Assembly (NCBI RefSeq): GCF_003387475.1
Contig: NZ_QUNO01000018.1
Coordinates: 62,001 to 126,000, forward strand
Direction of reading: 5' to 3'
DNA length: 64,000 nt
Source: Kutzneria buriramensis
GTDB taxonomy: Bacteria > Actinomycetota > Actinomycetes > Mycobacteriales > Pseudonocardiaceae
This document shows positions 1 to 64,000 of this stretch, piece by piece (position 1 is the stretch's first letter; every line of letters begins with the position of its first letter). Position numbers and translations under genes: made by a program. The notes beneath the pieces were generated by a model. It worked only from the letters and a program-made list of their open reading frames with translations, had not been told where the DNA came from and searched no databases.

Positions 1-820
1 TGGGGCGCAGCGCCAGCAAACCCTTGCCCGTCAACAACTGCATGGCGCTGGCGTGCTTCTCGGCCCGCCGGCGCAGAGCCTCGGCGACGACGGGGTCGAG
101 GCCCCGGGCCACCACCGACATCAGCGGATGCTCGCCCCCCTTGGGCGACTTCTCCGTGGGGGCACGGGAAAGCAACACCAGCACGTGCGTGGCCTCCCGC
201 TCCAGCGCCCGCTCGATGGCGATGGGCTCGGCGACGGAACCGTCGATCCACTGCGCGCCCAGCAACGACACGGCCGGCCCGCACAGGAACGGCACGCACG
301 AGGTGGCGCGCAGGGCCGCCCGCCAGTCGTCGGCACAGGTGAGACCGGAGAGTTCCTCGGCGGCGCCGGTGTCCAGCCGCGTCGCCACCGTGCGCACGGG
401 GATGTCGGACCCGGCCAGCAACTCGTAGTCGAGGGGCTTGGCCTTCTCGAGCACGTGCTCGACGAGGTAGTCGAGGTTGATCAGAGGCCCCCGGCCCGTC
501 AGCGCCCGCCGGTAGTTGATGAAGTTCCGGGACGCGAGGTCCTCGTAGTAGACGGCGCCGGCCTTGGAACCCTTGCCGACGGCCAGGGCAACCGCGGAGA
601 AGGCACCGGCGGAGGTGCCGTAGACCTCGTCGAACGAGTCGCGCAGGCCGAGGGACTCCAGGGCGGAGACCATGCCGCCGGCGTAGACGCCCCGCATGCC
701 GCCGCCCTCGACGACGAGCGCCACCCGCAGCTTGTCCTTGCGCCGCCCCGGCCTGCTGCCGGAGGCCCGACGGGCCCGCAGCACGTCCAACACGTCCCGG
801 TCGCCGTGCACGAAGTCCAA
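1..820 (-). CDS. Patatin-like phospholipase/esterase, C-terminus cut by window edge
   Basis: Serine lipid acyl-hydrolase of the patatin family, probably cytosolic. The oxyanion glycine-rich motif GGGMRG lies at about residues 39-44 and the nucleophile elbow GTSAG at 68-72 (Ser70). A WIDGS segment further on supplies the DG motif with the dyad Asp. I chose a TTG start because a strong purine-rich ribosome site (GAGAGGTGAGG) ends 4 nt before it; a GTG three codons in is the alternative. The gene lies 13 nt downstream of the flavoprotein and is probably co-transcribed with it. The reading frame is still open at base 1, so the protein is incomplete. Confidence 0.85.
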   Translation of the reverse strand, partial: MDFVHGDRDVLDVLRARRASGSRPGRRKDKLRVALVVEGGGMRGVYAGGMVSALESLGLRDSFDEVYGTSAGAFSAVALAVGKGSKAGAVYYEDLASRNFINYRRALTGRGPLINLDYLVEHVLEKAKPLDYELLAGSDIPVRTVATRLDTGAAEELSGLTCADDWRAALRATSCVPFLCGPAVSLLGAQWIDGSVAEPIAIERALEREATHVLVLLSRAPTEKSPKGGEHPLMSVVARGLDPVVAEALRRRAEKHASAMQLLTGKGLLALRP

Positions 821-833
821 CGCGCCTCACCTC

Positions 834-1889
834 TCAGGCGGCGCTCACGGCCCGCCTCGCCAGCAGGTCCCGGACTTCCCGGGCCGCCGCACGTCCTGCC
901 CTGGTCGCGCCCACGGTACTAGCCGAGGGTCCGTACCCGATCAGGTGAACCCGAGGGTCTGGCACGACGCGAGTGCCATCCATGGTGATGCCGCCGCCCG
1001 GCGCGCGCAGGTGCAGCGGCGCGAGGTGGTCGAGGGCGGCCCGGAAACCGGTGGCCCACAGGATGACGTCGGCCTCGACGTGCCGGCCGTCGTCCCAGGC
1101 CACGCCGTCGGGCACCACCCGGTCGAACATCGGCAGCCGCTCCATCACGCCGCGGGCACGCGCGTCCGCCACGTCCGGGGTGACACCCAATCCGGTCACG
1201 CCGACCACACTGATGGGTGGCAGCCCCGCGCGAACGCGCTCATCCACCAGCGCGACCGCCGCACGCCCGTCCTGCTCCTTGAACGGCCCCTCCCGCCACA
1301 CCGGCGGCCGCCGCGTCACCCACGTCGTCTCGGCCGCGACCAGCGAGATCTCCGCCAACGCCTGCGTGGCGGACGCCCCGCCGCCGACCACGACCACGCG
1401 TTTCCCGGCGAACTCCTCCGGCCCGCGGTAGCCGGCCGTGTGCAGCTGTCGGCCGCGGAAGGTGCCCTGCCCCGGGTAGTGCGGCCAGAACGGCCGGTCC
1501 CAGGTGCCTGTCGCATTGATCACGGCCCGGGCCACCCACTCACCCTTATCGGTGACAACCAGCAGTCGCCCGTCCCCGTTCTCCCGAACGGATGTCACCC
1601 GAACCGGTCGTTGCACCGGTAGGGCGTTCTCACGCTCGAACCTCTCGAAGTACGCCGACACGACCTCCGACGCCGGCAGCGACCCGTCCGGCTTGCCCAG
1701 CGGCATGTCCGGCAGGTCGTGGATGCCGTGCACCTTGCCGAGCCGCAGCGACGGCCAGCGGTGCCGCCACGCCCCGCCCGGCCCCGCGTTGCCGTCCAGC
1801 ACGACGTGCTCCACGCCGTAATGGCGCAGGAAGTAACTCGCCGACAGCCCCGCCTGCCCGGCCCCGATCACCAGCACGTCGACATCCAC
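834..1889 (-). CDS. FAD/NAD(P)-binding flavoprotein, monooxygenase-like
   Basis: 351-residue two-dinucleotide-fold flavoprotein. The FAD motif GAGQAG is at residues 8-13, a second Rossmann motif GGGASA (NADPH side) near 168-173, and an ATGF motif near 280, as in CzcO/YpdA-type and flavin-containing monooxygenase-like enzymes. The substrate cannot be read from the sequence. The GTG start has no clear ribosome site. The patatin gene follows 13 nt downstream on the same strand. It could be a small-molecule monooxygenase or a thiol/disulfide reductase; the CXXC pair of thioredoxin reductases is absent, which favours the former. Confidence 0.8.
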   Translation of the reverse strand: MDVDVLVIGAGQAGLSASYFLRHYGVEHVVLDGNAGPGGAWRHRWPSLRLGKVHGIHDLPDMPLGKPDGSLPASEVVSAYFERFERENALPVQRPVRVTSVRENGDGRLLVVTDKGEWVARAVINATGTWDRPFWPHYPGQGTFRGRQLHTAGYRGPEEFAGKRVVVVGGGASATQALAEISLVAAETTWVTRRPPVWREGPFKEQDGRAAVALVDERVRAGLPPISVVGVTGLGVTPDVADARARGVMERLPMFDRVVPDGVAWDDGRHVEADVILWATGFRAALDHLAPLHLRAPGGGITMDGTRVVPDPRVHLIGYGPSASTVGATRAGRAAAREVRDLLARRAVSAA

Positions 1890-2006
1890 ACCCTGGGAAA
1901 CGATCAGCGCGAACGGGTGCTTCCGCGACCGTTGTCGGATTGGTCACAGCGACCGGTATCAGCCGGTCCCGCCGCGGCTCATTGGTCAACGAGGAGGGGA
2001 GTAGAA

Positions 2007-2249
2007 ATGTTGACATTGACCTTCTGGCAGGACGCGCTCGAACGCGCCGTGAAAACGTTCTGCCAAGCGCTGGTGGCCGTTCTCGGAGCGGGAAGCTTCG
2101 GGCTGTTGAACGTTCCGTGGGTGACGGCGCTGTCCACCGCGGGCATGGCCGCGCTGCTGTCGCTGCTGACCTCGGTGGGGTCCGCCCCGCTGGGCAAACG
2201 GGGCGAGGCGAGCCTGCTCGGGGCCGAGCACCAGCCCGCCCCCAAGTAG
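2007..2249 (+). CDS. Small r1t-type holin-like membrane protein
   Basis: 80-residue protein. The N-terminal FWQDALERAVKTFCQAL segment followed by two hydrophobic stretches matches the general pattern of the phage r1t holin family that actinobacterial chromosomes often carry alone. A strong purine-rich ribosome site at 1991-2000 fixes the ATG start, so the longer in-frame reading is not needed. No endolysin, phage structural gene or integrase is nearby, so this looks like a domesticated or stand-alone holin rather than a prophage part. Its present role is unknown. Confidence 0.75.
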   Translation: MLTLTFWQDALERAVKTFCQALVAVLGAGSFGLLNVPWVTALSTAGMAALLSLLTSVGSAPLGKRGEASLLGAEHQPAPK

Positions 2250-2299
2250 CCGCCCCCAAGTAGCCGGTGGGAGGTCGGGGGATGGGAGGATCAGCCCCC

Positions 2300-2563
2300 G
2301 TGAAGACGTTCGACGAGCTGTTCGCGGAGCTGACCGACCGCAAGAAGACCCGGCCCGAGGGCTCGGGCACGGTGGCGGCGCTGGACGACGGCGTCCATGC
2401 CCAGGGCAAGAAGGTCCTGGAGGAGGCGGGCGAGGTCTGGATCGCCGCCGAGCATGAGTCCGACGAGCGGCTGGCCGAGGAGATATCCCAGTTGCTCTAC
2501 CGCGTCCAGGTGTTGATGCTGGGCCGCGACCTGACCCTCGACGACGTCTACCGCCACCTATGA
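2300..2563 (+). CDS. hisE: Phosphoribosyl-ATP pyrophosphatase
   Basis: Second step of histidine synthesis, hydrolysing phosphoribosyl-ATP to phosphoribosyl-AMP and diphosphate. The 87-residue all-helical protein starts [10 protein letters not shown], and has the acidic metal-binding motif [14 protein letters not shown] and a second EEISQLLYR helix. The GTG start at 2300 is preceded by GGGAGGA with 9 nt spacing and gives the family's usual N-terminus; an upstream ATG at 2282 is less likely. The stop overlaps a possible hisG start at 2560 (ATGA), and hisE-hisG form an operon as in mycobacteria. Confidence 0.93.
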
Positions 2564-2583
2564 GCGACAACGGGAGTAAGCAG

Positions 2584-3429
2584 ATGCTGCGCGTCGCGGT
2601 GCCCAACAAGGGCGCCCTTGCCGAGAAGTCCGCCGAGATGCTGGCCGAGGCGGGCTACCGGGGACGCCATGAGTCCCGCGACCTCACCGTGCTCGACAAC
2701 GCCAACGACGTCGAGTTCTTCTTCCTGCGGCCCAAGGACATCGCCATCTACGTCGGGTCCGGCGAGCTGGACCTCGGCATCACCGGCCTCGACCTGGCGT
2801 GGGACTCGGGCGCGGGCGTCGAGGAGCTGCTGGCGCTGGGCTTCGGCGCCTCGAAGTTCCGCTACGCCGGCCCCGCCGGCCGGGACTGGAAGATCGAGGA
2901 CCTCCAGGGCATGCGGCTGGCCACCGCCTACCCGCGGCTGGTGGTCGACGACCTGAGCCGCCGGGGCATCGAGGCGGACGTGATCCGGCTCGACGGCGCG
3001 GTGGAGATCTCGGTGCAGCTGGGCGTGGCCGACGCCATCGCCGACGTCGTCGGCTCCGGCCGCACGCTGCGCCAGCACAACCTGGTGGCCTTCGGCGACG
3101 TGATCTGCGAGTCCGAGGCGTACCTGGTCAAGCGGGAGGGCGCGGTGCAGACCGCGCCGATGGCCCAGCTGACCGCCCGGCTCAAGGGCGTCGTGCTGGC
3201 CCAGCAGTACGTGATGCTGGACTACGACTGCCCCAAATCGCTGCTCCAGCAGGCGCTCAAGGTCACGCCGGGCCTCGAGTCGCCGACGATCGCGCCGCTG
3301 GCCGACGAGAACTGGAACGCGGTGCGGGCCATGGTGCCGCGCAAGGAAGCCAACCAGATCATGGACGAGCTCGCCGCGCTGGGCGCCAAGGCCGTGCTGG
3401 CCTCGGACATCCGCTCGTGCCGGCTCTGA
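2584..3429 (+). CDS. hisG: ATP phosphoribosyltransferase, long form
   Basis: First, feedback-controlled step of histidine synthesis: ATP plus PRPP to phosphoribosyl-ATP. At 281 residues it is the long form with a C-terminal regulatory ACT-like domain (about 210-281), close in length to the mycobacterial enzyme. The N-terminus [10 protein letters not shown] is canonical, and GGGAG lies 7 nt before ATG 2584. ATG 2560 overlaps the hisE stop and would add eight residues. Being the long form, it should work without HisZ. Confidence 0.93.
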
Positions 3430-3439
3430 GCCTCGTGAG

Positions 3440-4354
3440 GTGCTGACCGCGTTCGTGCCCATCTGGGCGCTGACCGTGCTCGGCTACCTCGTCGGCCGGT
3501 CCGGCGTGCTCGGCGACCGCGCCGAGCTGGTGCTGGGCCGGCTGGTGTTCCACGTCGCGATGCCGGCGGTCCTGTTCACGACGCTGAGCAGGACGCCGGT
3601 GTCCCGGCTGCTGTCGCCGGCGATCGTGGTGTTCGCCGTCGGCACGCTCGTCGTGGGTGTCGGCGCGCTGGCGGCCAGCCGCTGGCTGTTCGGGCGAGGC
3701 CTGGCCGAGCAGTCGATCGGCGCGATGGCCGCCTGCTACGTCAACTCGGCCAACCTGGGCGTGCCGGTGGCGATCTCCGTGCTCGGTGATGCCTCGTTCA
3801 TCGTCACCGTGCTGCTGTTCCAGGTGCTCCTGGTGACGCCGGTCGTGCTCACCCTGGTCGAGATGGACGTCGCGCGCGCGTCCGGCCACCGCTGGCGTGA
3901 GCTGCTCACCCTGCCGGTGCGCAATCCGATCATCGCGGCGTCCGGGCTCGGTGTGGCGGTCAGTGCTCTCGGCTGGCGGCTGCCCGATCTGGTCAACGGC
4001 CCGCTGACGCAGCTCGGGGCCGCCGCCGTGCCGACCGCGCTGCTGGTGCTCGGCATGTCACTGCACAGCCGTGAGCAGCGCGAACCCGCCAACCGGCGAG
4101 AGCTGTGGATCACCGTGCTGCTCAAGGCCGTGGCCCAGCCGCTGGTCGCCTTCCTCGCCGGCGAGGCCCTCGGCCTGGACGCGCGGCTGCTGCTCGCGGT
4201 GGTGCTGTGCTCGGCGCTGCCGACCGCGCAGAACGTGTTCGTCTATGCCCACCAGTACGCTCTGGACACCCGGCTGCCGCGCAACGCCGTGCTGCTGTCC
4301 ACCGTGCTGTCCATGATCACACTCTCGGGCGTAACAGTGTTCATGCATGCCTAG
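3440..4354 (+). CDS. AEC-family membrane transporter
   Basis: 304-residue hydrophobic protein of the auxin efflux carrier family, with about ten membrane segments in two halves. The conserved N-terminal pattern WALTVLGYLVGRSGVLG and a central NSANLGVPVAISVLG segment support the family. Such carriers move organic anions or related small molecules; the substrate here is unknown. The GTG start is 10 nt after hisG with no strong ribosome site, so translation may be coupled. Its 3' end overlaps the following methyltransferase by 8 nt. Confidence 0.85.
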   Translation: MLTAFVPIWALTVLGYLVGRSGVLGDRAELVLGRLVFHVAMPAVLFTTLSRTPVSRLLSPAIVVFAVGTLVVGVGALAASRWLFGRGLAEQSIGAMAACYVNSANLGVPVAISVLGDASFIVTVLLFQVLLVTPVVLTLVEMDVARASGHRWRELLTLPVRNPIIAASGLGVAVSALGWRLPDLVNGPLTQLGAAAVPTALLVLGMSLHSREQREPANRRELWITVLLKAVAQPLVAFLAGEALGLDARLLLAVVLCSALPTAQNVFVYAHQYALDTRLPRNAVLLSTVLSMITLSGVTVFMHA

Positions 4355-4886
4355 TGCAACGATCGCGGCCATGCCCGGGAACACGATCGAGCGCACCCTG
4401 GACATCGCCCTGGCCGCCGTGCCGTCGCCGCGGCGGGTCCTCGACGTCGGCTGCGGGCCCGGGACACTGCTCCGGCTGCTCGCCGCGCGCCGGCCCGAGA
4501 CCGAGGCCCTGGTCGGCATCGACGCCGCCGCCGACGTCGTGCGGGCCGCGTCGACCCGCAACCGCGACCCGCGGATCCGCTACGGCAACGCCTTCGCCGA
4601 GCACCTGCCGTTCGCCGACGGCGGCTTCGACCTGGTCGTCAGCACCACGTCCTTCGACCACTGGCACGACCAGCGCCAAGGCCTCGCCGAATGCGCCCGG
4701 ATGCTCGGACCCGGCGGCACCCTCGTGCTCAGCGACCTGTTCTCGCCGCTGCTGGGGCCGTCGGCGTGGTGGCGCCGCCGGGCCCGCACCCGTCGACGGG
4801 CCGAACGCCTGCTCACCGAGGTGGGTTTCCGTCCGCCGACCTGGCACTCGGCGCTGTTGGAGGCGACGGTCGTGGCGAGGATCTAG
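4347..4886 (+). CDS. Class I SAM-dependent methyltransferase, short
   Basis: 179-residue Rossmann methyltransferase of the ubiE/type-11 style. Motif I VLDVGCGPGTLL lies near residue 30, the acidic end of beta-2 is GIDAAADV, and motif post-II is DLVVSTTSFDHW. The substrate is unknown. The ATG lies inside the end of the AEC gene; a second ATG at 4371 would also keep the whole domain. The stop overlaps the convergent STAS gene by 4 nt. Confidence 0.8.
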   Translation: MPSATIAAMPGNTIERTLDIALAAVPSPRRVLDVGCGPGTLLRLLAARRPETEALVGIDAAADVVRAASTRNRDPRIRYGNAFAEHLPFADGGFDLVVSTTSFDHWHDQRQGLAECARMLGPGGTLVLSDLFSPLLGPSAWWRRRARTRRRAERLLTEVGFRPPTWHSALLEATVVARI

Positions 4887-5245
4887 GCCCGCAGCGCCGC
4901 GATGGCGTCCGGCACCGTCGCGTGCACCCGGAACGCCGGCAGCAGGCCGCTGATCTGGAGCGGCCGCAGCACCACCCGCTGGTCGCCGACCAGCCGCAGG
5001 TCGACGCCGGTGCTGTTGGCCCGTTCCCGGGTCGACAGCAGCACGCGCAGGCCCGTCGAGCCGAGGAAGCTGACCCGGTCCAGGTCGACGATCACCACCG
5101 GCGCCCCGCTGCCCACGGCCTTCCCCAGCTGGGCCTCCGCCACCTCGGCCGTCGACAGGTCGAGCTCGCCCTCGACGTGCACGACCATGGCGTCGCCGGC
5201 CGGCTCGGTGCGGACCGTGATCAGGTCGAAGTCCTCCAGGGACAT
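4883..5245 (-). CDS. STAS-domain anti-sigma factor antagonist
   Basis: 120-residue single STAS domain. The sequence FLGSTGLRVLLS around residues 60-71 contains the serine (Ser63) that is phosphorylated by an anti-sigma kinase in SpoIIAA/RsbV-type switches. The ATG has a good ribosome site (GAAGGGAG). No cognate sigma factor or kinase gene lies nearby, so the partner must be encoded elsewhere. The role in a sigma partner switch is inferred from family only. Confidence 0.85.
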   Translation of the reverse strand: MSLEDFDLITVRTEPAGDAMVVHVEGELDLSTAEVAEAQLGKAVGSGAPVVIVDLDRVSFLGSTGLRVLLSTRERANSTGVDLRLVGDQRVVLRPLQISGLLPAFRVHATVPDAIAALRA

Positions 5246-5305
5246 GGCGCTCCCTTCGCCCGGCGACCCCGAGTGACCGGGCGTGCGGGTCGGGTGAGCA
5301 CCAGC

Positions 5306-6151
5306 CTAGTCCGCTCGGTCCAACGCCGTCTCCACCCCGGGGTCCGGTTCCGGCCAGCCCGGGTACGGCGGCGGCGTGCCGCCGAACTCCGGGCACAGCG
5401 CCTTGTGGTCGCACCAGTCGCACAGGCGGCTGCGGTTGGGCCGGAAGTCGCCGGTCTTGCCGGCCTTGAGGATGGCGTTCCAGATCGCCTCCAGCGTCCG
5501 CTCGAAGCGGCGCAGCTCCGCCTCGTCCGGCTGGTAGGCCAGGTTCTGCCGGTCGCTCAGGTACATCAGCAGCAGCTGACGGGGCACGACGCCGCGCAGC
5601 CGCCACAGCACCAGGGCGTAGAACTTCATCTGGAACATGGCCTTGGCCTCGCCGATCTCCCGCGGCGCGGCGCCCGTCTTGTAGTCGACGACGCGGATCT
5701 CGCCGGTCGGCGCCACATCCAGCCGGTCGATGTAGCCGCGCAGCAGCATGCCCGAGGGGAGCTCGGCCTCCACCAGCAGCTCGCACGCCTCCGGCTCCAG
5801 CCGGCGCGGGTCCTCCAGGCCGAAGTAGCTGGTCAGCATGCCCTCGGCGGAGGCGAGCCACTCGGTGAGCTCCTCCTCCCGCTCGAACAGCCCGCCCAGC
5901 TCCTCGCGTTCCGCCAGCAGGTCCCGCCAGGCCGGCTCCAGCAGGTCCTTGGCCGTGTCCGGCACCCGCTGGTCGGCCGGCAGCCCGAACAGGCGCTCCA
6001 GCACCGAGTGCACCACCGTGCCCCGGATCTGCGCCTTGGTCGGTTTCTCCGGCAGCCGGTCGACCGCCCGGAACCGGTAGAGCAGCGGGCACTGCTTGAA
6101 ATCGCTGGCCCGCGACGGGGACAGCGCCGGCCTGCGCACGACCTTCTCCAT
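5306..6151 (-). CDS. RecB-like PD-(D/E)XK nuclease
   Basis: 281 residues, like the mycobacterial RecB-family nuclease next to trmI. N-terminal SPSRASDFKQCPLLYRF carries the first of the Fe-S-type cysteines. The nuclease core has GYIDRLD and RVVDYKTG (D...DxK), QMKFYALVLWR is the QxxxY helix, and CDWCDHKALCPEFG supplies the C-terminal cysteines, so a 4Fe-4S cluster is likely. ATG 6151 is supported by family N-termini. It has no Shine-Dalgarno, but TAGCGT sits at -13 to -8, suggesting a leaderless or near-leaderless mRNA. The longer frame to 6244 adds a non-conserved leader. Confidence 0.85.
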   Translation of the reverse strand: MEKVVRRPALSPSRASDFKQCPLLYRFRAVDRLPEKPTKAQIRGTVVHSVLERLFGLPADQRVPDTAKDLLEPAWRDLLAEREELGGLFEREEELTEWLASAEGMLTSYFGLEDPRRLEPEACELLVEAELPSGMLLRGYIDRLDVAPTGEIRVVDYKTGAAPREIGEAKAMFQMKFYALVLWRLRGVVPRQLLLMYLSDRQNLAYQPDEAELRRFERTLEAIWNAILKAGKTGDFRPNRSRLCDWCDHKALCPEFGGTPPPYPGWPEPDPGVETALDRAD

Positions 6152-6241
6152 ACGTAAAACGCTACCCAGCGGGTCTGACAGTTCTGCCGGCCCCCACCTC
6201 ACGCCCGCGCGAACACCACCCGAATGCCACGCCTTTTTCTT

Positions 6242-6323
6242 CACATGCGCTTCCTACTTGGCGCCAGGTGACAACTAGGAAGCGCATGTGGCGTCGGAGC
6301 GCAAATGGGAAGCGCATGTGGCG
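6242..6323. repeat. Inverted and direct short repeats between divergent genes
   Basis: A perfect 15-bp inverted repeat (arms 6242-6256 and 6276-6290, 19 nt apart) is followed by a further direct copy of the right arm. AGGAAGCGCATGTGGCG occurs at 6277-6293 and GGGAAGCGCATGTGGCG at 6307-6323, 30 bp apart. The block lies in the divergent promoter region between the nuclease and the site-2 protease, so it could be a regulator-binding region for one or both. No ORF of merit covers it. Confidence 0.7.
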
Positions 6324-6385
6324 AAAAGGGGGTGTCGACAGGGTGGCGTGAAGATCTCGTCACGCACGCCCCACACGGCTGGGCC

Positions 6386-6391
6386 TACCCT
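6386..6391 (+). promoter_or_regulatory. TANNNT -10 hexamer, leaderless start of the site-2 protease
   Basis: TACCCT at -12 to -7 relative to GTG 6398 with no Shine-Dalgarno, the geometry of a leaderless actinobacterial promoter with the start codon at +1. Confidence 0.6.
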
Positions 6392-6397
6392 GCTTCC

Positions 6398-7534
6398 GTG
6401 GCCACCACCAGCTGGACGCGTCCGGGCGACCCCGATGGTGGCCTCCGCCTGTTCCGGATCGGGAACGTGCCGGTGCTGCTCGCGCCGTCCTGGTGGATCG
6501 GCTCGATCGTGGTCACGGTCCTGTACGCCCCGATGGTGACGAACCTGCTCCCCGGCATCGGCCTGGCCGCGGCCCTCGTGCTGGCGGCCAGTTTCGCGCT
6601 GCTGCTGGGCGTCTCGGTGCTGGCCCACGAGTTGGGGCACTGCGTGGTTGCGCTGCGATACGGACTGCCGGTCCGCAGGCTGCGGCTGTTCCTGCTGGGC
6701 GGCATCTCGGAGGTGGGCCGCTCGCCGGCGAAGCCGACGCAGGAGGGCATGGTCGCGGCGGCGGGGCCGGCGGTGTCGATCGTGCTGGCGCTGCTGTTCG
6801 GCGGCACGCTGTTCGTGATCCCGCAGGGCGGCCCGATCTGGCTGCTGCTGCTCGAGACGACGCTGGCGAACGCGGCGGTGGCGGTGTTCAACCTGCTGCC
6901 GGGCCTCCCGCTGGACGGCGGCCGCATGCTGCGCGCGGCGGTCTGGGGCCTGACCGGCAAGCGCGGCACGGGCACCCGCACGGCGGTGGTCGGCGGCGGC
7001 ATCGTGGCGGGCCTGCTGGTGATGTGGGCGCTGCTGCGGCTGGTCCAGGGCTCCGAGGACCGCTGGCTGTGGCTGGGCGTCTGCGCGGTGACGGCCTGGT
7101 TCGTGATCGCCGGCGCCCGCAGCGAGCTGGTCTCGGAGAGCCAGCGGACGTGGCCGGAGGGCGTGACGCTGGCCGACCTGACGAGGCCGGTGTTGCAGCT
7201 GCCGGCGGAGAGCCCGGTGGCGGACGCGCTGGCGGCCTCGGCGGGCCGGGGAGTGGTGCTGGTCCGCGCCGACGGCGTGGCGGCCGGCCTGCTGGACGAG
7301 GACGCGGCCCGCCGGCTCGCGGAGCAGTCGCCGCTGACGCCGGCGGAGGCGGCGGCGGAGCCGATCCGGCCGGAGACGGTGCTGCTGGACTCGGACCCGA
7401 ACGACGAGATCGCGGAGCGGGTCCGCACGACGGCGGCGTGGCAGTTCCTGGTGGTGGACGCCGAGGGACGGCCGGCGGGGGTGCTGCGCCGGCAGGACCT
7501 CAGGGCCGCTTCCACGACACGCAAGCGCGCTTGA
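6398..7534 (+). CDS. Site-2 protease family (M50) membrane metalloprotease with CBS-like tail
   Basis: 378-residue intramembrane zinc metalloprotease. The active-site HELGH is at residues 77-81 within a hydrophobic segment, and the third ligand motif LPLDGGRML follows near 170-178. There are roughly six membrane segments in the first 240 residues. Residues about 260-378 look like a worn pair of CBS repeats, the layout of mycobacterial Rip3-type proteases. The substrate is unknown. GTG 6398 is chosen because the upstream reading is unlike the family and TACCCT sits at the leaderless position. Confidence 0.88.
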   Translation: MATTSWTRPGDPDGGLRLFRIGNVPVLLAPSWWIGSIVVTVLYAPMVTNLLPGIGLAAALVLAASFALLLGVSVLAHELGHCVVALRYGLPVRRLRLFLLGGISEVGRSPAKPTQEGMVAAAGPAVSIVLALLFGGTLFVIPQGGPIWLLLLETTLANAAVAVFNLLPGLPLDGGRMLRAAVWGLTGKRGTGTRTAVVGGGIVAGLLVMWALLRLVQGSEDRWLWLGVCAVTAWFVIAGARSELVSESQRTWPEGVTLADLTRPVLQLPAESPVADALAASAGRGVVLVRADGVAAGLLDEDAARRLAEQSPLTPAEAAAEPIRPETVLLDSDPNDEIAERVRTTAAWQFLVVDAEGRPAGVLRRQDLRAASTTRKRA

Positions 7535-7567
7535 GAGGATGGCGGTCAAGAAAATCCGCCAGCGGTT

Positions 7568-9004
<1,437 letters not shown>

Positions 9005-9015
9005 GGATGATCACC

Positions 9016-9723
9016 CTAGTTGCTGCACAGGAACCAGCTGCCGGACAGCTGCTTCATCGGAAGGGTGAAGTCCTTGTTGAACGGCTTGCCCTTGACGATG
9101 CCGCTGTAGTGCCCGCTGCCGTTCGCGGTGTCGGCCGCGCTCTGCGTGACCTGCCCCGGCGAGGCGATGACCTGGGCGTCCGGTGCGAACACGGAGCTGC
9201 TGTCGGTGATCGACGGCGCCAGCTTGTCCTTCTCCGCCGGGCAGATCATGGCCACCACGTCGTTCGGGGTCTTGCCGTTGACGGCGTTGACGTAGTCGGT
9301 GAGCAGCTGCTGCGGCGACGCCTCGCCCGCGCCGCCGGCTGAGCCGCCGGACTTGCTGGTCGTGGTCGGCGCGGCGCTGGACGATGCGGCGGCCGTCGTC
9401 GTCGGCGCCGGCGCGCTGCTTCTGGTGCTGGCGGTCGGGCCGCCGACAGTCGCGGCCAGCCAGAGCACGAGGCCGAAGCCGCCGAGAACCACCACCACGA
9501 TGATGCCGATGACCAGCGCGATGACGCCGCCGTTGCCCTTCTTCGGCGGCTGCGGCGGCATGCCGCCCGGGTACATGCCCGGCGGCTGCTGCCCGTAGTA
9601 AGGCTGCTGGGGATAAGGCTGCTGTGGGTACTGCTGTTGGGGATACGGCTGCTGCTGCGGGTACGGCTGCTGTGGGTACTGCTGGCCGTACGGGTTCGGC
9701 GGCGGCTGCGGCGGATAGGTCAC
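9016..9723 (-). CDS. Single-pass membrane protein, paralog 2 of MTYP family
   Basis: 235 residues. The cytoplasmic N-terminus (1-60) is a low-complexity Pro/Gln/Tyr tract of PYPQQ-type repeats, followed by a KKG stop-transfer and a membrane helix at about 66-90. A Ser/Thr/Ala linker (95-135) leads to an exported domain with LLTDYVNAVNGK, a cysteine (MICPAE) and the terminal SWFLCSN. The GTG start is preceded by GGGGGACC. Pro/Gln-rich tails of this sort are common on actinobacterial membrane proteins and may act as protein-interaction regions. Function unknown. Confidence 0.8.
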   Translation of the reverse strand: MTYPPQPPPNPYGQQYPQQPYPQQQPYPQQQYPQQPYPQQPYYGQQPPGMYPGGMPPQPPKKGNGGVIALVIGIIVVVVLGGFGLVLWLAATVGGPTASTRSSAPAPTTTAAASSSAAPTTTSKSGGSAGGAGEASPQQLLTDYVNAVNGKTPNDVVAMICPAEKDKLAPSITDSSSVFAPDAQVIASPGQVTQSAADTANGSGHYSGIVKGKPFNKDFTLPMKQLSGSWFLCSN

Positions 9724-9799
9724 GGATGGTCCCCCAGTTGACGAAGTGGCGTCTCGCGGCGGGACGCGGCGGCCGGACCGGCCGCCGCGTCGACGGGGC

Positions 9800-10669
9800 T
9801 CAGCCCCCGTAGCCGCCGGTACCCGAGCCCGAGCCGCCACCCAGGCCGCCGGAACCCGAACCACCGAGACCGCCCGAACCCGAGCCGCCGCCCAGGCCGC
9901 CGGAGCCGGAACCGCCGCCGAGGCCACCGCCGCCGCTGATCGCGTCGGCCAGGCCGCAGATCTGCCAGTCGCCGCTGCTGTTCTTCTGGAGCGGCAGCGG
10001 GAACTGGGGCAGCGAGGACTTCTGGCCGTTCACGGTCATGTTCAGCGTGATCTGCGCGGTCGCCTTGTCCCCGTTGACGGAGACGGCGCCCAGCGTCGCG
10101 GTCATGTCGACCTTGATGTTGCCGGGCATCTTGGGCGCGCTGGTGGCCATCTGGTTGACCTTGGCCATGTCGGCCGAGCAGACCAGGTTGGTCATGCCGG
10201 CCGGGTTCTTGTTGTTGACGGCGTCGACGTACGCCTGCGCGACGACCTTGGGGTCGCTGCTGGTGCCGCCGCCCCGCGTCATCACCACCACGAGCACGAC
10301 GATCAGCACCACGACCAGGCCGGCGCCGCCGAGGATCCACGGCAGCGGGCTCTTCTTCTTCGGCTGCGGATAGCCGGGGTAGCCGCCCGGGCCCGGCGCC
10401 TGCTGGGTCGCCCACTGCGGCTGCTGCGGCGGGAAGACCCCGCCGGCCGGCGGCTGCTGGCCGTACGGCTGCTGCCCGTACGGATCGGGCTGCGGCTGCT
10501 GCGGGAATCCGCCCGTGGCCGGCTGCTGCGGGTACCCCTGCGGCGGCTGCTGCGGATAGCCGGCCGGCTGCTGGGGGTAGCCGCCGGGCTGCTGCGGGTA
10601 GCCGGGCTGGCCGTAGCCGCCGGCGGGCTGCTGGCCGTACGGGCCGGGCGGCTGGGGCGGATAGGTCAC
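9800..10669 (-). CDS. Single-pass membrane protein, paralog 1 of MTYP family, glycine-rich tail
   Basis: 289 residues. The Pro/Gln/Tyr/Gly-rich cytoplasmic tail (1-105) with repeated YPQQP units ends in PKKKSP before a membrane helix at about 110-130. The exported domain carries [20 protein letters not shown] and the closing DWQICGLAD pair of cysteines. Unlike its two paralogs it ends in a 45-residue Gly/Ser repeat ([10 protein letters not shown] type). GTG 10669 has GGAGAGAG ahead of it; the ATG at 10744 is rejected for lack of conservation. First gene of the three-gene minus-strand operon, divergent from arc. Confidence 0.82.
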
Positions 10670-10998
10670 GTCGCTCTCTCTCCCCGAATGTTTCGTCGTC
10701 GGCGGTTTGCCCAGGTGGGCACCGGGGGATTCCCAGGTGTCCATTCCACGGGACGGACGTCACGTAGGGGTGGCTCGCCACGCTGTGGGCGTGGAGACTG
10801 CCACTCCAACGGCACGTCAGGTGCCTGAGACGCACGGTAGCGGTTGGGAGGTTCCCCCTGACACCGGTATGGAGTAGTTCATCCGGCCGAGCGGGCGTTT
10901 CGTGGCCGTTTCGCGACCAGCGCGCGGCGGCAGGTCCTCTCACTTGTCAGTGATCGCCGGTACCGTGGGAAGACGTAGAGCGGGAGGAGGGTGCCGAT
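10670..10998. promoter_or_regulatory. Divergent intergenic region upstream of arc
   Basis: 329 bp with no credible gene. It must hold the promoters of arc (rightward) and of the three-gene membrane protein operon (leftward). A possible -10 for arc is TACCGT at 10961-10966, which would give a leader of about 26 nt including the GGGAGGAGGG ribosome site. I see no clear -35 and no long repeat. Confidence 0.5.
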
Positions 10999-12792
10999 AT
11001 GTCGACCGACCGTCCCGGCAGCCAGCCCGATGAGGGTGGCGAGCTGAACCACGGTGCGAGTGGCGCCGAATTGTCCGCGCAGATCAGGTTCCTCGAGGAC
11101 GAGATCGCACTGCTGCGGCGCAAGTTGACGGAGTCCCCACGACACGTCCGGTTGCTCGAACAGCGCCTCGCCGAGGCGTCCGAGCGGGTGAGCCAGCTGA
11201 CCGAGCGCAACACCAAGCTGGTGGACACCCTCCGCGAGGCACGCAGCCAGCTGCTCGCCCTGCGCGAGGAGGTGGACCGGCTGGCCCAGCCGCCCAGCGG
11301 CTACGGCGTCTATCTGGCCGGATACGAGGACGGCACGGTGGACGTGTTCACCGCCGGCCGTCGGATGCGCGTGGCGGTCTCGCCCGCCGTCGAGAGCGGC
11401 AGCCTCAAGCTGGGCCAGTCGGTCCGGCTGAACGAGGCGCTGACGGTCGTGGAGACCGGCGGCTTCGAGCGCACCGGCGAGGTGTGCATCCTGCGCGAGC
11501 TGCTCGCCGACTACGAGTTGGGCGGCGCCCGCGCGCTGGTCGTCGGGCACGCCGACGAGGAGCGCGTGGTGTGGCTGGCCGACCCGCTGGTCGACGCCCC
11601 GCTCAAGCCGGGCGACTCGCTGCTGGTGGACTCCAAGGCCGGCTACGCCTACGAGCGGGTGCCCAAGGCCGAGGTCGAGGACCTGGTGCTGGAGGAGGTG
11701 CCCGACGTCGACTACGCCGACATCGGCGGCCTGTTCCGGCAGATCGAGGCCATCCGCGACGCGGTGGAGATGCCCTTCCTGCACGCCGAGCTGTTCCACG
11801 AGTACCAGCTGCGGCCGCCCAAGGGCGTGCTGCTCTACGGCCCGCCCGGGTGCGGCAAGACGCTGATCGCCAAGGCGGTGGCGAACTCGCTGGCCAAGCA
11901 GGTCGCGGCGGCCCGCGGCGACGACGACGGCCAGGCCAAGTCGTACTTCCTCAACATCAAGGGCCCGGAGCTGCTCAACAAGTTCGTCGGCGAGACCGAG
12001 CGGCACATCCGGCTGATCTTCCAGCGGGCCCGGGAGAAGGCCTCCGAGGGCACCCCGGTGATCGTGTTCTTCGACGAGATGGACTCGATCTTCCGGACCC
12101 GCGGCTCGGGCGTGTCCTCCGACGTGGAGACCACGATCGTGCCGCAGCTGCTGGCCGAGATCGACGGCGTCGAGGGCCTGGAGAACGTCATCGTGATCGG
12201 CGCCTCCAACCGCGAGGACATGATCGACCCGGCCATCCTGCGGCCCGGCCGGCTCGACGTGAAGATCAAGATCGAGCGGCCGGACGCCGAGGCGGCCAAG
12301 GACATCTTCTCGAAGTACCTCAACGAGACGCTGCCCATCCACACCGACGACCTGGCCGAGTTCGCCGGCGACGCCAAGCGCTGCATCAACGCGATGATCC
12401 AGCACACGGTCGAGCGGATGTACGACGAGTCCGACGAGAACCGGTTCCTGGAGGTCACCTACGCCAACGGGGACAAGGAGGTCCTGTACTTCAAGGACTT
12501 CAACTCGGGCGCGATGATCCAGAACATCGTGGACCGGGCCAAGAAGGCCGCGATCAAGGCCGTCCTGGAGACCCGCGAGCCGGGCCTGCGGGTGCAGCAC
12601 CTGATCGACGCCATCGTGGACGAGTTCGCGGAGAACGAGGACCTGCCCAACACCACCAACCCGGACGACTGGGCCCGCATCTCGGGCAAGAAGGGCGAGC
12701 GGATCGTGTACATCCGCACCCTGGTCACCGGCAAGAACCAGGAGTCGGGGCGCGCCATCGACACCGCGAGCAACACCGGTCAGTACCTGTAA
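10999..12792 (+). CDS. arc: Proteasome-associated AAA ATPase
   Basis: 597-residue hexameric unfoldase (Mpa in mycobacteria) that recognises Pup and feeds pupylated substrates into the 20S core. An N-terminal coiled coil (about 25-95) is followed by tandem OB folds, then the AAA module with Walker A GPPGCGKT (about 280), Walker [13 protein letters not shown] and sensor residues in [17 protein letters not shown]. The chain ends GQYL, the penultimate-tyrosine motif that docks into the proteasome alpha ring. A strong GGGAGGAGG ribosome site precedes the ATG. A terminator follows at once, so it is transcribed separately from dop. Confidence 0.97.
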
Positions 12793-12810
12793 ATCCACGG
12801 TGCAAATCCA

Positions 12811-12844
12811 CGAACGGCCCGGGTCTTCGGACCCGGGCCGTTCG
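12811..12844 (+). terminator. Strong hairpin terminator after arc
   Basis: Perfect 15-bp stem (12811-12825 with 12830-12844) closed by a TTCG tetraloop, followed by TGACTCTTTC. It lies 18 nt after the arc stop. Confidence 0.85.
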
Positions 12845-13005
12845 TGACTCTTTCGGGCGAAGGACCTCGCTCGGTTTTCGTAACCATTGGGTAAATCCTG
12901 GAATGGGGCCGACCGCCACTCTCCGTGGTCATTCACTCGTGCTGTCGTGCGAAAACGGTGTCGCCCGGTTAGCGTCTTGCCGTCGACGGCGGTGGAGGGG
13001 GCGAA

Positions 13006-13932
13006 GTGCTCGAACGGATCGGTCTGGGGCTCGCGGCGCTGGGGCGGCCCGCGTACATCAATCTCGGCCGGCAGGGCGCGCTGCCCGGCGTGCGGACCGT
13101 GCCGGCGATGCGGGCGGCCGCGTGGAAGGTGCTGGACGAGGCGTACGCGGCGGGCATCCGGTGGGTGGACGCCGCCCGGTCGTACGGGCGGGCCGAGGAG
13201 TTCCTGGCCGGCTGGCTGGCCGATCGGGGCCACGGCGACCTGACGGTGTCCAGCAAGTGGGGTTACGCCTACGTGGCCGACTGGCGGCCGGACGCCAAGG
13301 TGCACGAGGTCAAGGAGCACAGCCTGGCCCGTTTCGAGCAGCAGTGGGCGGAGACCGAGGAGCTGCTCGACGGCCGGCTCTCGGTGTACCAGGTGCATTC
13401 GCTGACCGCGGACAGCCCGCTGTTCAACGACCCGCTGCTGCAGGAGAGCCTGTTCGAGCTGACCGAAAGGGACATCCGGATCGGGTTCTCCACCACGGGT
13501 CCGGCGCAGGCGGACACCATTCGGCGGGCGCTGGGGCTGACCGTGCACGGGCGGCCGCTGTTCAGCACCGTGCAGTCGACGTGGAACGTGCTGGAGACCT
13601 CCGCCGGGCCCGCGCTGGCCGAGGCACACGATGCCGGCCTGCACGTGCTGGTGAAGGAGGCGCTGGCCAACGGACGCCTCGCGGTGGAGCCGCCGGCGGA
13701 GCTGCTGGGCATCGCGGAGCGGTCCGGCGTCGGGGCGGACGCCGTTGCGCTGGCGGCGGCGCTGGCGCAGCCGTGGGCCGACACCGTGCTGCTGGGCGCG
13801 GCCAGTCCGGCGCAGCTGCGGGCCAACCTCGCGGCGGCCCGGGTCTCCTTGCCCCATGCGGACGTCCTGGCCCATCTGGCGGTGGATCCGGGGCGCTACT
13901 GGGGTTTGCGCGCCGACCTCGCCTGGAACTGA
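13006..13932 (+). CDS. Aldo/keto reductase family protein
   Basis: 308-residue TIM-barrel oxidoreductase. RWVDAARSYGRAEEFLAGWL carries the catalytic Asp and Tyr, SSKWGY the Lys, and YQVHSL the His of the AKR tetrad. The C-terminal DTVLLGAASPAQLRANL is the usual NADPH-phosphate pocket region. The substrate is unknown. GTG 13006 follows GGAGGGGGCGAA. It is the first gene of the arc-dop insertion and stands between the arc terminator and a lipoprotein gene. Confidence 0.88.
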   Translation: MLERIGLGLAALGRPAYINLGRQGALPGVRTVPAMRAAAWKVLDEAYAAGIRWVDAARSYGRAEEFLAGWLADRGHGDLTVSSKWGYAYVADWRPDAKVHEVKEHSLARFEQQWAETEELLDGRLSVYQVHSLTADSPLFNDPLLQESLFELTERDIRIGFSTTGPAQADTIRRALGLTVHGRPLFSTVQSTWNVLETSAGPALAEAHDAGLHVLVKEALANGRLAVEPPAELLGIAERSGVGADAVALAAALAQPWADTVLLGAASPAQLRANLAAARVSLPHADVLAHLAVDPGRYWGLRADLAWN

Positions 13933-14011
13933 CGGTCGGGCGCGGGGCGAAGATCGCCGGCTACTACTCTCGGGTGATTCCTCGAGACGAATCCCGGAGA
14001 GGGGCCCCGCG

Positions 14012-14686
14012 TTGCGTCGCGCGTACGTGGTCGCCGGCATCGGCCTTCTGGTGCTGACGGCGTCCTGTTCAGGCAAGCCCAACGACCTGCGGCACTACGC
14101 GACCCAGGACACCGTCGCCACCACCACGTCCACAACTCCGCCGAGCACCACCCACACCGCCGCGCCGACCACGACCACCACCACCGTGGACACCGCCGTG
14201 CTGGTCGCGCAGATCACCGCCGGCCTGATGGTCGACTCGTCGGTGAGCGAGATCGGCTTCCATCCGAGCGTGCCGCAGGCGACCACGACGCTGGCCGCGC
14301 TGCCCGTCTGCTCGGCGCCGCTGAACAAGCCGGCCGCCGCCGCGACCGGCGCGCAGACCGGCTGGGTCGGCGGCAGCTCGGTGACGACGCTGACCGAGTA
14401 CGTCGGCAACTACCCGACGACCACCGGCGCACAGGTTCTCGCCGCCACGAAGGCCGCCCTCACGTGCAGCCAGGCCACGAAGTACGCCCTCGCGTCACCT
14501 CCGGCCGGCGTGGACGCCAGCTACAGCTGGTGCGAGACGGGCACCGCGCCCAGCTGCACGGTGCTGCTGGCCAAGGGCCACCTGCTGGCCAGGGTCCAGG
14601 TCGTCACGACGTCCACGGGCAAGGCGCAGAACCTGATAACGGAGGTCGCCGTGCCGGCGGCCGCGCGTCTGGCCGCCACCGACTGA
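14012..14686 (+). CDS. Putative lipoprotein, Thr-rich linker, unknown function
   Basis: 224 residues from a TTG start preceded by GGAGAGGGG. The signal peptide ends in LTASC with Cys19 as the likely lipidation site. Residues 30-60 are a Thr-rich linker. The exported domain has four cysteines (VCSAP, LTCSQ, SWCET, PSCTV), probably two disulfides. The compact domain of about 150 residues is typical of actinobacterial DUF-type lipoproteins; I do not recognise the family. The longer frame starting upstream overlaps the reductase gene and is not credible. Confidence 0.75.
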   Translation: MRRAYVVAGIGLLVLTASCSGKPNDLRHYATQDTVATTTSTTPPSTTHTAAPTTTTTTVDTAVLVAQITAGLMVDSSVSEIGFHPSVPQATTTLAALPVCSAPLNKPAAAATGAQTGWVGGSSVTTLTEYVGNYPTTTGAQVLAATKAALTCSQATKYALASPPAGVDASYSWCETGTAPSCTVLLAKGHLLARVQVVTTSTGKAQNLITEVAVPAAARLAATD

Positions 14687-14701
14687 CACTGACCAGGAGG
14701 A

Positions 14702-14733
14702 GGCAACCGGTACCCCCCTTGCGGCCGGTTGCC
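14702..14733 (+). terminator. Possible terminator hairpin after lipoprotein gene
   Basis: 9-bp perfect arms at 14702-14710 and 14725-14733, 16 nt after the stop codon. No T-tract. Confidence 0.45.
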
Positions 14734-14749
14734 GTCCGACTCCTGTCTA

Positions 14750-14800
14750 GCGGCTCCCGGTTGTTCGGTGTCGCCGCCGCCCGGCCGAACAGCGAGCCGC
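14750..14800. other. Bulged hairpin upstream of FAD reductase
   Basis: Arms 14750-14756 with 14794-14800 and 14760-14768 with 14785-14793 (one G-T pair), separated by a 3-nt bulge and a 16-nt loop. It could be a second terminator or a leader structure. Nothing else is seen in the 186-bp gap. Confidence 0.45.
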
Positions 14801-14872
14801 GAACAACGCGCGGGGCTTGCGCGGGGGTTGTAGAACGGGGGAACCAGCGGTTCTGCGACGGGAGTGACAAGG

Positions 14873-16090
14873 ATGTCCAGCGAGCAGACGCACGTGATCG
14901 TCGGCGCCGGCATGGCCGGGGCGAAGGCGGCCGAGACCCTGCGCGAGGAGGGCTTCGACGGCCGGATCGTGCTCATCGGCGCCGAGCAGGAGCGACCGTA
15001 CGACCGTCCGCCGCTGTCCAAGGGCTACCTGCTGGGCGACCAGGACCGGGACAGCGTGTTCCTGCATCCGCTGAACTGGTACGGCGACAACCACGTCGAG
15101 CTGCTCACCGGCCGCCGCGTCAGCCACCTGGACCGGGCCGCGCACGAGGTGGAGCTGGCCGGCGGCGAGCGCATCGGCTACACCAAGGCGCTGCTGGCCA
15201 CCGGCTCGTCGCCGCGGCGGCTCAAGGTCGACGGCAGCGATCTGGACGGTGTGCACTACCTGCGCCGGTTCCCGCAGTCCGACGACCTGCGCACGGCCTT
15301 CGCCACCGGCGGGCGTGTGGTGGTCGTCGGCGCCGGCTGGATCGGCCTGGAGACCGCGGCCGCAGCGCGCAAGGCCGGCTGCGAGGTCACCGTCGTCGAG
15401 CCGGCGGCCTCCCCGCTGAGCGTCGCGCTCGGCCCGGAGATGGGTGCCTTCTTCGGCGACGTGCACCGGCGGCACGGCGTGGACGTGCGGCTGGGCGTCG
15501 GCGTCACCGGCTTCAAGGGTGCGGGCAAGCTCGCCGCGGTGGCCACCGACGCCGGCGACATCCCCGCCGACATCGTGGTCGTCGGCATCGGCGCGCGGCC
15601 CAACACCGAGCTGGCCGAGGACGCCGGTCTCACCGTCGACAACGGCGTGCACGTCGACTCCGCGCTGCGCACCGAGGACCCGGACGTCCTCGCCGCCGGC
15701 GACATCGCCAGCGTGCCCAATTCGCGCTACGGGCAGCGTATTCGCGTCGAACACTGGCAGAACGCCGTCGATTCCGGCCCGGCCGCCGCGAAATCGATGC
15801 TCGGCCAGGACGTGGTCTACGACCAGATCCCGTATTTCTTCACCGACCAGTACGACCTCGGCATGGAATTCGCCGGCTGGTTCGCGCCCGGCGGCTACGA
15901 CCGCGTCGTCACCCGCGGCGACGTCGAGGGGCAGGCTTTCCACGCGTTCTGGCTGGCCGGCGACCAGGTCGTCGCCGGCATGCACGTCAACCTCTGGGAC
16001 GACGGCATCGGCCCGGTGCAGGAGCTGATCCGCAGCGGCAAGACCGTGGACGCGGCCCGGCTGGCCGATCCCGACACCCCGATCGCCTGA
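14873..16090 (+). CDS. FAD-dependent reductase, ferredoxin/rubredoxin reductase type
   Basis: 405 residues. The FAD motif IVGAGMAGAKAAE is at about 9-21, PYDRPPLSKGYL is the conserved FAD contact of the putidaredoxin/rhodocoxin reductase group, VVVGAGWIGLE binds NAD near 150, and DVLAAGDIASVPN closes the FAD site. A C-terminal reductase domain contains EHWQNAVDSG. Such enzymes reduce a ferredoxin that serves a cytochrome P450 or dioxygenase. No ferredoxin or P450 gene is adjacent. ATG 14873 has GGGAG 9 nt upstream. Confidence 0.9.
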   Translation: MSSEQTHVIVGAGMAGAKAAETLREEGFDGRIVLIGAEQERPYDRPPLSKGYLLGDQDRDSVFLHPLNWYGDNHVELLTGRRVSHLDRAAHEVELAGGERIGYTKALLATGSSPRRLKVDGSDLDGVHYLRRFPQSDDLRTAFATGGRVVVVGAGWIGLETAAAARKAGCEVTVVEPAASPLSVALGPEMGAFFGDVHRRHGVDVRLGVGVTGFKGAGKLAAVATDAGDIPADIVVVGIGARPNTELAEDAGLTVDNGVHVDSALRTEDPDVLAAGDIASVPNSRYGQRIRVEHWQNAVDSGPAAAKSMLGQDVVYDQIPYFFTDQYDLGMEFAGWFAPGGYDRVVTRGDVEGQAFHAFWLAGDQVVAGMHVNLWDDGIGPVQELIRSGKTVDAARLADPDTPIA

Positions 16091-16174
16091 TCCGTTGTCC
16101 GGCCTCGTCGGGCGCTTGCCGAACAACGGCGGGTGCCCGATGGTGGTCGGTGAACGACGACGGGGGTGGGGGAA

Positions 16175-18805
16175 GTGCCGCGTGGCGAGCGTCCGCTCGA
16201 CAACGGACCGCTGCGGGAATTCGCGGCCGGTCTGCGGGAATTGCGGATCGGTGCGGGGAATCCGACTTATCGGGAGTTGAGCGAGCGGGCGCATTATTCG
16301 CCGAGCGTGCTCTCCGACGCCGCCGGCGGGCGGAAACTGCCGACATTGGCGGTGACGCTCGCGTATGTGACGGCGTGCGGCGGCGATGCCGCCGAATGGG
16401 AGGCGCGCTGGCGGTCGCTGACCGCGCCGGCGCCCGCCGGCGGCGGCCCGTGCCCGTACGTCGGCCTGTCCACCTTCCAGGCCGGCGACGCCGGCCTGTT
16501 CTTCGGCCGGGAGCGGCTGATCCTTCAGGTGCTCGGGCAGCTGCGCGAGCGGCGGTTCGTCGGCGTGTTCGGCGCGTCCGGCGCCGGCAAGTCGTCCATG
16601 TTGCGCGCCGGCGTCGCCGCGTCCGACGAGTGCTCGGCGCTGGTGGTCGTGCCCGGCGCGCGGCCCTTCGACGACGTCGCCGCTCGGCTCGCGGCGTCCG
16701 CCGACGAGCTGGCGCAGGACCCCTCGAACCTGGCCCGGGTGGTGCACGACCACGGCTACGACCTGCTGGTCGTGGACCAGTTCGAGGAGGTCTTCACCCT
16801 GTGCGGGGAGGCCGACCGCGCCGCGTTCATCGCCGCCCTCATGGATCCCACGCTGCGCGTCGTCATCGGCGTCCGGGCCGACTTCTACGGCCACTGCGGC
16901 CGTTACCCCGAGCTCGTCGCCGCCCTCGACGGCGCGCAGGTGCTCGTCGGCCCCATGAGTGCCGACGAGCTGCGCCGGGCCATCATCCGTCCCGCCGGCG
17001 TCGCCGGCTGTGTGGTCGAGGAAGCCCTGGTCACCCGGCTCGTCGCCGACGTCGGCAACCAGGGCGGCGCGTTACCCCTGCTGTCGCACGTCCTGCGCGA
17101 GACCTGGCGCCGCCGCCAGGGCATCTCCCTGACCCTCACCGGGTATGAGAAGACCGGCGGCCTCCAACACGCGCTCGCCCAATCCGCCGAGCAGACCTTC
17201 ACCGCCCTCACGCCCGCGCAGCAGCTCCGCGCCCGGCAGCTGTTCCTCCGGCTTGTCTCGCTGGGCGACGTCACCCACGACACCCGCCGGCGCGTGCCTA
17301 CTGCCGAGGTCGGCGACGACCCGGACCTGCCGCTGGCCGAGCTCACCGCCGCCCGCCTCATCACCCACGACCGGCACGGCGCGGAGATCACCCACGAAGC
17401 GCTGATCCGCCATTGGCCGCGCCTGGCCGGCTGGCTCGCCGACGACCGCGACGGCCTACGCGTGCACCGCAGGCTCACCGAGGCCGCCGACGTCTGGGAG
17501 TCCCTCGACCAGGACGACGAGGCCCTCTACGTCGGCAACCGCCTCGCCCGCGCCCAGGAATGGGCCGACGACCACGACTCGGCGCTGTCCGCCCGAGAGC
17601 GGGACTTCCTCCGCGCCAGCCGATCCCTGGAGCGGAGCGCGGCCACCGTCGCGCGCCGCCGGACCCGCCGGCTGCGGATCCTTGCCGTCGCGCTGGCGGC
17701 GCTGTTCGTCTTCGCCGCCGGCACCGCGGCCGTCGCCGTCAACGCCGAGTCGGCGCAGCAGGCGACGGAAAAGCAGCGCCAAGAGGCCGTTCTGGACAGC
17801 GTGTACAACCTGATCCCCACCATCGATCAGCAGCCACTGGCGGTGCAGCTGGCCGACAGTTTCGAACTCCTGCACGCGCCCCGCGATCCAGCGCTGCTGA
17901 ACCAGGTGCTCACCAGGAGGACCCCGTCGGTGGGCATCGGGCAGGGTGGCAAGGCGGCGTTCGCGGACGACACGAAGCTCTTGGTGACGGTCACCGCTGA
18001 CGGCAAGGCGACCAGCTGGGACCTGACCCGCGCGGATTGGCCGGTGCCGGTGGCGGGGTTGACCGCGCCGGCCGGGCCGTCGGCGGTCGCGCTGAGCCCG
18101 CGCGGCGATCGGCTCGCCGTGTCCTATCCGGACGGAACCATCCGGGTCTGGACGCTGTCTGCGCAGCGCCGGCCCGTCGCAGACGGCACGCTGCACGGGC
18201 CGCAGGCGGCGCGGCTGGCATTCGACCCGGACGGCCGTCGACTGGCGGCCGGCGATGCGGCCGGCACCACGCGCGTCTACGACGTGACCGATCCCGCGAA
18301 TCCGATCGAGTCGCCGGGGCCGGTGCCGGGATGGGCCTTGACGGCTCAGTCGAGTCCGGCGGAGCTGCGCGGCTCCATGCCTGGGGCGATCAGCGGCGAC
18401 GGCGCACGTGTTGTCGCCGCCGGTGTCGGCGACAACATGGAGGTCTGGGACGTGCGCGACCAGCCCACGCTGGTCTTCACCGCGTTCGGCGGCCAGCACG
18501 GGGCGCCCGAGGCCATCAGCCACGACGGCCGGCTCGTGGCCGCGGTGACCGTCGAGGGACGGGTCCTCGTCTATGACACGACGCGGCAGACCGACTTCAT
18601 GCTGATGATGGTCAGCGACGCCCAGAACGTCGGGGCGCTCGCCTTCGCCTCGAACGGGGACTTGATCGCCAGCGCGGCAAACGGCCTTTACCGGTGGCAC
18701 ACCGATTCCGCGGTGGCGCACGCCGACGCCTGCACCTACGGCCAGATGACTCCGGAGACCTGGAAGCAGTACTTTCCAGGGTTCGACTATCGGTCACCGT
18801 GTTGA
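16175..18805 (+). CDS. HTH - nSTAND1 NTPase - membrane segment - WD40-like propeller protein
   Basis: 876 residues. N-terminal XRE-like helix-turn-helix (about 13-60, YRELSERAHYSPSVLSDAAGG) is followed by a P-loop STAND NTPase: Walker A GASGAGKS at 133-140 and Walker B LLVVDQFEE around 197-205. After a long helical region a hydrophobic segment (about 501-522) leads to a WD40-like beta-propeller (about 560-850) and a short Cys-containing C-terminus. The design is that of actinobacterial signalling or effector STAND proteins; the trigger and output are unknown. GTG 16175 is preferred over 16166 because of GGGGGTGGGGGA just before it. The methyltransferase starts 10 nt downstream. Confidence 0.85.
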   Translation: MPRGERPLDNGPLREFAAGLRELRIGAGNPTYRELSERAHYSPSVLSDAAGGRKLPTLAVTLAYVTACGGDAAEWEARWRSLTAPAPAGGGPCPYVGLSTFQAGDAGLFFGRERLILQVLGQLRERRFVGVFGASGAGKSSMLRAGVAASDECSALVVVPGARPFDDVAARLAASADELAQDPSNLARVVHDHGYDLLVVDQFEEVFTLCGEADRAAFIAALMDPTLRVVIGVRADFYGHCGRYPELVAALDGAQVLVGPMSADELRRAIIRPAGVAGCVVEEALVTRLVADVGNQGGALPLLSHVLRETWRRRQGISLTLTGYEKTGGLQHALAQSAEQTFTALTPAQQLRARQLFLRLVSLGDVTHDTRRRVPTAEVGDDPDLPLAELTAARLITHDRHGAEITHEALIRHWPRLAGWLADDRDGLRVHRRLTEAADVWESLDQDDEALYVGNRLARAQEWADDHDSALSARERDFLRASRSLERSAATVARRRTRRLRILAVALAALFVFAAGTAAVAVNAESAQQATEKQRQEAVLDSVYNLIPTIDQQPLAVQLADSFELLHAPRDPALLNQVLTRRTPSVGIGQGGKAAFADDTKLLVTVTADGKATSWDLTRADWPVPVAGLTAPAGPSAVALSPRGDRLAVSYPDGTIRVWTLSAQRRPVADGTLHGPQAARLAFDPDGRRLAAGDAAGTTRVYDVTDPANPIESPGPVPGWALTAQSSPAELRGSMPGAISGDGARVVAAGVGDNMEVWDVRDQPTLVFTAFGGQHGAPEAISHDGRLVAAVTVEGRVLVYDTTRQTDFMLMMVSDAQNVGALAFASNGDLIASAANGLYRWHTDSAVAHADACTYGQMTPETWKQYFPGFDYRSPC

Positions 18806-18814
18806 GGGGGAGCT

Positions 18815-19465
18815 GTGTGGGACATGGGATGGCGGCAGATCGAGGAGATCGACGCGGCGTTGGCGCAGGGGCGGATCGACCAGCAGGGCTGGCATGACGC
18901 GATGGCGAACCTGCTGCGCGAGCCGTATCTGACCGCCGAGACGCCGTGGCAGCAGTCGGGCAAGGGCGGCACGGCCGAGGACTGGGAGCAGTCGAGGAAG
19001 TTCGTGCTGGACCCGGTGGATCGCGACGGCACGCTCCTGGATGTGGGCTGTGCCAACGGATATCTGATGGAGTGCATCCCGGGCTGGGCGGCGGAGAAGG
19101 GGCTGAACATCGAGCCGCACGGGGTGGACATCGTGCCGGAATTCGTTGCCCTGGCCCGGAAACGGCTGCCGCAGTGGGCGGATCGGATCCATGAGGGCAA
19201 TGCCCTGACGTGGACTCCTCCACAGCGCTACGACTTCGTCCGCACGGGCCTGGAGTACGTGCCGGCCGACCGCCGCCGGGACTTCGTCGCCAAGCTCCTG
19301 ACCATCGGCGACCGACTGATCGTCGGGCCGTACACGGTGGACGTCGGCGACGAGCAGACCGAGAACGACCTGGCGGACTGGGGATTCACCGTCGCCGGGC
19401 ACGTGCGCAAGCCGCACCCGAACCCGAGGGGCGTGCGCACGCTGTGCTGGCTGGATCAGTCGTAG
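18815..19465 (+). CDS. Class I SAM-dependent methyltransferase
   Basis: 216 residues. The N-terminal helical cap ends in QSGKGGTAEDWEQSRKFVLD. Motif I is TLLDVGCANGYLME and later segments are EPHGVDIVPEFVALARKRLP and RTGLEYVPADRRRDFV. This belongs to an actinobacterial group of small-molecule or undefined methyltransferases. It sits 10 nt after the nSTAND1-WD40 gene with a purine-rich site ahead of GTG 18815, so the two are probably one transcript. The 3' end overlaps the convergent NUDIX gene by 10 nt. Confidence 0.85.
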   Translation: MWDMGWRQIEEIDAALAQGRIDQQGWHDAMANLLREPYLTAETPWQQSGKGGTAEDWEQSRKFVLDPVDRDGTLLDVGCANGYLMECIPGWAAEKGLNIEPHGVDIVPEFVALARKRLPQWADRIHEGNALTWTPPQRYDFVRTGLEYVPADRRRDFVAKLLTIGDRLIVGPYTVDVGDEQTENDLADWGFTVAGHVRKPHPNPRGVRTLCWLDQS

Positions 19466-19968
19466 TAGCGGCGCAGCCACTCCAGGGCGATGGCCCGTCC
19501 GTCGGGCACGAAGTCGGTGGACGGGTCCCGCAGCTGCGCGGCCAGCTCGTCCAGGTCCATCCACTCGCCGGAGACGATCTCCTCCGGCTGGTGCGTGATC
19601 GGTCCATCCCAATTGGTCTCGTACACGAAGTTGTGGCACCGCACGGGCGGCTGGTCGAAGGTGAACCGGTAGAGCGGGCGCAGCGGCGCACCGGTGATGC
19701 CCAGCTCCTCGGCGAGCTCCCGGCGCGCGCCGTCGTCGGGGGACTCACCGGCGTCGACCACGCCGCCGACGCCGCTGTCCCGCAGGCCGGGGTAGACGTC
19801 CTTGTCGGGGCTGCGGCGGTGCACGTAGACGCGGCGGCCGTCGCCGGAGCGGACCAGGATCGCGGTCGCCGCGTGCCAGAGGCCCTCGGCGCGCATCCGG
19901 GCGCGGGTCGCGCTGCCGATCTCCTCGCCGTCGGGGGAGTACACCGCGACCAGTTCGTCGGCTGCCAT
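19456..19968 (-). CDS. NUDIX hydrolase, YfcD-like
   Basis: 170 residues. The NUDIX box (GGVVDAGESPDDG followed by ARRELAEELGI) is complete, and the surrounding LWHAATAILV, YVHRRSPDKDVYPG and CHNFVYETNWDG segments are those of the YfcD group related to isopentenyl-diphosphate isomerase. It hydrolyses a nucleotide-linked or other diphosphate; the substrate is undefined. ATG 19968 gives the usual N-terminus; the ribosome site is weak. Divergent from the sedolisin gene, 79 bp away. Confidence 0.9.
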   Translation of the reverse strand: MAADELVAVYSPDGEEIGSATRARMRAEGLWHAATAILVRSGDGRRVYVHRRSPDKDVYPGLRDSGVGGVVDAGESPDDGARRELAEELGITGAPLRPLYRFTFDQPPVRCHNFVYETNWDGPITHQPEEIVSGEWMDLDELAAQLRDPSTDFVPDGRAIALEWLRRYYD

Positions 19969-20047
19969 GGGGCGATCTTCGCACGTCACTGAACCTCGGC
20001 GCTGACCGGCGCGTATTGGCACTCGACCCTGCCGGACCGAGGAGCCG

Positions 20048-21658
20048 ATGGTGAAAAAGAGCATCAAGGTGGCCGTGGCGGTAATCGCGCCGCTCGCCGT
20101 CCTGGGGACCTGCGCGGCCGTCATGCAGGCCGCGAACGCCAGCCCAGTCGCTTTGCAACCCAGAGTGACCCTGGCCGGCACGGTGCTGCCGAAGCTTGCC
20201 CAGTCCACGCGCACCGGCGACGTGCCGGCGGACAAGCAACTGTCCGTGGCGGTCAGCCTCAAGCCGAGCAACTCCCAGCAGCTGGACCAGTTCATCAGCC
20301 AGGTGAGCAACCCGCAGTCGCCGACGTACGGCAAGTACCTGACGCCGGAGGAGTTCACCGCCAAGTACGGAGCCCCGCAGGACCAGATCGACAAGATGAC
20401 CGCGTACCTGAAGTCGAAGGGCCTCAACGTCGACTCGGTCGCGGCCAACCATCTGATCGTCGACGCCAGCGGTCCCGCGTCGGCGATGGAGCAGACCTTC
20501 GGCACGAAGCTGTCCACCCGCCGCGACGCGAGCGGCCAGGACTACTACGCCAACGACTCCGCCCTGACCCTGCCCCGGGACCTCGCCCCCGCCGTCAGCG
20601 ACGTCGCCGGCCTGGACAACCACCGCAAGCTGACGCACCCGCCGCTCAAGCAGCGGGCCGTGCGCGGCCTGACGCCGGCCAACCTGACCGGCGCGTACGA
20701 CGTGAAGGCGCTCAACGCCACCGGCGCCGGGCAGCAGGTCGCCGTGTTCGAGCTGGACGCCTTCCAGCAGCAGAACATCAACGCCTACGACCAGCAGTTC
20801 GGCCTCAAGCCGCCGACGCCGATCGTCAAGAAGGTCGACGGCGGGGTGGCGCTCGGCGAGGGCCAGACCGAGGTCGAGCTGGACATCGAGGCCATCTCGG
20901 CGATCGCCCCGCAGGCCCAGCAGACCGTCTTCGAGGGCCCCAACAGCAACAAGGGCGTCATCGACACGTACGCGGCGATCGTGAACAGCAAGATCCCGGT
21001 GGTGTCGATCAGCTGGGGCGGTCCGGAGGAGGCCGGCTCGCAGGCCGACATCCAGGCCCAGGACACGCTGTACAAGCAGGCCGCCGCGCAGGGCCAGTCG
21101 CTGTTCGCGGCGTCCGGCGACAGCGGCTCGGACGACGCCGGCAACGGCGGCCAGAGCGTCGACTTCCCGGCCAGCGACCCGTTCGTCACCGGCACCGGCG
21201 GCACGCACCTGGTGGTCAGCGCGGCCAACGGTCGCACCAGCGAGTCCGGCTGGGTCGACTCCGGCGGCGGCAACTCGAAGCTCTTCGCCGCCCCCGACTA
21301 CCAGGCCAACCTGGGCAGCAAGGTCCGCATGGTGCCGGACATCGCCGCCGACGCGGACCCGGCGACGGGCCTGGCGGTGTTCAGCAAGGGCCAGTTCGGC
21401 GTCGTCGGCGGCACCAGCGCCGCAGCGCCGCAGTGGGCCGGTTTCACCGCGCTGTACAACCAGTTGGCCAAGGCCGCCGGCAAGCCGGCCCTGGGCTTCG
21501 CCAACCCGGCGCTGTACAAGCTGTCCGGCACCGCGGCACTGCACGACATCGTCGGCGGCAGCAACGGCGCCTTCACTGCGACCAAGGGCTACGACCGGGT
21601 GACCGGCCTCGGCAGCTTCGACGCCGCGCAGTTCGTGAAGACGATGCTGGGCCAGTGA
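20048..21658 (+). CDS. Secreted sedolisin (S53) serine-carboxyl peptidase
   Basis: 536-residue pro-kumamolisin-type protease. The signal peptide (about 1-31, ANA cleavage) is followed by the pro-domain to about 200, with YGKYLTPEEF. The catalytic domain has Glu275 and Asp279 in EVELDIEA, the oxyanion Asp358 in SGDSGSDD and nucleophile Ser457 in GTSAAAPQWAG. The C-terminal DIVGGSNG and GYDRVTGLG supply the calcium site. Active at acidic pH in characterised relatives; here probably extracellular protein degradation. The ribosome site GAGG precedes the ATG. Confidence 0.93.
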   Translation: MVKKSIKVAVAVIAPLAVLGTCAAVMQAANASPVALQPRVTLAGTVLPKLAQSTRTGDVPADKQLSVAVSLKPSNSQQLDQFISQVSNPQSPTYGKYLTPEEFTAKYGAPQDQIDKMTAYLKSKGLNVDSVAANHLIVDASGPASAMEQTFGTKLSTRRDASGQDYYANDSALTLPRDLAPAVSDVAGLDNHRKLTHPPLKQRAVRGLTPANLTGAYDVKALNATGAGQQVAVFELDAFQQQNINAYDQQFGLKPPTPIVKKVDGGVALGEGQTEVELDIEAISAIAPQAQQTVFEGPNSNKGVIDTYAAIVNSKIPVVSISWGGPEEAGSQADIQAQDTLYKQAAAQGQSLFAASGDSGSDDAGNGGQSVDFPASDPFVTGTGGTHLVVSAANGRTSESGWVDSGGGNSKLFAAPDYQANLGSKVRMVPDIAADADPATGLAVFSKGQFGVVGGTSAAAPQWAGFTALYNQLAKAAGKPALGFANPALYKLSGTAALHDIVGGSNGAFTATKGYDRVTGLGSFDAAQFVKTMLGQ

Positions 21659-21668
21659 CCCCATCCTG

Positions 21669-21725
21669 ATGCAGGGAAGGACGCCTTACCCGCGTTGAAC
21701 GAGGGTAAGGCGTCCTTCCCTGCAT
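21669..21725. repeat. 57-bp near-perfect palindrome
   Basis: Arms 21669-21696 and 21698-21725 (28 nt) are reverse complements except for one base, around a single central G. It lies 10 nt after the sedolisin stop. It could serve as a terminator, but length and near perfection suggest a dispersed palindromic repeat. Confidence 0.8.
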
Positions 21726-21780
21726 GAACGGCCGTAGTCCTCTGGGCGGACGCCGGGTCGCGACGCCAGGATGACGACCG

Positions 21781-24315
21781 GTGATCCACACGGTCCTTAG
21801 CGTCGTCGGCGTGAACCCAAGGATCGTCACCCGACTCGCCCTGTCGGATCTGCGCGGCCATCCCGGCCGCACCCTGCTGCCGGGCCTGGCGCTGCTCGTG
21901 GGCGTCGCCTGCCTGATCGCGTCCCTGATGCTCGGCGACGCCATGAGCGACGCCTTCAAGGCGGGCGCGGAGCGGGTGCCGCAGCCGGTCGGTGTGGTGG
22001 TCTCGACGGTTCCGGGCTCGAACACCCAGCCGCCCGATCTGACGCAGGTGGCCAAGCAGCTCACCGGTGTCGGGGGCGTGGCCAAGGTCGTGCCGGTGCA
22101 GCAGGTGAACGTCGACATGCTCGACGCGAACGGGCGCGCGCTGCCGGAGCGGATCCAGGCGGCGATCGACGCGGGCGACCCGTCGCTGAACCGGTACGCC
22201 CTGGCCGACGGCCACACGCCGGCCGCCGACGGCGAAGTCGTGGTGGACAAGGTCACCGCCTACCAGCGCCACCTGGCCCCCGGCACGAAGGTGACGCTCG
22301 CGGATGCGGCGGGCCGCCCGATCCAGGTGACGGTCAGCGGTGTGACGCAGATGGGCTCCAAGGGCGACCAGCCGTTCCTGATCGTCGGCAAGGACCTGGC
22401 GGCCAAGCTCAATCCGAACTTCCAGACGTCGGAACTGGACCTGCTGCTGACGCCCGGCACCAGCGACGTGACGATGCGCGGCAACCTGGCCCAGCAGCTC
22501 GGCAGCGGTCTGAGCGTGACGACCGCCGACGGCGAGCGGTCCATCCAGGGCGGCAACAACACGCTGCGGGTGCTGCTGTTCCTGTTCAGCATCCTGGCCA
22601 TGGCCACCGCGGTGTTCGTCGCCGGCGCCACCTTCCGCGCCGTATACCTGCAACGCCAGAAGCAGACGGCGCTGCTTCGCTGCGTCGGTGCCGACCGCGC
22701 GCCGATCGTGTGGGCCAACCTGATCGAGGCGACCATCACCGGCGCGTTGGCCGGCGCGGTCGGGGCGCTGCTCGGTGGGGCCGTCGCCCGGGCGCTCGGC
22801 TGGATCCTGGACGTGACGGGCGTGTCCTCGATGCTCGGGACGGTCCAGCTACAGCCGGCGGCGCTACCAACCATCGGATACCTCATCACCGGCATCCTCG
22901 TGGCGGCGGCGCTCAGTGCGTTCGCCGCTGTGCGGCCGTCCCGAGCCGCCGCGCGCGTGTCGCCGCTGGCTGCGTTGCGTCTCGCCGGCGAGGCGACGCC
23001 GGAGCGCCGTGCGGTCCGTGCGCGGTTGGTGCGCGGCTGGCTGTTGGTCGCCGCCGCCGTCCTGTTCGCGCTCGGCGCACTCGCCACCCAGCGCACCGTG
23101 CCCTCCCCGTTCTTCGCACTGTTCTCCGGCATCGCGGCGGTCGCCGGCATCTTCGGCTCGTTCGGCCCGTACGTGGTGCCGAGGATCGGGCGCGCCATCG
23201 GCTGGGTGGCCGGCAAGGCGTTCGGCCCGCACGTGCGGCTCGCCGGCATCGAGCTGGGGCGCGTGCCGCAGCGGGCCGCCTCCGTGGCGATGCCGCTGGT
23301 GCTGGCCAGTGCCATCGTCGCCGGCACGGTCGTGCTCATCGGCACCGCCCGTGACGTGGCGTTCTCGCACGGCGGGATCCAGAGGCCGGACGCCCAGATC
23401 CACGACACCGGCCAACGGCCGCTCGGCCCGGACGTGCTCAAGGCCGCCCAGCAGCCCGAGGTCGACCAGCTGCTGCCGGTGAGCTCCGCCGAGAAGGACA
23501 TCACCGTCGCCGGCAAGCCCGCGTCCGTCGCCGGCGTCGACCCGGCCAAGCTCACGGCGTACCTCCAGTCCAAGCACCAGCCCGCGGCGCCGCAGTTCGG
23601 CACGGACTCGGCGCTGCTCGAATCGTGGCTGATGGACGAATGGCACGTCGGCGTCGGCCAGCAGGTCACCATCGACGGCCTCCCCGGCGGGTCACGCACC
23701 GTGACTATCGCGGGCACGGTGCCCGACGTCAGCATCGGCTTCGCCGGGGTGGTGGTCGGCGACCCCGCCATCGCGCCGGTCAGCTCGATGCTGGTCAGCG
23801 TCAAAGCCGGCTTCGACCAGGGCGCCTATCGCAACGCCGTGCTCGGCGCCCTGCCCAACGCGCCGACCGTCGAGGTGGAGACGGCGTCGCAGAGCGACGA
23901 GGCGACCCAGCGCAACCTGGACCTCGGCGCCGTCATGCTGATGGTGCTGCTCAGCCTGAGCGTCGCCGTCGCCGTGACGGGCATCGGCACCGCCCTGAGC
24001 ATCTCCGTACAGGAACGCCGCAAGGAGGTCGCGCTGCGGCGGGCCCTCGGCGTCACCCGCATGGGGGTGACGGCCGGCATCCTGGCCGAGGCGGTGCTGC
24101 TCGCGCTGAGCGGCCTGATCGGCGGCGTCGTGCTCGGAACCGTGTACGCGGAGCTGCTGATCGCCGGTCTGGGCGTGCACACTTGGCCGACTCTGCCCTG
24201 GGGCCAGTTGGCGATCGGGGGACTTGCGGTGGTCACGCTGGCTGTGCTTGCCGCCGTTGTGCCTGCTCGGACGGCCTCGCGGGTGCTGCCGGCGGCCGGG
24301 CTGGCCAGTTCGTGA
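21781..24315 (+). CDS. ABC transporter permease, FtsX/MacB type, without ATPase partner nearby
   Basis: 844 residues in two FtsX-type halves, about eight membrane segments in 1+3+1+3 layout. A MacB-like periplasmic domain (about 50-250) follows the first helix, then a FtsX core, a second exported domain (about 520-690) and a final FtsX core with EVALRRALGVTRMGV. Such permeases move lipoproteins or peptides or transmit force to hydrolases, and need an ATPase usually encoded next door; none is here. GTG 21781 has AGGA 9 nt ahead; GTG 21811 (NPRIVTRLAL) is a good alternative. Confidence 0.88.
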   Translation: MIHTVLSVVGVNPRIVTRLALSDLRGHPGRTLLPGLALLVGVACLIASLMLGDAMSDAFKAGAERVPQPVGVVVSTVPGSNTQPPDLTQVAKQLTGVGGVAKVVPVQQVNVDMLDANGRALPERIQAAIDAGDPSLNRYALADGHTPAADGEVVVDKVTAYQRHLAPGTKVTLADAAGRPIQVTVSGVTQMGSKGDQPFLIVGKDLAAKLNPNFQTSELDLLLTPGTSDVTMRGNLAQQLGSGLSVTTADGERSIQGGNNTLRVLLFLFSILAMATAVFVAGATFRAVYLQRQKQTALLRCVGADRAPIVWANLIEATITGALAGAVGALLGGAVARALGWILDVTGVSSMLGTVQLQPAALPTIGYLITGILVAAALSAFAAVRPSRAAARVSPLAALRLAGEATPERRAVRARLVRGWLLVAAAVLFALGALATQRTVPSPFFALFSGIAAVAGIFGSFGPYVVPRIGRAIGWVAGKAFGPHVRLAGIELGRVPQRAASVAMPLVLASAIVAGTVVLIGTARDVAFSHGGIQRPDAQIHDTGQRPLGPDVLKAAQQPEVDQLLPVSSAEKDITVAGKPASVAGVDPAKLTAYLQSKHQPAAPQFGTDSALLESWLMDEWHVGVGQQVTIDGLPGGSRTVTIAGTVPDVSIGFAGVVVGDPAIAPVSSMLVSVKAGFDQGAYRNAVLGALPNAPTVEVETASQSDEATQRNLDLGAVMLMVLLSLSVAVAVTGIGTALSISVQERRKEVALRRALGVTRMGVTAGILAEAVLLALSGLIGGVVLGTVYAELLIAGLGVHTWPTLPWGQLAIGGLAVVTLAVLAAVVPARTASRVLPAAGLASS

Positions 24316-24350
24316 GTCCGGTCACCGGCTCGCGTGTCGGCGTGAGGTCG

Positions 24351-24356
24351 TAGGCT
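24351..24356 (+). promoter_or_regulatory. TANNNT -10 hexamer, leaderless start of dop
   Basis: TAGGCT at -12 to -7 from ATG 24363. No Shine-Dalgarno is present, and no convincing -35. Confidence 0.6.
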
Positions 24357-24362
24357 GCTGAC

Positions 24363-25865
24363 ATGCGGCGGATCATGGGCACCGAGGTCGAGTACGGCAT
24401 CTCCGTACCCGGCGACCCGACGGCCAACCCGGTGTTGACCTCGACCCAGGTGGTGTTGGCGTACGCGGCGGCGGCGGAGATTCCGAGGGCGCGCCGCGCC
24501 CGGTGGGACTACGAGGTGGAGTCGCCGCTGCGGGACGCGCGCGGCTTCGACCTCGGGGCGCCGGGCGTGCCGCCGTCGGACCCCGACGTGGAGGACCTCG
24601 GCGCGGCCAACGTCATCCTGACCAACGGCGCGCGGCTCTACGTCGACCACGCGCACCCCGAGTACTCCGCGCCCGAGGTGACCAACGCCCGCGACGCGGT
24701 CATCTGGGACAAGGCCGGCGAGCGGATCATGGAGGAGGCCGCCATCAAGGCCGCCTCCGTGCCCGGCCAGCCGCGCCTGCAGCTGTACAAGAACAACGTG
24801 GACGGCAAGGGCGCCAGCTACGGCACCCACGAGAACTACCTGATGTCCCGCAGCACCCCGTTCACCGCGGTGATCGGCGGCCTGACCCCGTTCTTCACCT
24901 CGCGCCAGGTGGTCACCGGCTCCGGCCGGGTCGGCATCGGCGCCTCCGGCGACCACGCCGGCTTCCAGCTGTCCCAGCGCGCCGACTACATCGAGGTCGA
25001 GGTCGGCCTGGAGACCACGCTCAAGCGCGGCATCATCAACACCCGCGACGAGCCGCACGCCGACGCCGACAAGTACCGCCGGCTGCACGTCATCATCGGC
25101 GACGCCAACCTGGCCGAGTACTCCACGTACCTCAAGGTCGGCACCACCGCGATCGTGCTGGACATGATCGAGTCCGGAAAGCGCTTCGACGACCTGCGGC
25201 TGGCCGACCCGGTGCGGGCCGTGCACACCATCAGCCACGACCCGACGCTGAAGGCCACCGTCGAGCTCACCGGCGGCCGCAAGTTCTCCGGCCTGGACAT
25301 CCAGTCCGCCTACCACGAGCGGGCCGCGGCGTACCTGGAGTCCGAGGGCAGCGGCGACCGGGTGGCCGCGCACGTGCTCAAGACCTGGGGCGAGGTGCTG
25401 GACGCGCTGCGCCGGGACCCGATGGAGTGCGCCGACCGGCTGGACTGGCCGGCCAAGCTGCGGCTGCTGGAGGGCTTCCGCAGCCGGGACAACCTGGCCT
25501 GGGGCTCGCCCCGGCTCCAGCTGGTCGACCTCCAGTACGCGGACGTGCGGCTGGACAAGGGCCTGTACAACCGGCTGGTGACCCGGGGCTCGATGAAGCG
25601 CCTGGTCAGCGAGGAAGAGGTGCTGGCGGCCGTCACGACGCCGCCGGAGGACACCCGCGCCTACTTCCGCGGCCGCTGCCTGGAGCGGTACCCGACCTCG
25701 GTCGCGGCGGCGTCCTGGGACTCGGTGATCTTCGACATCGGCCGCGAGTCGCTGGTGCGGATCCCCACCCTGGAGCCGCTGCGGGGCACGAAGGCGCACG
25801 TCGGGGCGCTCCTGGAGGCCGCGAACACCGCCGAGGAGCTGGTGGACGCCCTCACCAGGGGGTAG
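24363..25865 (+). CDS. dop: Pup deamidase/depupylase
   Basis: 500-residue carboxylate-amine ligase-fold enzyme that removes Pup from lysines and, where Pup ends in Gln, deamidates it. GTEVEYG holds the metal-binding Glu8, [11 protein letters not shown] the nucleophilic Asp95, and the Dop-specific loop (about 41-80, with [17 protein letters not shown]) is intact, separating it from Paf[21 protein letters not shown] is the shared ATP-site segment. The encoded Pup already ends in Glu, so the main job should be depupylation. No ribosome site; see the leaderless promoter. Upstream of pup-prcB-prcA as in other actinobacteria. Confidence 0.97.
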
Positions 25866-25958
25866 ACACGCGTTGATCACGACCCGAGTGGCTGAAGGAC
25901 GAATGTCAGTGCCGCTGGGTAGTGTTGAAGCAGGCCAACCAGTCACCGGGAGGCGGCC

Positions 25959-26153
25959 ATGGCTCAGGAACAGGTTCAGCGTCAGGGCGGGGGCGACGGC
26001 GACGAGGGCGCCGACGGCGCCACCGCCGCGGGTCAGGAGCGCCGGGAGAAGCTCGGCGAGGACGTCGACGCCATCCTCGACGAGATCGACGACGTGCTCG
26101 AGGAGAACGCCGAGGACTTCGTGCGCGCCTACGTGCAGAAGGGCGGCGAGTAG
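25959..26153 (+). CDS. pup: Prokaryotic ubiquitin-like protein Pup, Glu-ending
   Basis: 64-residue mostly disordered tag. The C-terminal half ([20 protein letters not shown]) is the region bound by the Arc coiled coil, and the chain ends YVQKGGE. The final residue is encoded directly as Glu, so PafA can use it without Dop deamidation. GGGAGG lies just upstream of the ATG. A possible own promoter is TAGTGT at 25920-25925, about 34 nt ahead. prcB follows 55 nt later. Confidence 0.97.
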
Positions 26154-26208
26154 GGCCAGCGCCCGACCCGCGACCAGTTATCACCGGCGGCAGGAGAAAC
26201 AGCACTAC

Positions 26209-27042
26209 ATGGAGCACAACTCGCAAGCGGGCGCGGCGCTGCCGGCGGCCTATCTGGCGCCGGGCACGTCGTCGTTCGTGGACTTCCTGCGCGCACAGGC
26301 GCCCGAGCTGCTGCCGTTCAACCGGGTCGCGCCCGGCGCTCGGCCGCTCGAACTGGCCCACGGCACCACGATCGTCGCCGTCGCCTACAAGGGCGGCGTG
26401 CTGATCGCCGGCGACCGGCGGGCCACCCAGGGCAATGTGATCGCGCACCGGGACATGGACAAGGTCTATGTCACCGACGAGTACTCCGCGGTCGGCATCG
26501 CCGGCACCGCGGGCCTGGCCGTCGAGATGGTCCGGCTGTACCAGCTCGAGCTGGAGCACTACGAGAAGCTCGAGGGCGTCACGATCACGCTGGACGGCAA
26601 GGCCAACCGGCTGGGCGCGATGATCAAGGGCAACCTGGAGGCGGCCATGGCCGGCCTCGTGGTGCTGCCGCTGTTCGTCGGCTACGACGTGGACGCGCCC
26701 GACCCGGCGCGGGCCGGCCGGATCGTCACCTACGACGTCACCGGCGGGCGGTTCGACGAGCACGCCGGCTACCACTCCATCGGCTCCGGCTCGGTGTTCG
26801 CCAAGGGCTCGCTGAAGAAGCTGTACGACCCGGACGCGGACCAGGACGCGGCCGTGCGCACGGCGATCGAGGCGCTCTACGACGCCGCCGACGACGACTC
26901 CGCGACCAGCGGGCCCGACATGGTGCGCCGGATCTTCCCGGTGGTCATCACCGTCAACGGCGCCGACGGCGCGGTGCGGCTGTCCGACGAGGTGACCGCC
27001 CAGGTGTCCGAGGCGGTCGTCGCGGACCGCACCCGCGGCTGA
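26209..27042 (+). CDS. prcB: 20S proteasome beta subunit
   Basis: 277 residues with a 52-residue propeptide. Autocleavage at HG/TTIVAV frees Thr53 as the N-terminal nucleophile; in mature numbering Asp17 (GDRR) and Lys33 (MDKVYVT) are in place, and the SGPD motif is near the end. These are the hallmarks of an active beta subunit. ATG 26209 gives a typical start; the AGGAG site is 12 nt away, slightly far. Longer in-frame readings pass through the pup gene and are rejected. prcA follows 40 nt downstream. Confidence 0.96.
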
Positions 27043-27082
27043 GGTCCGCCGCGATGTACCCACGAACCACAGGAGCCGCACA

Positions 27083-27838
27083 GTGACGTTGCCGTTGTAC
27101 GCATCCGCCGAGCAGGTGATGCGGGACCGCTCGGAGCTCGCCCGCAAGGGCATCGCCAAGGGCCGCAGCGTCGTCGTGCTCACCTACACCGACGGCGTGC
27201 TGTTCGTCGCCGAGAACACGTCGTCCACGCTGCGCAAGGTGTCGGAGATCTACGACCGGATCGGGTTCGCCGCGGTCGGCCGGTACAGCGAGTTCGAGAG
27301 CCTGCGGGTGGCCGGCGTGCGGCACGCCGACCTGCGCGGGTACCAGTACGACCGGCGGGACGTGAACGCCCGGTCGCTGGCCAACGCCTTCGCCGGCCTG
27401 CTCGGCTCGATCTTCACCGAGCAGATCAAGCCGTTCGAGGTCGAGGTGTGCCTGGCCGAGGTCGGCGCCTCCTACGGCACCGACCAGCTCTACCGCCTCA
27501 CCTACGACGGCTCGATCTTCGACGAGCCCAAGTACGTGGTGATGGGCGGCCAGGCCGACGCCATCTCCGCCGCGCTCAAGGACTCCTACCAGGACGACGC
27601 CTCGCTCGCCGACACGCTGCGCGTCGCCGTGAACGCGTTCGACGCCGGCAGCCCCGCCACCAACAGCGACCGTTCGCTGGAGGTCGCCGTGCTCGACCGC
27701 AAGCGCCCCCGGCGGGCCTTCCGGCGCATCCAGGGCACCGTGCTGGCGGAGCTGCTCGACTCCACCAAGGCCAAGCCCGAGGAGCCCGCCGCACCTGCGG
27801 AGGACACGAGCACGGGGGACTCCGGCAAGGAGAGCTGA
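27083..27838 (+). CDS. prcA: 20S proteasome alpha subunit
   Basis: 251 residues forming the outer heptameric rings and the gate. The N-terminal gating octapeptide MTLPLYAS and [22 protein letters not shown] are typical, as is [17 protein letters not shown]. The acidic Pro/Ala-rich C-terminal tail is disordered. There is no catalytic Thr. AGGAG lies 7 nt ahead of the GTG start. It is the last gene of the operon and is followed by a hairpin. Confidence 0.96.
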
Positions 27839-27851
27839 ACCACGTTTTCCA

Positions 27852-27884
27852 GCGGGCCCGTCGGCGATTCGCCGGCGGGCCCGC
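27852..27884 (+). terminator. Hairpin terminator of the proteasome operon
   Basis: 15-bp stem (27852-27866 with 27870-27884, one G-T pair) with a 3-nt loop, 13 nt after the prcA stop. GC-rich and without a T-tract. The rest of the 257-bp gap before the LamG gene is less GC-rich than its surroundings and probably holds that gene's promoter. Confidence 0.7.
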
Positions 27885-28095
27885 CGCGTCGTGCCCCCGG
27901 CACCTGCGAAAACGGCGCCGCGATTCTCGTCGACCGGCCCTTTCGTTCTTATTGTCCGTTTGTTCCGCCCTTGCGTGAGCTTTACGCCTTTTGGCCTCTT
28001 TGCTGGCGGGCGCCGATCCGGTGAGGATGACCTGGGTTGTGCTCCTGGCGCGGCTTCGATGAGCCGTGACCAGTCACAAAGGGGGAAGGAATCTC

Positions 28096-31000
28096 ATGGC
28101 TGTTGTCGGGCTGCCGCGCGCCCTTTTCCGGGTGCGCGTGCTTCTGGGAGCCGCGGCGCTCGCCGCCGGATCCCTGCTGACGCCGGTGGCCGCGGCCCCG
28201 GCCTCGGCCGCCGCGATACCGGATCAGGCGCCGACCGAGACGCAGGCGCAGCAGTACGCCAGACAGGGGCACAAGAACGTGCTCGTCACCTCCCGGCTGA
28301 GCGAGACCGAGGAAGTCTCGGCTCAGCCGGACGGCTCGCTGGTGTGGCGGCAGTACACCCGGCCGGTCCGGGTGCGGCGCGGGAACCAGTGGGTGCCGGT
28401 GGACACCACGCTGGCGGTGCGGCCGGACGGCAGTATCGGGCCCAAGGCGTCCACACTGGACATCTCGCTGTCCGCGGGCGGCCCCGGCTCGGCCGCGCGG
28501 CCGCTGGTGAAGCTGGGCAACAAGGGCGCGGAGGTCGGTCTCACGTGGACCGGCGACCTGCCCAGGCCCACCCTGGACGGCGCCACCGCCACGTACCCGG
28601 AGGTGTGGCCGGGCGTGGACCTGGCGGTCACCGCCGACTCCATGGGCTTCTCCGAGGTGCTGGTGGTCAAGACCGCCGAGGCCGCGAAGAACCCGAAGCT
28701 GAGCAGGATCACCTTCGGCACGTACACGAGCAACACCCAGGTCCGGGCGCGCGCCCAGGCCGCGCCCGGCGGCGACCTCCAGGTGGTGGACGCCTCCGGC
28801 GCTGAGGTCTTCGCCGGCGACGCCACCCGGATGTGGGACTCCTCGGGCCAGGGCAGCAAGGCCGAGCAGGTCACCGGCGGCGCGGACGGCGCCCGGCGCG
28901 CCGGCATGCGCGCCGACGTCACGCCGACCGGCGTCGACGTCAGCCCGGACCAGGCCTTCCTCGCCGACAAGGGCACGCACTTCCCGGTCTACATCGACCC
29001 GGAGTACTTCTGCTCCAACACCTCCTGGTGCGGCATGCAACACCACGTCGTGGTGCAGTCGGGCTACCCCGACGCGCACAACTTCGACGCCACCGGCGGT
29101 TCCCTTGGCGAACTGCTGACCGGGTACGAGAACTCCGACCCGGCGCACATCTCGCGCTCCTACCTCCAGATGAACACCGCGCCGATCATCGGCAAGTCCA
29201 TCCACTGGGCGCACCTGAACACCACGGTGACGCACACCTGGAACTGCTCGGGCACCACCGACAGCGAGCTGTGGTGGACCGGCGGGATCGGCGGCGGGAC
29301 CACGTGGAACGCGCAGCCGGGGTGGAACCAGAAGATCTCCACCGCCAACGTGGCCAACTGCCACGACGCCGGCAACGTCACGCAGGTCTTCGAGGCCTCC
29401 GACATCGTGCGCCGGGCCGCGGCCGAGGGCTGGCAGGCCGGCACCTTCATGATCAAGTCGACGGTGGAGAACAGCGTCTCCGGCTGGCGCAAGTTCGGGC
29501 TCAACCCCTACCTCGAGGTCGCCTACGACTCGCCGCCGAACAACCCCACCAACCACGCCATGGCCAACGGGGCGCTGCCCTGCGTGAAGGGCGACAACCG
29601 GCCCTGGGTGGACACGCAGCAGCCCGAGGTGCAGGCCACTGTGTCCGATCCGGACGGCGGCAGCCTGAGCGTGCAGGTCGCGACCAGCGGCGGGACCTAC
29701 GGGCACGACACGCCCAACAGTTACCACGACAACGCCGCCAACCGCTTCTGGGTCGGCACCCCGGGGCCGAACCAGGGCGCGACCGCGCAGTACACGATCC
29801 CCGACGGCTGGATCGGCGGCGACGGCATCTACAAGTGGGCGATGAAGGTCGGCGACGGTGAGCTGGATTCCCCGCGCTGGGACTGGGACTGCGAGTTCAC
29901 AGTGGACACCGCGGTGCCCAAGGCACCGACCGTGGCGCTGACCGGCCAGCAGCCGCAGCTCCAGGGCGACCCGGTGACGTTCAGCGTCTCCGTGCCGCTG
30001 GCCAACGCGGGGCTGGACGACATCGACCGGTTCGTCTTCACCACCGACGGCAGCGACCCCAGCGTGCAGGGTTCGCCGGTCGCCAACCGCAACCCCGGCC
30101 TCGACGCCAACGGCAACGTCACCGCCACGGTGAACGCGACCGCCGTCAACGGCAACCAGAACCTGATCCGGGTCAAGGCCGTCAGCAAGACCAACAAGCC
30201 CGGTCCGAACGGCGCCTGCGTCGCCGGCAACGGCCTGGACGCCGCCGCCTGCGCGTACATCGTGCAGCCGCTGACCCCGGAGAAGGGGTTGGCCGGTGCG
30301 TGGGCCCTCGATGACGCGGGCGGCACCACCGGCGCGGACAACGTGGCCGCGATTCGGTCGGACGCGACCCCGCACCCGGTGACCCTCAACGGCGACGCGA
30401 CCTGGTCGCTGGGGTACAGCCGCGGCAACGGCTGGACCCAGCCCGACCAGAACGGGAGCAAGGACGGCGTCAAGGGCGGCTTGGTGTTCAACCGCACCGG
30501 CTACCTGGCCACCGCCGGCCCGGTGCTGGACACCACCAAGTCGTTCACCATCTCGGCGTGGGCGATGCTGGCCGATGCCAGCCCCAACAGCTACCACGCC
30601 GTGATCGCGCAGGACGGCAACGTCAACAGCGGCGCGTTCATCGAGTACTCCTCGGACGCGGCGACGTGGACCTTCAACCTGCCCAGCACCGACACCACCA
30701 GCCCGTACAATCCGCGGGTGGCGGCCAAGGCCCCGCCGCAGATGAACGTGTGGACGCACCTGACCGGCACCTACGACGGCGAGACCGGCCTGGCCACGCT
30801 GTACGTCAACGGCGCGAAGCAGAACAGCCTGGTGCGCAAGGGATACGCGTCCAACGGCCCGCTCACCATCGGCGGGTTGCAGTGGAACGGCGCGCGGGCC
30901 AGCCTGTTCGCCGGCTTCATCGACGACGCCCAGGTGTGGCAGCGGGTGCTGTCCGACGCCGAGGTGCACGCGCTGGCCACGGCCGGCGTGCCCCGCGCCC

Positions 31001-32409
31001 AGTACGGGCTCGGCGAGGGCGCGGCGTCGCTGCTCACCACCGGTTCCACCAACGACGGCGGCAACTTCACGCCCGCCCCCGTGCCGAGCCTGCAGGGGTA
31101 CTGGAAGCTCGACGAGGGCAGCGGCACCACCGCCGCCGACGTCGGCAACAGCGGCAGCGGCCTGGCCCCGCACCCGCTGACGCTGTCCGGCGGCACGTCC
31201 TGGGTGCCCGGCAAGTCCGGCACCGCCGTGCACCTGGACGGCACCGGCTACGGCCAGACCAGCGGTCCGGTGGTGGACACCAGCCGCTCGTTCACCGTGT
31301 CGGCCTGGGCGAAGCTCGATGACGTCAACGGCTACTACGGCGTCGCCGGCCAGCCGGCCAAGCCCGGGGGCGTGCCCGGCTTCCTGATGCGGTACTCGCC
31401 GGACGTCAAGGCGTGGATCTTCGGCGTGAACAGCACCCCGCAGGACGACCACGCGGCCGCGCAGATGAACTGGACCTACCGGCCCAACTCGGTGACCACC
31501 GCCGGCGACTGGACGCTGGTCACCGGCGTGTTCAACAGCGAGACCAAGAAGCTCCAGATGTACGTCAACGGCAAGCTCACCGGTGACACGGCATTCGGCG
31601 GCGCGCCGTGGACGGCCGGCGGCCCGCTCACCGTCGGCGGCTACGACATCGGCGGGATCACCCACCAGTTCAAGGGTTCGCTGGACCAGGTGCAGGTGTG
31701 GCAGCAGGCGCTGAGCGCCTCGCAGATCGCCGGCCTGGCCGGACAGTCCTTCCAGGACGCCGTGTGGAACGTCAACGGCAACACCGCGCCGGGCACGCCG
31801 TCCGGGTCGGTGTCCGAGGTGGCCGACCAGCGCGACGCCGCCGACGCCCAGTTCAACTACAACGCCACCGTCGGTCTGCAGCGGCCCGACACCTTCCGCA
31901 CCGACAACTCATTCACCGTCGAGGCCTGGGTTCGCCTGGACGCTCCCGACGGCGACGACAACACCCGGGCCGTCGCGGCGATGGACGACGCCAGCGGGTA
32001 CAGCCCGTTCATGTTCGGGTACCGCAAGGACACCCAACCCGTGGGCAAGTGGGCCTTCGGCCTGTCCTGCGACCAGCACCAGGCCTGCCTGAACTTCGCG
32101 TGGAGCGACGCCAAGGCCGACCGCGGGGCGTGGACGCACCTGGCCGCCACCTTCGACCGCGCGGCCAACACCGTCTGCCTGTACGTCAACGGCCAGCGGC
32201 AGTCCACCTGCGCGACCGCCACCGCGCCGTACAACGGCAGCGGGTCGCTGCGGCTCGGCGCGGGCCAGTGGAACGGCGGGTCGCTGGTGGACAACTGGTA
32301 CGGCGGCATCGCCGGGTTCCGGGTGTACTCCGGGGTGCGCACCCCGGACCAGATCAAGGGCGACCGCACCGTGGACGACCCGGGCAACCTGTTCGGGGTG
32401 AAGCACTGA
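28096..32409 (+). CDS. Large secreted LamG-domain protein
   Basis: 1,437 residues. The signal peptide (about 1-40) ends ASAAA. Residues 60-640 form a beta-rich region with cysteine pairs, of the kind seen in actinobacterial proteins encoded beside RHS genes. Three concanavalin/LamG-type jelly rolls follow at about 732-970, 998-1215 and 1236-1437, each with the SFT(V/I)(S/E)AW and (L/C)YVNG signatures; these usually bind carbohydrate or protein. GGGGGAAGG precedes ATG 28096. The stop overlaps the RHS start (TGATG), so the two are co-translated and probably act together at the cell surface. Confidence 0.88.
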   Translation: MAVVGLPRALFRVRVLLGAAALAAGSLLTPVAAAPASAAAIPDQAPTETQAQQYARQGHKNVLVTSRLSETEEVSAQPDGSLVWRQYTRPVRVRRGNQWVPVDTTLAVRPDGSIGPKASTLDISLSAGGPGSAARPLVKLGNKGAEVGLTWTGDLPRPTLDGATATYPEVWPGVDLAVTADSMGFSEVLVVKTAEAAKNPKLSRITFGTYTSNTQVRARAQAAPGGDLQVVDASGAEVFAGDATRMWDSSGQGSKAEQVTGGADGARRAGMRADVTPTGVDVSPDQAFLADKGTHFPVYIDPEYFCSNTSWCGMQHHVVVQSGYPDAHNFDATGGSLGELLTGYENSDPAHISRSYLQMNTAPIIGKSIHWAHLNTTVTHTWNCSGTTDSELWWTGGIGGGTTWNAQPGWNQKISTANVANCHDAGNVTQVFEASDIVRRAAAEGWQAGTFMIKSTVENSVSGWRKFGLNPYLEVAYDSPPNNPTNHAMANGALPCVKGDNRPWVDTQQPEVQATVSDPDGGSLSVQVATSGGTYGHDTPNSYHDNAANRFWVGTPGPNQGATAQYTIPDGWIGGDGIYKWAMKVGDGELDSPRWDWDCEFTVDTAVPKAPTVALTGQQPQLQGDPVTFSVSVPLANAGLDDIDRFVFTTDGSDPSVQGSPVANRNPGLDANGNVTATVNATAVNGNQNLIRVKAVSKTNKPGPNGACVAGNGLDAAACAYIVQPLTPEKGLAGAWALDDAGGTTGADNVAAIRSDATPHPVTLNGDATWSLGYSRGNGWTQPDQNGSKDGVKGGLVFNRTGYLATAGPVLDTTKSFTISAWAMLADASPNSYHAVIAQDGNVNSGAFIEYSSDAATWTFNLPSTDTTSPYNPRVAAKAPPQMNVWTHLTGTYDGETGLATLYVNGAKQNSLVRKGYASNGPLTIGGLQWNGARASLFAGFIDDAQVWQRVLSDAEVHALATAGVPRAQYGLGEGAASLLTTGSTNDGGNFTPAPVPSLQGYWKLDEGSGTTAADVGNSGSGLAPHPLTLSGGTSWVPGKSGTAVHLDGTGYGQTSGPVVDTSRSFTVSAWAKLDDVNGYYGVAGQPAKPGGVPGFLMRYSPDVKAWIFGVNSTPQDDHAAAQMNWTYRPNSVTTAGDWTLVTGVFNSETKKLQMYVNGKLTGDTAFGGAPWTAGGPLTVGGYDIGGITHQFKGSLDQVQVWQQALSASQIAGLAGQSFQDAVWNVNGNTAPGTPSGSVSEVADQRDAADAQFNYNATVGLQRPDTFRTDNSFTVEAWVRLDAPDGDDNTRAVAAMDDASGYSPFMFGYRKDTQPVGKWAFGLSCDQHQACLNFAWSDAKADRGAWTHLAATFDRAANTVCLYVNGQRQSTCATATAPYNGSGSLRLGAGQWNGGSLVDNWYGGIAGFRVYSGVRTPDQIKGDRTVDDPGNLFGVKH

Positions 32410-35400
32410 TGCGGGTGGGGGGATTCCGGAAGATGAGCAACACTCGAAGACTGCCGTGGGCCAGGGCGGCGATGGCCGCCGTGGTCGCGGTGGTCATGGT
32501 CGTGGGCGAGACCCAGGCCGTCGCCGCGCCCAAGGGCGGCTGGCACGGGCTGGGCTGGGACCTGCCCGATCTGCAGAAGCCGATCAACGTGGCCGGCGCC
32601 GCCGACAAGGCGCATCCGTTGCCGCCGAACAAGACCAAGGACTCCGCGCTCAAGACGCCGCCGAAGGTCAGCTGGCCGGAGGCCGAGCGGGACGACGTCG
32701 AGCTGCCGGCGACCACCGCCGGCCGGGCCGTGCCGAACGCCGTCAAGGCCGGCACGTCCCCGGTGACGGTGACCCGCGGCCACGGCCGTGACACCAACGG
32801 CAAGTTCAGTGCCAAGGCCGGCGCCGCGCCGGCCGCGCACGACAAGGGCACCGTCCGTGTGGAGACGGTGGACCACTCCGTCGCCGCGAAGGCGAAGATC
32901 TCCGGCACGCTGGTGCACCTGACCCCGGTCGCCGGGGACACCTCCGGCCCGGTGTCGGTGGACCTGGACTACTCGGCGTTCACCGACGCCTACGGCGGCG
33001 GCTACGGGGCGCGGCTGCGCTGGGTGTCGTACCCGGACTGCGTCCTGACCACGCCGGAGAAGCCGGCCTGCGAGGTGCCGACGCCGATCGACTCGGCGAA
33101 CCAGGAGCAGAACCACCACCTCGTCGGCGAGCTGACGCTGGCCCCGCAGAAGCGGGCCGCGGCGGCCGCCGCGGACGGGGGCAGTGGCGGCGGCGGTACG
33201 GTCGTCGGCGCCACCTCGGGCCCCAACTCCGGGGGCGGTGACTTCTCCGCCACGTCGCTGTCCCCGGCCGGTTCCTGGTCGGCGGGCAGCTCCTCCGGCG
33301 ACTTCTCGTACACGTACCCCCTCGGCCTGCCCGCCCCGCCCGGCGGCACCGCGCCGCCGCTCAAGCTGACCTACTCGTCCGGCGCGGTGGACGGCCTGAC
33401 GTCGGCCACCAACAACCAGCCGTCGGTGATCGGTGACGGCTGGGAGCTGTCGGGGGCCGGCTACATCGAGCGCAAGTTCTCCTCGTGCGCCACGGATCTG
33501 GGCGGCAACAACGGCCAGACCAAGACCGGCGACCAGTGCTGGGGTACGGACAACGCCACCTTCGCCCTCGGCGACCGCTCCGGGCAGCTGGTCAAGGACG
33601 CCGCGACGGGCGCCTGGCACCCCAAGAACGACGACGGCTCCAAGATCGAGCACCTGACCGGCGCCAGCAACGGCGACGACGACGGCGAGTACTGGAAGAT
33701 CACGACCACCGACGGCACCCAGTACTTCTTCGGCCGCAACCACCTGCCCGGCTGGCACGACGGCCTGCCGGAGACGCAGTCGACGTTCACCGAGCCGGTG
33801 TTCGGCAACAACCCCGGCGAGCCCTGCTACAAGGACGGCGATTTCGCCGGCTCCGCGTGCACGCAGGCGTACCGCTGGAACCTGGACTACGTGGTCGACC
33901 CGCACGGCAACGCGCAGGCCTACTACTACCAGCCGGAAATCAACTTCTACGGCCAGGACAACAACTACACCACGCCCGGCGTGCAGTACACGCGCGGCGG
34001 CTACCTGACCAAGATCGAGTACGGCTTCAACGTGAACGTGCCCGGGGCCGGCGTGTACGACGCCGCCCCCGACCGGGTCGTGTTCGACACCACCGAGCGT
34101 TGTGTGCCCGGCGGCGCGGTCACGTGCGATCCGGGGCAGCTGTCCAAGGACACCGCCAACTCGTGGCCGGACGTGCCGGCCGACGAGATCTGCAACTCCG
34201 GCGACGTCTGCAAGAACAACATGAACCCGTCGTTCTTCACCCGGCGCCGGGTCACCGCGATCACCACCCAGGCAGCCGGCGTCGACGTCAACCGCTGGGA
34301 CCTGGCCCAGTCCTTCCCACAGACCGGCGACGGCTCGCCCAACGCGCTGTGGCTGGACGGCATCACCAGCACCGGGCTCACCGGCGGCAGCCTCTCGCTG
34401 CCGCAGACCACGTTCATCGGCACAGCCATGCCCAACCGGGTGTTCCCCGGGCAGAACAACCTGACCGGCATCACCCGCAACCGGATCACCTCGGTGGTCA
34501 ACGAGCAGGGCGGCGTCACGTCGGTCGACTACACCGCGCCGGACTGCAAGGGCGGAACTCCCGCGCCGGAGAACAACTCCACGCGCTGCTACCCGACTTT
34601 CTGGTCGTACCAGGGCAATTCCGAGCCGCAGATCGACTGGTTCAACAAGTACCTGGTCACCGACGTCCACGAGGACGGGCGGACCTCGCTGTCGCAGCAG
34701 ACCCACACCCACTACGACTACGTGGGCGGCGGGGCCTGGCACTACGACGAGTCCCCGCTGGGCGACCCGAAGTACAAGACGTGGTCGGTGTGGCGGGGCT
34801 TCGGCACCGTGCGCACCACCAAGGGCGATCCGGACGACCCGGCCGGGCCGCCGTCGGTCACCCAGACCACGTTCCTGCGGGGCATGGACGGCGACCCGCA
34901 GCCGTCGGGGACGCGCAGCGTCTCGGTCGGCGACTCGCTGGGCGAGAACATCGTCGACAGCAACCAGTTCCGCGGCATGACGCGGGAAACGCAGCAGTTC
35001 CTGGACGGCAAGCCGATCTCCGGCACCATCACCGACCCGTGGAGCTCCGGGGCCACCGCAACCGGGAACGGCATGCAGTCGTTCCTCACCGGCACCGCGG
35101 CGACCCGTCAGCGCGCCTGGATCGCCGCCACCGGGCAGTGGCGTACCACCCGCACCGCGACCAGCTACAACAACGAGGGTCTGGCCGTCGCGGTCGAGGA
35201 CGACGGTGACGTCACCGATCCGTCGCAGGCCAACTGCACGCGTACCAGCTACGCCTACAACACCGGCGCCTGGATGCTCACCTTCCCGAGCCAGGTGCAG
35301 AAGGTCACCGGCCCCTGCGTCGGCTCGAACCTGGCCGGCAGCGGCAACATCATCTCCGACACCCGGACGTACTACGACAACAAGGGTCTCGGCGCCGGGC

Positions 35401-38400
35401 CCACCACTGGGAACATCACCAAGACCGACAGCCTCAGCGGCTGGCCGGCCGGCGCGGCCGAGGCGTTCGTGTCGGCCGGCACGACATTCGACACCTACGG
35501 GCGGGTCAAGTCCAGCACGGATGAGCTGAACCGCACTACGCTCACCGACTACACGCCGACCACCGGCGCGCCGACGAAGATCACCACGACCAGCCCCTCG
35601 CTGGGCGGCTCCGTGGGCAGCCTGACCGGCGTCAAGGTGTACGACGCCCCGTCCGGCCTGATGATCGGCATGGTGGACCCGAACGGCCGGGTCACGAGTG
35701 CCAGCTACGACCCGCTCGGCCGGATCACCGCCGTCTGGCGACCCGGCCACGACAAGGACCACAGCGGTCCGGCCGACGTCAAGTATGGGTACTCGATCTC
35801 CACGGACAAGCCCAGCGTGCAGTCGACCGGCACGCTGCAGTCCTCCGGCGGCTACGCCGTCACGTACAACCTGGTCGACGGTCTCGGCCGCACGGTCCAG
35901 ACCCAGGCGCCGACCCCATACACCTCGGGGCGCGTCGTCAACGACACGCTGTTCGACTCGCAGGGTCGGCAGTGGAAGATGCACAACGCCTACTGGAACG
36001 GGGATTCCGGGCCGACCGGGAACCTGCTGACCGTGCTGGACCCGGCGGTGCCCAGCACCACCGTGCTCCAGTTCGACTCGGCAGGCCGGCAGACCGCGGC
36101 GATCTCGTTGCGGGACAACACCGAGATCGCGCGATCGACCGTCCGCAACGACGGTGACCGCACCACCACCATTCCGCCCGCCGGCGGCACCGCCGAGACC
36201 GTCGTCAACAACGCCCGCGGGCAGATGACGCAGCGGCTTCAGTACCGCGATCCCGCGCACACCAATTTGGGCGACCCGGCCGACACCACCAGCTACACCT
36301 ACAACCCCGCCGGGCAGCTGGCCACGGTCACCGACAGCACCGGCAAGAACGTGTGGTCGTACAGGTACGATCCGCGCGGGCAGCAGATCTCCGTCACCGA
36401 TCCGGACAGCGGGACCAGGACGGCCAGCTACGATCCGGCCGGGCAGCTTCTGTCCGCAACGGACGGACGCGGCAAGACCGTCGCCTACAGCTACGACGTG
36501 CTCGGCCGGCGGACCGGCGAGTTCGAGGGCACCACGGCTGGGCCGCAGCTGGCGTCGTGGAGCTACGACTCCCTGCTCAAGGGCCTGCCCAGCCGGACCA
36601 TCCGATACGTCAACGGGCAGCCCTACGCGGCGACTGACGTCTCCGGCTACGACAATGCCAACCGGCCGACCGGCAGCAAGGTCACCATCGTCGGTGAGCC
36701 GGGACTGGCCGGGACGTACTCGTTCCCCGTCACCTACGACCCCAACACCGGGCAGGTCGCCACGTCGACCAGCCCCGGGGTCGGCGGGCTGCCGGAGGAG
36801 ACGATCTACCACGGGTACGACGCCTACAACAACCCGACGACGACCCTGGCAGCCAGCACCGGCGGCGTGACCACGTCGCTGGTGTCCGAGACCGACTACA
36901 GCCCGTTCGGGAAGGTGCTGCGCGAGAACTTCGCCGCCGCCACCGACCCTAAGCAGGTTTCCACGACCAACACCTACGACGACGCCACCGGCCGGCTGGC
37001 CAGCACCTTGTCGGTGCGAGCTACGACCAGTGCCCCGCAGGTCGTCAACCGCAACTACGGTTACGACGCCGCCGGCAACGTCACCAAGATCGCCGACACG
37101 CCGGACGGCAGCGGTTCGGACGTCCAGTGCTTCGCAACCGACTACCTGCGGCGGCTGACCGACGCCTGGACCCCGGGCAGCGGCAAGTGCGAGGACCCCC
37201 GCAGCGCCACCGCGCTCGGCGGCGCCGCGCCGTACTGGACGAGTTGGACGTACGACCAGACCGGCAACCGGTTGACCCAGACTCAGCACACCGGGGCCGG
37301 CGACACCACGGCGACCAGCACCTACCCGGCCGCCGGCGCCAAGCAACCGCACACGGTGCAGTCCGTCCAGACCGCCGCGCCGTCGGGCACCAGCACGGTC
37401 GGCTACACCTACGACAACGCTGGCAACCTGCTGACCAAGGACAAGCAGACCTTCGGCTACGACGCCGAGGGGCATGTCACCACCGCCACCGGGCTGGACG
37501 GCAAGCCCGTCAGCTACGTCTACAACACCGACGGCTCCCGGCTCGTCACCAAGGACTCGTCCGGCACCACGCTCACCGTGGACGACCTGGAGCTGTTCGT
37601 GCCCGCCGGGTCGACCACCGCCCAGGGCACGCGGTTCTACACCCACGGCGGGACCAAGGTCGCCGAGCGCAACGCCAAGGGCCTGACCTGGGTGCTGTCC
37701 GACGCCCACGGCACCAGCGTGGCCCAGGTCAACGCCGGCAACCTCGGGGTGGCGCGGCGCTACCAGGATCCCTTTGGCAACGGCCGCGGTCCCGCACCCG
37801 TGGCCTGGCAGGACAAGCACGGGTTCCTCGACGGGCAGCAGGACGCCACCGGGCTGACCAATGTCGGGGCACGAGACTACGACCCGACCACTGGCCGGTT
37901 CACCCAGGTCGACCCGCAGTTCGACCTGAGCAACCCGCAGTCCTGGAACAACTACTCCTACAGCGCGAACAACCCGGTCACTTGGACCGACCCCAGCGGC
38001 CGGGGCTTCTGGGACGTGCTCGCGATCGTCACCGTCGTGGTGATCGTGGTCGTCGTGCTGGTGGCCGTCACGGTGACCACGTGCGGCGCCGGCGACGTCG
38101 CCCTCGCGGGGGCTGCCGAGGCCGGTCTGGCCATTGAGGACGGAGCTGTCGCCACCGAGGCCGGTGTCGGCACCGCGGAGGCCGCCGCGCCCGAGGTCAC
38201 CACGACCACGGAGATGGTGCCGGAAACCGAGACGTCGACCGAGACCACGGTCACCACCGAGGTCAACTCGGAGGCCGCGGCCGAGCCCGCCGCCCCCGAG
38301 AACGCGGCGACCACCGAGGCCGACACGGCCGAGTCGGCCAGCAACGAATCGGCCACCTCGGAGTCCGAGCCCAGCACCGAGGCCAAGCCGGAGACCAACG

Positions 38401-38876
38401 AGAGCGCGCCCAAGTCGGAGGCCAAGGAGGAGCCGTCCGAGCCGCAGGCGAAGAACAAGGCCGACGACGACACCGTCAAACGGCTCGACGACCGGCGGCT
38501 GGAGATCAAGGACAACGCGCCGAAGAGCAAGCGGCCCGGCACCGTGTCCGAGATGAAGACGCCGAATCCCGAGGACCCCGAGGGCGATCCGCTCACGTAC
38601 GAGGGCCGATCCGGTCGGACATCGACGGACACGGTGCACCCGGATCTCAAGGAAGTGCTGGAGCGGAACAACCATCCGCACGGCGGCTGCGGCGAGATCG
38701 ACTGCCTCAATCAGGCGTACGAGGACGGCGTGCCAGTGCGCGGGTCGGTGATCACCACCATGGGCATCCTGTCCAAGCGGATCGGCCGCGCGCTGGACGG
38801 CGTCATCATGAGCCCCTGTCCGGCGTGTGCCAGAGTGCTCGAGGATCTCGGCGTCGACTGGTTGATTGGTGGATAG
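32409..38876 (+). CDS. Secreted RHS/YD-repeat polymorphic toxin with zinc-deaminase-like tip
   Basis: 2,155 residues. A signal peptide (to about residue 40) is followed by a beta-rich shell region. YD repeats of the GRxxxxxYDxxG type run from roughly 1,080 to 1,800 and end in the RHS core GARDYDPTTGRFTQVDP. A strongly hydrophobic segment (about 1,870-1,890), a Thr/Glu/Ser/Ala-rich linker of about 130 residues and a small C-terminal domain follow. That domain has HGGCGEIDCLN and SPCPACARVLEDLG, i.e. C-x-E plus PCxxC, the zinc and catalytic residues of the cytidine-deaminase fold as in YwqJ-like toxins. The RHS shell would encapsulate the tip until delivery. ATG 32433, with a good G-rich site, is an alternative start. 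Confidence 0.88.
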   Translation: MRVGGFRKMSNTRRLPWARAAMAAVVAVVMVVGETQAVAAPKGGWHGLGWDLPDLQKPINVAGAADKAHPLPPNKTKDSALKTPPKVSWPEAERDDVELPATTAGRAVPNAVKAGTSPVTVTRGHGRDTNGKFSAKAGAAPAAHDKGTVRVETVDHSVAAKAKISGTLVHLTPVAGDTSGPVSVDLDYSAFTDAYGGGYGARLRWVSYPDCVLTTPEKPACEVPTPIDSANQEQNHHLVGELTLAPQKRAAAAAADGGSGGGGTVVGATSGPNSGGGDFSATSLSPAGSWSAGSSSGDFSYTYPLGLPAPPGGTAPPLKLTYSSGAVDGLTSATNNQPSVIGDGWELSGAGYIERKFSSCATDLGGNNGQTKTGDQCWGTDNATFALGDRSGQLVKDAATGAWHPKNDDGSKIEHLTGASNGDDDGEYWKITTTDGTQYFFGRNHLPGWHDGLPETQSTFTEPVFGNNPGEPCYKDGDFAGSACTQAYRWNLDYVVDPHGNAQAYYYQPEINFYGQDNNYTTPGVQYTRGGYLTKIEYGFNVNVPGAGVYDAAPDRVVFDTTERCVPGGAVTCDPGQLSKDTANSWPDVPADEICNSGDVCKNNMNPSFFTRRRVTAITTQAAGVDVNRWDLAQSFPQTGDGSPNALWLDGITSTGLTGGSLSLPQTTFIGTAMPNRVFPGQNNLTGITRNRITSVVNEQGGVTSVDYTAPDCKGGTPAPENNSTRCYPTFWSYQGNSEPQIDWFNKYLVTDVHEDGRTSLSQQTHTHYDYVGGGAWHYDESPLGDPKYKTWSVWRGFGTVRTTKGDPDDPAGPPSVTQTTFLRGMDGDPQPSGTRSVSVGDSLGENIVDSNQFRGMTRETQQFLDGKPISGTITDPWSSGATATGNGMQSFLTGTAATRQRAWIAATGQWRTTRTATSYNNEGLAVAVEDDGDVTDPSQANCTRTSYAYNTGAWMLTFPSQVQKVTGPCVGSNLAGSGNIISDTRTYYDNKGLGAGPTTGNITKTDSLSGWPAGAAEAFVSAGTTFDTYGRVKSSTDELNRTTLTDYTPTTGAPTKITTTSPSLGGSVGSLTGVKVYDAPSGLMIGMVDPNGRVTSASYDPLGRITAVWRPGHDKDHSGPADVKYGYSISTDKPSVQSTGTLQSSGGYAVTYNLVDGLGRTVQTQAPTPYTSGRVVNDTLFDSQGRQWKMHNAYWNGDSGPTGNLLTVLDPAVPSTTVLQFDSAGRQTAAISLRDNTEIARSTVRNDGDRTTTIPPAGGTAETVVNNARGQMTQRLQYRDPAHTNLGDPADTTSYTYNPAGQLATVTDSTGKNVWSYRYDPRGQQISVTDPDSGTRTASYDPAGQLLSATDGRGKTVAYSYDVLGRRTGEFEGTTAGPQLASWSYDSLLKGLPSRTIRYVNGQPYAATDVSGYDNANRPTGSKVTIVGEPGLAGTYSFPVTYDPNTGQVATSTSPGVGGLPEETIYHGYDAYNNPTTTLAASTGGVTTSLVSETDYSPFGKVLRENFAAATDPKQVSTTNTYDDATGRLASTLSVRATTSAPQVVNRNYGYDAAGNVTKIADTPDGSGSDVQCFATDYLRRLTDAWTPGSGKCEDPRSATALGGAAPYWTSWTYDQTGNRLTQTQHTGAGDTTATSTYPAAGAKQPHTVQSVQTAAPSGTSTVGYTYDNAGNLLTKDKQTFGYDAEGHVTTATGLDGKPVSYVYNTDGSRLVTKDSSGTTLTVDDLELFVPAGSTTAQGTRFYTHGGTKVAERNAKGLTWVLSDAHGTSVAQVNAGNLGVARRYQDPFGNGRGPAPVAWQDKHGFLDGQQDATGLTNVGARDYDPTTGRFTQVDPQFDLSNPQSWNNYSYSANNPVTWTDPSGRGFWDVLAIVTVVVIVVVVLVAVTVTTCGAGDVALAGAAEAGLAIEDGAVATEAGVGTAEAAAPEVTTTTEMVPETETSTETTVTTEVNSEAAAEPAAPENAATTEADTAESASNESATSESEPSTEAKPETNESAPKSEAKEEPSEPQAKNKADDDTVKRLDDRRLEIKDNAPKSKRPGTVSEMKTPNPEDPEGDPLTYEGRSGRTSTDTVHPDLKEVLERNNHPHGGCGEIDCLNQAYEDGVPVRGSVITTMGILSKRIGRALDGVIMSPCPACARVLEDLGVDWLIGG

Positions 38877-38878
38877 CG

Positions 38879-39586
38879 ATGAGTGAGCTCCTGCGGTCCG
38901 GCTCCGGACTGTCGGAACGGGCGGTCCGCTTCCTCCGGGCGAACGCGACCGAACACGACTGCCGGTGGGACGCGGACGAGGACCGAGGGGACGCCGAGGA
39001 GGTCGCCGGCCACTACGGACTGGCCGTCGACAAGGTGCTGGCACGGCTGGCCGAGCTGCGGGAGCGGTTCGGCGGGCTGCGCTACGAGAGCCGGTCCTGG
39101 TCGTTCGAGGAGGTGGTGATCTTCGCGCCGGCGCTCGACTTCGACGAGGAGGACAACGAGCCGAGGGTGATCCTGCTCGAACACACCGTGGCCCATCCCT
39201 TCGGCGTGTGGGCGACGTTGGACGGCGCGGTCGACTACATGTTCCCCAGCGAAGACGGCGCCGACTACGTCCGCGTGTTCGACCGGCCGGAGAGCATCGT
39301 CGAGGCGGACGCCCTGCACTGGGAGTGCGCGGACTGGACCGAGGTCGGCGCCGGCCGCCTGGAGTGGGCCGACGAGGTCGAGGACCGCGCGCGGGCCCTG
39401 CCGCTGATCGACGCCGGCTCCGGGTCGACCGAATGGTGGTGGCAGGGCGACGGGTTCCGGGTGCACGTGTGGCGGACCTACGCCAAGGTGTTCAACCGGG
39501 ACAAGGCCACGCGTTGGGCCGTATGGGGCAGCGATCCGTCCGGTGCGGACAACGCCCGGCAGTTCCTTCGGGAGGCAGGGGTCTAG
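38879..39586 (+). CDS. Candidate immunity protein of the RHS toxin
   Basis: 235-residue acidic cytosolic protein beginning 2 nt after the toxin stop. It has no signal peptide or membrane segment. Trp- and acid-rich segments (EVVIFAPALDFDEEDNEPR, TEWWWQGDGF) are visible, but I do not recognise a family. Position, co-transcription and acidity are what one expects of an immunity protein against the deaminase tip; that function is inference. A strong terminator follows directly. Confidence 0.7.
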   Translation: MSELLRSGSGLSERAVRFLRANATEHDCRWDADEDRGDAEEVAGHYGLAVDKVLARLAELRERFGGLRYESRSWSFEEVVIFAPALDFDEEDNEPRVILLEHTVAHPFGVWATLDGAVDYMFPSEDGADYVRVFDRPESIVEADALHWECADWTEVGAGRLEWADEVEDRARALPLIDAGSGSTEWWWQGDGFRVHVWRTYAKVFNRDKATRWAVWGSDPSGADNARQFLREAGV

Positions 39587-39587
39587 G

Positions 39588-39628
39588 AATCGGTGGGTGT
39601 CCTGCTGTCTGCGGGACACCCACCGATT
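39588..39628 (+). terminator. Terminator of the LamG-RHS-immunity operon
   Basis: Perfect 15-bp stem (39588-39602 with 39614-39628), 11-nt loop, beginning 1 nt after the stop codon. Confidence 0.8.
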
Positions 39629-39755
39629 TCGTATCCCGCGCGGAGTTCGCCGACCGCCTGTTCGAACGCTGTCACTCGGATCGGCATGCTCAGACGCGCG
39701 GGCTGAGGACTGCACGATCTGTCGGCAGGCCGGCATTGACGAGTGGCCGGTGGTG

Positions 39756-39953
39756 ATGGAACGAGGCGGTGTCCGGCTGACGATGGGCAGGGCCGACGTT
39801 CGGGTGCCGGACGGGGAGACCTGGCTGGTAGCGCCGGATCTCGTTTACCACTACGTGGTGAAGCACGACGACCTGCCGCCGAGCCGGTTCGTCGAGGCGG
39901 CGATGTCGGACGCGCGGATCGACGCCTCCGTCGAACCGGCGAACGGCGGCTGA
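39756..39953 (+). CDS. Small conserved-looking protein, start uncertain, possibly truncated
   Basis: 65 residues from ATG 39756 (GTG codons at 39750 and 39753 are alternatives). GGVRLTMGRADVRVPDGETW and APDLVYHYVVKHDDLPPSRFVEA look like a real small domain. The same frame continues upstream through a Cys-x-x-Cys (39711-39722) that seems part of the domain, but there is no ATG, GTG or TTG between that point and the terminator. Either a rare start is used or the 5' end has been lost. No ribosome site stands out. Function unknown. Confidence 0.45.
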   Translation: MERGGVRLTMGRADVRVPDGETWLVAPDLVYHYVVKHDDLPPSRFVEAAMSDARIDASVEPANGG

Positions 39954-39955
39954 CC

Positions 39956-40004
39956 TCTGCCTGAAACCTACATTCGGTGTGTCTGTGGGCGCGACTCGCG
40001 GGGG
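39956..40004 (-). repeat. 49-bp dispersed repeat, copy at convergent gene ends
   Basis: One inverted-orientation copy of the 49-bp family, fitting exactly between the stop at 39953 and the stop of the convergent gene at 40006. Confidence 0.8.
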
Positions 40005-40005
40005 T

Positions 40006-41424
40006 TCAGCGGTAGACGGTGAGGGCGGTGGGGCGGGACTCGAAGTGGAAGAGGCGGCCCTCGGGGTGGACCTCGCCGTCGGTGGCCAGCGCGACGGGGC
40101 GGCCGTGCACACGGACGTCGACCTCGGGCAGGTCGACCTGGCGGTAGGTGTGGCTGCGGTGCAGCGCGCCGGCGACGGCGGCCAGCACGAACCGGGTGCG
40201 CGAGAACGGGATGTCGGCGCTGATGTAGCGGACGTCCAGCAGGCCGCTGTCCAGGCGGTGCCGGGTGGCCGGGGCGAAGCCCTTCGGCATGTACGGGTTG
40301 TTGCCGACGAAGATCATCCACACCTCCTCCCGGCGGCCGTCCAGGGTGACCACCAGCGGCTCGGCCTCGTGCAGGACCCGTACCAGCGCGTACGCCCCGG
40401 CGGGCCACTTGCCCCAGCGCTTGGCGTGCTTGTCACGCAGCCGCACCAGGTCGGGATAGCCGCCGAGGCTGGCGGTGTTCAGGAAGATCGACGGTTCGCC
40501 GCCGTCCACGGCGACGGATCCCAGGCCGATGGTGATGCCCTCGCCGGATTCGGTGGCGGTGCGGCTCTGCTCCAGGCTCTCCACCCCGATGTCGCGGGCG
40601 AAGTGGTTGAGGGTGCCGGCGGGCACCACGACCAGCGGCAGGCCGTGCGCGGCGGCGACCTCGGCGACGGCCGAGACGGTGCCGTCGCCGCCGGCCGCGC
40701 CGAGCGCCCGGACGTCGGTGAGGTCCAGGTCCCGCAGGTCGTCGATGCGGATCACGTCGGCGCGAGGCCAGGCGGCCTTGATCTCGACCGCCGGATCCGT
40801 GTCGTCGGGGCCGGAGTTCGGGTTGGCGACGACCGCCAGGCCCTGGCCGTCGGGGAGGACCGGCGTGCGGACGCGGTCGTCGGACAGGGCCGCCTCGCCG
40901 ACGCCCAGCGGCCACCAGCGCTGCGTGAGCATCCCGACGCCGACCCCGATCGCCGCCCCGAACATCACGTCGGTAGGCCAGTGCACGCCGGTGTGCACGC
41001 GCGAGTACGCCACGGCGGCGGCGACCGGGGCGACGAACGCGGCCGCGGTCGGCGACTCCAGGGCGACGGCCGTGGTGAAGGCGGCCGCTGACGCGGCGTG
41101 GCCGCTCGGGAACGACGACGACGTGGGGCGGCGGGTCAGCCGCCGGGCCACCGGGACCAGGTCGGCGGCCGGCCGGCGGCGCGGAAAGACCCGCTTGCCG
41201 ACCAGGCTGGCGGTGAAGCTGGCGCCGGCGATGGCCACCACCCCGCGCAGGGCGGCGCGCCGGCCCCGGCCGGGGATGGTGGCGAGCACCGCCGCCGCGG
41301 TGAACCAGATCAAGCTGTGGTTCGCCGAGGTTGACAGCCTCTTGACGAAGAAGTCGGCGCGGGACGGCTTCAACGCCGCCGACCTGCGCATCAGGGCCTC
41401 ATCGAGCCGGTTCACGGAGGGCAC
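40006..41424 (-). CDS. PAP2 phosphatase - diacylglycerol/sphingosine kinase-like fusion
   Basis: 472 residues. The N-terminal membrane PAP2 domain shows all three phosphatase motifs: [18 protein letters not shown] and [13 protein letters not shown]. After about residue 200 comes a lipid-kinase catalytic domain with ANPNSGPDD, the [15 protein letters not shown] loop and [14 protein letters not shown]. The fusion would phosphorylate and dephosphorylate lipids at the membrane, as proposed for similar actinobacterial proteins. GTG 41424 has no ribosome site; TACCTT 9 nt upstream suggests a near-leaderless mRNA. GTG 41472 is an alternative. Divergent from pafA. Confidence 0.85.
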
Positions 41425-41494
41425 GTTATGCGAAGGTAGCCGAATTTTCGGGTCGATCCCCGAACGGCGCACGGTCAGCCGGCGTCGGACCGCC

Positions 41495-41500
41495 TACTGT
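41495..41500 (+). promoter_or_regulatory. TANNNT -10 hexamer, leaderless start of pafA
   Basis: TACTGT at -12 to -7 from ATG 41507; no Shine-Dalgarno. CGGTCA at 41472-41477 is a poor -35 candidate with a 17-bp spacer. Confidence 0.65.
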
Positions 41501-41506
41501 GAACAT

Positions 41507-42865
41507 ATGCAGCGGCGGATCTTCGGAATCGAGACCGAGTTCGGGGTGACCTGCACGTTCCACGGGCAGCGTCGGTTGTCACCCGACGAGGTGGCGCGGT
41601 ACCTGTTCCGGCGCGTCGTGTCGTGGGGACGCTCGTCGAACGTGTTCCTGCGCAACGGCTCGCGCCTGTACCTGGACGTCGGCTCCCACCCGGAGTACGC
41701 GACCGCCGAGTGCGACGAACTCACGCAGTTGGTCACGCACGACAAGGCCGGCGAGCGGATCCTGGAGGACCTGCTCGTCGACGCCGAGCGGCGGCTGGCC
41801 GACGAGGGCATCGGCGGCGACATCTTCCTGTTCAAGAACAACACCGACTCGGCCGGCAACTCCTACGGCTGCCACGAGAACTACTGCGTCGCCCGGGCCG
41901 GCGAGTTCTCGCGGATCGCCGACGTGCTGCTGCCGTTCCTGGTGACCAGGCAGCTGATCTGCGGCGCCGGCAAGGTGCTCCAGACCCCGCGCGGCGCGGT
42001 GTACTGCCTGTCCCAGCGGGCCGAGCACATCTGGGAGGGCGTGTCCAGCGCGACCACCCGGTCCCGGCCGATCATCAACACCCGCGACGAGCCGCACGCC
42101 GACGCCGAGCGCTACCGGCGGCTGCACGTGATCGTCGGCGACTCGAACATGTCCGAGGTGACCACCCTGCTCAAGGTGGGCAGCGCCAACCTGGTGCTGG
42201 AGATGATCGAGCAGGGTGTGCAGTTCCGGGACTTCAGCCTGGACAACCCGATCCGGGCGATCCGGGAGATCAGCCACGACCTGACCGGCCGGCGGCTGGT
42301 CCGGCTGGCCGGCGGGCGGGAGGCCTCGGCGCTGGACATCCAGCGCGAGTACCACGCCAAGGCCGTGGAGCACGTCGCCTCGCGCACCAGCGACCCGACC
42401 TCGCAGCGGGTGGTGGAGCTGTGGGGCAAGGTGCTCGACGCCGTCGAGCAGCAGGACCTGTCCAAGATCGACCGGGAGATCGACTGGGCGGTCAAGCACC
42501 GGCTGATCGAGCGCTACCAGGCCAAGCACGGCCTGGAGCTGTCCAGCCCGCGCATCGCCCAGCTGGACCTGGCCTACCACGACATCCGCCGCGGCCGGGG
42601 CATCTTCGACCTGCTCCAGCGCAAGGACCTGGTGCACCGGGTGACCGACGACGGCGAGATCGAGGCGGCCAAGGACACCCCGCCGCAGACCACCCGGGCC
42701 AAGCTGCGCGGCGACTTCATCGCCGCCGCCCAGGCCGCCGGCCGGGACTTCACCGTGGACTGGGTGCACCTCAAGCTCAACGACCAGGCCCAGCGCACCG
42801 TGCTGTGCAAGGACCCCTTCCGCGCCGTCGACGAGCGAGTGGAACGCCTCATCTCCAGCCTCTGA
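41507..42865 (+). CDS. pafA: Pup-protein ligase
   Basis: 452 residues, the standard length. It activates the Pup C-terminal Glu with ATP and joins it to substrate lysines. Glu9 in GIETEFG binds magnesium and Asp57 in [12 protein letters not shown] is the catalytic base. [20 protein letters not shown] is the ATP region, and the C-terminal domain with [21 protein letters not shown] binds Pup. The Dop-loop is absent, as it should be. Almost identical in pattern to the mycobacterial ligase. Separated from prcA by about 13.7 kb and from pafB by a repeat array. Confidence 0.98.
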
Positions 42866-42870
42866 CCGAA

Positions 42871-43017
42871 CCCCCGCGAGTCGCGCTCTCGGACACACCG
42901 AATGCGCCTCTCGGGCACACCCCCGCGAGTCCCGCCCAGCGTCACACCGAAACACGGCTCCCGGCACACCCTCGCGAGTCGCGCCCAGCGCCAGACCGAA
43001 ATGCGGTTTCCGGCAGA
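42871..43017 (+). repeat. Three tandem copies of the 49-bp repeat
   Basis: Units at 42871-42919, 42920-42968 and 42969-43017 with an exact 49-nt period. Each begins CCC(C/T)CGCGAGTC and carries an ACCGAA core near position 27-32. The array starts 5 nt after the pafA stop. The units differ at many positions, so they are old duplicates. No spacers, so not a CRISPR array. Confidence 0.85.
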
Positions 43018-43037
43018 TCCGAGATCCCGGTCTCGGA

Positions 43038-43086
43038 TGTGCCTGAGAGCGTGTTTCGGTGTGCCTGAGAGCGCGACTCGCCGGGG
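43038..43086 (-). repeat. Inverted copy of the 49-bp repeat
   Basis: Reverse-complement copy facing the three tandem units. The whole 304-bp pafA-pafB gap is this repeat cluster plus about 80 bp of pafB promoter; no gene is seen. Confidence 0.85.
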
Positions 43087-43157
43087 TCGTGCGACCGGAT
43101 GGACCATTCGTCCGGGCGCGGTGGGGGTTGCGCGGACACGGTGGGCCGGGACGGCGC

Positions 43158-43163
43158 TAGGGT
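43158..43163 (+). promoter_or_regulatory. TANNNT -10 hexamer, leaderless start of pafB
   Basis: TAGGGT at -12 to -7 from GTG 43170, without a Shine-Dalgarno. Confidence 0.6.
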
Positions 43164-43169
43164 GCTGAG

Positions 43170-44156
43170 GTGTCCATAGCCCGTGCCGAACGTCTCGTCA
43201 ACCTGGTGCTGTGCCTGCTGTCCACCCGGCAGTACCTCACGGCCGACCGGATCAGGACGATCGTGCCCGGCTACCCCGAGGACGCCAATCCCGAGGCGTT
43301 CTACCGGATGTTCGAGCGGGACAAGGCCGAGCTGCGGGACCTGGGCATCCCACTGGAGACGGGCCGGAACAACCCCTTCGACGCCGCCGAGGGCTACCGC
43401 ATCGCCCGCCGCGACTACGAGCTCGGCGACATCGACCTGGAGCCGGACGAGGCGGCGGCGGTGGCGCTGGCGGTGCGGCTGTGGGACTCGCCGGAGCTGA
43501 CCGGCGCGGCCGAGGTGGCGCTGCTCAAGCTGCGCGCGGCCGGCGTCGACGTCGACCAGGCCGCGCCGGCGGTGGTGGAGCCGCGGGTGCGGACCAGCGA
43601 GCCGGCGTTCGCGACGCTGCTGGCGGCCGTGCAGACCGGACGGGTGGTCACCTTCGACTACCGCCGGCCGGTGCCGGCCGAGGTGCGCACCCGGACCGTG
43701 GAGCCGTGGGGCGTGGTGTCCTGGCGCGGACGCTGGTACCTGGTCGGGCACGACCGCGACCGCCGGGCGGCGCGCTGCTTCCGGCTGTCGCGGATCGTCG
43801 GCGACGCCAAGGCGGTCGGCAAGCCCGGCGTGGTGCAGGCCCCGCAGGGCGAGGACCTGCTCGGCTACGTGAAGGGCATCGAGGACGACAGCGGCCAGGG
43901 CACGCTGGCCCGGCTGTGGGTGGCCAAGGGACAGGCGCAGGGGCTGCGCCGGCGGGCCCGCGTGGTCGGCGCGGACGTGGTGGACGGCATCGAGGGCGAC
44001 CTGCTGGAGATCGAGTTGAACCTGCCCGAGTCGGCCGCCGGCTGGATCGCCGGCTTCGGCGCGGACGTCGAGGTGCTGGAGCCGGAGATACTGCGCAAGT
44101 CGGTGTACGAGCGGCTGCTCGGCGCGCTGGCGGCGGCCGAGGGGAGAGCGTCGTGA
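43170..44156 (+). CDS. pafB: WYL-domain transcription regulator PafB
   Basis: 328 residues. An N-terminal winged helix (about 5-75) is followed by the WYL domain with RGRWYLVGHDRDR near 190 and a C-terminal WCX extension. In mycobacteria PafB and PafC form a heterodimer that activates the SOS-independent DNA-damage response, including recA and nuclease genes. The GTG start fits a leaderless mRNA. The stop overlaps the pafC start as GTGA, so the two subunits are translationally coupled. Confidence 0.95.
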   Translation: MSIARAERLVNLVLCLLSTRQYLTADRIRTIVPGYPEDANPEAFYRMFERDKAELRDLGIPLETGRNNPFDAAEGYRIARRDYELGDIDLEPDEAAAVALAVRLWDSPELTGAAEVALLKLRAAGVDVDQAAPAVVEPRVRTSEPAFATLLAAVQTGRVVTFDYRRPVPAEVRTRTVEPWGVVSWRGRWYLVGHDRDRRAARCFRLSRIVGDAKAVGKPGVVQAPQGEDLLGYVKGIEDDSGQGTLARLWVAKGQAQGLRRRARVVGADVVDGIEGDLLEIELNLPESAAGWIAGFGADVEVLEPEILRKSVYERLLGALAAAEGRAS

Positions 44157-45127
44157 GCGCCGGCGGGACCGATCGGCTGACCCGGCTGCTGGCGCTGGTG
44201 CCGTACCTGATCGCGCGTCCCGGCATCCGCGTCGACGAGGCCGCGGCCGACTTCGGCGTGACGGCCCGGCAGCTGCGCAAGGACCTGGAGCTGCTGTGGA
44301 TGTGCGGGCTGCCCGGCTACGGGCCGGGTGACCTGATCGACCTGTCCTTCGAGGGCGAGACGATCACCGTCACGTTCGACGCCGGCATGAACAAGCCGCT
44401 GCGGCTGACCGGCGCCGAGGCGACCGCCCTGCTGGTGGCGCTGCGGGCGCTGGCCGACAGCCCGGGCGTGGCCGACACCGAGGCCGTCCGGCGGGCGTTG
44501 GCCAAGGTCGAGGCGGCCGCGGGGGCGGCCCAGCCGGCCGGCGTCGTGGTCGGGCTGGCCGCGCCGGAGGCCGAGGCCACCGCCGAGGTGCGGGAGATCG
44601 TCCGGGACGCGTTGTCCCGCCGGCGGGCACTGTGGATCCGGTACTACACGGCGTCCCGCGACGAGATCACCGAGCGGGTCGTGGACCCGATGCGGGCGCT
44701 GCTCGTGGAGGGCCGCAACTACCTCGAGGCCTGGTGCCGCGAGGCCGCCGACGTGCGGCTGTTCCGCCTCGACCGGATCGACGCCATCGAGGTGCTCGAC
44801 GAGCCGGCCGCGCCGCCGCCGTACGCGGAGCCGACCGACGTGTCGGCGGGCCTGTTCCAGCCCGAGGCCGGGCAGCGGTCGGCCGTGCTGCGGCTGGAGC
44901 CCGACGCCCGGTGGATCTCCGAGTACTACGCGGTCGACGCCGTCACCGAGCTCGACGGCGGCGCCTGCCGGGTGGTGATGCGGTACACCGACCCGATGTG
45001 GATGGCACGGCTGGTGATCGGCACCGGCGGCCTGGCCGTCGCCGAGGGCCCGGCCGACCTGGTGGACCTGATCCGGGAACGCACCTCCGCCGCGCTGCAC
45101 CGCGCCGGCCGCCAGCTCGCCGGCTGA
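44153..45127 (+). CDS. pafC: WYL-domain transcription regulator PafC
   Basis: 324 residues, paralogous to PafB. Helix-turn-helix at about 10-60 (IRVDEAAADFGVTARQLRKD), a middle helical region, and a divergent WYL domain from about 140 where the motif reads GRNYLEAWCREA. The C-terminal extension has YTDPMWMARLVIGTGG. Partner of PafB in DNA-damage control by family. GTG 44153 overlaps the pafB stop. Confidence 0.94.
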   Translation: MSAGGTDRLTRLLALVPYLIARPGIRVDEAAADFGVTARQLRKDLELLWMCGLPGYGPGDLIDLSFEGETITVTFDAGMNKPLRLTGAEATALLVALRALADSPGVADTEAVRRALAKVEAAAGAAQPAGVVVGLAAPEAEATAEVREIVRDALSRRRALWIRYYTASRDEITERVVDPMRALLVEGRNYLEAWCREAADVRLFRLDRIDAIEVLDEPAAPPPYAEPTDVSAGLFQPEAGQRSAVLRLEPDARWISEYYAVDAVTELDGGACRVVMRYTDPMWMARLVIGTGGLAVAEGPADLVDLIRERTSAALHRAGRQLAG

Positions 45128-45176
45128 ACGGGCACCGGGGAAGGCGGTCCCTACCTGGGCGATACGGGCGAACCGT

Positions 45177-45182
45177 TACCGT
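45177..45182 (+). promoter_or_regulatory. TANNNT -10 hexamer before the small membrane gene and tatC
   Basis: TACCGT at -12 to -7 from GTG 45189, which selects that codon over the GTG at 45183. Confidence 0.5.
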
Positions 45183-45188
45183 GTGCAC

Positions 45189-45431
45189 GTGGTGTACGTC
45201 ATCGGCGCGTTGGTGATCGTCCTGGGACTGCTGTTCCTGGCGCGGACCCTGCTGCGCACTCTGCGCAAGGCCGCCCGGCTGCGGGCGACCGCCGCGCGGG
45301 CCAAGGCCGACCTCGCCGACCGGCGGGGCCTGCTCCGGGCCCGCATCGCCGCGCTGGGTGTGGCACTGGCCCGACGCCGTAGGATCTACAGGGAGCTACA
45401 GGCGGCGGACGCTGAGGGGCGGCACCGGTGA
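45189..45431 (+). CDS. Small single-pass membrane protein in the tatA position, not TatA-like
   Basis: 80 residues. One N-terminal membrane helix (about 2-20) is followed by a very basic amphipathic region with RTLRKAARLRATAARAKADL and a coiled-coil-like Ala/Arg stretch. The short helix-plus-amphipathic layout recalls TatA, but the conserved FG hinge and the K-L-P segment after the helix are missing. It lies where many actinobacteria carry tatA, and its stop overlaps the tatC start (GTGA). It may be an unrelated membrane protein, or a divergent partner of TatC. The start at 45189 is set by the leaderless promoter. Confidence 0.7.
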   Translation: MVYVIGALVIVLGLLFLARTLLRTLRKAARLRATAARAKADLADRRGLLRARIAALGVALARRRRIYRELQAADAEGRHR

Positions 45432-46375
45432 CGTCCGAGAAGAAGACGGAACGCAAGAGCAAGAAGCGGCGTCGCAGCCGTCGGCAGAACCCCGACGGCA
45501 CGATGACCCTGATGGAGCACCTGTACGACCTGCGGTACCGGCTCGGCATGGCGCTGCTGGGCGTGGGCATCGGTGCGATCATCGGCTTCGTCTGGTTCGA
45601 GTGGTTCCCGTTCAACGCCCTGCCGACGCTCGGCGAACTGCTGATCAAGCCGTACGACGCGATCCCGGCCAACCTGAAGCTTCCCGGCACCGAGGGCAAG
45701 CTGCTGGCCAGCGGCCCGTTCGAGGGCTTCATGGTGCGCCTGCAGATCGGCGCGGCGGCCGGCGCGGTGCTGTTCAGCCCGATGTGGCTGTACCAGCTGT
45801 GGGCGTTCATCACCCCGGGCCTGTACGCCAAGGAGAAGAAGTTCGCCCGGATCTTCGTCGGTTGCGCGGTCGTGCTGTTCGTCGGCGGCGCGGTGATGGC
45901 CTACTTCGTCGCTCCCGAGGCGCTGACCGTGCTGTCCAGCGTCAGCTCCGCCGAGTTCCTGACCGCGCTGACCGCGGACAAGTACATCTCGTTCATGCTG
46001 GCGCTGCTGGTGATCTTCGGCATCAGCTTCGAGCTGCCGCTGCTCGTGGTGATGCTGAACAAGGTCGGCATCCTGCCGTACGAGAAGCTGAAGAAGTGGC
46101 GCCGGGGCATCATCTTCGGCCTGTTCTGCTTCGCCGCGGTCGCCACGCCCGGCCAGGACCCGATCTCCATGTGCGTGCTGGCCGGCTCGCTGACCCTGCT
46201 GTTCGAGGTGGCGGTGCAGATCTCCCGGCTCAACGACCGGCGCAAGAACACCGAGAACGAGTGGGCGAACCTGTCCGACGACGAGGCCTCGCCGCTCAAC
46301 TACGACCCGCAGCCCGAGACGGCCACACCGGAGTCCGAGGTCCGGGCCACCGCGTACGACGACGACGCCACGTGA
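45428..46375 (+). CDS. tatC: Sec-independent twin-arginine translocase subunit TatC
   Basis: 315 residues with six membrane segments; the receptor for twin-arginine signal peptides. MTLMEHLYDLRYRLG is the conserved N-terminal signature, and SPMWLYQLWAFITPGLYAKEKK and ELPLLVVMLNKVGILP are typical. A highly basic N-terminus (KKTERKSKKRRRSRR) and an acidic C-terminal tail of about 60 residues are actinobacterial features. Overlaps the small membrane gene upstream and the lipid kinase downstream, each by GTGA, forming a coupled operon. Confidence 0.95.
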   Translation: MTSEKKTERKSKKRRRSRRQNPDGTMTLMEHLYDLRYRLGMALLGVGIGAIIGFVWFEWFPFNALPTLGELLIKPYDAIPANLKLPGTEGKLLASGPFEGFMVRLQIGAAAGAVLFSPMWLYQLWAFITPGLYAKEKKFARIFVGCAVVLFVGGAVMAYFVAPEALTVLSSVSSAEFLTALTADKYISFMLALLVIFGISFELPLLVVMLNKVGILPYEKLKKWRRGIIFGLFCFAAVATPGQDPISMCVLAGSLTLLFEVAVQISRLNDRRKNTENEWANLSDDEASPLNYDPQPETATPESEVRATAYDDDAT

Positions 46376-47232
46376 CGGTAGCGCTGCTGGTGTGCCCCGC
46401 GGCCGGGCTCGGTGCCGCCGGGCGCGTGGCCGGCACGGTGGCGAGCCGCCTGCGTGAGGCCTGTGGTGACGTACGGCTCCTGGTCGCCTCCGACGCCGAG
46501 GGCACGACCAGGCTGGCCCACGCGGCCGTACGGGACGGCGTCGATGTGCTGGCGGTGCTCGGCGGCGACGGCGCTGCGCATGCGGGTGTACAGGCGTGTG
46601 CCGGTACGAAAACGGCACTTGCTGTCATCCCCGCCGGCACCGGCAACGACTTCGCCCGTGCCCTCGACCTGAGTCTCGACGGCGTCGTCGAGGCACTGCG
46701 CGCGGGCAGGCGGCGCGCGATCGACCTGGGCCGGGTGCAGAGTGGCGCGTGGTTCGGCACGGTGCTGTGCGCCGGCTTCGACTCCGCCGTCAACGAGCGC
46801 GTGAACCGGATGCGGTGGCCCCGCGGGCCGAGGCGGTACGACCTGGCCATCGTGCTGGAGCTGGCGCAGCTCCAGTCCCGGCCGCTGACCGTGCGCACGC
46901 CCGCCGGCGAGACGGAGCTGGAGGCGACGCTGATCGCCATCGGCAACACGCCGTTCTACGGCGGCGGCGTGCCCATCTGCCCGGACGCAGATCCCGGCGA
47001 CGGCCTGCTCGACGTCACCATCGCGGGGCGCGCCAGCCGGTCCGAGCTGATGCGGATCCTGCCCAAGCTGCGCACCGGGCGGCACGTCGACCACCCGGTG
47101 GTGACCACCATGCGCGCCAGCTCGGTGTCCATCGCCGGCAACGACTGGATCGGCTACGCCGACGGTGAGCGCCAGCGCGAACTGCCGCTCACCGTCGAGT
47201 GCGTGCCGAGGGCCCTGACCGTCGTGGCTTAG
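46372..47232 (+). CDS. Diacylglycerol kinase-like lipid kinase
   Basis: 286 residues of the DagK/YegS fold. The nucleotide loop GGDGAAH (LAVLGGDGA near 65) has Ala in place of the usual Thr, followed by AVIPAGTGNDFARALDL and the C-terminal GNTPFYGGG and CPDADPGDGLLDV segments that shape the active site. Expected to phosphorylate diacylglycerol or a related lipid for phospholipid recycling. It is the last gene of the tatC operon, with GTG 46372 inside the tatC stop. Confidence 0.9.
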   Translation: MTVALLVCPAAGLGAAGRVAGTVASRLREACGDVRLLVASDAEGTTRLAHAAVRDGVDVLAVLGGDGAAHAGVQACAGTKTALAVIPAGTGNDFARALDLSLDGVVEALRAGRRRAIDLGRVQSGAWFGTVLCAGFDSAVNERVNRMRWPRGPRRYDLAIVLELAQLQSRPLTVRTPAGETELEATLIAIGNTPFYGGGVPICPDADPGDGLLDVTIAGRASRSELMRILPKLRTGRHVDHPVVTTMRASSVSIAGNDWIGYADGERQRELPLTVECVPRALTVVA

Positions 47233-47246
47233 GGGGCCGTCGTCGC

Positions 47247-49175
47247 CTAGCAGTGCGAGGCGGGGCGTTTCCACTTGTCGCCGCTGGTGTCGTCGCCGTC
47301 CTTGAGCGTGCCGCTGGCCTTCATGAACGCAACGGCGGCGTTCTTCAGGAGGTCGTTCAGTTTGGCCGGCGGACCGGCCGGCACCGCGACGCCGCCCTGC
47401 TTGGCGAACCAGCCGCTGGGGCCGAAGTCGCCGTAGGGCCGGCCGTCCTGGAACACGTGGATCTCGAAGTCCGGGAACCGCGCGGTGTCCAGCCGGGCGT
47501 CGAACTTGTCGTACAGGTTGAGCGTCGTGCGACCGGCACCGCCCTTGTCCGTCCAGCCGCAGGCGTGGTCCGGCCGCGCCGACTCCAGGCGCTTGCCCAC
47601 GGCGGTCAGGTCCAGGGAGGCCAGCGCGTACGGGTACACGTGCACCTCGGCCAGCACGGAGTAGTAGACGTAGTCGTCGTTCGGGTTGGACTTCGCCAGG
47701 GCGTCGGCGAGGGCCTTGGCGTCGGCCTGCGCGAAGGCGGCGTGCATGTCCGTGTCCACGCACGACAGGGCGTACGAGCCGTGCGAGGGCTCCTTGGCCG
47801 TCGTGCTGCACGAGCCGGCGGGGATGCCGTCGACCGAGACCTCGGCCGTCATCTGCACGTCCACAGTGGACGGAAGCTGCCCCAGGCTGCCCGAAATGGC
47901 GGAGGTGAGGTGCGCGGTGACCGTGCAGCCGGTCTGCTCACACTTGTTGTAGCTGTCGAGGTTGTCGATGTCGTCGAGGTGGAACACCATCCCGGTGTTG
48001 ACGGCGTCGCCCAGTTGGCCGGTGTCGGCCTCCAGGTCGTCGTACGTCCTGTCGACGTCGTCGGCGTCCATCGGCGTGAAGTCGACGGTGCCGAGGCCGC
48101 TGTAGGACGCCCGCGTGCCGTTGAGCTGGAGTTTGCGGCCGGGATCCGCGAAGGCGACGGTGGACTTCCTGGTGCCCTTGTCGATCCACCGCACCACGCG
48201 GTAGGGCTGGTCCTTTGCGACGTACAGCGTGCCGTTCGGGGTGTCGGCCTTGAGCACGGGCACGCCGTCGACCAACGTGCCGTCGTCGCTGGGCGTCGGC
48301 AGCTTCGGCGTCGCCGCCACTTCGGCGCGGAGCCTGTCGGCGATCGCCGTCGGCGTCACGTTCTGGTTCGCCAGCGAAGCCAGGGCGCCGAGATCGCCCG
48401 TGATCCACCGGTTCTTCAGCCGATTCGCGTCGAAGTCGCCGGAGATGCCGTGCGGCAGCACGTTGCCGTCGACCCGGACGAACAGCTGGCCGTTGAGGAT
48501 CATGTACCGGAACTTGACCATGGTGTCGCCGGTGAGCCAGCCGACCGAGTCCCCCTGCTTGGTGACGCGGCCGTCGAAGACCGTGCCGTCCGGCAGCGTC
48601 GAGGTGTAGTTGACCACCGGCTGAGCGGCGAGGTTGGCCACGGCCTGCTCGAACGGGCTGCGGTCCGGCGGCCAGGCCAGCCAGGTCGTGACGCCCGCGA
48701 TCAGCAGCACGACGACCGCCGCGGCGATGAGGATGATCCTCGTGCGTCGGCGTTTCCGGGGCTGGGGCAGGGGAATCAGGTCGGTGCGCAGCGGCGCGTG
48801 CCAGCTGGGTGGGAGGCCCGCGTCGGCCTTGAGCGGCGGGTGCCAGGGGCCGGGGTCCGGCCAGGCCTGCTGCGGCTGCCAGCTGGCGGCCGGTGGTGTT
48901 GTCGGCTGCCAAGAGCTTTGCGGCAGGCTGGCCGTGGGCGTGCCGGGCTGCCATGAGCTCACCGGCACGTTCGCCGTGGGAACACCGGGCTGCCACGGGC
49001 TCTGCGGTAGGTTGGCCGTGGGTGCGCCCGGCTGCCGCAGGCTTTGCGGCGCCTCGGCCGTTGGCTGCCGAGGGCTTTGTGGCGCCGCGGGCGGCTGACC
49101 TGTGGTCGGCGTTGGCTGTTCGGGCGCGCCGGTGCCCGGGTTCTCCGGCGGCGCCCCGGTGGACTGGTCGTCCAT
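47247..49175 (-). CDS. Membrane-anchored exported protein, WQP family member 3 (full length)
   Basis: 642 residues. The Pro-rich cytoplasmic tail (1-140) contains three imperfect 14-residue PQSxWQPGxPTA repeats at about 55-95. A basic stop (RKRRR) and membrane helix (147-168) lead to a large exported part that opens PPDRSPFEQAVANLAAQP. Its first 200 residues, with VGWLTGD, NGQLFVRVDG and GTLYVAKDQPYRVVRW, recall the LppX/LprG lipid-carrier fold (inference). A cysteine-rich middle and a C-terminal module FEIHVFQDGRPYGDFGPSGW follow. GAGG precedes the ATG. Last of three tandem paralogs; function unknown. Confidence 0.8.
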   Translation of the reverse strand: MDDQSTGAPPENPGTGAPEQPTPTTGQPPAAPQSPRQPTAEAPQSLRQPGAPTANLPQSPWQPGVPTANVPVSSWQPGTPTASLPQSSWQPTTPPAASWQPQQAWPDPGPWHPPLKADAGLPPSWHAPLRTDLIPLPQPRKRRRTRIILIAAAVVVLLIAGVTTWLAWPPDRSPFEQAVANLAAQPVVNYTSTLPDGTVFDGRVTKQGDSVGWLTGDTMVKFRYMILNGQLFVRVDGNVLPHGISGDFDANRLKNRWITGDLGALASLANQNVTPTAIADRLRAEVAATPKLPTPSDDGTLVDGVPVLKADTPNGTLYVAKDQPYRVVRWIDKGTRKSTVAFADPGRKLQLNGTRASYSGLGTVDFTPMDADDVDRTYDDLEADTGQLGDAVNTGMVFHLDDIDNLDSYNKCEQTGCTVTAHLTSAISGSLGQLPSTVDVQMTAEVSVDGIPAGSCSTTAKEPSHGSYALSCVDTDMHAAFAQADAKALADALAKSNPNDDYVYYSVLAEVHVYPYALASLDLTAVGKRLESARPDHACGWTDKGGAGRTTLNLYDKFDARLDTARFPDFEIHVFQDGRPYGDFGPSGWFAKQGGVAVPAGPPAKLNDLLKNAAVAFMKASGTLKDGDDTSGDKWKRPASHC

Positions 49176-49186
49176 ATGATCATTCC

Positions 49187-50395
49187 TCAGCAGTGCGGGG
49201 TGGGGGTGCCGTTGGCCGTCGTGAACGTCGTGGTCCCGCCGCAGGCGTGGTCGGGTCGCAGCGACTTCAGCCGCTTGCCCTCGGCGGTGGGGTCGACCGT
49301 TGCGAGCGCGTAGGCGGTCGCCTTCGCCAGTTCGGTCAGCGTCGGGACGCCGGACCCGATGGCCTGCTGGTAACCGGCGTTCATGCCCGTGTCGACACAC
49401 GACAACGTGGTGAGACCCTGCGTGGCCACCTTGGCGGTGACGCTGCACGAGCCGGCGGCGGCGTCGTCGATCTTCGCATTGACGGTCATCGTCGCGGTCA
49501 CTTCGGCGGGCACCGTCGCTCCCGGCATCGGCGTGACGCTGAAGTGCACGGTCATGGCGCAGCCGGTCGCCGCGCACGCGGTGAAGTTGTTGTCGTCGTA
49601 CGAGTCGGCCTTGAAGGTCAAGCCGGTGTCGACGGCGTTGCCGAGCTGGCCGACGTCGGTCTCCAGTTCGTCGTACGCCTTGTCGACGCCGTCAGCCGTC
49701 ACCGTGGCGAAATCGACGGTGCCCAGGGCCTTCCTGTCGACCCAGCGGACGACCCGGTAGGGCTGGCTTCTGGCGACGTAGAGGGTGCCGTCGGGGGTGT
49801 CGGCCTTGAGCACGGCGACGTTGTCGACGGTGGTGCCGTCGTCGCCGGGCGTGGGCAGGTCCGCGGTCCGCGCCACCTCGTCGCGCAGCTTGCCGGCGAT
49901 CGCGGCCGGCGTGACCTCCTGCTTGGCCAGCGCCGCCAGATCGCCGATGTCGCCGGTGATCCACCGGCCGTGGAGCAGGCCGGTGTCGATGAACGACAAG
50001 GTGCTGGACGGCGCCAGCGACCCGTCCATGCGGACGAAGGTCTGTCCGTGCACGGTGACGAATGGGTACTTCGCCGCCGACACATCGGTCAGCCAGCCGA
50101 CGGCATCGCCCTCGCGGGTCACACGGCCGGCGAACCTGGTGGTGTTCGGCAGGCTGGCGGTGTAGTCGACCATCGGCTGGGCGGCGAGGCCGGCCACGGC
50201 CTGTTCGAACGGGCTGCGGTCCGGCGGCCACACCAGCCAGGTGGTGACGCCGGCGACGAGCAGCGCGACGACCGCCGCGGCGATGAGGATGGTGCGTCTG
50301 CCGCGGCGTTTCCGTGGCTGTGGCGTCGAATCGGTGGGTGGGGGCGCGCCGGTGCCCGGGTTTTCCGGCGCCGCCCCGGTGGACTGCTCGTCCAT
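49187..50395 (-). CDS. Membrane-anchored exported protein, WQP family member 2 (reduced)
   Basis: 402 residues. Compared with its neighbours it lacks nearly all of the Pro/WQP tail (cytoplasmic part only 1-34) and the last 120 or so residues with the EIHVF module. Membrane helix at about 35-56 (TILIAAAVVALLVAGVTTWL) and the opening PPDRSPFEQAVAGLAAQP are shared almost exactly. Cysteine pairs in NFTACAATGCA and the final PHC are kept. It ends cleanly with a stop and a good ribosome site for the next gene, so it looks like a functional short form rather than a pseudogene. Confidence 0.8.
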   Translation of the reverse strand: MDEQSTGAAPENPGTGAPPPTDSTPQPRKRRGRRTILIAAAVVALLVAGVTTWLVWPPDRSPFEQAVAGLAAQPMVDYTASLPNTTRFAGRVTREGDAVGWLTDVSAAKYPFVTVHGQTFVRMDGSLAPSSTLSFIDTGLLHGRWITGDIGDLAALAKQEVTPAAIAGKLRDEVARTADLPTPGDDGTTVDNVAVLKADTPDGTLYVARSQPYRVVRWVDRKALGTVDFATVTADGVDKAYDELETDVGQLGNAVDTGLTFKADSYDDNNFTACAATGCAMTVHFSVTPMPGATVPAEVTATMTVNAKIDDAAAGSCSVTAKVATQGLTTLSCVDTGMNAGYQQAIGSGVPTLTELAKATAYALATVDPTAEGKRLKSLRPDHACGGTTTFTTANGTPTPHC

Positions 50396-50406
50396 GTGAT
50401 CATTCC

Positions 50407-52245
50407 TCAGCAGTGCGGGGCGGGGCGCTTCCACTTGTCGCCGGTGGTGTCGTCGCCGTCCTTGAGCGTGCCGCTGGCCTTCATGAACGTGACGGCGACG
50501 GTCTTCAGGTCGGTGTTCAGGCCCGCCGGCACGTCGGACGGGATTGAGCCGCCGTTCTTGGCGAACCAGCCGCTGGGGCCGAAGTCGCCGTAGGCCTGGC
50601 CGTCCCGGAACACGTGGATCTCGAAGTCCGGGTAGCGCGCGGTGTCGTACCGGGCGGTGAAGCCCATCTGCGTCAACTGGATCGGATCCCGCTTGCTGCC
50701 GCCCTTGTCGGTCCAGCCGCACGCGCGGTCGGGCCGCAGCGACTCCAGCCGCTTGCCCTCGGCGACCAGGTCGACCGAGGCGACCGGCAGCGCGAACACC
50801 TTCACGTTCGCCTGGACGTACCAGGAGATGTAGCCGCTGTAGCCGGCCTTCGCCTCGGCATCGGCCTTGGCCTTGTCGTTGGCCTGCTGGAACGCGCCGG
50901 CCATGTTCGTGACGGTGCAGCCGAGCGTGCCGGGACCGTTCGAAGCGACCTTGCCGGTCGTGGTGCAGGTGCCGGCGTCGGTGTCGTTGAGCGTCACCTG
51001 CGCGGTCATCTGCGCGGTGACCTCGTTGGGCAGGGTGCCGTGCAGACCGCGGGGCGTGTCGACGAAGTGCGCGGTCACCGTGCAGCCGGGGCCGGTGGCG
51101 CACGCCTTGAGCCCGTCGATGTGGTCGATGCCGTCGAAGGTCATGCGCACGCTGCTGTCGAGGGCGTCGCCGAGCTGGCCGACGTCGGTCTCCATGTCGT
51201 CGTACGTCTGGTCGACGTCGTTGGCGTTCATCGGCGTGAAATCAACCGTGCCGAGCCCGCTGTAGCCCGACTGGCCGCCGTTGAGCTGGAGCTTGCGGCC
51301 GGGGTTGGCGAACGCGGCCTGCGACTTCGTGGTGTTCCTGTCGATCCAGCGGACCACCTGGTACGGCTGGTACTTGGCCACGTACAGCGTGCCGTTCGGG
51401 GTGTCGGCCTTGAGCACGGGGACGTTGTCGATCGTCGTGCCGTCGTCGCTCGGGGCGGGCAGCTTCGGCGTGGCGGCCACCTCGCCGCGCAGCCGGTCGG
51501 CGATCACCGACGGCTTGATCGACTGATTGATCAGCGGCCCCAGCAGGCCGAGGTCGCCGGTGACCCACCGGTCCTTCAGCTTGACGCCGTCGGGCAGCTG
51601 GGTGTCCACGCCCGGCGGGAACAGGCCGGCGTCCAGCCGCACGTACAGCTTGGAGTTCAGCAGCATGAACGGGAACCGCTGGCCGCGGCCCGTCAGCCAA
51701 CCGATGGCGTCACCGTGCTCGGTGGTGCGGCCGTCCCACTGCGTGCCGTCGGGCAGTGCCGCCTTGTAGTTCACCACGGGCTGGGTGGCGAGGTTGGCCA
51801 CGGCCTGTTCGAACGGGCTGCGGTCGGGCGGCCACACGAGCCAGGTCGTGACGCCGGCGACCAGCAGCACGACGATCGCCGCGGCGATGAGGATGACCCG
51901 CTTGCTCCGCCGCTTGCGCGGCTGCGGGGCCGGGACGAGGTCGGCGCGCAGCGGCGCGTGCCAGCCGGGCGGCAGGCCGGCGTCGGCCTTGAGCGGCGGA
52001 TGCCACGGGCCCGGGTCCGGCCAGGTCAGCTGAGGCTGCCAGGTGGCGGGCGCCCGCATCGGCCCGACCTGGCCGTCGGCCGGCTGCCAGGGGCCTTGCG
52101 GCCGGTCGAGCCCGGGTGCGCCCGGCTGCCACGGGTTCTGCGGCGTGGTGGGCTGCCAGGGCTGGTACTCGGGTCTCGGCAGGTCGGCGATCGGATCCTC
52201 CGGCGCGGACTGGGCGCGCGCCGGCTCGATGGACGGCTCGTCCAT
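50407..52245 (-). CDS. Membrane-anchored exported protein, WQP family member 1 (full length)
   Basis: 612 residues, first gene of the three-gene operon. Pro/Trp/Gln-rich cytoplasmic tail (1-110), with WPDPGPWHPPLKADAGLPP shared with member 3, then a membrane helix at about 117-138. The exported LprG-like region, the Cys-containing middle and the C-terminal FEIHVFRDGQAYGDFGPSGW module are all present, and it closes KASGTLKDGDD as member 3 does. GGGGGAATG precedes the ATG. 11-nt gaps separate the three genes. Function unknown. Confidence 0.8.
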   Translation of the reverse strand: MDEPSIEPARAQSAPEDPIADLPRPEYQPWQPTTPQNPWQPGAPGLDRPQGPWQPADGQVGPMRAPATWQPQLTWPDPGPWHPPLKADAGLPPGWHAPLRADLVPAPQPRKRRSKRVILIAAAIVVLLVAGVTTWLVWPPDRSPFEQAVANLATQPVVNYKAALPDGTQWDGRTTEHGDAIGWLTGRGQRFPFMLLNSKLYVRLDAGLFPPGVDTQLPDGVKLKDRWVTGDLGLLGPLINQSIKPSVIADRLRGEVAATPKLPAPSDDGTTIDNVPVLKADTPNGTLYVAKYQPYQVVRWIDRNTTKSQAAFANPGRKLQLNGGQSGYSGLGTVDFTPMNANDVDQTYDDMETDVGQLGDALDSSVRMTFDGIDHIDGLKACATGPGCTVTAHFVDTPRGLHGTLPNEVTAQMTAQVTLNDTDAGTCTTTGKVASNGPGTLGCTVTNMAGAFQQANDKAKADAEAKAGYSGYISWYVQANVKVFALPVASVDLVAEGKRLESLRPDRACGWTDKGGSKRDPIQLTQMGFTARYDTARYPDFEIHVFRDGQAYGDFGPSGWFAKNGGSIPSDVPAGLNTDLKTVAVTFMKASGTLKDGDDTTGDKWKRPAPHC

Positions 52246-52299
52246 GTGGTCATTCCCCCCTACTGTTCGGCGGGAATGATGACACCCTCAGGTCACGGG

Positions 52300-53076
52300 T
52301 TAATAGCGTTTATCAAGAGCCTTCATCAGGTCCGGGTAGGACAGCGTGGTGGCGAGGCCGGCGAAGCCCTGGCCGCCGAGCAGGCCGGCGAGCGCGTCGC
52401 GGGAAGAACCCCAGGCCAGGCGGCACAACCACGAGCCGGTGGACACCCGGCGCACGCCCATCGCGGCGAGCACCTCCGGGTAGGGCAGCGTGGGCGAGGC
52501 CAGGATGTTGATCGCGGCGCCGGGCAGGGCGGCGACGAGCTCGGGGATCTGCGCCTCGGGGAAACCGGGGACGAACACGCAGTCGGCGCCGGCCTGGAGG
52601 AATCGCCGCAGGCGGGCCACCCCCTCGTCGAAATCGCGGGAGCCGGACCACCACACGTCGGTGCGCGCGTTGATGACGAGGTCGTCGCTGACGGACCGCG
52701 CGGTGGCGATGCGGTCGGCGGCCTCGGCGGCGTCGCGGATGGCCCCGTCGGGGTAGCGGACGTCCTCGATGTTGACGCCGGCGGCGCCGACGTCGACGGC
52801 GGCGGCGATGCAGGCGCGGATGTCGCCGTAGCCGCCCTCCAGGTCGGCGGTCACCGGCACCGCGGACGCCTCGATGATGGCGGCGACGGCCTTGATCATC
52901 ACCGCCAGCGGCATCCGCTCGCCGTCGGGCTGGCCGAGGGCGGCGGCGACGCCGGCGCTGGTCGTGCCGATCGCCGGCACCCCGGGCACCGCCGACAGCA
53001 GCTGCGCGGACGCCGGGTCCCAGGCGTTGGGCAGCACGAAGAACCCGCTCTGGTGCAGCTCCCGGAAGGTCGTCAT
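52300..53076 (-). CDS. Isocitrate lyase/PEP mutase superfamily enzyme
   Basis: 258-residue TIM barrel. NAWDPASAQLL at the start, GTTSAGVAAALG, PVTADLEGGYGD (magnesium-binding Asp and Glu) and VINARTDVW are the marks of the PEP mutase/2-methylisocitrate lyase group. The catalytic KKCGH loop of isocitrate lyases is not there, so it is more likely a C-C or P-C lyase of undefined substrate. ATG 53076 is chosen by family; TAAGCT 7 nt before it hints at a leaderless mRNA. Confidence 0.88.
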   Translation of the reverse strand: MTTFRELHQSGFFVLPNAWDPASAQLLSAVPGVPAIGTTSAGVAAALGQPDGERMPLAVMIKAVAAIIEASAVPVTADLEGGYGDIRACIAAAVDVGAAGVNIEDVRYPDGAIRDAAEAADRIATARSVSDDLVINARTDVWWSGSRDFDEGVARLRRFLQAGADCVFVPGFPEAQIPELVAALPGAAINILASPTLPYPEVLAAMGVRRVSTGSWLCRLAWGSSRDALAGLLGGQGFAGLATTLSYPDLMKALDKRY

Positions 53077-53120
53077 GCCGGGAAGCTTAGGCATTCGACG
53101 GTTCGGCGCACGCCGAATCG

Positions 53121-54461
53121 TCAGCCGGCCGAGCTGATGCGCAGCACCCAGTCGTCCTCGCCGAGGTGGTTGTGGCCGGGCGTGGTGAACTGGGCCGGGC
53201 CATGGTCGGTGGAGGGCTTGGCGGGCTGGAAGGCGCCGGAGGTCGGGTCGTACCAGTACGCGACCGCGCCGGGCCGCATCTTGTCCAGGTCGACGGTCAA
53301 CGTCCGCGCCGTGGGCACGTAGACCATGGCGAGCCGGCCGTCGGCGGTGCGGGCCGCGGTGGCGTAGTCGCTGTCGTTGACGGTGCCGGTGGAGGCGAAG
53401 GTGCCGTAGCCGTCGGTGATAAGTGAGTGATCCTCATCCGGCACGAGGTCGTACCAGCGGCTGGCCCGGAACAGGTCGGTCATCAGCCGGAACTCGCGGG
53501 TGGGCTGGGTGTCCAGGTGCTCCTGCCAGCCCTCCTTGAACTTCCAGGTCCAGCCGCTGCCGTAGAGCTGGCCGGTGGCGCCGGACAGCATCGCCCAGTA
53601 CTCCTGGCGGCGCAGCGTGTGCGGGCCGGCGTAGTCGTGCTCGTCCTCGTAGTTGCCCTCGGTCATGTACACCGGCAGCGCGTCCGGCCGGTCGTACTCC
53701 TTGAGGACCTGAGCATAGGTCGGGTAGTACGTGTAGGCCGCGTCCAGCTGGATCATCGGCCGCCAGCTGGGGTCGTCCAGCGAGCCACTGCTGTCGTAGT
53801 TCAGCTGGACGGTCTGAAGGTGCGCGGGATCGTTGTCGCGGATGCCGCGCGACACCGCCATGACCAGGGCGTCGTCCTTCGGATCGCGCCACGTCTGGAG
53901 GTCGCAGCCGTTGAGCCAGACTATGTTGGGATACTTGGCGAATCGCCTGCCCAGGTCCGCGCCGAAGTCGTAGGCCTTGTCGGGACCGTTGTCCCGCAAC
54001 AGTTGCAGGTGGCCGCAGGTCTCGGCCGGGTTGAGCCAGACGGTCAGGCCGTGGTCGGCGGCGGCGGAGATCATCTCCTCGACCCGGTCCCAGTACCGGG
54101 GATTGGGCGTGGAGAGGTCGCCCGCGGTGGTGAACGGGGCGACGCCGTCGAAGGTGGCGTCGTCGGGATGACCGCCCTGGTCGGGGCCGACGAGGGTGTT
54201 CAGCCAGAGCGTGTTGAAGCCGGCGGCCCGCCGGTCGGTGAGGAAGGTCCTGGCCTGCGCCACCGACATCGTCACGAACAGGGCCTGCGGCGAGTCGCCG
54301 GCGATCAGGTACGGGTGGCCCCGCTGGTCCAGCAGGTACCGGCCGTTCGCGCTGACCGAGGTCGGCCAGGCGAAGCGGCCGGGGCCCGGGGCCTGCGCCG
54401 ACGGCGTGACGAGCACGGCCGTGATCAGCACAATCGCCGTCAGCAAGATCGGGATCCGCAC
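53121..54461 (-). CDS. Secreted glycoside hydrolase, DUF4038/apiosidase-like
   Basis: 446 residues. The signal peptide ends SAQA near 24. The TIM-barrel domain begins with GRYLLDQRGHPYLIAGDSPQALF, the DUF4038 signature, and includes KYPNIVWLNGCDLQTW and PVYMTEGNYEDEH where acid residues in the active site are expected. A small beta-sandwich (about 360-446) ends WVLRISSAG. Related proteins act on plant cell-wall side chains, such as GH140 apiosidase; the exact substrate is unproven. GTG 54461 has no good ribosome site. Confidence 0.85.
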   Translation of the reverse strand: MRIPILLTAIVLITAVLVTPSAQAPGPGRFAWPTSVSANGRYLLDQRGHPYLIAGDSPQALFVTMSVAQARTFLTDRRAAGFNTLWLNTLVGPDQGGHPDDATFDGVAPFTTAGDLSTPNPRYWDRVEEMISAAADHGLTVWLNPAETCGHLQLLRDNGPDKAYDFGADLGRRFAKYPNIVWLNGCDLQTWRDPKDDALVMAVSRGIRDNDPAHLQTVQLNYDSSGSLDDPSWRPMIQLDAAYTYYPTYAQVLKEYDRPDALPVYMTEGNYEDEHDYAGPHTLRRQEYWAMLSGATGQLYGSGWTWKFKEGWQEHLDTQPTREFRLMTDLFRASRWYDLVPDEDHSLITDGYGTFASTGTVNDSDYATAARTADGRLAMVYVPTARTLTVDLDKMRPGAVAYWYDPTSGAFQPAKPSTDHGPAQFTTPGHNHLGEDDWVLRISSAG

Positions 54462-54482
54462 GCTTGAGGATCGTACGGGTCG

Positions 54483-55376
54483 TTACGGCAGCAGATCGAT
54501 CCGGTGCCGCGTCACCGGATATCCGGCCCTGGCGAACGTCCTGGCCATCCGGACGTTCGGCACGTCAGTGCTGGCGACGATCTTCTGCGCGCCTTCGGCG
54601 GCGAGCATGTGGGTGGCCTCCGCCAGCAGGTCGTAGGAGTAGCCGTGGCCGCGCTGCTCGGGCAGCACCGCGATGTAGCCGATGCAGTGGGCGCTGTAGT
54701 GGTAACAGGGCGCGGCCAGCCCGACGAGTTCGCCGTCCGGCGTGTACGCGAGCCGCCACCACTCGCGTGGGCTCGGCATCCAGAGCAGGTAGTCGAGATC
54801 GTCCTGGGCGGACGCGTCCAGGCCCTTCTCCTCGATGACGCGCCGGGCGTGTGCGTCGACACTGGTCGCGTTGACGCGGCGGAACAGGGTGAAGATGACG
54901 TCGTCGTCGGGCTCGGGCCGGAACTCCAGGCGCGTGCTGCGCTCCGGCAGCCCGCAGTCCGGAGTCCAGGTGTAGGTGTATCGCTCGACGAGGTAGGTCA
55001 TGCCGGCGGCGGTCGCCGCGTCGAGACGCGCCGTGGCGGCGGCGTGCACCGCCGGGTCGTCGCGCCACTTCGGCGGCAGGATGAGCGAGTACTCGGCACT
55101 GAGCGGGGCGGTGCGCAGCAGGTGCACGGCGGCGTCTGCGTCGGTGAAGTCGAACCAGTCCAACGCCTTCGGCTCGGTGTCGTCGGGCCCGCCCCACCAC
55201 ACCGCCCGGGCAACGACAACGCCGTCGCGCAGCGCGATCCACGTCCATTCGAGGCGGTAATCGCCGGTGGCGTAGGTGATACCCAAGGGGGCGTAGCCGA
55301 CCAGGCCGGGGTCGGGCAGCGAGTCGAACAGGGCCTCTTCGCCGGCCGCGAGGGGCCGGACGATCAGATCAGACAT
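54483..55376 (-). CDS. GNAT-family N-acetyltransferase
   Basis: 297 residues in two GNAT-like halves; the C-terminal one is the functional domain, with AVLPEQRGHGYSYDLLAEAT (acetyl-CoA loop RGHGY) and STDVPNVRMARTFARAGY. The N-terminal half lacks that loop. This two-half layout is common in actinobacterial acetyltransferases of unknown substrate. ATG 55376 follows CCCGGAG with 8 nt spacing. The 165-bp gap upstream holds nothing I can name. Confidence 0.85.
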   Translation of the reverse strand: MSDLIVRPLAAGEEALFDSLPDPGLVGYAPLGITYATGDYRLEWTWIALRDGVVVARAVWWGGPDDTEPKALDWFDFTDADAAVHLLRTAPLSAEYSLILPPKWRDDPAVHAAATARLDAATAAGMTYLVERYTYTWTPDCGLPERSTRLEFRPEPDDDVIFTLFRRVNATSVDAHARRVIEEKGLDASAQDDLDYLLWMPSPREWWRLAYTPDGELVGLAAPCYHYSAHCIGYIAVLPEQRGHGYSYDLLAEATHMLAAEGAQKIVASTDVPNVRMARTFARAGYPVTRHRIDLLP

Positions 55377-55541
55377 GCGGGCAACTCCGGGAGAATCGGT
55401 GTGTGCTCCCGGTTGTCACGCCCTGTGGGTCCGGTGGGAGCACGTGAACAGTCGAGTGACCATCGCTCCCACCTCCTCTGCCGTCGTCGAAGGGCGCGCC
55501 GGCGACTGTAGCCGCGCCGGCGCGTCCCTCGCGAACGGTTT

Positions 55542-56255
55542 TCAGCTCGTGGTGATGAACTTGTCCGGGCTCGTCACGACGGGGGACTCGACGTACAGGC
55601 TGCGGTACTCGTCCTGGATCCCCTTGTTGTGCACCTGGAGCGCCAGCGGGCCGTCACGGCCGGCGGTCTTGTCGGTGAAGTCCAGCACCTCGGTGCCCTT
55701 GCACGTGGTGGCGGTGCCCGACAGCGGGCAGCAGGCCATCCGGGCGACGCCGGTGGTCTTGTTGCCGATCAGCTCGCACTGGCTCCAGTTGTGGATGTCC
55801 AACTTGGTGTGCGGCAGCTGCTTGAACAGCTTGCCGCCGCCGTTGTTCTTGCCGGGGCGGTAGTCCCAGTGGCCGCCGTTGGGCGGCTGGAACTGGATGG
55901 CGCTCAGCGCGTCGCGGATGGGGTTGGTGGTGCCCCAGATCAGCACCGTCGGGGCGTGGTTGCCGACCACCTGGCGGACGTTGAAGATCCAGCGGAAGGT
56001 GCCGGCCTGGACCTTGTTGTAGTACAGCCAGCCGCGCGAGGTGCCGTTGCCGTGGATGACGCCGTTCTGCGCCGACCACTGGCCCGCGGCCTGCGAGGTC
56101 CACCCGTCCAGCGTCTTGCCGTCGAACATGGAGACGAGGTTCGGGTCGTTGTACGGGTTGCCAGGATCCTTGGCGGCCTGGCTTGCGGGAGCCATGGCGA
56201 CCGCGACGAGCAGGGAGATCGCGATGGTGACTATCCATAGTGGACGACGGACCAT
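55542..56255 (-). CDS. Secreted DUF1080 (3-keto-disaccharide hydrolase-like) protein
   Basis: 237 residues. The signal peptide (about 1-28) ends ASQA. A jelly-roll domain carries FDGKTLDGWTSQ, WSAQNGVIHGNG and WCSQ-type Trp clusters as in the DUF1080 family, some members of which cleave 3-keto-glucosides. A cysteine pair in RMACCPLSG and a third in TTCKGTE may form disulfides. GGAGGG just before ATG 56255 fixes the start; the upstream in-frame ATG is unlikely. May act with the two neighbouring glycosidases on plant material. Confidence 0.85.
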   Translation of the reverse strand: MVRRPLWIVTIAISLLVAVAMAPASQAAKDPGNPYNDPNLVSMFDGKTLDGWTSQAAGQWSAQNGVIHGNGTSRGWLYYNKVQAGTFRWIFNVRQVVGNHAPTVLIWGTTNPIRDALSAIQFQPPNGGHWDYRPGKNNGGGKLFKQLPHTKLDIHNWSQCELIGNKTTGVARMACCPLSGTATTCKGTEVLDFTDKTAGRDGPLALQVHNKGIQDEYRSLYVESPVVTSPDKFITTS

Positions 56256-56344
56256 GATCCCTCCGGGCGTGAATAGGACTGTAAACCTTTTCATGCGCGG
56301 CGGACCCCAGGTTAGAAGCGCCCGAAGCCCCCGTCAACGCCCAA

Positions 56345-56731
56345 CCCCCGCGAGTCGCGCTGACGGACACACCGAATGTCGGTTTCAGGCAGAAACGAGA
56401 CTGGGAGCTCAGTTCTGTCGGAAACTGGGGATCGGTGTGACGTCCGGGGACTCGCCGGGTGGGTGGGGGAGTGCGGCGGCGTGAGGGGTCGGTTGTGGCG
56501 GAACCGGGTTCGCGATAGCGCTGGGTGGGACTCGCTGGGATGAGGTGGCGGAGCGACGCGCCGATCTGCCGGAGTCCGGGGATCGACGCGACGCTGGGCG
56601 GGACTCGGGGGGCGAAGCGGGCGCACCTGAGTGGCTCGGTTGGCGGTGGTGGCCAAGTGAGCCACTCAGGTGGCGTTCGGCAACTGCCCCAGACCTACAT
56701 TCGTTGTGTCTGTGAGCGCGACTCGCCGGGG
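56345..56731. repeat. Cluster of 49-bp repeats with an embedded hairpin
   Basis: Five 49-bp copies: 56345-56393 (+) and, reversed, 56414-56462, 56493-56541, 56565-56613 and 56683-56731. The middle three are the most worn. A perfect 14-bp hairpin (56624-56637 with 56659-56672, 21-nt loop) sits between the last two. The 479-bp gap between the DUF1080 and alpha-galactosidase genes is essentially this cluster, and I see no gene in it. Confidence 0.75.
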
Positions 56732-56734
56732 TGA

Positions 56735-58822
56735 TCAGGCGGGGGTGAGTTCCAGGACCAGGGCTTGGGCGGGGCCTAGGAGCGGGGCTTGGAGGCCGAA
56801 GGTGGCCAGGGTGGCGCCGGGGAGGGTGACGCCGGTGGCGACCCACGGGGTCTGCTGGGCGAAGCGGCTGGCGGCGGGAGCCAGCTCGGGGATGGCCCGT
56901 ACGGTGTAGCGGCGCGCGGGGTCCAGGCCGGGGAAGCGCAGGCGGGCGGGCACCGCGTCGGGGGAGGTTTCCAGCCGGGCGTAACAGAAAACGGCGTGCC
57001 CGTCGCCGACGACGCCGTGCAGCAGGGAGCCGTGATCGGTGTGATCGGCCCGTACGGTCACGCCCCCGTGCAGCAGCGGCCGCAGCCGCTTGTACACGGC
57101 GATCCACCCGGTGAGCTGGGCCAGTTCCTCGGCGGACAGGCCGGTGAGGTCCCACTCCAGCCCGGCGTGGTCGAACAGGGCCGTGGCGCAGCGGAACGGC
57201 AGCTCGGTGACGCGCCCGGTGGTGTGCGCCTCCGGCGGCCCGACGTGGCTGCCGATCAGCTCCGGCGGCACGAGCAGGCCCATCCAGCGCTGGATCCGTT
57301 GCCGCTCAACGGCATCGTTGGTGTCGGACGCCCACACGCGGTCGGTGTGCCCGAGAATGCCGAGATCCACTCGGGCGCCGCCGGAGGAGCAGGACTCGAT
57401 CTCCAGCGCCGGATGCCGTGACCGCAGCGCGTCGAGCAGCCGGTACACCGCCGCGGTCTGACCGTGCACGCCCGGCACGGCCTCCATCAGGTCCCGGTTG
57501 TGATCCCACTTGATGTAGTCGATCCGGTACTCGGCGACGAGGGAGTCCAGGCGCTCCAACAGATAGTCGAACACCTCGGGCTTGGCCAGGTTCAGCACCT
57601 GCTGCTGCCGCCACGGCCGCGCGAGCCGGTCACCGGCGACCAGCAGCCAGTCGGGGTGCGCCCGGGCCAGCTCCGAGTCGGGGTTGACCATCTCGGGCTC
57701 GAACCACAGCCCGAACTGCATTCCCTTGTCCCGCACGTAATCCACCAGCGGCTTGAGCCCGTCCGGCCACACCTGGGTGTCCACGTACCAGTCGCCGAGC
57801 CCGGCGCTGTCGTCCCGCCGGCCGAGGAACCAGCCGTCGTCCAGCACGAACCGTTCGACGCCGATCTCCGCGGCCCGGTCGGCCAGCGCCTTGAGCCGGT
57901 CCAGGTCGTGGTTGAAGTAGACGGCTTCCCACGTGTTGAGCACGACCGGCCGCGGCGTGGACGGATGCGAGTCGCGGGCCCGCATCCACGCGTGCAGGCG
58001 GTCGCTCAGTCCGTCCAGACCCCGGTCGGACCACACGAACAACGCCCACGGCGTCGCGTACGACTCGCCGGGGCCGAGGCGGATCTCGCCCGGGGCAAGG
58101 ATTTCCGCCGAGCCGAGCACGCTGACGCCTTCGGCCAGCCGCTCGGCGAAGTGCTCGTGGTTGCCGCTCCACGCGAGGTGCACGCCCCACACCTCGCCGT
58201 GCCGGAACCCGAAGCCGTCGGTGCCGGCGACGAGCAGCCCGGTCGCGTCGTGACCGGTGCGGCCGCGGCGGCTCTCGCGCGCCCGCAGGCCGTGCAGGAA
58301 CGGGCTGCGCTGTGGCGACCGCTCCCGGCACCACCGCCCGGTGAGGTCCAGCAGCTCCGACGCGTGCGTGGGCACCGGCAGCAGCAGCCGCAGGGCGTCC
58401 ACCGTCCACGTGTCGGCGCCGGTGTTGACGATCTCGTGCCGGACCCGCAGCACGCCCTGCGGGTCGAGGTGCAGCTCGACGTGGAATTCCACGCCGGCAA
58501 GGGAATCGGCCGCGGTGAAGGTGACCGAGTTGCCGTCCACGGCGACCGGCGCGATCAACTCCGGCCGCACGTGCTGGTACGAGCCCTCGCGGTGGCCGGC
58601 CGTGCCGGGGCGGCCGAGCCAACCCTCCTGTTCGGACGGCAGCACGGTGAGCCGGATCGGCGTGTCGACGGAGCTCGGCGCCACGCCGGGCGTCGAGGCG
58701 AGAACCAACGCGTCGTCCACGGGACCGAGGTCGGCGCCCCAGTGCAGCACGCGGGGCAGGCCCGGGCCGGTTTCCAGGACCAGGCCCACCCCGTTCGCCG
58801 CGAGGCTGATCAGCTCACTCAT
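56735..58822 (-). CDS. Alpha-galactosidase, GH36
   Basis: 695 residues with the N-terminal beta-sandwich (to about 300), TIM barrel (about 310-620) and C-terminal beta domain. The nucleophile is Asp440 in YIKWDHNRD, the acid/base Asp500 in WASDTNDA, and LDDGWFLGRRDD plus CSSGGARVDLG line the galactose pocket. Retaining hydrolysis of terminal alpha-galactosides such as raffinose or melibiose. There is no signal peptide, so it is cytosolic and needs an importer. TAGGTT at the leaderless position supports ATG 58822. Confidence 0.94.
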   Translation of the reverse strand: MSELISLAANGVGLVLETGPGLPRVLHWGADLGPVDDALVLASTPGVAPSSVDTPIRLTVLPSEQEGWLGRPGTAGHREGSYQHVRPELIAPVAVDGNSVTFTAADSLAGVEFHVELHLDPQGVLRVRHEIVNTGADTWTVDALRLLLPVPTHASELLDLTGRWCRERSPQRSPFLHGLRARESRRGRTGHDATGLLVAGTDGFGFRHGEVWGVHLAWSGNHEHFAERLAEGVSVLGSAEILAPGEIRLGPGESYATPWALFVWSDRGLDGLSDRLHAWMRARDSHPSTPRPVVLNTWEAVYFNHDLDRLKALADRAAEIGVERFVLDDGWFLGRRDDSAGLGDWYVDTQVWPDGLKPLVDYVRDKGMQFGLWFEPEMVNPDSELARAHPDWLLVAGDRLARPWRQQQVLNLAKPEVFDYLLERLDSLVAEYRIDYIKWDHNRDLMEAVPGVHGQTAAVYRLLDALRSRHPALEIESCSSGGARVDLGILGHTDRVWASDTNDAVERQRIQRWMGLLVPPELIGSHVGPPEAHTTGRVTELPFRCATALFDHAGLEWDLTGLSAEELAQLTGWIAVYKRLRPLLHGGVTVRADHTDHGSLLHGVVGDGHAVFCYARLETSPDAVPARLRFPGLDPARRYTVRAIPELAPAASRFAQQTPWVATGVTLPGATLATFGLQAPLLGPAQALVLELTPA

Positions 58823-58828
58823 GGCCGC

Positions 58829-58834
58829 AACCTA
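58829..58834 (-). promoter_or_regulatory. TANNNT -10 hexamer, leaderless start of the alpha-galactosidase
   Basis: TAGGTT on the minus strand at -12 to -7 from ATG 58822; no Shine-Dalgarno. Confidence 0.55.
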
Positions 58835-58857
58835 AGCGAGGCCGAGAACCTTTTCAA

Positions 58858-59628
58858 CTAGCGGACGGCGACCAGCACCCGATCGTCACCGGACTGCCAT
58901 ACGAAGCCCACCTCGCGGAACCCGGCGGCCCGCAACAAATCGACGTGGGCGTCGAGGCCGAGACCGACGCCGTGGTCGTCGGCCGGCACCGCCCGCTCGC
59001 GGCGCTGGGCGAGGAGTCCGGCAAACGTTTCCTCCGCCTCGACGGCGGCCCACCACTGCTGCCAGTTCTCGTTGGCGGTCACGCCGACCCGGGCCTCCCG
59101 CTCGCGCCGCACCATCTTCTGGAGCTCCGCCAGCCGGGGCTGCGACTCGATGAAGTGATCACCGTCGACCAGCACGCCGCCGGGCTCGATCAGCTCGAAC
59201 AGGTCCCGGTAGAGCCGGCTCAGGCCCTCCTCGGGCAGCCAGTGCAGCGCGGTGGTGGACACGGCCGCCTGCACCGGGCCGGTGAGCTCCAGCGCGTCCG
59301 CCCAGCCGGGCACGCCCAGCCGCGACTCGACGTACCGCACGTTCGGCGGCGTCGTGGCGCGGGCGAAGGCCAGCAGCAGGGGATCGGTGTCGATTCCCAC
59401 CAGCTGGGCGCTCGGCAGCCGGCCCGCCAGCCGGCCGGCCAGCGAGCCGGGGCCGCAGCCCAGGTCGAGCACGGTGGGCGACGGGTGCTCGCCGAGCGTG
59501 TCCGCGAGGATGTCGCCGATAACTGTGAACCGCAGCTCACGGTCGGCGATGTAGTGCTCCTGCTGCGCGTCCCAGCGGCGCAGCCACTCGGCCGCGACGG
59601 CCGGATCGACGATGTCGGTGCTGGTCAT
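58858..59628 (-). CDS. Class I SAM-dependent methyltransferase
   Basis: 256 residues. Motif I TVLDLGCGPGSLAGRLAG lies near 55, with VGIDTDPLLLAFAR and AVSTTALHWLPEEG following. An inserted helical region (about 165-215) precedes the last strands. The substrate is unknown. GGGGAGGG gives a strong ribosome site for ATG 59628. Divergent from the ABC importer operon, with a small dyad in between, so a shared regulator is possible. Confidence 0.85.
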   Translation of the reverse strand: MTSTDIVDPAVAAEWLRRWDAQQEHYIADRELRFTVIGDILADTLGEHPSPTVLDLGCGPGSLAGRLAGRLPSAQLVGIDTDPLLLAFARATTPPNVRYVESRLGVPGWADALELTGPVQAAVSTTALHWLPEEGLSRLYRDLFELIEPGGVLVDGDHFIESQPRLAELQKMVRREREARVGVTANENWQQWWAAVEAEETFAGLLAQRRERAVPADDHGVGLGLDAHVDLLRAAGFREVGFVWQSGDDRVLVAVR

Positions 59629-59653
59629 GTGCCCTCCCCGTTCGATGCTCCTG

Positions 59654-59670
59654 TTGCAACTTAATGGCAA
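59654..59670. promoter_or_regulatory. AT-rich dyad, possible operator
   Basis: TTGCAA - 5 nt - TGGCAA (5 of 6 arm positions symmetric) in the 146-bp divergent region between the methyltransferase and the importer. Its A/T content stands out from the GC-rich surroundings. The regulator is unknown. Confidence 0.4.
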
Positions 59671-59774
59671 TAAGCGCGGATCTCAAGGGGTGGACGGCCG
59701 ATCGACGGGTGTCCGCGGCGGTTAGGGTCTGCGACCATCCGTTCACTGTCCGAGTTCGAGGTGGGGGAACACCG

Positions 59775-61475
59775 ATGACCTGGCGAGGATCGTCTCTGCT
59801 CGTGGCCGGGCTGCTACTGGCCGGCACCCTGACCGCCTGCGGCGGCGGCGCCCAGAGCGCCAGCACCGCGTTCGACGCGAACAACTGCCAGGGCGGCACG
59901 CTGGATGTCCTCAACCAGGACGACGCCGCCTCGCACCTGGACCCGGCGCGGCTCTACACCTCCGGCGGCGGCAACATCCCGTCCCTGCTGTTCCGGACGC
60001 TGACGACCAGGACCCGCAAGGCCGGCGCGGACGGCGCGAAGGTCGCCCCGGACCTGGCCACCGACACCGGCGAGCCCAACGCCGACGCCACGGTGTGGAC
60101 ATATCACCTGCGGGACGGCCTGAAGTTCGAGGACGGCACGGCGATCACCGCGCAGGACGTGAAGTACGGCATCGAGCGCGGCTTCGCGGCCGAGCTGCCC
60201 GGCGGCGCGCCCTACCTGCACGACTGGCTCGTCGGCGCGCAGAACTACCCGGGGCCCTACAAGGATCCGAACGGCATCGCCGCGATCGAGACCCCCGACG
60301 CCAAGACCATCGTCTTCCACCTCAACTCGCCGCACGGCGACTTCCCCTACCTGGCCACGGCGACGCAGTTCGCGCCGGTGCCCAAGGCCCAGGACAAGGG
60401 CGCCGACTACGAGAAGCACCCGATCTCCAGTGGCCCGTACAAGATCGAGTCGTACGACAAGGGCAAGAGCATGGTGTTGGTGCGCAACACCAACTGGTCG
60501 CGCGCGGTGGACCCGAACCGGCTGGCCTGCCCGGACCGCATCGAGGCGACCTACGGCCTGGACCCGGCGGTGATCAACCAGCGGCTGACCACCGGCACCG
60601 GCAAGGACGGCGACGCGGTCACCACCGACACCGACCTCGGCCCGTCGGAGCTGGCCCAGCTGGACAACAACCCGGACCTGGCCAAGCGGGTGGCCAAGGG
60701 CGGCTTCCCGTACACGTACTACATCGCCTTCGACAACACCAAGGCCCCGTTCAACGACATCCGGGTGCGGCAGGCGCTGAGCTACGCCATCGACCGCACG
60801 TCGGTGGTCAACGCGGCCGGCGGCAGCTCGCTGGCCTACCCGGCGACGACGTTCCTGCCCGACAACAAGAACATGGGCTACCAGGCGTTCGACTTCTTCC
60901 CGGCCGGCAAGAACGGCGACCCCGCCAAGGCCAAGCAGCTGCTGGCCGAGGCCGGTTTCTCGAACGGCATCACCATCACGCTGGCCCACCGCAGCGCCGA
61001 CTTCAACCAGGACGGGCCGAAGGTGGCCACGGCGGTGCAGGACGCGTTCCAGAAGGCCGGCATCACCGTGAAGCTCCAGAGCATCGACAGCGACAGCTAC
61101 ACCACCACGGTCAGCAACCCGGCGACCCAGCCGCAGGCGTCGGTGGAGGGCTGGGGCGCGGACTGGCCGTCCGGCGGCCCGTTCATCATCCCGATCTTCG
61201 ACGGCCGGCAGTACCTGGCCGGCGGCGGCAACTTCAACACCGCGCACTTCAACGATCCCAAGGTGAACGCGGACATCGACGCGATCAACAAGATCACCGA
61301 CCCGGACCAGGCCGCGCAGCGCTGGGGCCAGGTGGACAGCGAGATCATGAAGCAGGCGCCGCTGGTGCCGCTGTTCCACACCACCCAGCTGCGGCTGTAC
61401 GGCAAGAACGTGAAGAACGCCTTCGTCAGCGACTGGACCGGCGTGTACGACCTGTCCCAGGTGTCCGTGAAGTGA
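59775..61475 (+). CDS. ABC importer substrate-binding lipoprotein, peptide/opine family 5
   Basis: 566 residues. The signal peptide ends LTAC with Cys22 lipidated. The SBP family 5 fold shows TVWTYHLRDGLKFEDGTAIT, ISSGPYKIESYDKG, VRQALSYAIDRTSVV and the late GWGADWPSG segment. Binds peptides or other oligomers and delivers them to the permeases encoded next. A GTGGGGGA ribosome site lies ahead of ATG 59775. The stop overlaps the permease start (GTGA). Confidence 0.93.
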   Translation: MTWRGSSLLVAGLLLAGTLTACGGGAQSASTAFDANNCQGGTLDVLNQDDAASHLDPARLYTSGGGNIPSLLFRTLTTRTRKAGADGAKVAPDLATDTGEPNADATVWTYHLRDGLKFEDGTAITAQDVKYGIERGFAAELPGGAPYLHDWLVGAQNYPGPYKDPNGIAAIETPDAKTIVFHLNSPHGDFPYLATATQFAPVPKAQDKGADYEKHPISSGPYKIESYDKGKSMVLVRNTNWSRAVDPNRLACPDRIEATYGLDPAVINQRLTTGTGKDGDAVTTDTDLGPSELAQLDNNPDLAKRVAKGGFPYTYYIAFDNTKAPFNDIRVRQALSYAIDRTSVVNAAGGSSLAYPATTFLPDNKNMGYQAFDFFPAGKNGDPAKAKQLLAEAGFSNGITITLAHRSADFNQDGPKVATAVQDAFQKAGITVKLQSIDSDSYTTTVSNPATQPQASVEGWGADWPSGGPFIIPIFDGRQYLAGGGNFNTAHFNDPKVNADIDAINKITDPDQAAQRWGQVDSEIMKQAPLVPLFHTTQLRLYGKNVKNAFVSDWTGVYDLSQVSVK

Positions 61476-62404
61476 CCGCCCCGTCCGAGGCGAGACCCGG
61501 CTTCCGGGTCTTCGCCGGCCGGTTCCGCACCGACCGCGCCGCCGTGTTCGGCGCGGTCGTGGCGGGCCTGCTGGTGCTGCTGGCGGTGTTCGCCCCCGTG
61601 CTGACCGCGATCGAGGGCCAGGACATCGCCTCGTTCCACAGCGACCTGGTCGACTCGGCGCGCGGCGGCGTGCCGCTCGGGCCGCTGGGCGGGATCAGCG
61701 GCCAGCACTGGCTCGGCGTGGAGCCGCAGACCGGCCGCGATCTGTTCGCCCGCATCGCCCAGGGTGCGCAGATCTCGTTGCTGGTGGCCGTGTGCGCGAC
61801 GGTGGTGCAGGTGTTCCTCGGCGTGACCGTGGGTCTGGCCGCCGGGTTGGGCAGCAAGCTGGTGGACACCGTGCTGACCCGGCTCGCCGACATCGCGCTG
61901 GCGTTCCCGGTCATCATCTTCTCGCTGGCGCTGCTGACCATCGTGCCGGACGCCTTCCCCCGGCCGCTGCTGCTGGCGCTGGTGATCGGCGTGCTCGGCT
62001 GGGGCGGCACGGCCCGCATCAGCAGGGCGCAGACGTTGTCCCTGCGCACCAGGGACTTCGTCGCCGCGGCCCGGCTGTCCGGCGCGGGCGGGTTCCGCAT
62101 CGCACGCCGGGAGATCCTGCCCGGGCTGGCCGCGCCGGTGATCACCTATGCGGCGTTGCTGCTGCCCACCAACGTGATCACCGAGGCGGCGCTGTCCTTC
62201 GTCGGCGTCGGCGTGCGGCCACCGACCTCGTCGTGGGGGCAGATGCTGTCCACGGCGACGACGTGGTTTCGCAGCGACGTGATGTACGTGCTGATCCCCG
62301 CGGTCATGGTGTTCCTCACCGTGCTCTCGTTCACGCTGGTGGGCGAGGGTGTGCGGGTGGCGCTCGACCCGCGGACCACGCGCCTGACCAGGAAGGCGGG
62401 CTGA
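61472..62404 (+). CDS. ABC importer permease, DppC/OppC type
   Basis: 310 residues and six membrane segments. The N-terminal RTDRAAVFGAVV region, a short periplasmic domain with HWLGVEPQTGRDLFARI, and the ATPase-coupling loop FVAAARLSGAGGFRIARREILPG identify the type-C subunit. GTG 61472 overlaps the SBP stop. It precedes the type-B permease, the reverse of the common B-C order. Confidence 0.93.
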   Translation: MTAPSEARPGFRVFAGRFRTDRAAVFGAVVAGLLVLLAVFAPVLTAIEGQDIASFHSDLVDSARGGVPLGPLGGISGQHWLGVEPQTGRDLFARIAQGAQISLLVAVCATVVQVFLGVTVGLAAGLGSKLVDTVLTRLADIALAFPVIIFSLALLTIVPDAFPRPLLLALVIGVLGWGGTARISRAQTLSLRTRDFVAAARLSGAGGFRIARREILPGLAAPVITYAALLLPTNVITEAALSFVGVGVRPPTSSWGQMLSTATTWFRSDVMYVLIPAVMVFLTVLSFTLVGEGVRVALDPRTTRLTRKAG

Positions 62405-62405
62405 G

Positions 62406-63398
62406 GTGCTCGGCTACGCGGTGCGCCGGGTCAGCGGCGCGGTGGCGGTGCTGCTGATCATGTCGGCGGTGGTGTACGTGCTGTTCTTCCTGATGCCGGC
62501 CAATCCGGCGCAGCTGGTGTGCGGGATCAAGGCGTGCACGCCCGACCGGCTGGCGCTGATCTCGCACAGCCTGGGCCTGGACGAGCCGCTCTACCTCCAG
62601 TACTGGCACTTCCTGGTCGGGCTGTTCGCCGGCCGGGACTACAGCACCGGACCGTCCATCGTGCACTGTGCGGCGCCGTGCCTGGGCTATTCCTTCCAGT
62701 ACACCGAGCCGGTGCTCCAGATCATCGGCGAGCGGCTGCCGGTGTCCGGCTCGCTGGTGATCGGCGCCGCGATTCTGTGGCTGTCGCTGGGCATCGGCAT
62801 CGGCGTGCTGTCGGCGCTGCGCCGCGGCCGGTGGCTGGACCACGTGGTGAACGCGATCGTGCTCGGCGGGCTGGCCGTGCCGATCTTCATCACCGGCCTG
62901 ATGGCGCTGATGATCGTCTGCGTCTGGTTGCAGTGGATGCCGTTCCCGACCTGGGTCCCGTTCGACGAGGATCCCGTGCTGTGGGCGCAGAACCTGGTCC
63001 TGCCGTGGATCGTGCTGGCGCTGACCACCATGCCGGTCTACGTCCGGATGTCCCGCGCCGGCATGCTGGAGACCCTGGCCGAGGACCACATCCGCACCGC
63101 CCGGGCGTACGGGCTGCCCGAGCGGCAGGTGATCGGCCGGCACGCGCTGCGCGGCGCGTTGAGCCCGCTGATCACGTTGGCGGCGCTGGACATCGCCGGC
63201 ATCCTCACCTCCTCGGTGCTCACCGAAACCGTGTTCGGCCTGCCCGGCCTCGGCCAGATGACCGTGCAGGCGGTGCGCAACGTCGACCTGCCCGTCGTGG
63301 TCGGGCTGGTGCTGCTGATCGGGTTCGTCATCGTGGTGTGCAACACGATCGCCGACCTGCTCTACGCGGCGGTCGACAAGAGGGTGAGCGTGCAGTGA
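62406..63398 (+). CDS. ABC importer permease, DppB/OppB type
   Basis: 330 residues. The N-terminal helix YAVRRVSGAVAVLLIMSAVV with FFLMPANPAQ is the type-B hallmark. The coupling loop reads HIRTARAYGLPERQVIGRHALRG, followed by ETVFGLPGLGQMTVQAV. A longer than usual exported loop (about 75-110) has two cysteines (HCAAPC). The GTG start is 1 nt after the previous stop. Its stop overlaps the first mini-ORF of the 77-bp repeat. Confidence 0.93.
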   Translation: MLGYAVRRVSGAVAVLLIMSAVVYVLFFLMPANPAQLVCGIKACTPDRLALISHSLGLDEPLYLQYWHFLVGLFAGRDYSTGPSIVHCAAPCLGYSFQYTEPVLQIIGERLPVSGSLVIGAAILWLSLGIGIGVLSALRRGRWLDHVVNAIVLGGLAVPIFITGLMALMIVCVWLQWMPFPTWVPFDEDPVLWAQNLVLPWIVLALTTMPVYVRMSRAGMLETLAEDHIRTARAYGLPERQVIGRHALRGALSPLITLAALDIAGILTSSVLTETVFGLPGLGQMTVQAVRNVDLPVVVGLVLLIGFVIVVCNTIADLLYAAVDKRVSVQ

Positions 63399-63548
63399 GC
63401 GAGCTTGTGAGCGAACCATTCAATGCTGAGCGTCCGCGAACGCGGACACCGGGCGCTGGCGAGGTGCCGCAGTGAGCGAGCTTGTGAGCGAACCATTCAA
63501 CGCTGAGCGTCCGCGAACGCGGACACCGAGCGCTAGCGAGGTGCCGCA
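63395..63548 (+). repeat. Two tandem 77-bp repeats, each a 26-codon mini-ORF
   Basis: Units 63395-63471 and 63472-63548 differ at only three bases. Each starts with GTG and reads SELVSEPFNAERPRTRTP then GAGEVPQ or SASEVPQ before TGA. Each stop overlaps the next start as GTGA: the permease stop with mini-ORF 1, mini-ORF 1 with mini-ORF 2, and mini-ORF 2 with the ATPase start. Each unit also has a 7-bp hairpin, GTCCGCG-AA-CGCGGAC. The insertion therefore keeps translational coupling through the operon. Whether the peptides are made is unknown. Confidence 0.85.
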
Positions 63549-64000
63549 GTGAGCGAATCCGTTGTGTCGGTGCGGGATCTGGTCATCGACTTCCACACCG
63601 AGGGCGACACCGTCCGCGCCGTCGACGGGTTGTCGTTCGACCTGGCGGCCGGGCGGGCGCTCGGCATCGTGGGGGAGTCGGGTTCCGGCAAGAGCGCGAC
63701 CGCGTTGTCCCTGCTGGGTCTGCACCGCGGCGGTAACGCGGACGTGACCGGCTCGATCGACGTGCTCGGCACGGATGTCCTTGCGGCGTCGAACGAACAG
63801 GTGCGGCAGCTGCGGGGCAACCGGATCGCCATGGTGTTCCAGGACCCGCTGTCCGCTCTGGACCCGTTCTTCAAGGTGGGCGACCAGATCGTCGAGGCCT
63901 ACCGCGCGCACAACAAGGTCGACCGCCGCGCCGCGCGCAAGCGGGCGATCGAGGTGCTGGACCGGGTCGGCATCCCCGACGCCGCACGGCGGGTCGACGC
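63549..64000 (+). CDS. ABC importer ATPase, DppD/OppD type, cut by window edge
   Basis: First 150 residues. Walker A GESGSGKSATALSLLGL lies near 42-58 and the Q-loop MVFQDPLSALDP near 95-106, as in peptide-type ATPases. Signature, Walker B and the C-terminal oligopeptide motif lie beyond the window. The GTG start is the first three bases of a partial third copy of the 77-bp repeat start and overlaps the stop of mini-ORF 2. Confidence 0.92.
   Translation, partial: MSESVVSVRDLVIDFHTEGDTVRAVDGLSFDLAAGRALGIVGESGSGKSATALSLLGLHRGGNADVTGSIDVLGTDVLAASNEQVRQLRGNRIAMVFQDPLSALDPFFKVGDQIVEAYRAHNKVDRRAARKRAIEVLDRVGIPDAARRVD

Follow-up and report, generated by a model that had tools for sequence, protein, structure and literature searches.

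Two probable copies of a MIRU-like insertion element at a GTGA gene junction of Kutzneria, with a hairpin base that covaries with the target

Why should two nearly identical short open frames stand in tandem between an ABC permease gene and an ABC ATPase gene, each fitted exactly to the overlap of a stop and a start codon? The window that raises this question is a stretch of 64,000 nucleotides from Kutzneria buriramensis, and all features given below lie on its forward (+) strand. According to Pfam, the neighbours of the array are a SBP_bac_5 protein, two BPD_transp_1 permeases and an ABC_tran ATPase. The adjoining permease gene (62406-63398) and the ATPase gene (63549-64000, continuing past the window end) are separated by units at 63395-63471 and 63472-63548 (TRF: period 77, score 309). 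The first-pass annotation had described two tandem 77-bp units of 97% identity; the two units stand, and the identity has to be lowered to 96.1% (74 of 77 positions, with mismatches at unit positions 30, 58 and 64). GTGA is found at all three junctions, between the permease stop and mini-ORF 1, between the two mini-ORFs, and between mini-ORF 2 and the ATPase start. As had been noted before, each mini-ORF consists of 26 codons plus TGA. Mini-ORF 1 (63395-63475; VSELVSEPFNAERPRTRTPGAGEVPQ) begins with a GTG that overlaps the permease stop, and mini-ORF 2 (63472-63552) begins with a GTG over the stop of mini-ORF 1 and ends with a TGA over the GTG of the ATPase. Judged by TRF, the unit comparison and the empty sites described below, the array with its flanking GTGA on each side covers 63395-63552; the inserted DNA is about 63399-63552, the exact register being blurred by the repeated TGA. 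Rfam gave no match within positions 62400-64000 of the window. Elsewhere, at 42870-43070, TRF showed a 49-bp imperfect tandem repeat in three copies; by eye, inverted matches to parts of its motif follow, which makes this a palindromic-looking repeat region.

The unit is dispersed through the genome of the window and its relatives. Searching for it in the host (G000, 11.97 Mb) gave 19 unit matches, and the other Kutzneria genomes gave 7 (G001), 17 (G002), 43 (G003), 44 (G004), 37 (G006) and, in the small G005, 1, so that seven of seven are positive. With at most two mismatches, the 5' pattern of the element occurs at 24 sites in G000, 48 in G003, 60 in G004 and 48 in G006; the reversed-pattern control gave 0. 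Because the unit recurs across its own genome, at 24 sites against none for the control, the window repeat is not a product of chance. For closer study, about 95 places were fetched from six Kutzneria genomes (mostly best-scoring matches, hence a non-random sample), yielding 97 arrays with 130 units. Single copies make up 77 of the 97 arrays, and the other 20 have two to four units. Copy number can differ between species at one junction, for instance 3 against 1 at L053/L103.

Insertion falls precisely on an RTGA in which stop and start codons overlap, or on a start codon with A after it, and follows the orientation of the genes. The joined flanks of 12 loci of G003 were searched in the genus, and for 11 of them uninterrupted matches were found, in 34 sequences. 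Gene is joined directly to gene by RTGA in 32 of the 34; the other two, both at L067, read ATGG in two relatives. The twelfth locus, L062, had spanning matches of lower identity only. At the junction of the window, two units are present in the window genome, one each in G003 and G004, and none in G001, G002 and G006, which read a direct GTGA as the first-pass annotation had supposed for the ancestral overlap of permease and ATPase; G007 and G052, from the neighbouring genus, read ATGA. Presence at the same junction is thus patchy between species. Two junctions carry different subfamilies in different species (L077 against L019/L043/L058/L105, and L085 against L066), which points to independent insertions. 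The start-codon R is variable among empty sites, and at two loci it differs between the filled site and the empties (G against A in four of four at L063, A against G in three of three at L061). Two empty sites in G004 (L345 and L365) have GTGC(A/C)GCAGTGA just before the downstream gene. This stretch resembles the 3' end of the element and is possibly the remnant (deletion scar) of a lost copy, or possibly reflects a target preference.

The reading frames on either side fit the same picture. Upstream, 77 of 97 arrays have the frame that ends at the 5' TGA (frame 0) open over 60 codons or more, compared with 28 and 65 for the other frames. Downstream, where the count was limited to the 81 arrays with a 77-nt last unit ending at RTGA, the expected frame is open over the same length in 78, compared with 0 and 54. 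The offset to the RTGA with the longest following frame is 2 mod 3 in 88 arrays, takes another value in 6, and is absent in 3. Since high-GC DNA leaves one wrong frame open, these counts are supportive rather than decisive; the empty sites are decisive. Taken with the dispersed copies, they bear out the suggestion that this is a mobile or expanding repeat shaped to GTGA-type junctions. It is neither unique to one locus nor constant in copy number (2, 1, 1 and 0 at the window junction), and its empty sites are RTGA stop/start overlaps, not intergenic places unrelated to GTGA.

Each unit has a hairpin near either end, and the 5' hairpin includes the target. In the window, the 5' hairpins lie at 63395-63416 (unit 1, R1 = G63395, Y22 = C63416) and 63472-63493 (unit 2, R1 = G63472, Y22 = C63493), as assigned by RNAalifold, pair counts and covariation. 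The pairs in alignment A1 are R1-Y22, T2-A21, G5-C18, C6-G17, G9-C14 and C10-G13, with tandem G.A steps between them; in both window units, T replaces the family's C at position 14 and turns this pair into a G-T wobble. The 3' hairpin is built around GAGC-loop-GCGA. That of unit 1 (GCGGACACC..GGTGCCGC, 63442-63470) was placed by the pairing statistics of the family and by unit comparison, and its GA-GC loop region departs from the family sequence (G at positions 58 and 64; A in unit 2). That of unit 2 (GCGGACACC-GAGC-GCTA-GCGA-GGTGCCGC, 63519-63547) was placed by the same statistics and the minimum-energy fold, and adjoins the downstream GTGA. A Shine-Dalgarno-like GAGG lies inside the element at 63538-63541, 7 nt before the ATPase GTG, with its counterpart in unit 1 at 63461-63464. 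This GAGG before the 3' RTGA is near-invariant in the unit alignment.

Of five hairpin pair measures, three lie above every one of 500 shuffles and two above 498 of them; sliding by one column lowers the pairing from 93% to 17-19%. At stem positions 3-5 of the 3' hairpin, 90, 60 and 74% of units pair, compared with 69, 34 and 43% when permuted (171 distinct hairpins, selected by their GA core). The loops of these hairpins are G(N)NA in 120 of 171 and of the RNA GNRA type (GCAA) in 1 of 171; d(cGNNAg) is a stable DNA loop motif. DNA folding energies of five sequences were not better than those of shuffles (z from -1.2 to +0.5), a comparison made with nearest-neighbour tools that may undervalue tandem G.A. 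In minimum-energy folds, the 5' hairpin is absent from both window units, and the 3' hairpin is present in unit 2 and L058 and absent from unit 1. The case for the structure is therefore made by covariation, given that folding energies are unexceptional and the full 5' hairpin is missing from the folds of the window units.

Covariation links R1, a base of the start codon, to Y22, a base of the element. Outside Kutzneria, in units found with a pattern that left R unconstrained and required C or T at Y, the R1-Y22 counts are AT 59, GC 41, GT 3, AC 2 and TT 1, so that 100 of the 106 units are matched (on the table of A/G by T/C, Fisher p 4e-23, for units that are related by descent and not independent). 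Pattern loci within Kutzneria give AT 16, GC 12, GT 3 and AC 0, and the fetched Kutzneria units AT 47, GC 60, GT 10 and AC 5. For first units among 267 distinct units, a set that takes in model-found loci and is biased slightly towards the pair, the counts are AT 109, GC 97, GT 7, AC 5 and TT 1. The wider genome scan covered at least 119 stretches among the matches listed, sorted under 23 genus labels, and both matched types (AT and GC) are present among those matches in 10 of the 23. Pairs of subfamily A units with no more than two other differences have Y in common in 98 cases and differ at Y in 75, and in 48 of these 75 R and Y are swapped jointly. Subfamily B has kept C22, and all of its first units stand at GTGA (20 of 20, orthologues between species included).

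The simplest common reading of both subfamilies is that the element has to match its target at insertion, and that source copies with C and with T have both been active in subfamily A. A Y22 copied from R at insertion is disfavoured, as subfamily B keeps C22 and is found at GTGA only. The pairing may instead have been restored after insertion, against which stand six tandem units that retain a G-T pair. The differing R of filled and empty sites at L061 and L063 speaks against a match required at insertion, so that conversion or later selection may also lie behind it. What the covariation itself suggests is that the element, folded as a single strand, would read its target through base pairing, with R1-Y22 as a putative guide step.

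The mini-ORF keeps its frame and shows no such constraint on its residues. Units whose 3' hairpin can be recognised number 182, internal and last ones pooled: 155 stay open with a length of 2 mod 3 and 19 with one of 0 mod 3, a premature stop is seen in 2, a length of 1 mod 3 in 1, and 5 are without RTGA. The idea that a length of 77 nt fits the stop/start overlap extends to the family, in which lengths are mainly 77 and also 74, 80, 71 or 83 nt, all keeping the ORF; internal units of 78 nt fuse the ORFs in frame. In arrays such as L032, L033, L034, L036 and L053, internal units are spaced at 78 nt with GCGC-RTGA joints, and the last unit ends in CAGTGA. Synonymous and non-synonymous changes number 58:126 in subfamily A (61 units) and 37:91 in subfamily B (21 units), where 0.28:0.70 and 0.29:0.69 are expected without selection. 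Stops account for 0 of the 312 classified changes in the two subfamilies, compared with an expected 2% or so. In our reading, the kept feature would be the passage of ribosomes and not the peptide.

We consider it quite probable that a MIRU-like insertion element, non-autonomous and present here twice, makes up the array; it sits at RTGA, and its length and open frame leave a mini-ORF that closes on the downstream start. Ribosomes finishing the upstream gene, or using the original ribosome-binding site of the downstream gene, would translate the mini-ORF and then re-start at the downstream gene, aided by the element's own GAGG. With translation and re-start combined, an insertion would be nearly harmless. 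Growth to two to four units would come later, by unequal recombination or slippage; in L032, units 2-4 have G-T at R1-Y22 and unit 1 has A-T, as a tandem duplication would give. With lower confidence, we suggest that movement takes place in a folded, single-stranded form, that pairing of Y22 with R in the target RTGA closes the 5' hairpin, whereby the target would be recognised partly by base pairing, as in IS200/IS605, and that the mobilising enzyme is something other than a Y1 transposase. A broader proposal, which we make tentatively and think less probable than not, is that a family of miniature elements exists across the actinobacteria in which the start-codon base R1 pairs with Y22 (in a hairpin with tandem G.A and GNNA-type loops), thereby choosing ATGA or GTGA stop/start overlaps as places to insert, and which moves as a folded single strand with a non-Y1 enzyme; MIRUs may share this machinery.

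Other explanations account for parts of these data. Slippage that duplicated a unit on the spot, without any mobile element, would yield what the window shows, namely tandem units in register with three differences, but it covers just the step from one copy to two. The dispersed copies already contradict it, as do the predominance of single-copy arrays (77 of 97) and the clean empty sites at other junctions, and we regard it as hardly credible. Only slightly better placed is the idea that the mini-ORFs encode a family of functional small proteins. A kept frame and the lack of stops among classified changes are what it would predict, but the ratio of synonymous to non-synonymous changes is what the absence of selection would give, so that frame and openness matter while the residues give no sign. 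We have rejected a peptide function for the mini-ORF on these substitutions, and find the small-protein reading very improbable.

An RNA-level regulator (a coupler or attenuator) maintained by selection is a more serious alternative, in which the hairpins and the R-Y pair act in the mRNA by hiding or exposing the start codon. Its presence would then be hard to square with the patchiness across species at the same junction, its loops are mostly of the G(N)NA kind that is stable in DNA and almost never of the RNA GNRA type, and near-identical units are free to differ at R and Y. On the other side, the start codon does lie within the paired 5' hairpin and the GAGG inside the 3' hairpin, and for Actinobacteria there is a proposal of leader genes that work through re-initiation (PMC4833913). 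As an explanation of the family we judge it improbable, and the element may still have a role in the mRNA after insertion. The insertion element remains our preferred reading, and the main points of the earlier interpretation are supported by the data, with translation of the mini-ORF predicted. What that annotation missed is that the design is already known as the MIRU and that the paired hairpins include the target base.

The family extends well beyond Kutzneria. Within the order, a covariance model (R1, built from 43 diverse units) picked up the element in 89 of 200 genomes, spread over 31 of 61 genera; about 23 candidates were scored per genome, so that copy numbers are lower bounds. In the plasmid and phage collections, a 167-bp query had no match at E 1e-5. 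No transposase that would mark an autonomous version was recognised between element ends in the surroundings of six places, read from the 57 that fail the 3'-hairpin pattern (a group that includes ordinary units with an altered hairpin, such as L140 and L227). A variant that keeps the 5' hairpin and has a different 3' half (TCATGC...GCATGA) was seen at L120, L125, L129, L152, L180, L185, L205 and L210, in Kibdelosporangium, Rhodococcus and Amycolatopsis. Its internal TCATGC is complementary to the 3' GCATGA, resembling a second guide, and at L205 it lies, by eye, between ABC-type permease-like and ATPase-like frames. In Phytohabitans flavus, three near-identical longer repeats with the 5' hairpin pattern (L128, L131 and L179) share their end flanks and are possibly another element that carries this pattern.

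If its mini-ORF can pass ribosomes across, such an element could spread without breaking operons. A soil genus with many insertions and exact empty sites, an RTGA target rule and a covarying base shared between element and target together make the mechanism testable. The element is also a natural portable cassette for putting DNA into operons, possibly without breaking translation.

How does this family relate to known systems? Elements of the IS200/IS605 group, in the sections on target recognition of two sources (PMC6006769, PMC8266576), have subterminal hairpins, a target tetranucleotide at the left end and an equivalent one closing the right end, and read the target through base interactions with a guide. 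Like these elements, and like REP sequences mobilised by TnpA-REP (RAYT), as far as those sections describe them, our element has imperfect hairpins at both ends, here identified by covariation with unexceptional folding energy. It differs from the IS200/IS605 arrangement described there in that the pairing base, Y22, stands at the 3' foot of the hairpin, whereas in IS200/IS605 a tetranucleotide lies 5' of the foot. It differs from both groups in that no Y1 (HUH) transposase was found in this genome and no association with one was seen across the order. A PF01797 search gave no match in G000 or in five of the six other Kutzneria genomes, and one fragment in G002; the element is present in 11 of 25 Y1-bearing genomes compared with 78 of 175 others (overlap of the lists counted by hand). 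A Y1 transposase recognisable as PF01797 was therefore rejected as the mobiliser, near-absent as it is in Kutzneria and with no association in 200 genomes, though a divergent Y1 would escape the model.

The leader genes proposed for Actinobacteria are short ORFs just before a gene, proposed to raise its translation by re-initiation; in the portion of that study describing them, they are predictions, most frequent at 10-11 bp before the gene (PMC4833913). Our element, unlike these, is repeated in dispersed copies and has an overlap of 4 nt. The text matches to 'miru' shown for the genome paper of Kutzneria albida (PMC4210621) are the species name mirum. Searches of the open-licence literature found no paper with sequence strings of the element, its family or a base-pair match to the target; strings of the MIRU core gave no paper either, and 'DTGA' was absent among the matches listed.

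To our knowledge, the movement of MIRUs (mycobacterial interspersed repetitive units) has stayed unexplained since their first description, though they are widely used for typing, as in tuberculosis. DTGA sites were reportedly proposed for them by Supply et al. in 1997. In the genus of Mycobacterium sp. AZCC_0083, a putative MIRU core picked out such units in 49 of 96 genomes, and we examined 10 loci that we take to be MIRUs by this core and by their RTGA units of 50-54 nt. There, RTGA stands on either side of 14 of the 16 units found, at 50-54 nt, which does not apply to the other 2, and the mini-ORF terminates on the second RTGA in 10 of the 14. Could our element descend from one actinobacterial family together with the mycobacterial MIRUs, as a divergent branch of it and hence a MIRU in the true sense? 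This would be compatible with the insertion element favoured above, and the size class, the RTGA site and the coupling are alike, as is a GA-GC-GNA-GC-GA hairpin core before the 3' RTGA. In sequence, however, this core is all that the two have in common. Model R1 gave four weak matches in the 10 loci (best E 0.31), by eye neither the 5' hairpin nor R-Y22 pairing was seen in their units, and the 5' pattern of our element occurs in 8 of 98 Mycobacterium-genus genomes, mostly as short forms at coding starts in those read. Common descent is possible and, in our judgement, somewhat unlikely, and from the non-recognition by R1, the differing 5' ends, the sharing of the core only and the rarity in that genus we call the element MIRU-like and not a MIRU. 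At the mycobacterial L325, L326, L331 and L332, the 5' hairpin alone is repeated with 30-bp spacing, seemingly as an in-frame N-terminus of the downstream gene.

In its design the element closely follows the MIRU. Both are short dispersed repeats with many copies at gene junctions, both have an internal mini-ORF that overlaps the upstream stop and the downstream start (RTGA), both sit at start codons or where stop and start overlap (here with empty sites to show it), and both vary in tandem copy number (here between species); the sequence and the 5' end differ, with no homology found by model R1. According to the relevant passage of a 2025 review, MIRUs appear mobile, insert at start codons and have an internal ORF coupled at -4 nt (PMC12548453), and the MIRUs of senX3-regX3 are described, in the parts of two papers devoted to them, as tandem units of 77 bp (also 53 bp) with variable copy number at the gene junction (PMC4213456, PMC9392950). 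Because MIRUs have been described in such like terms (77 bp, start-codon insertion, -4 coupling), the concept is already known; what is new here is that R, a start-codon base belonging to the target, covaries with Y22 of the element and so closes a hairpin.
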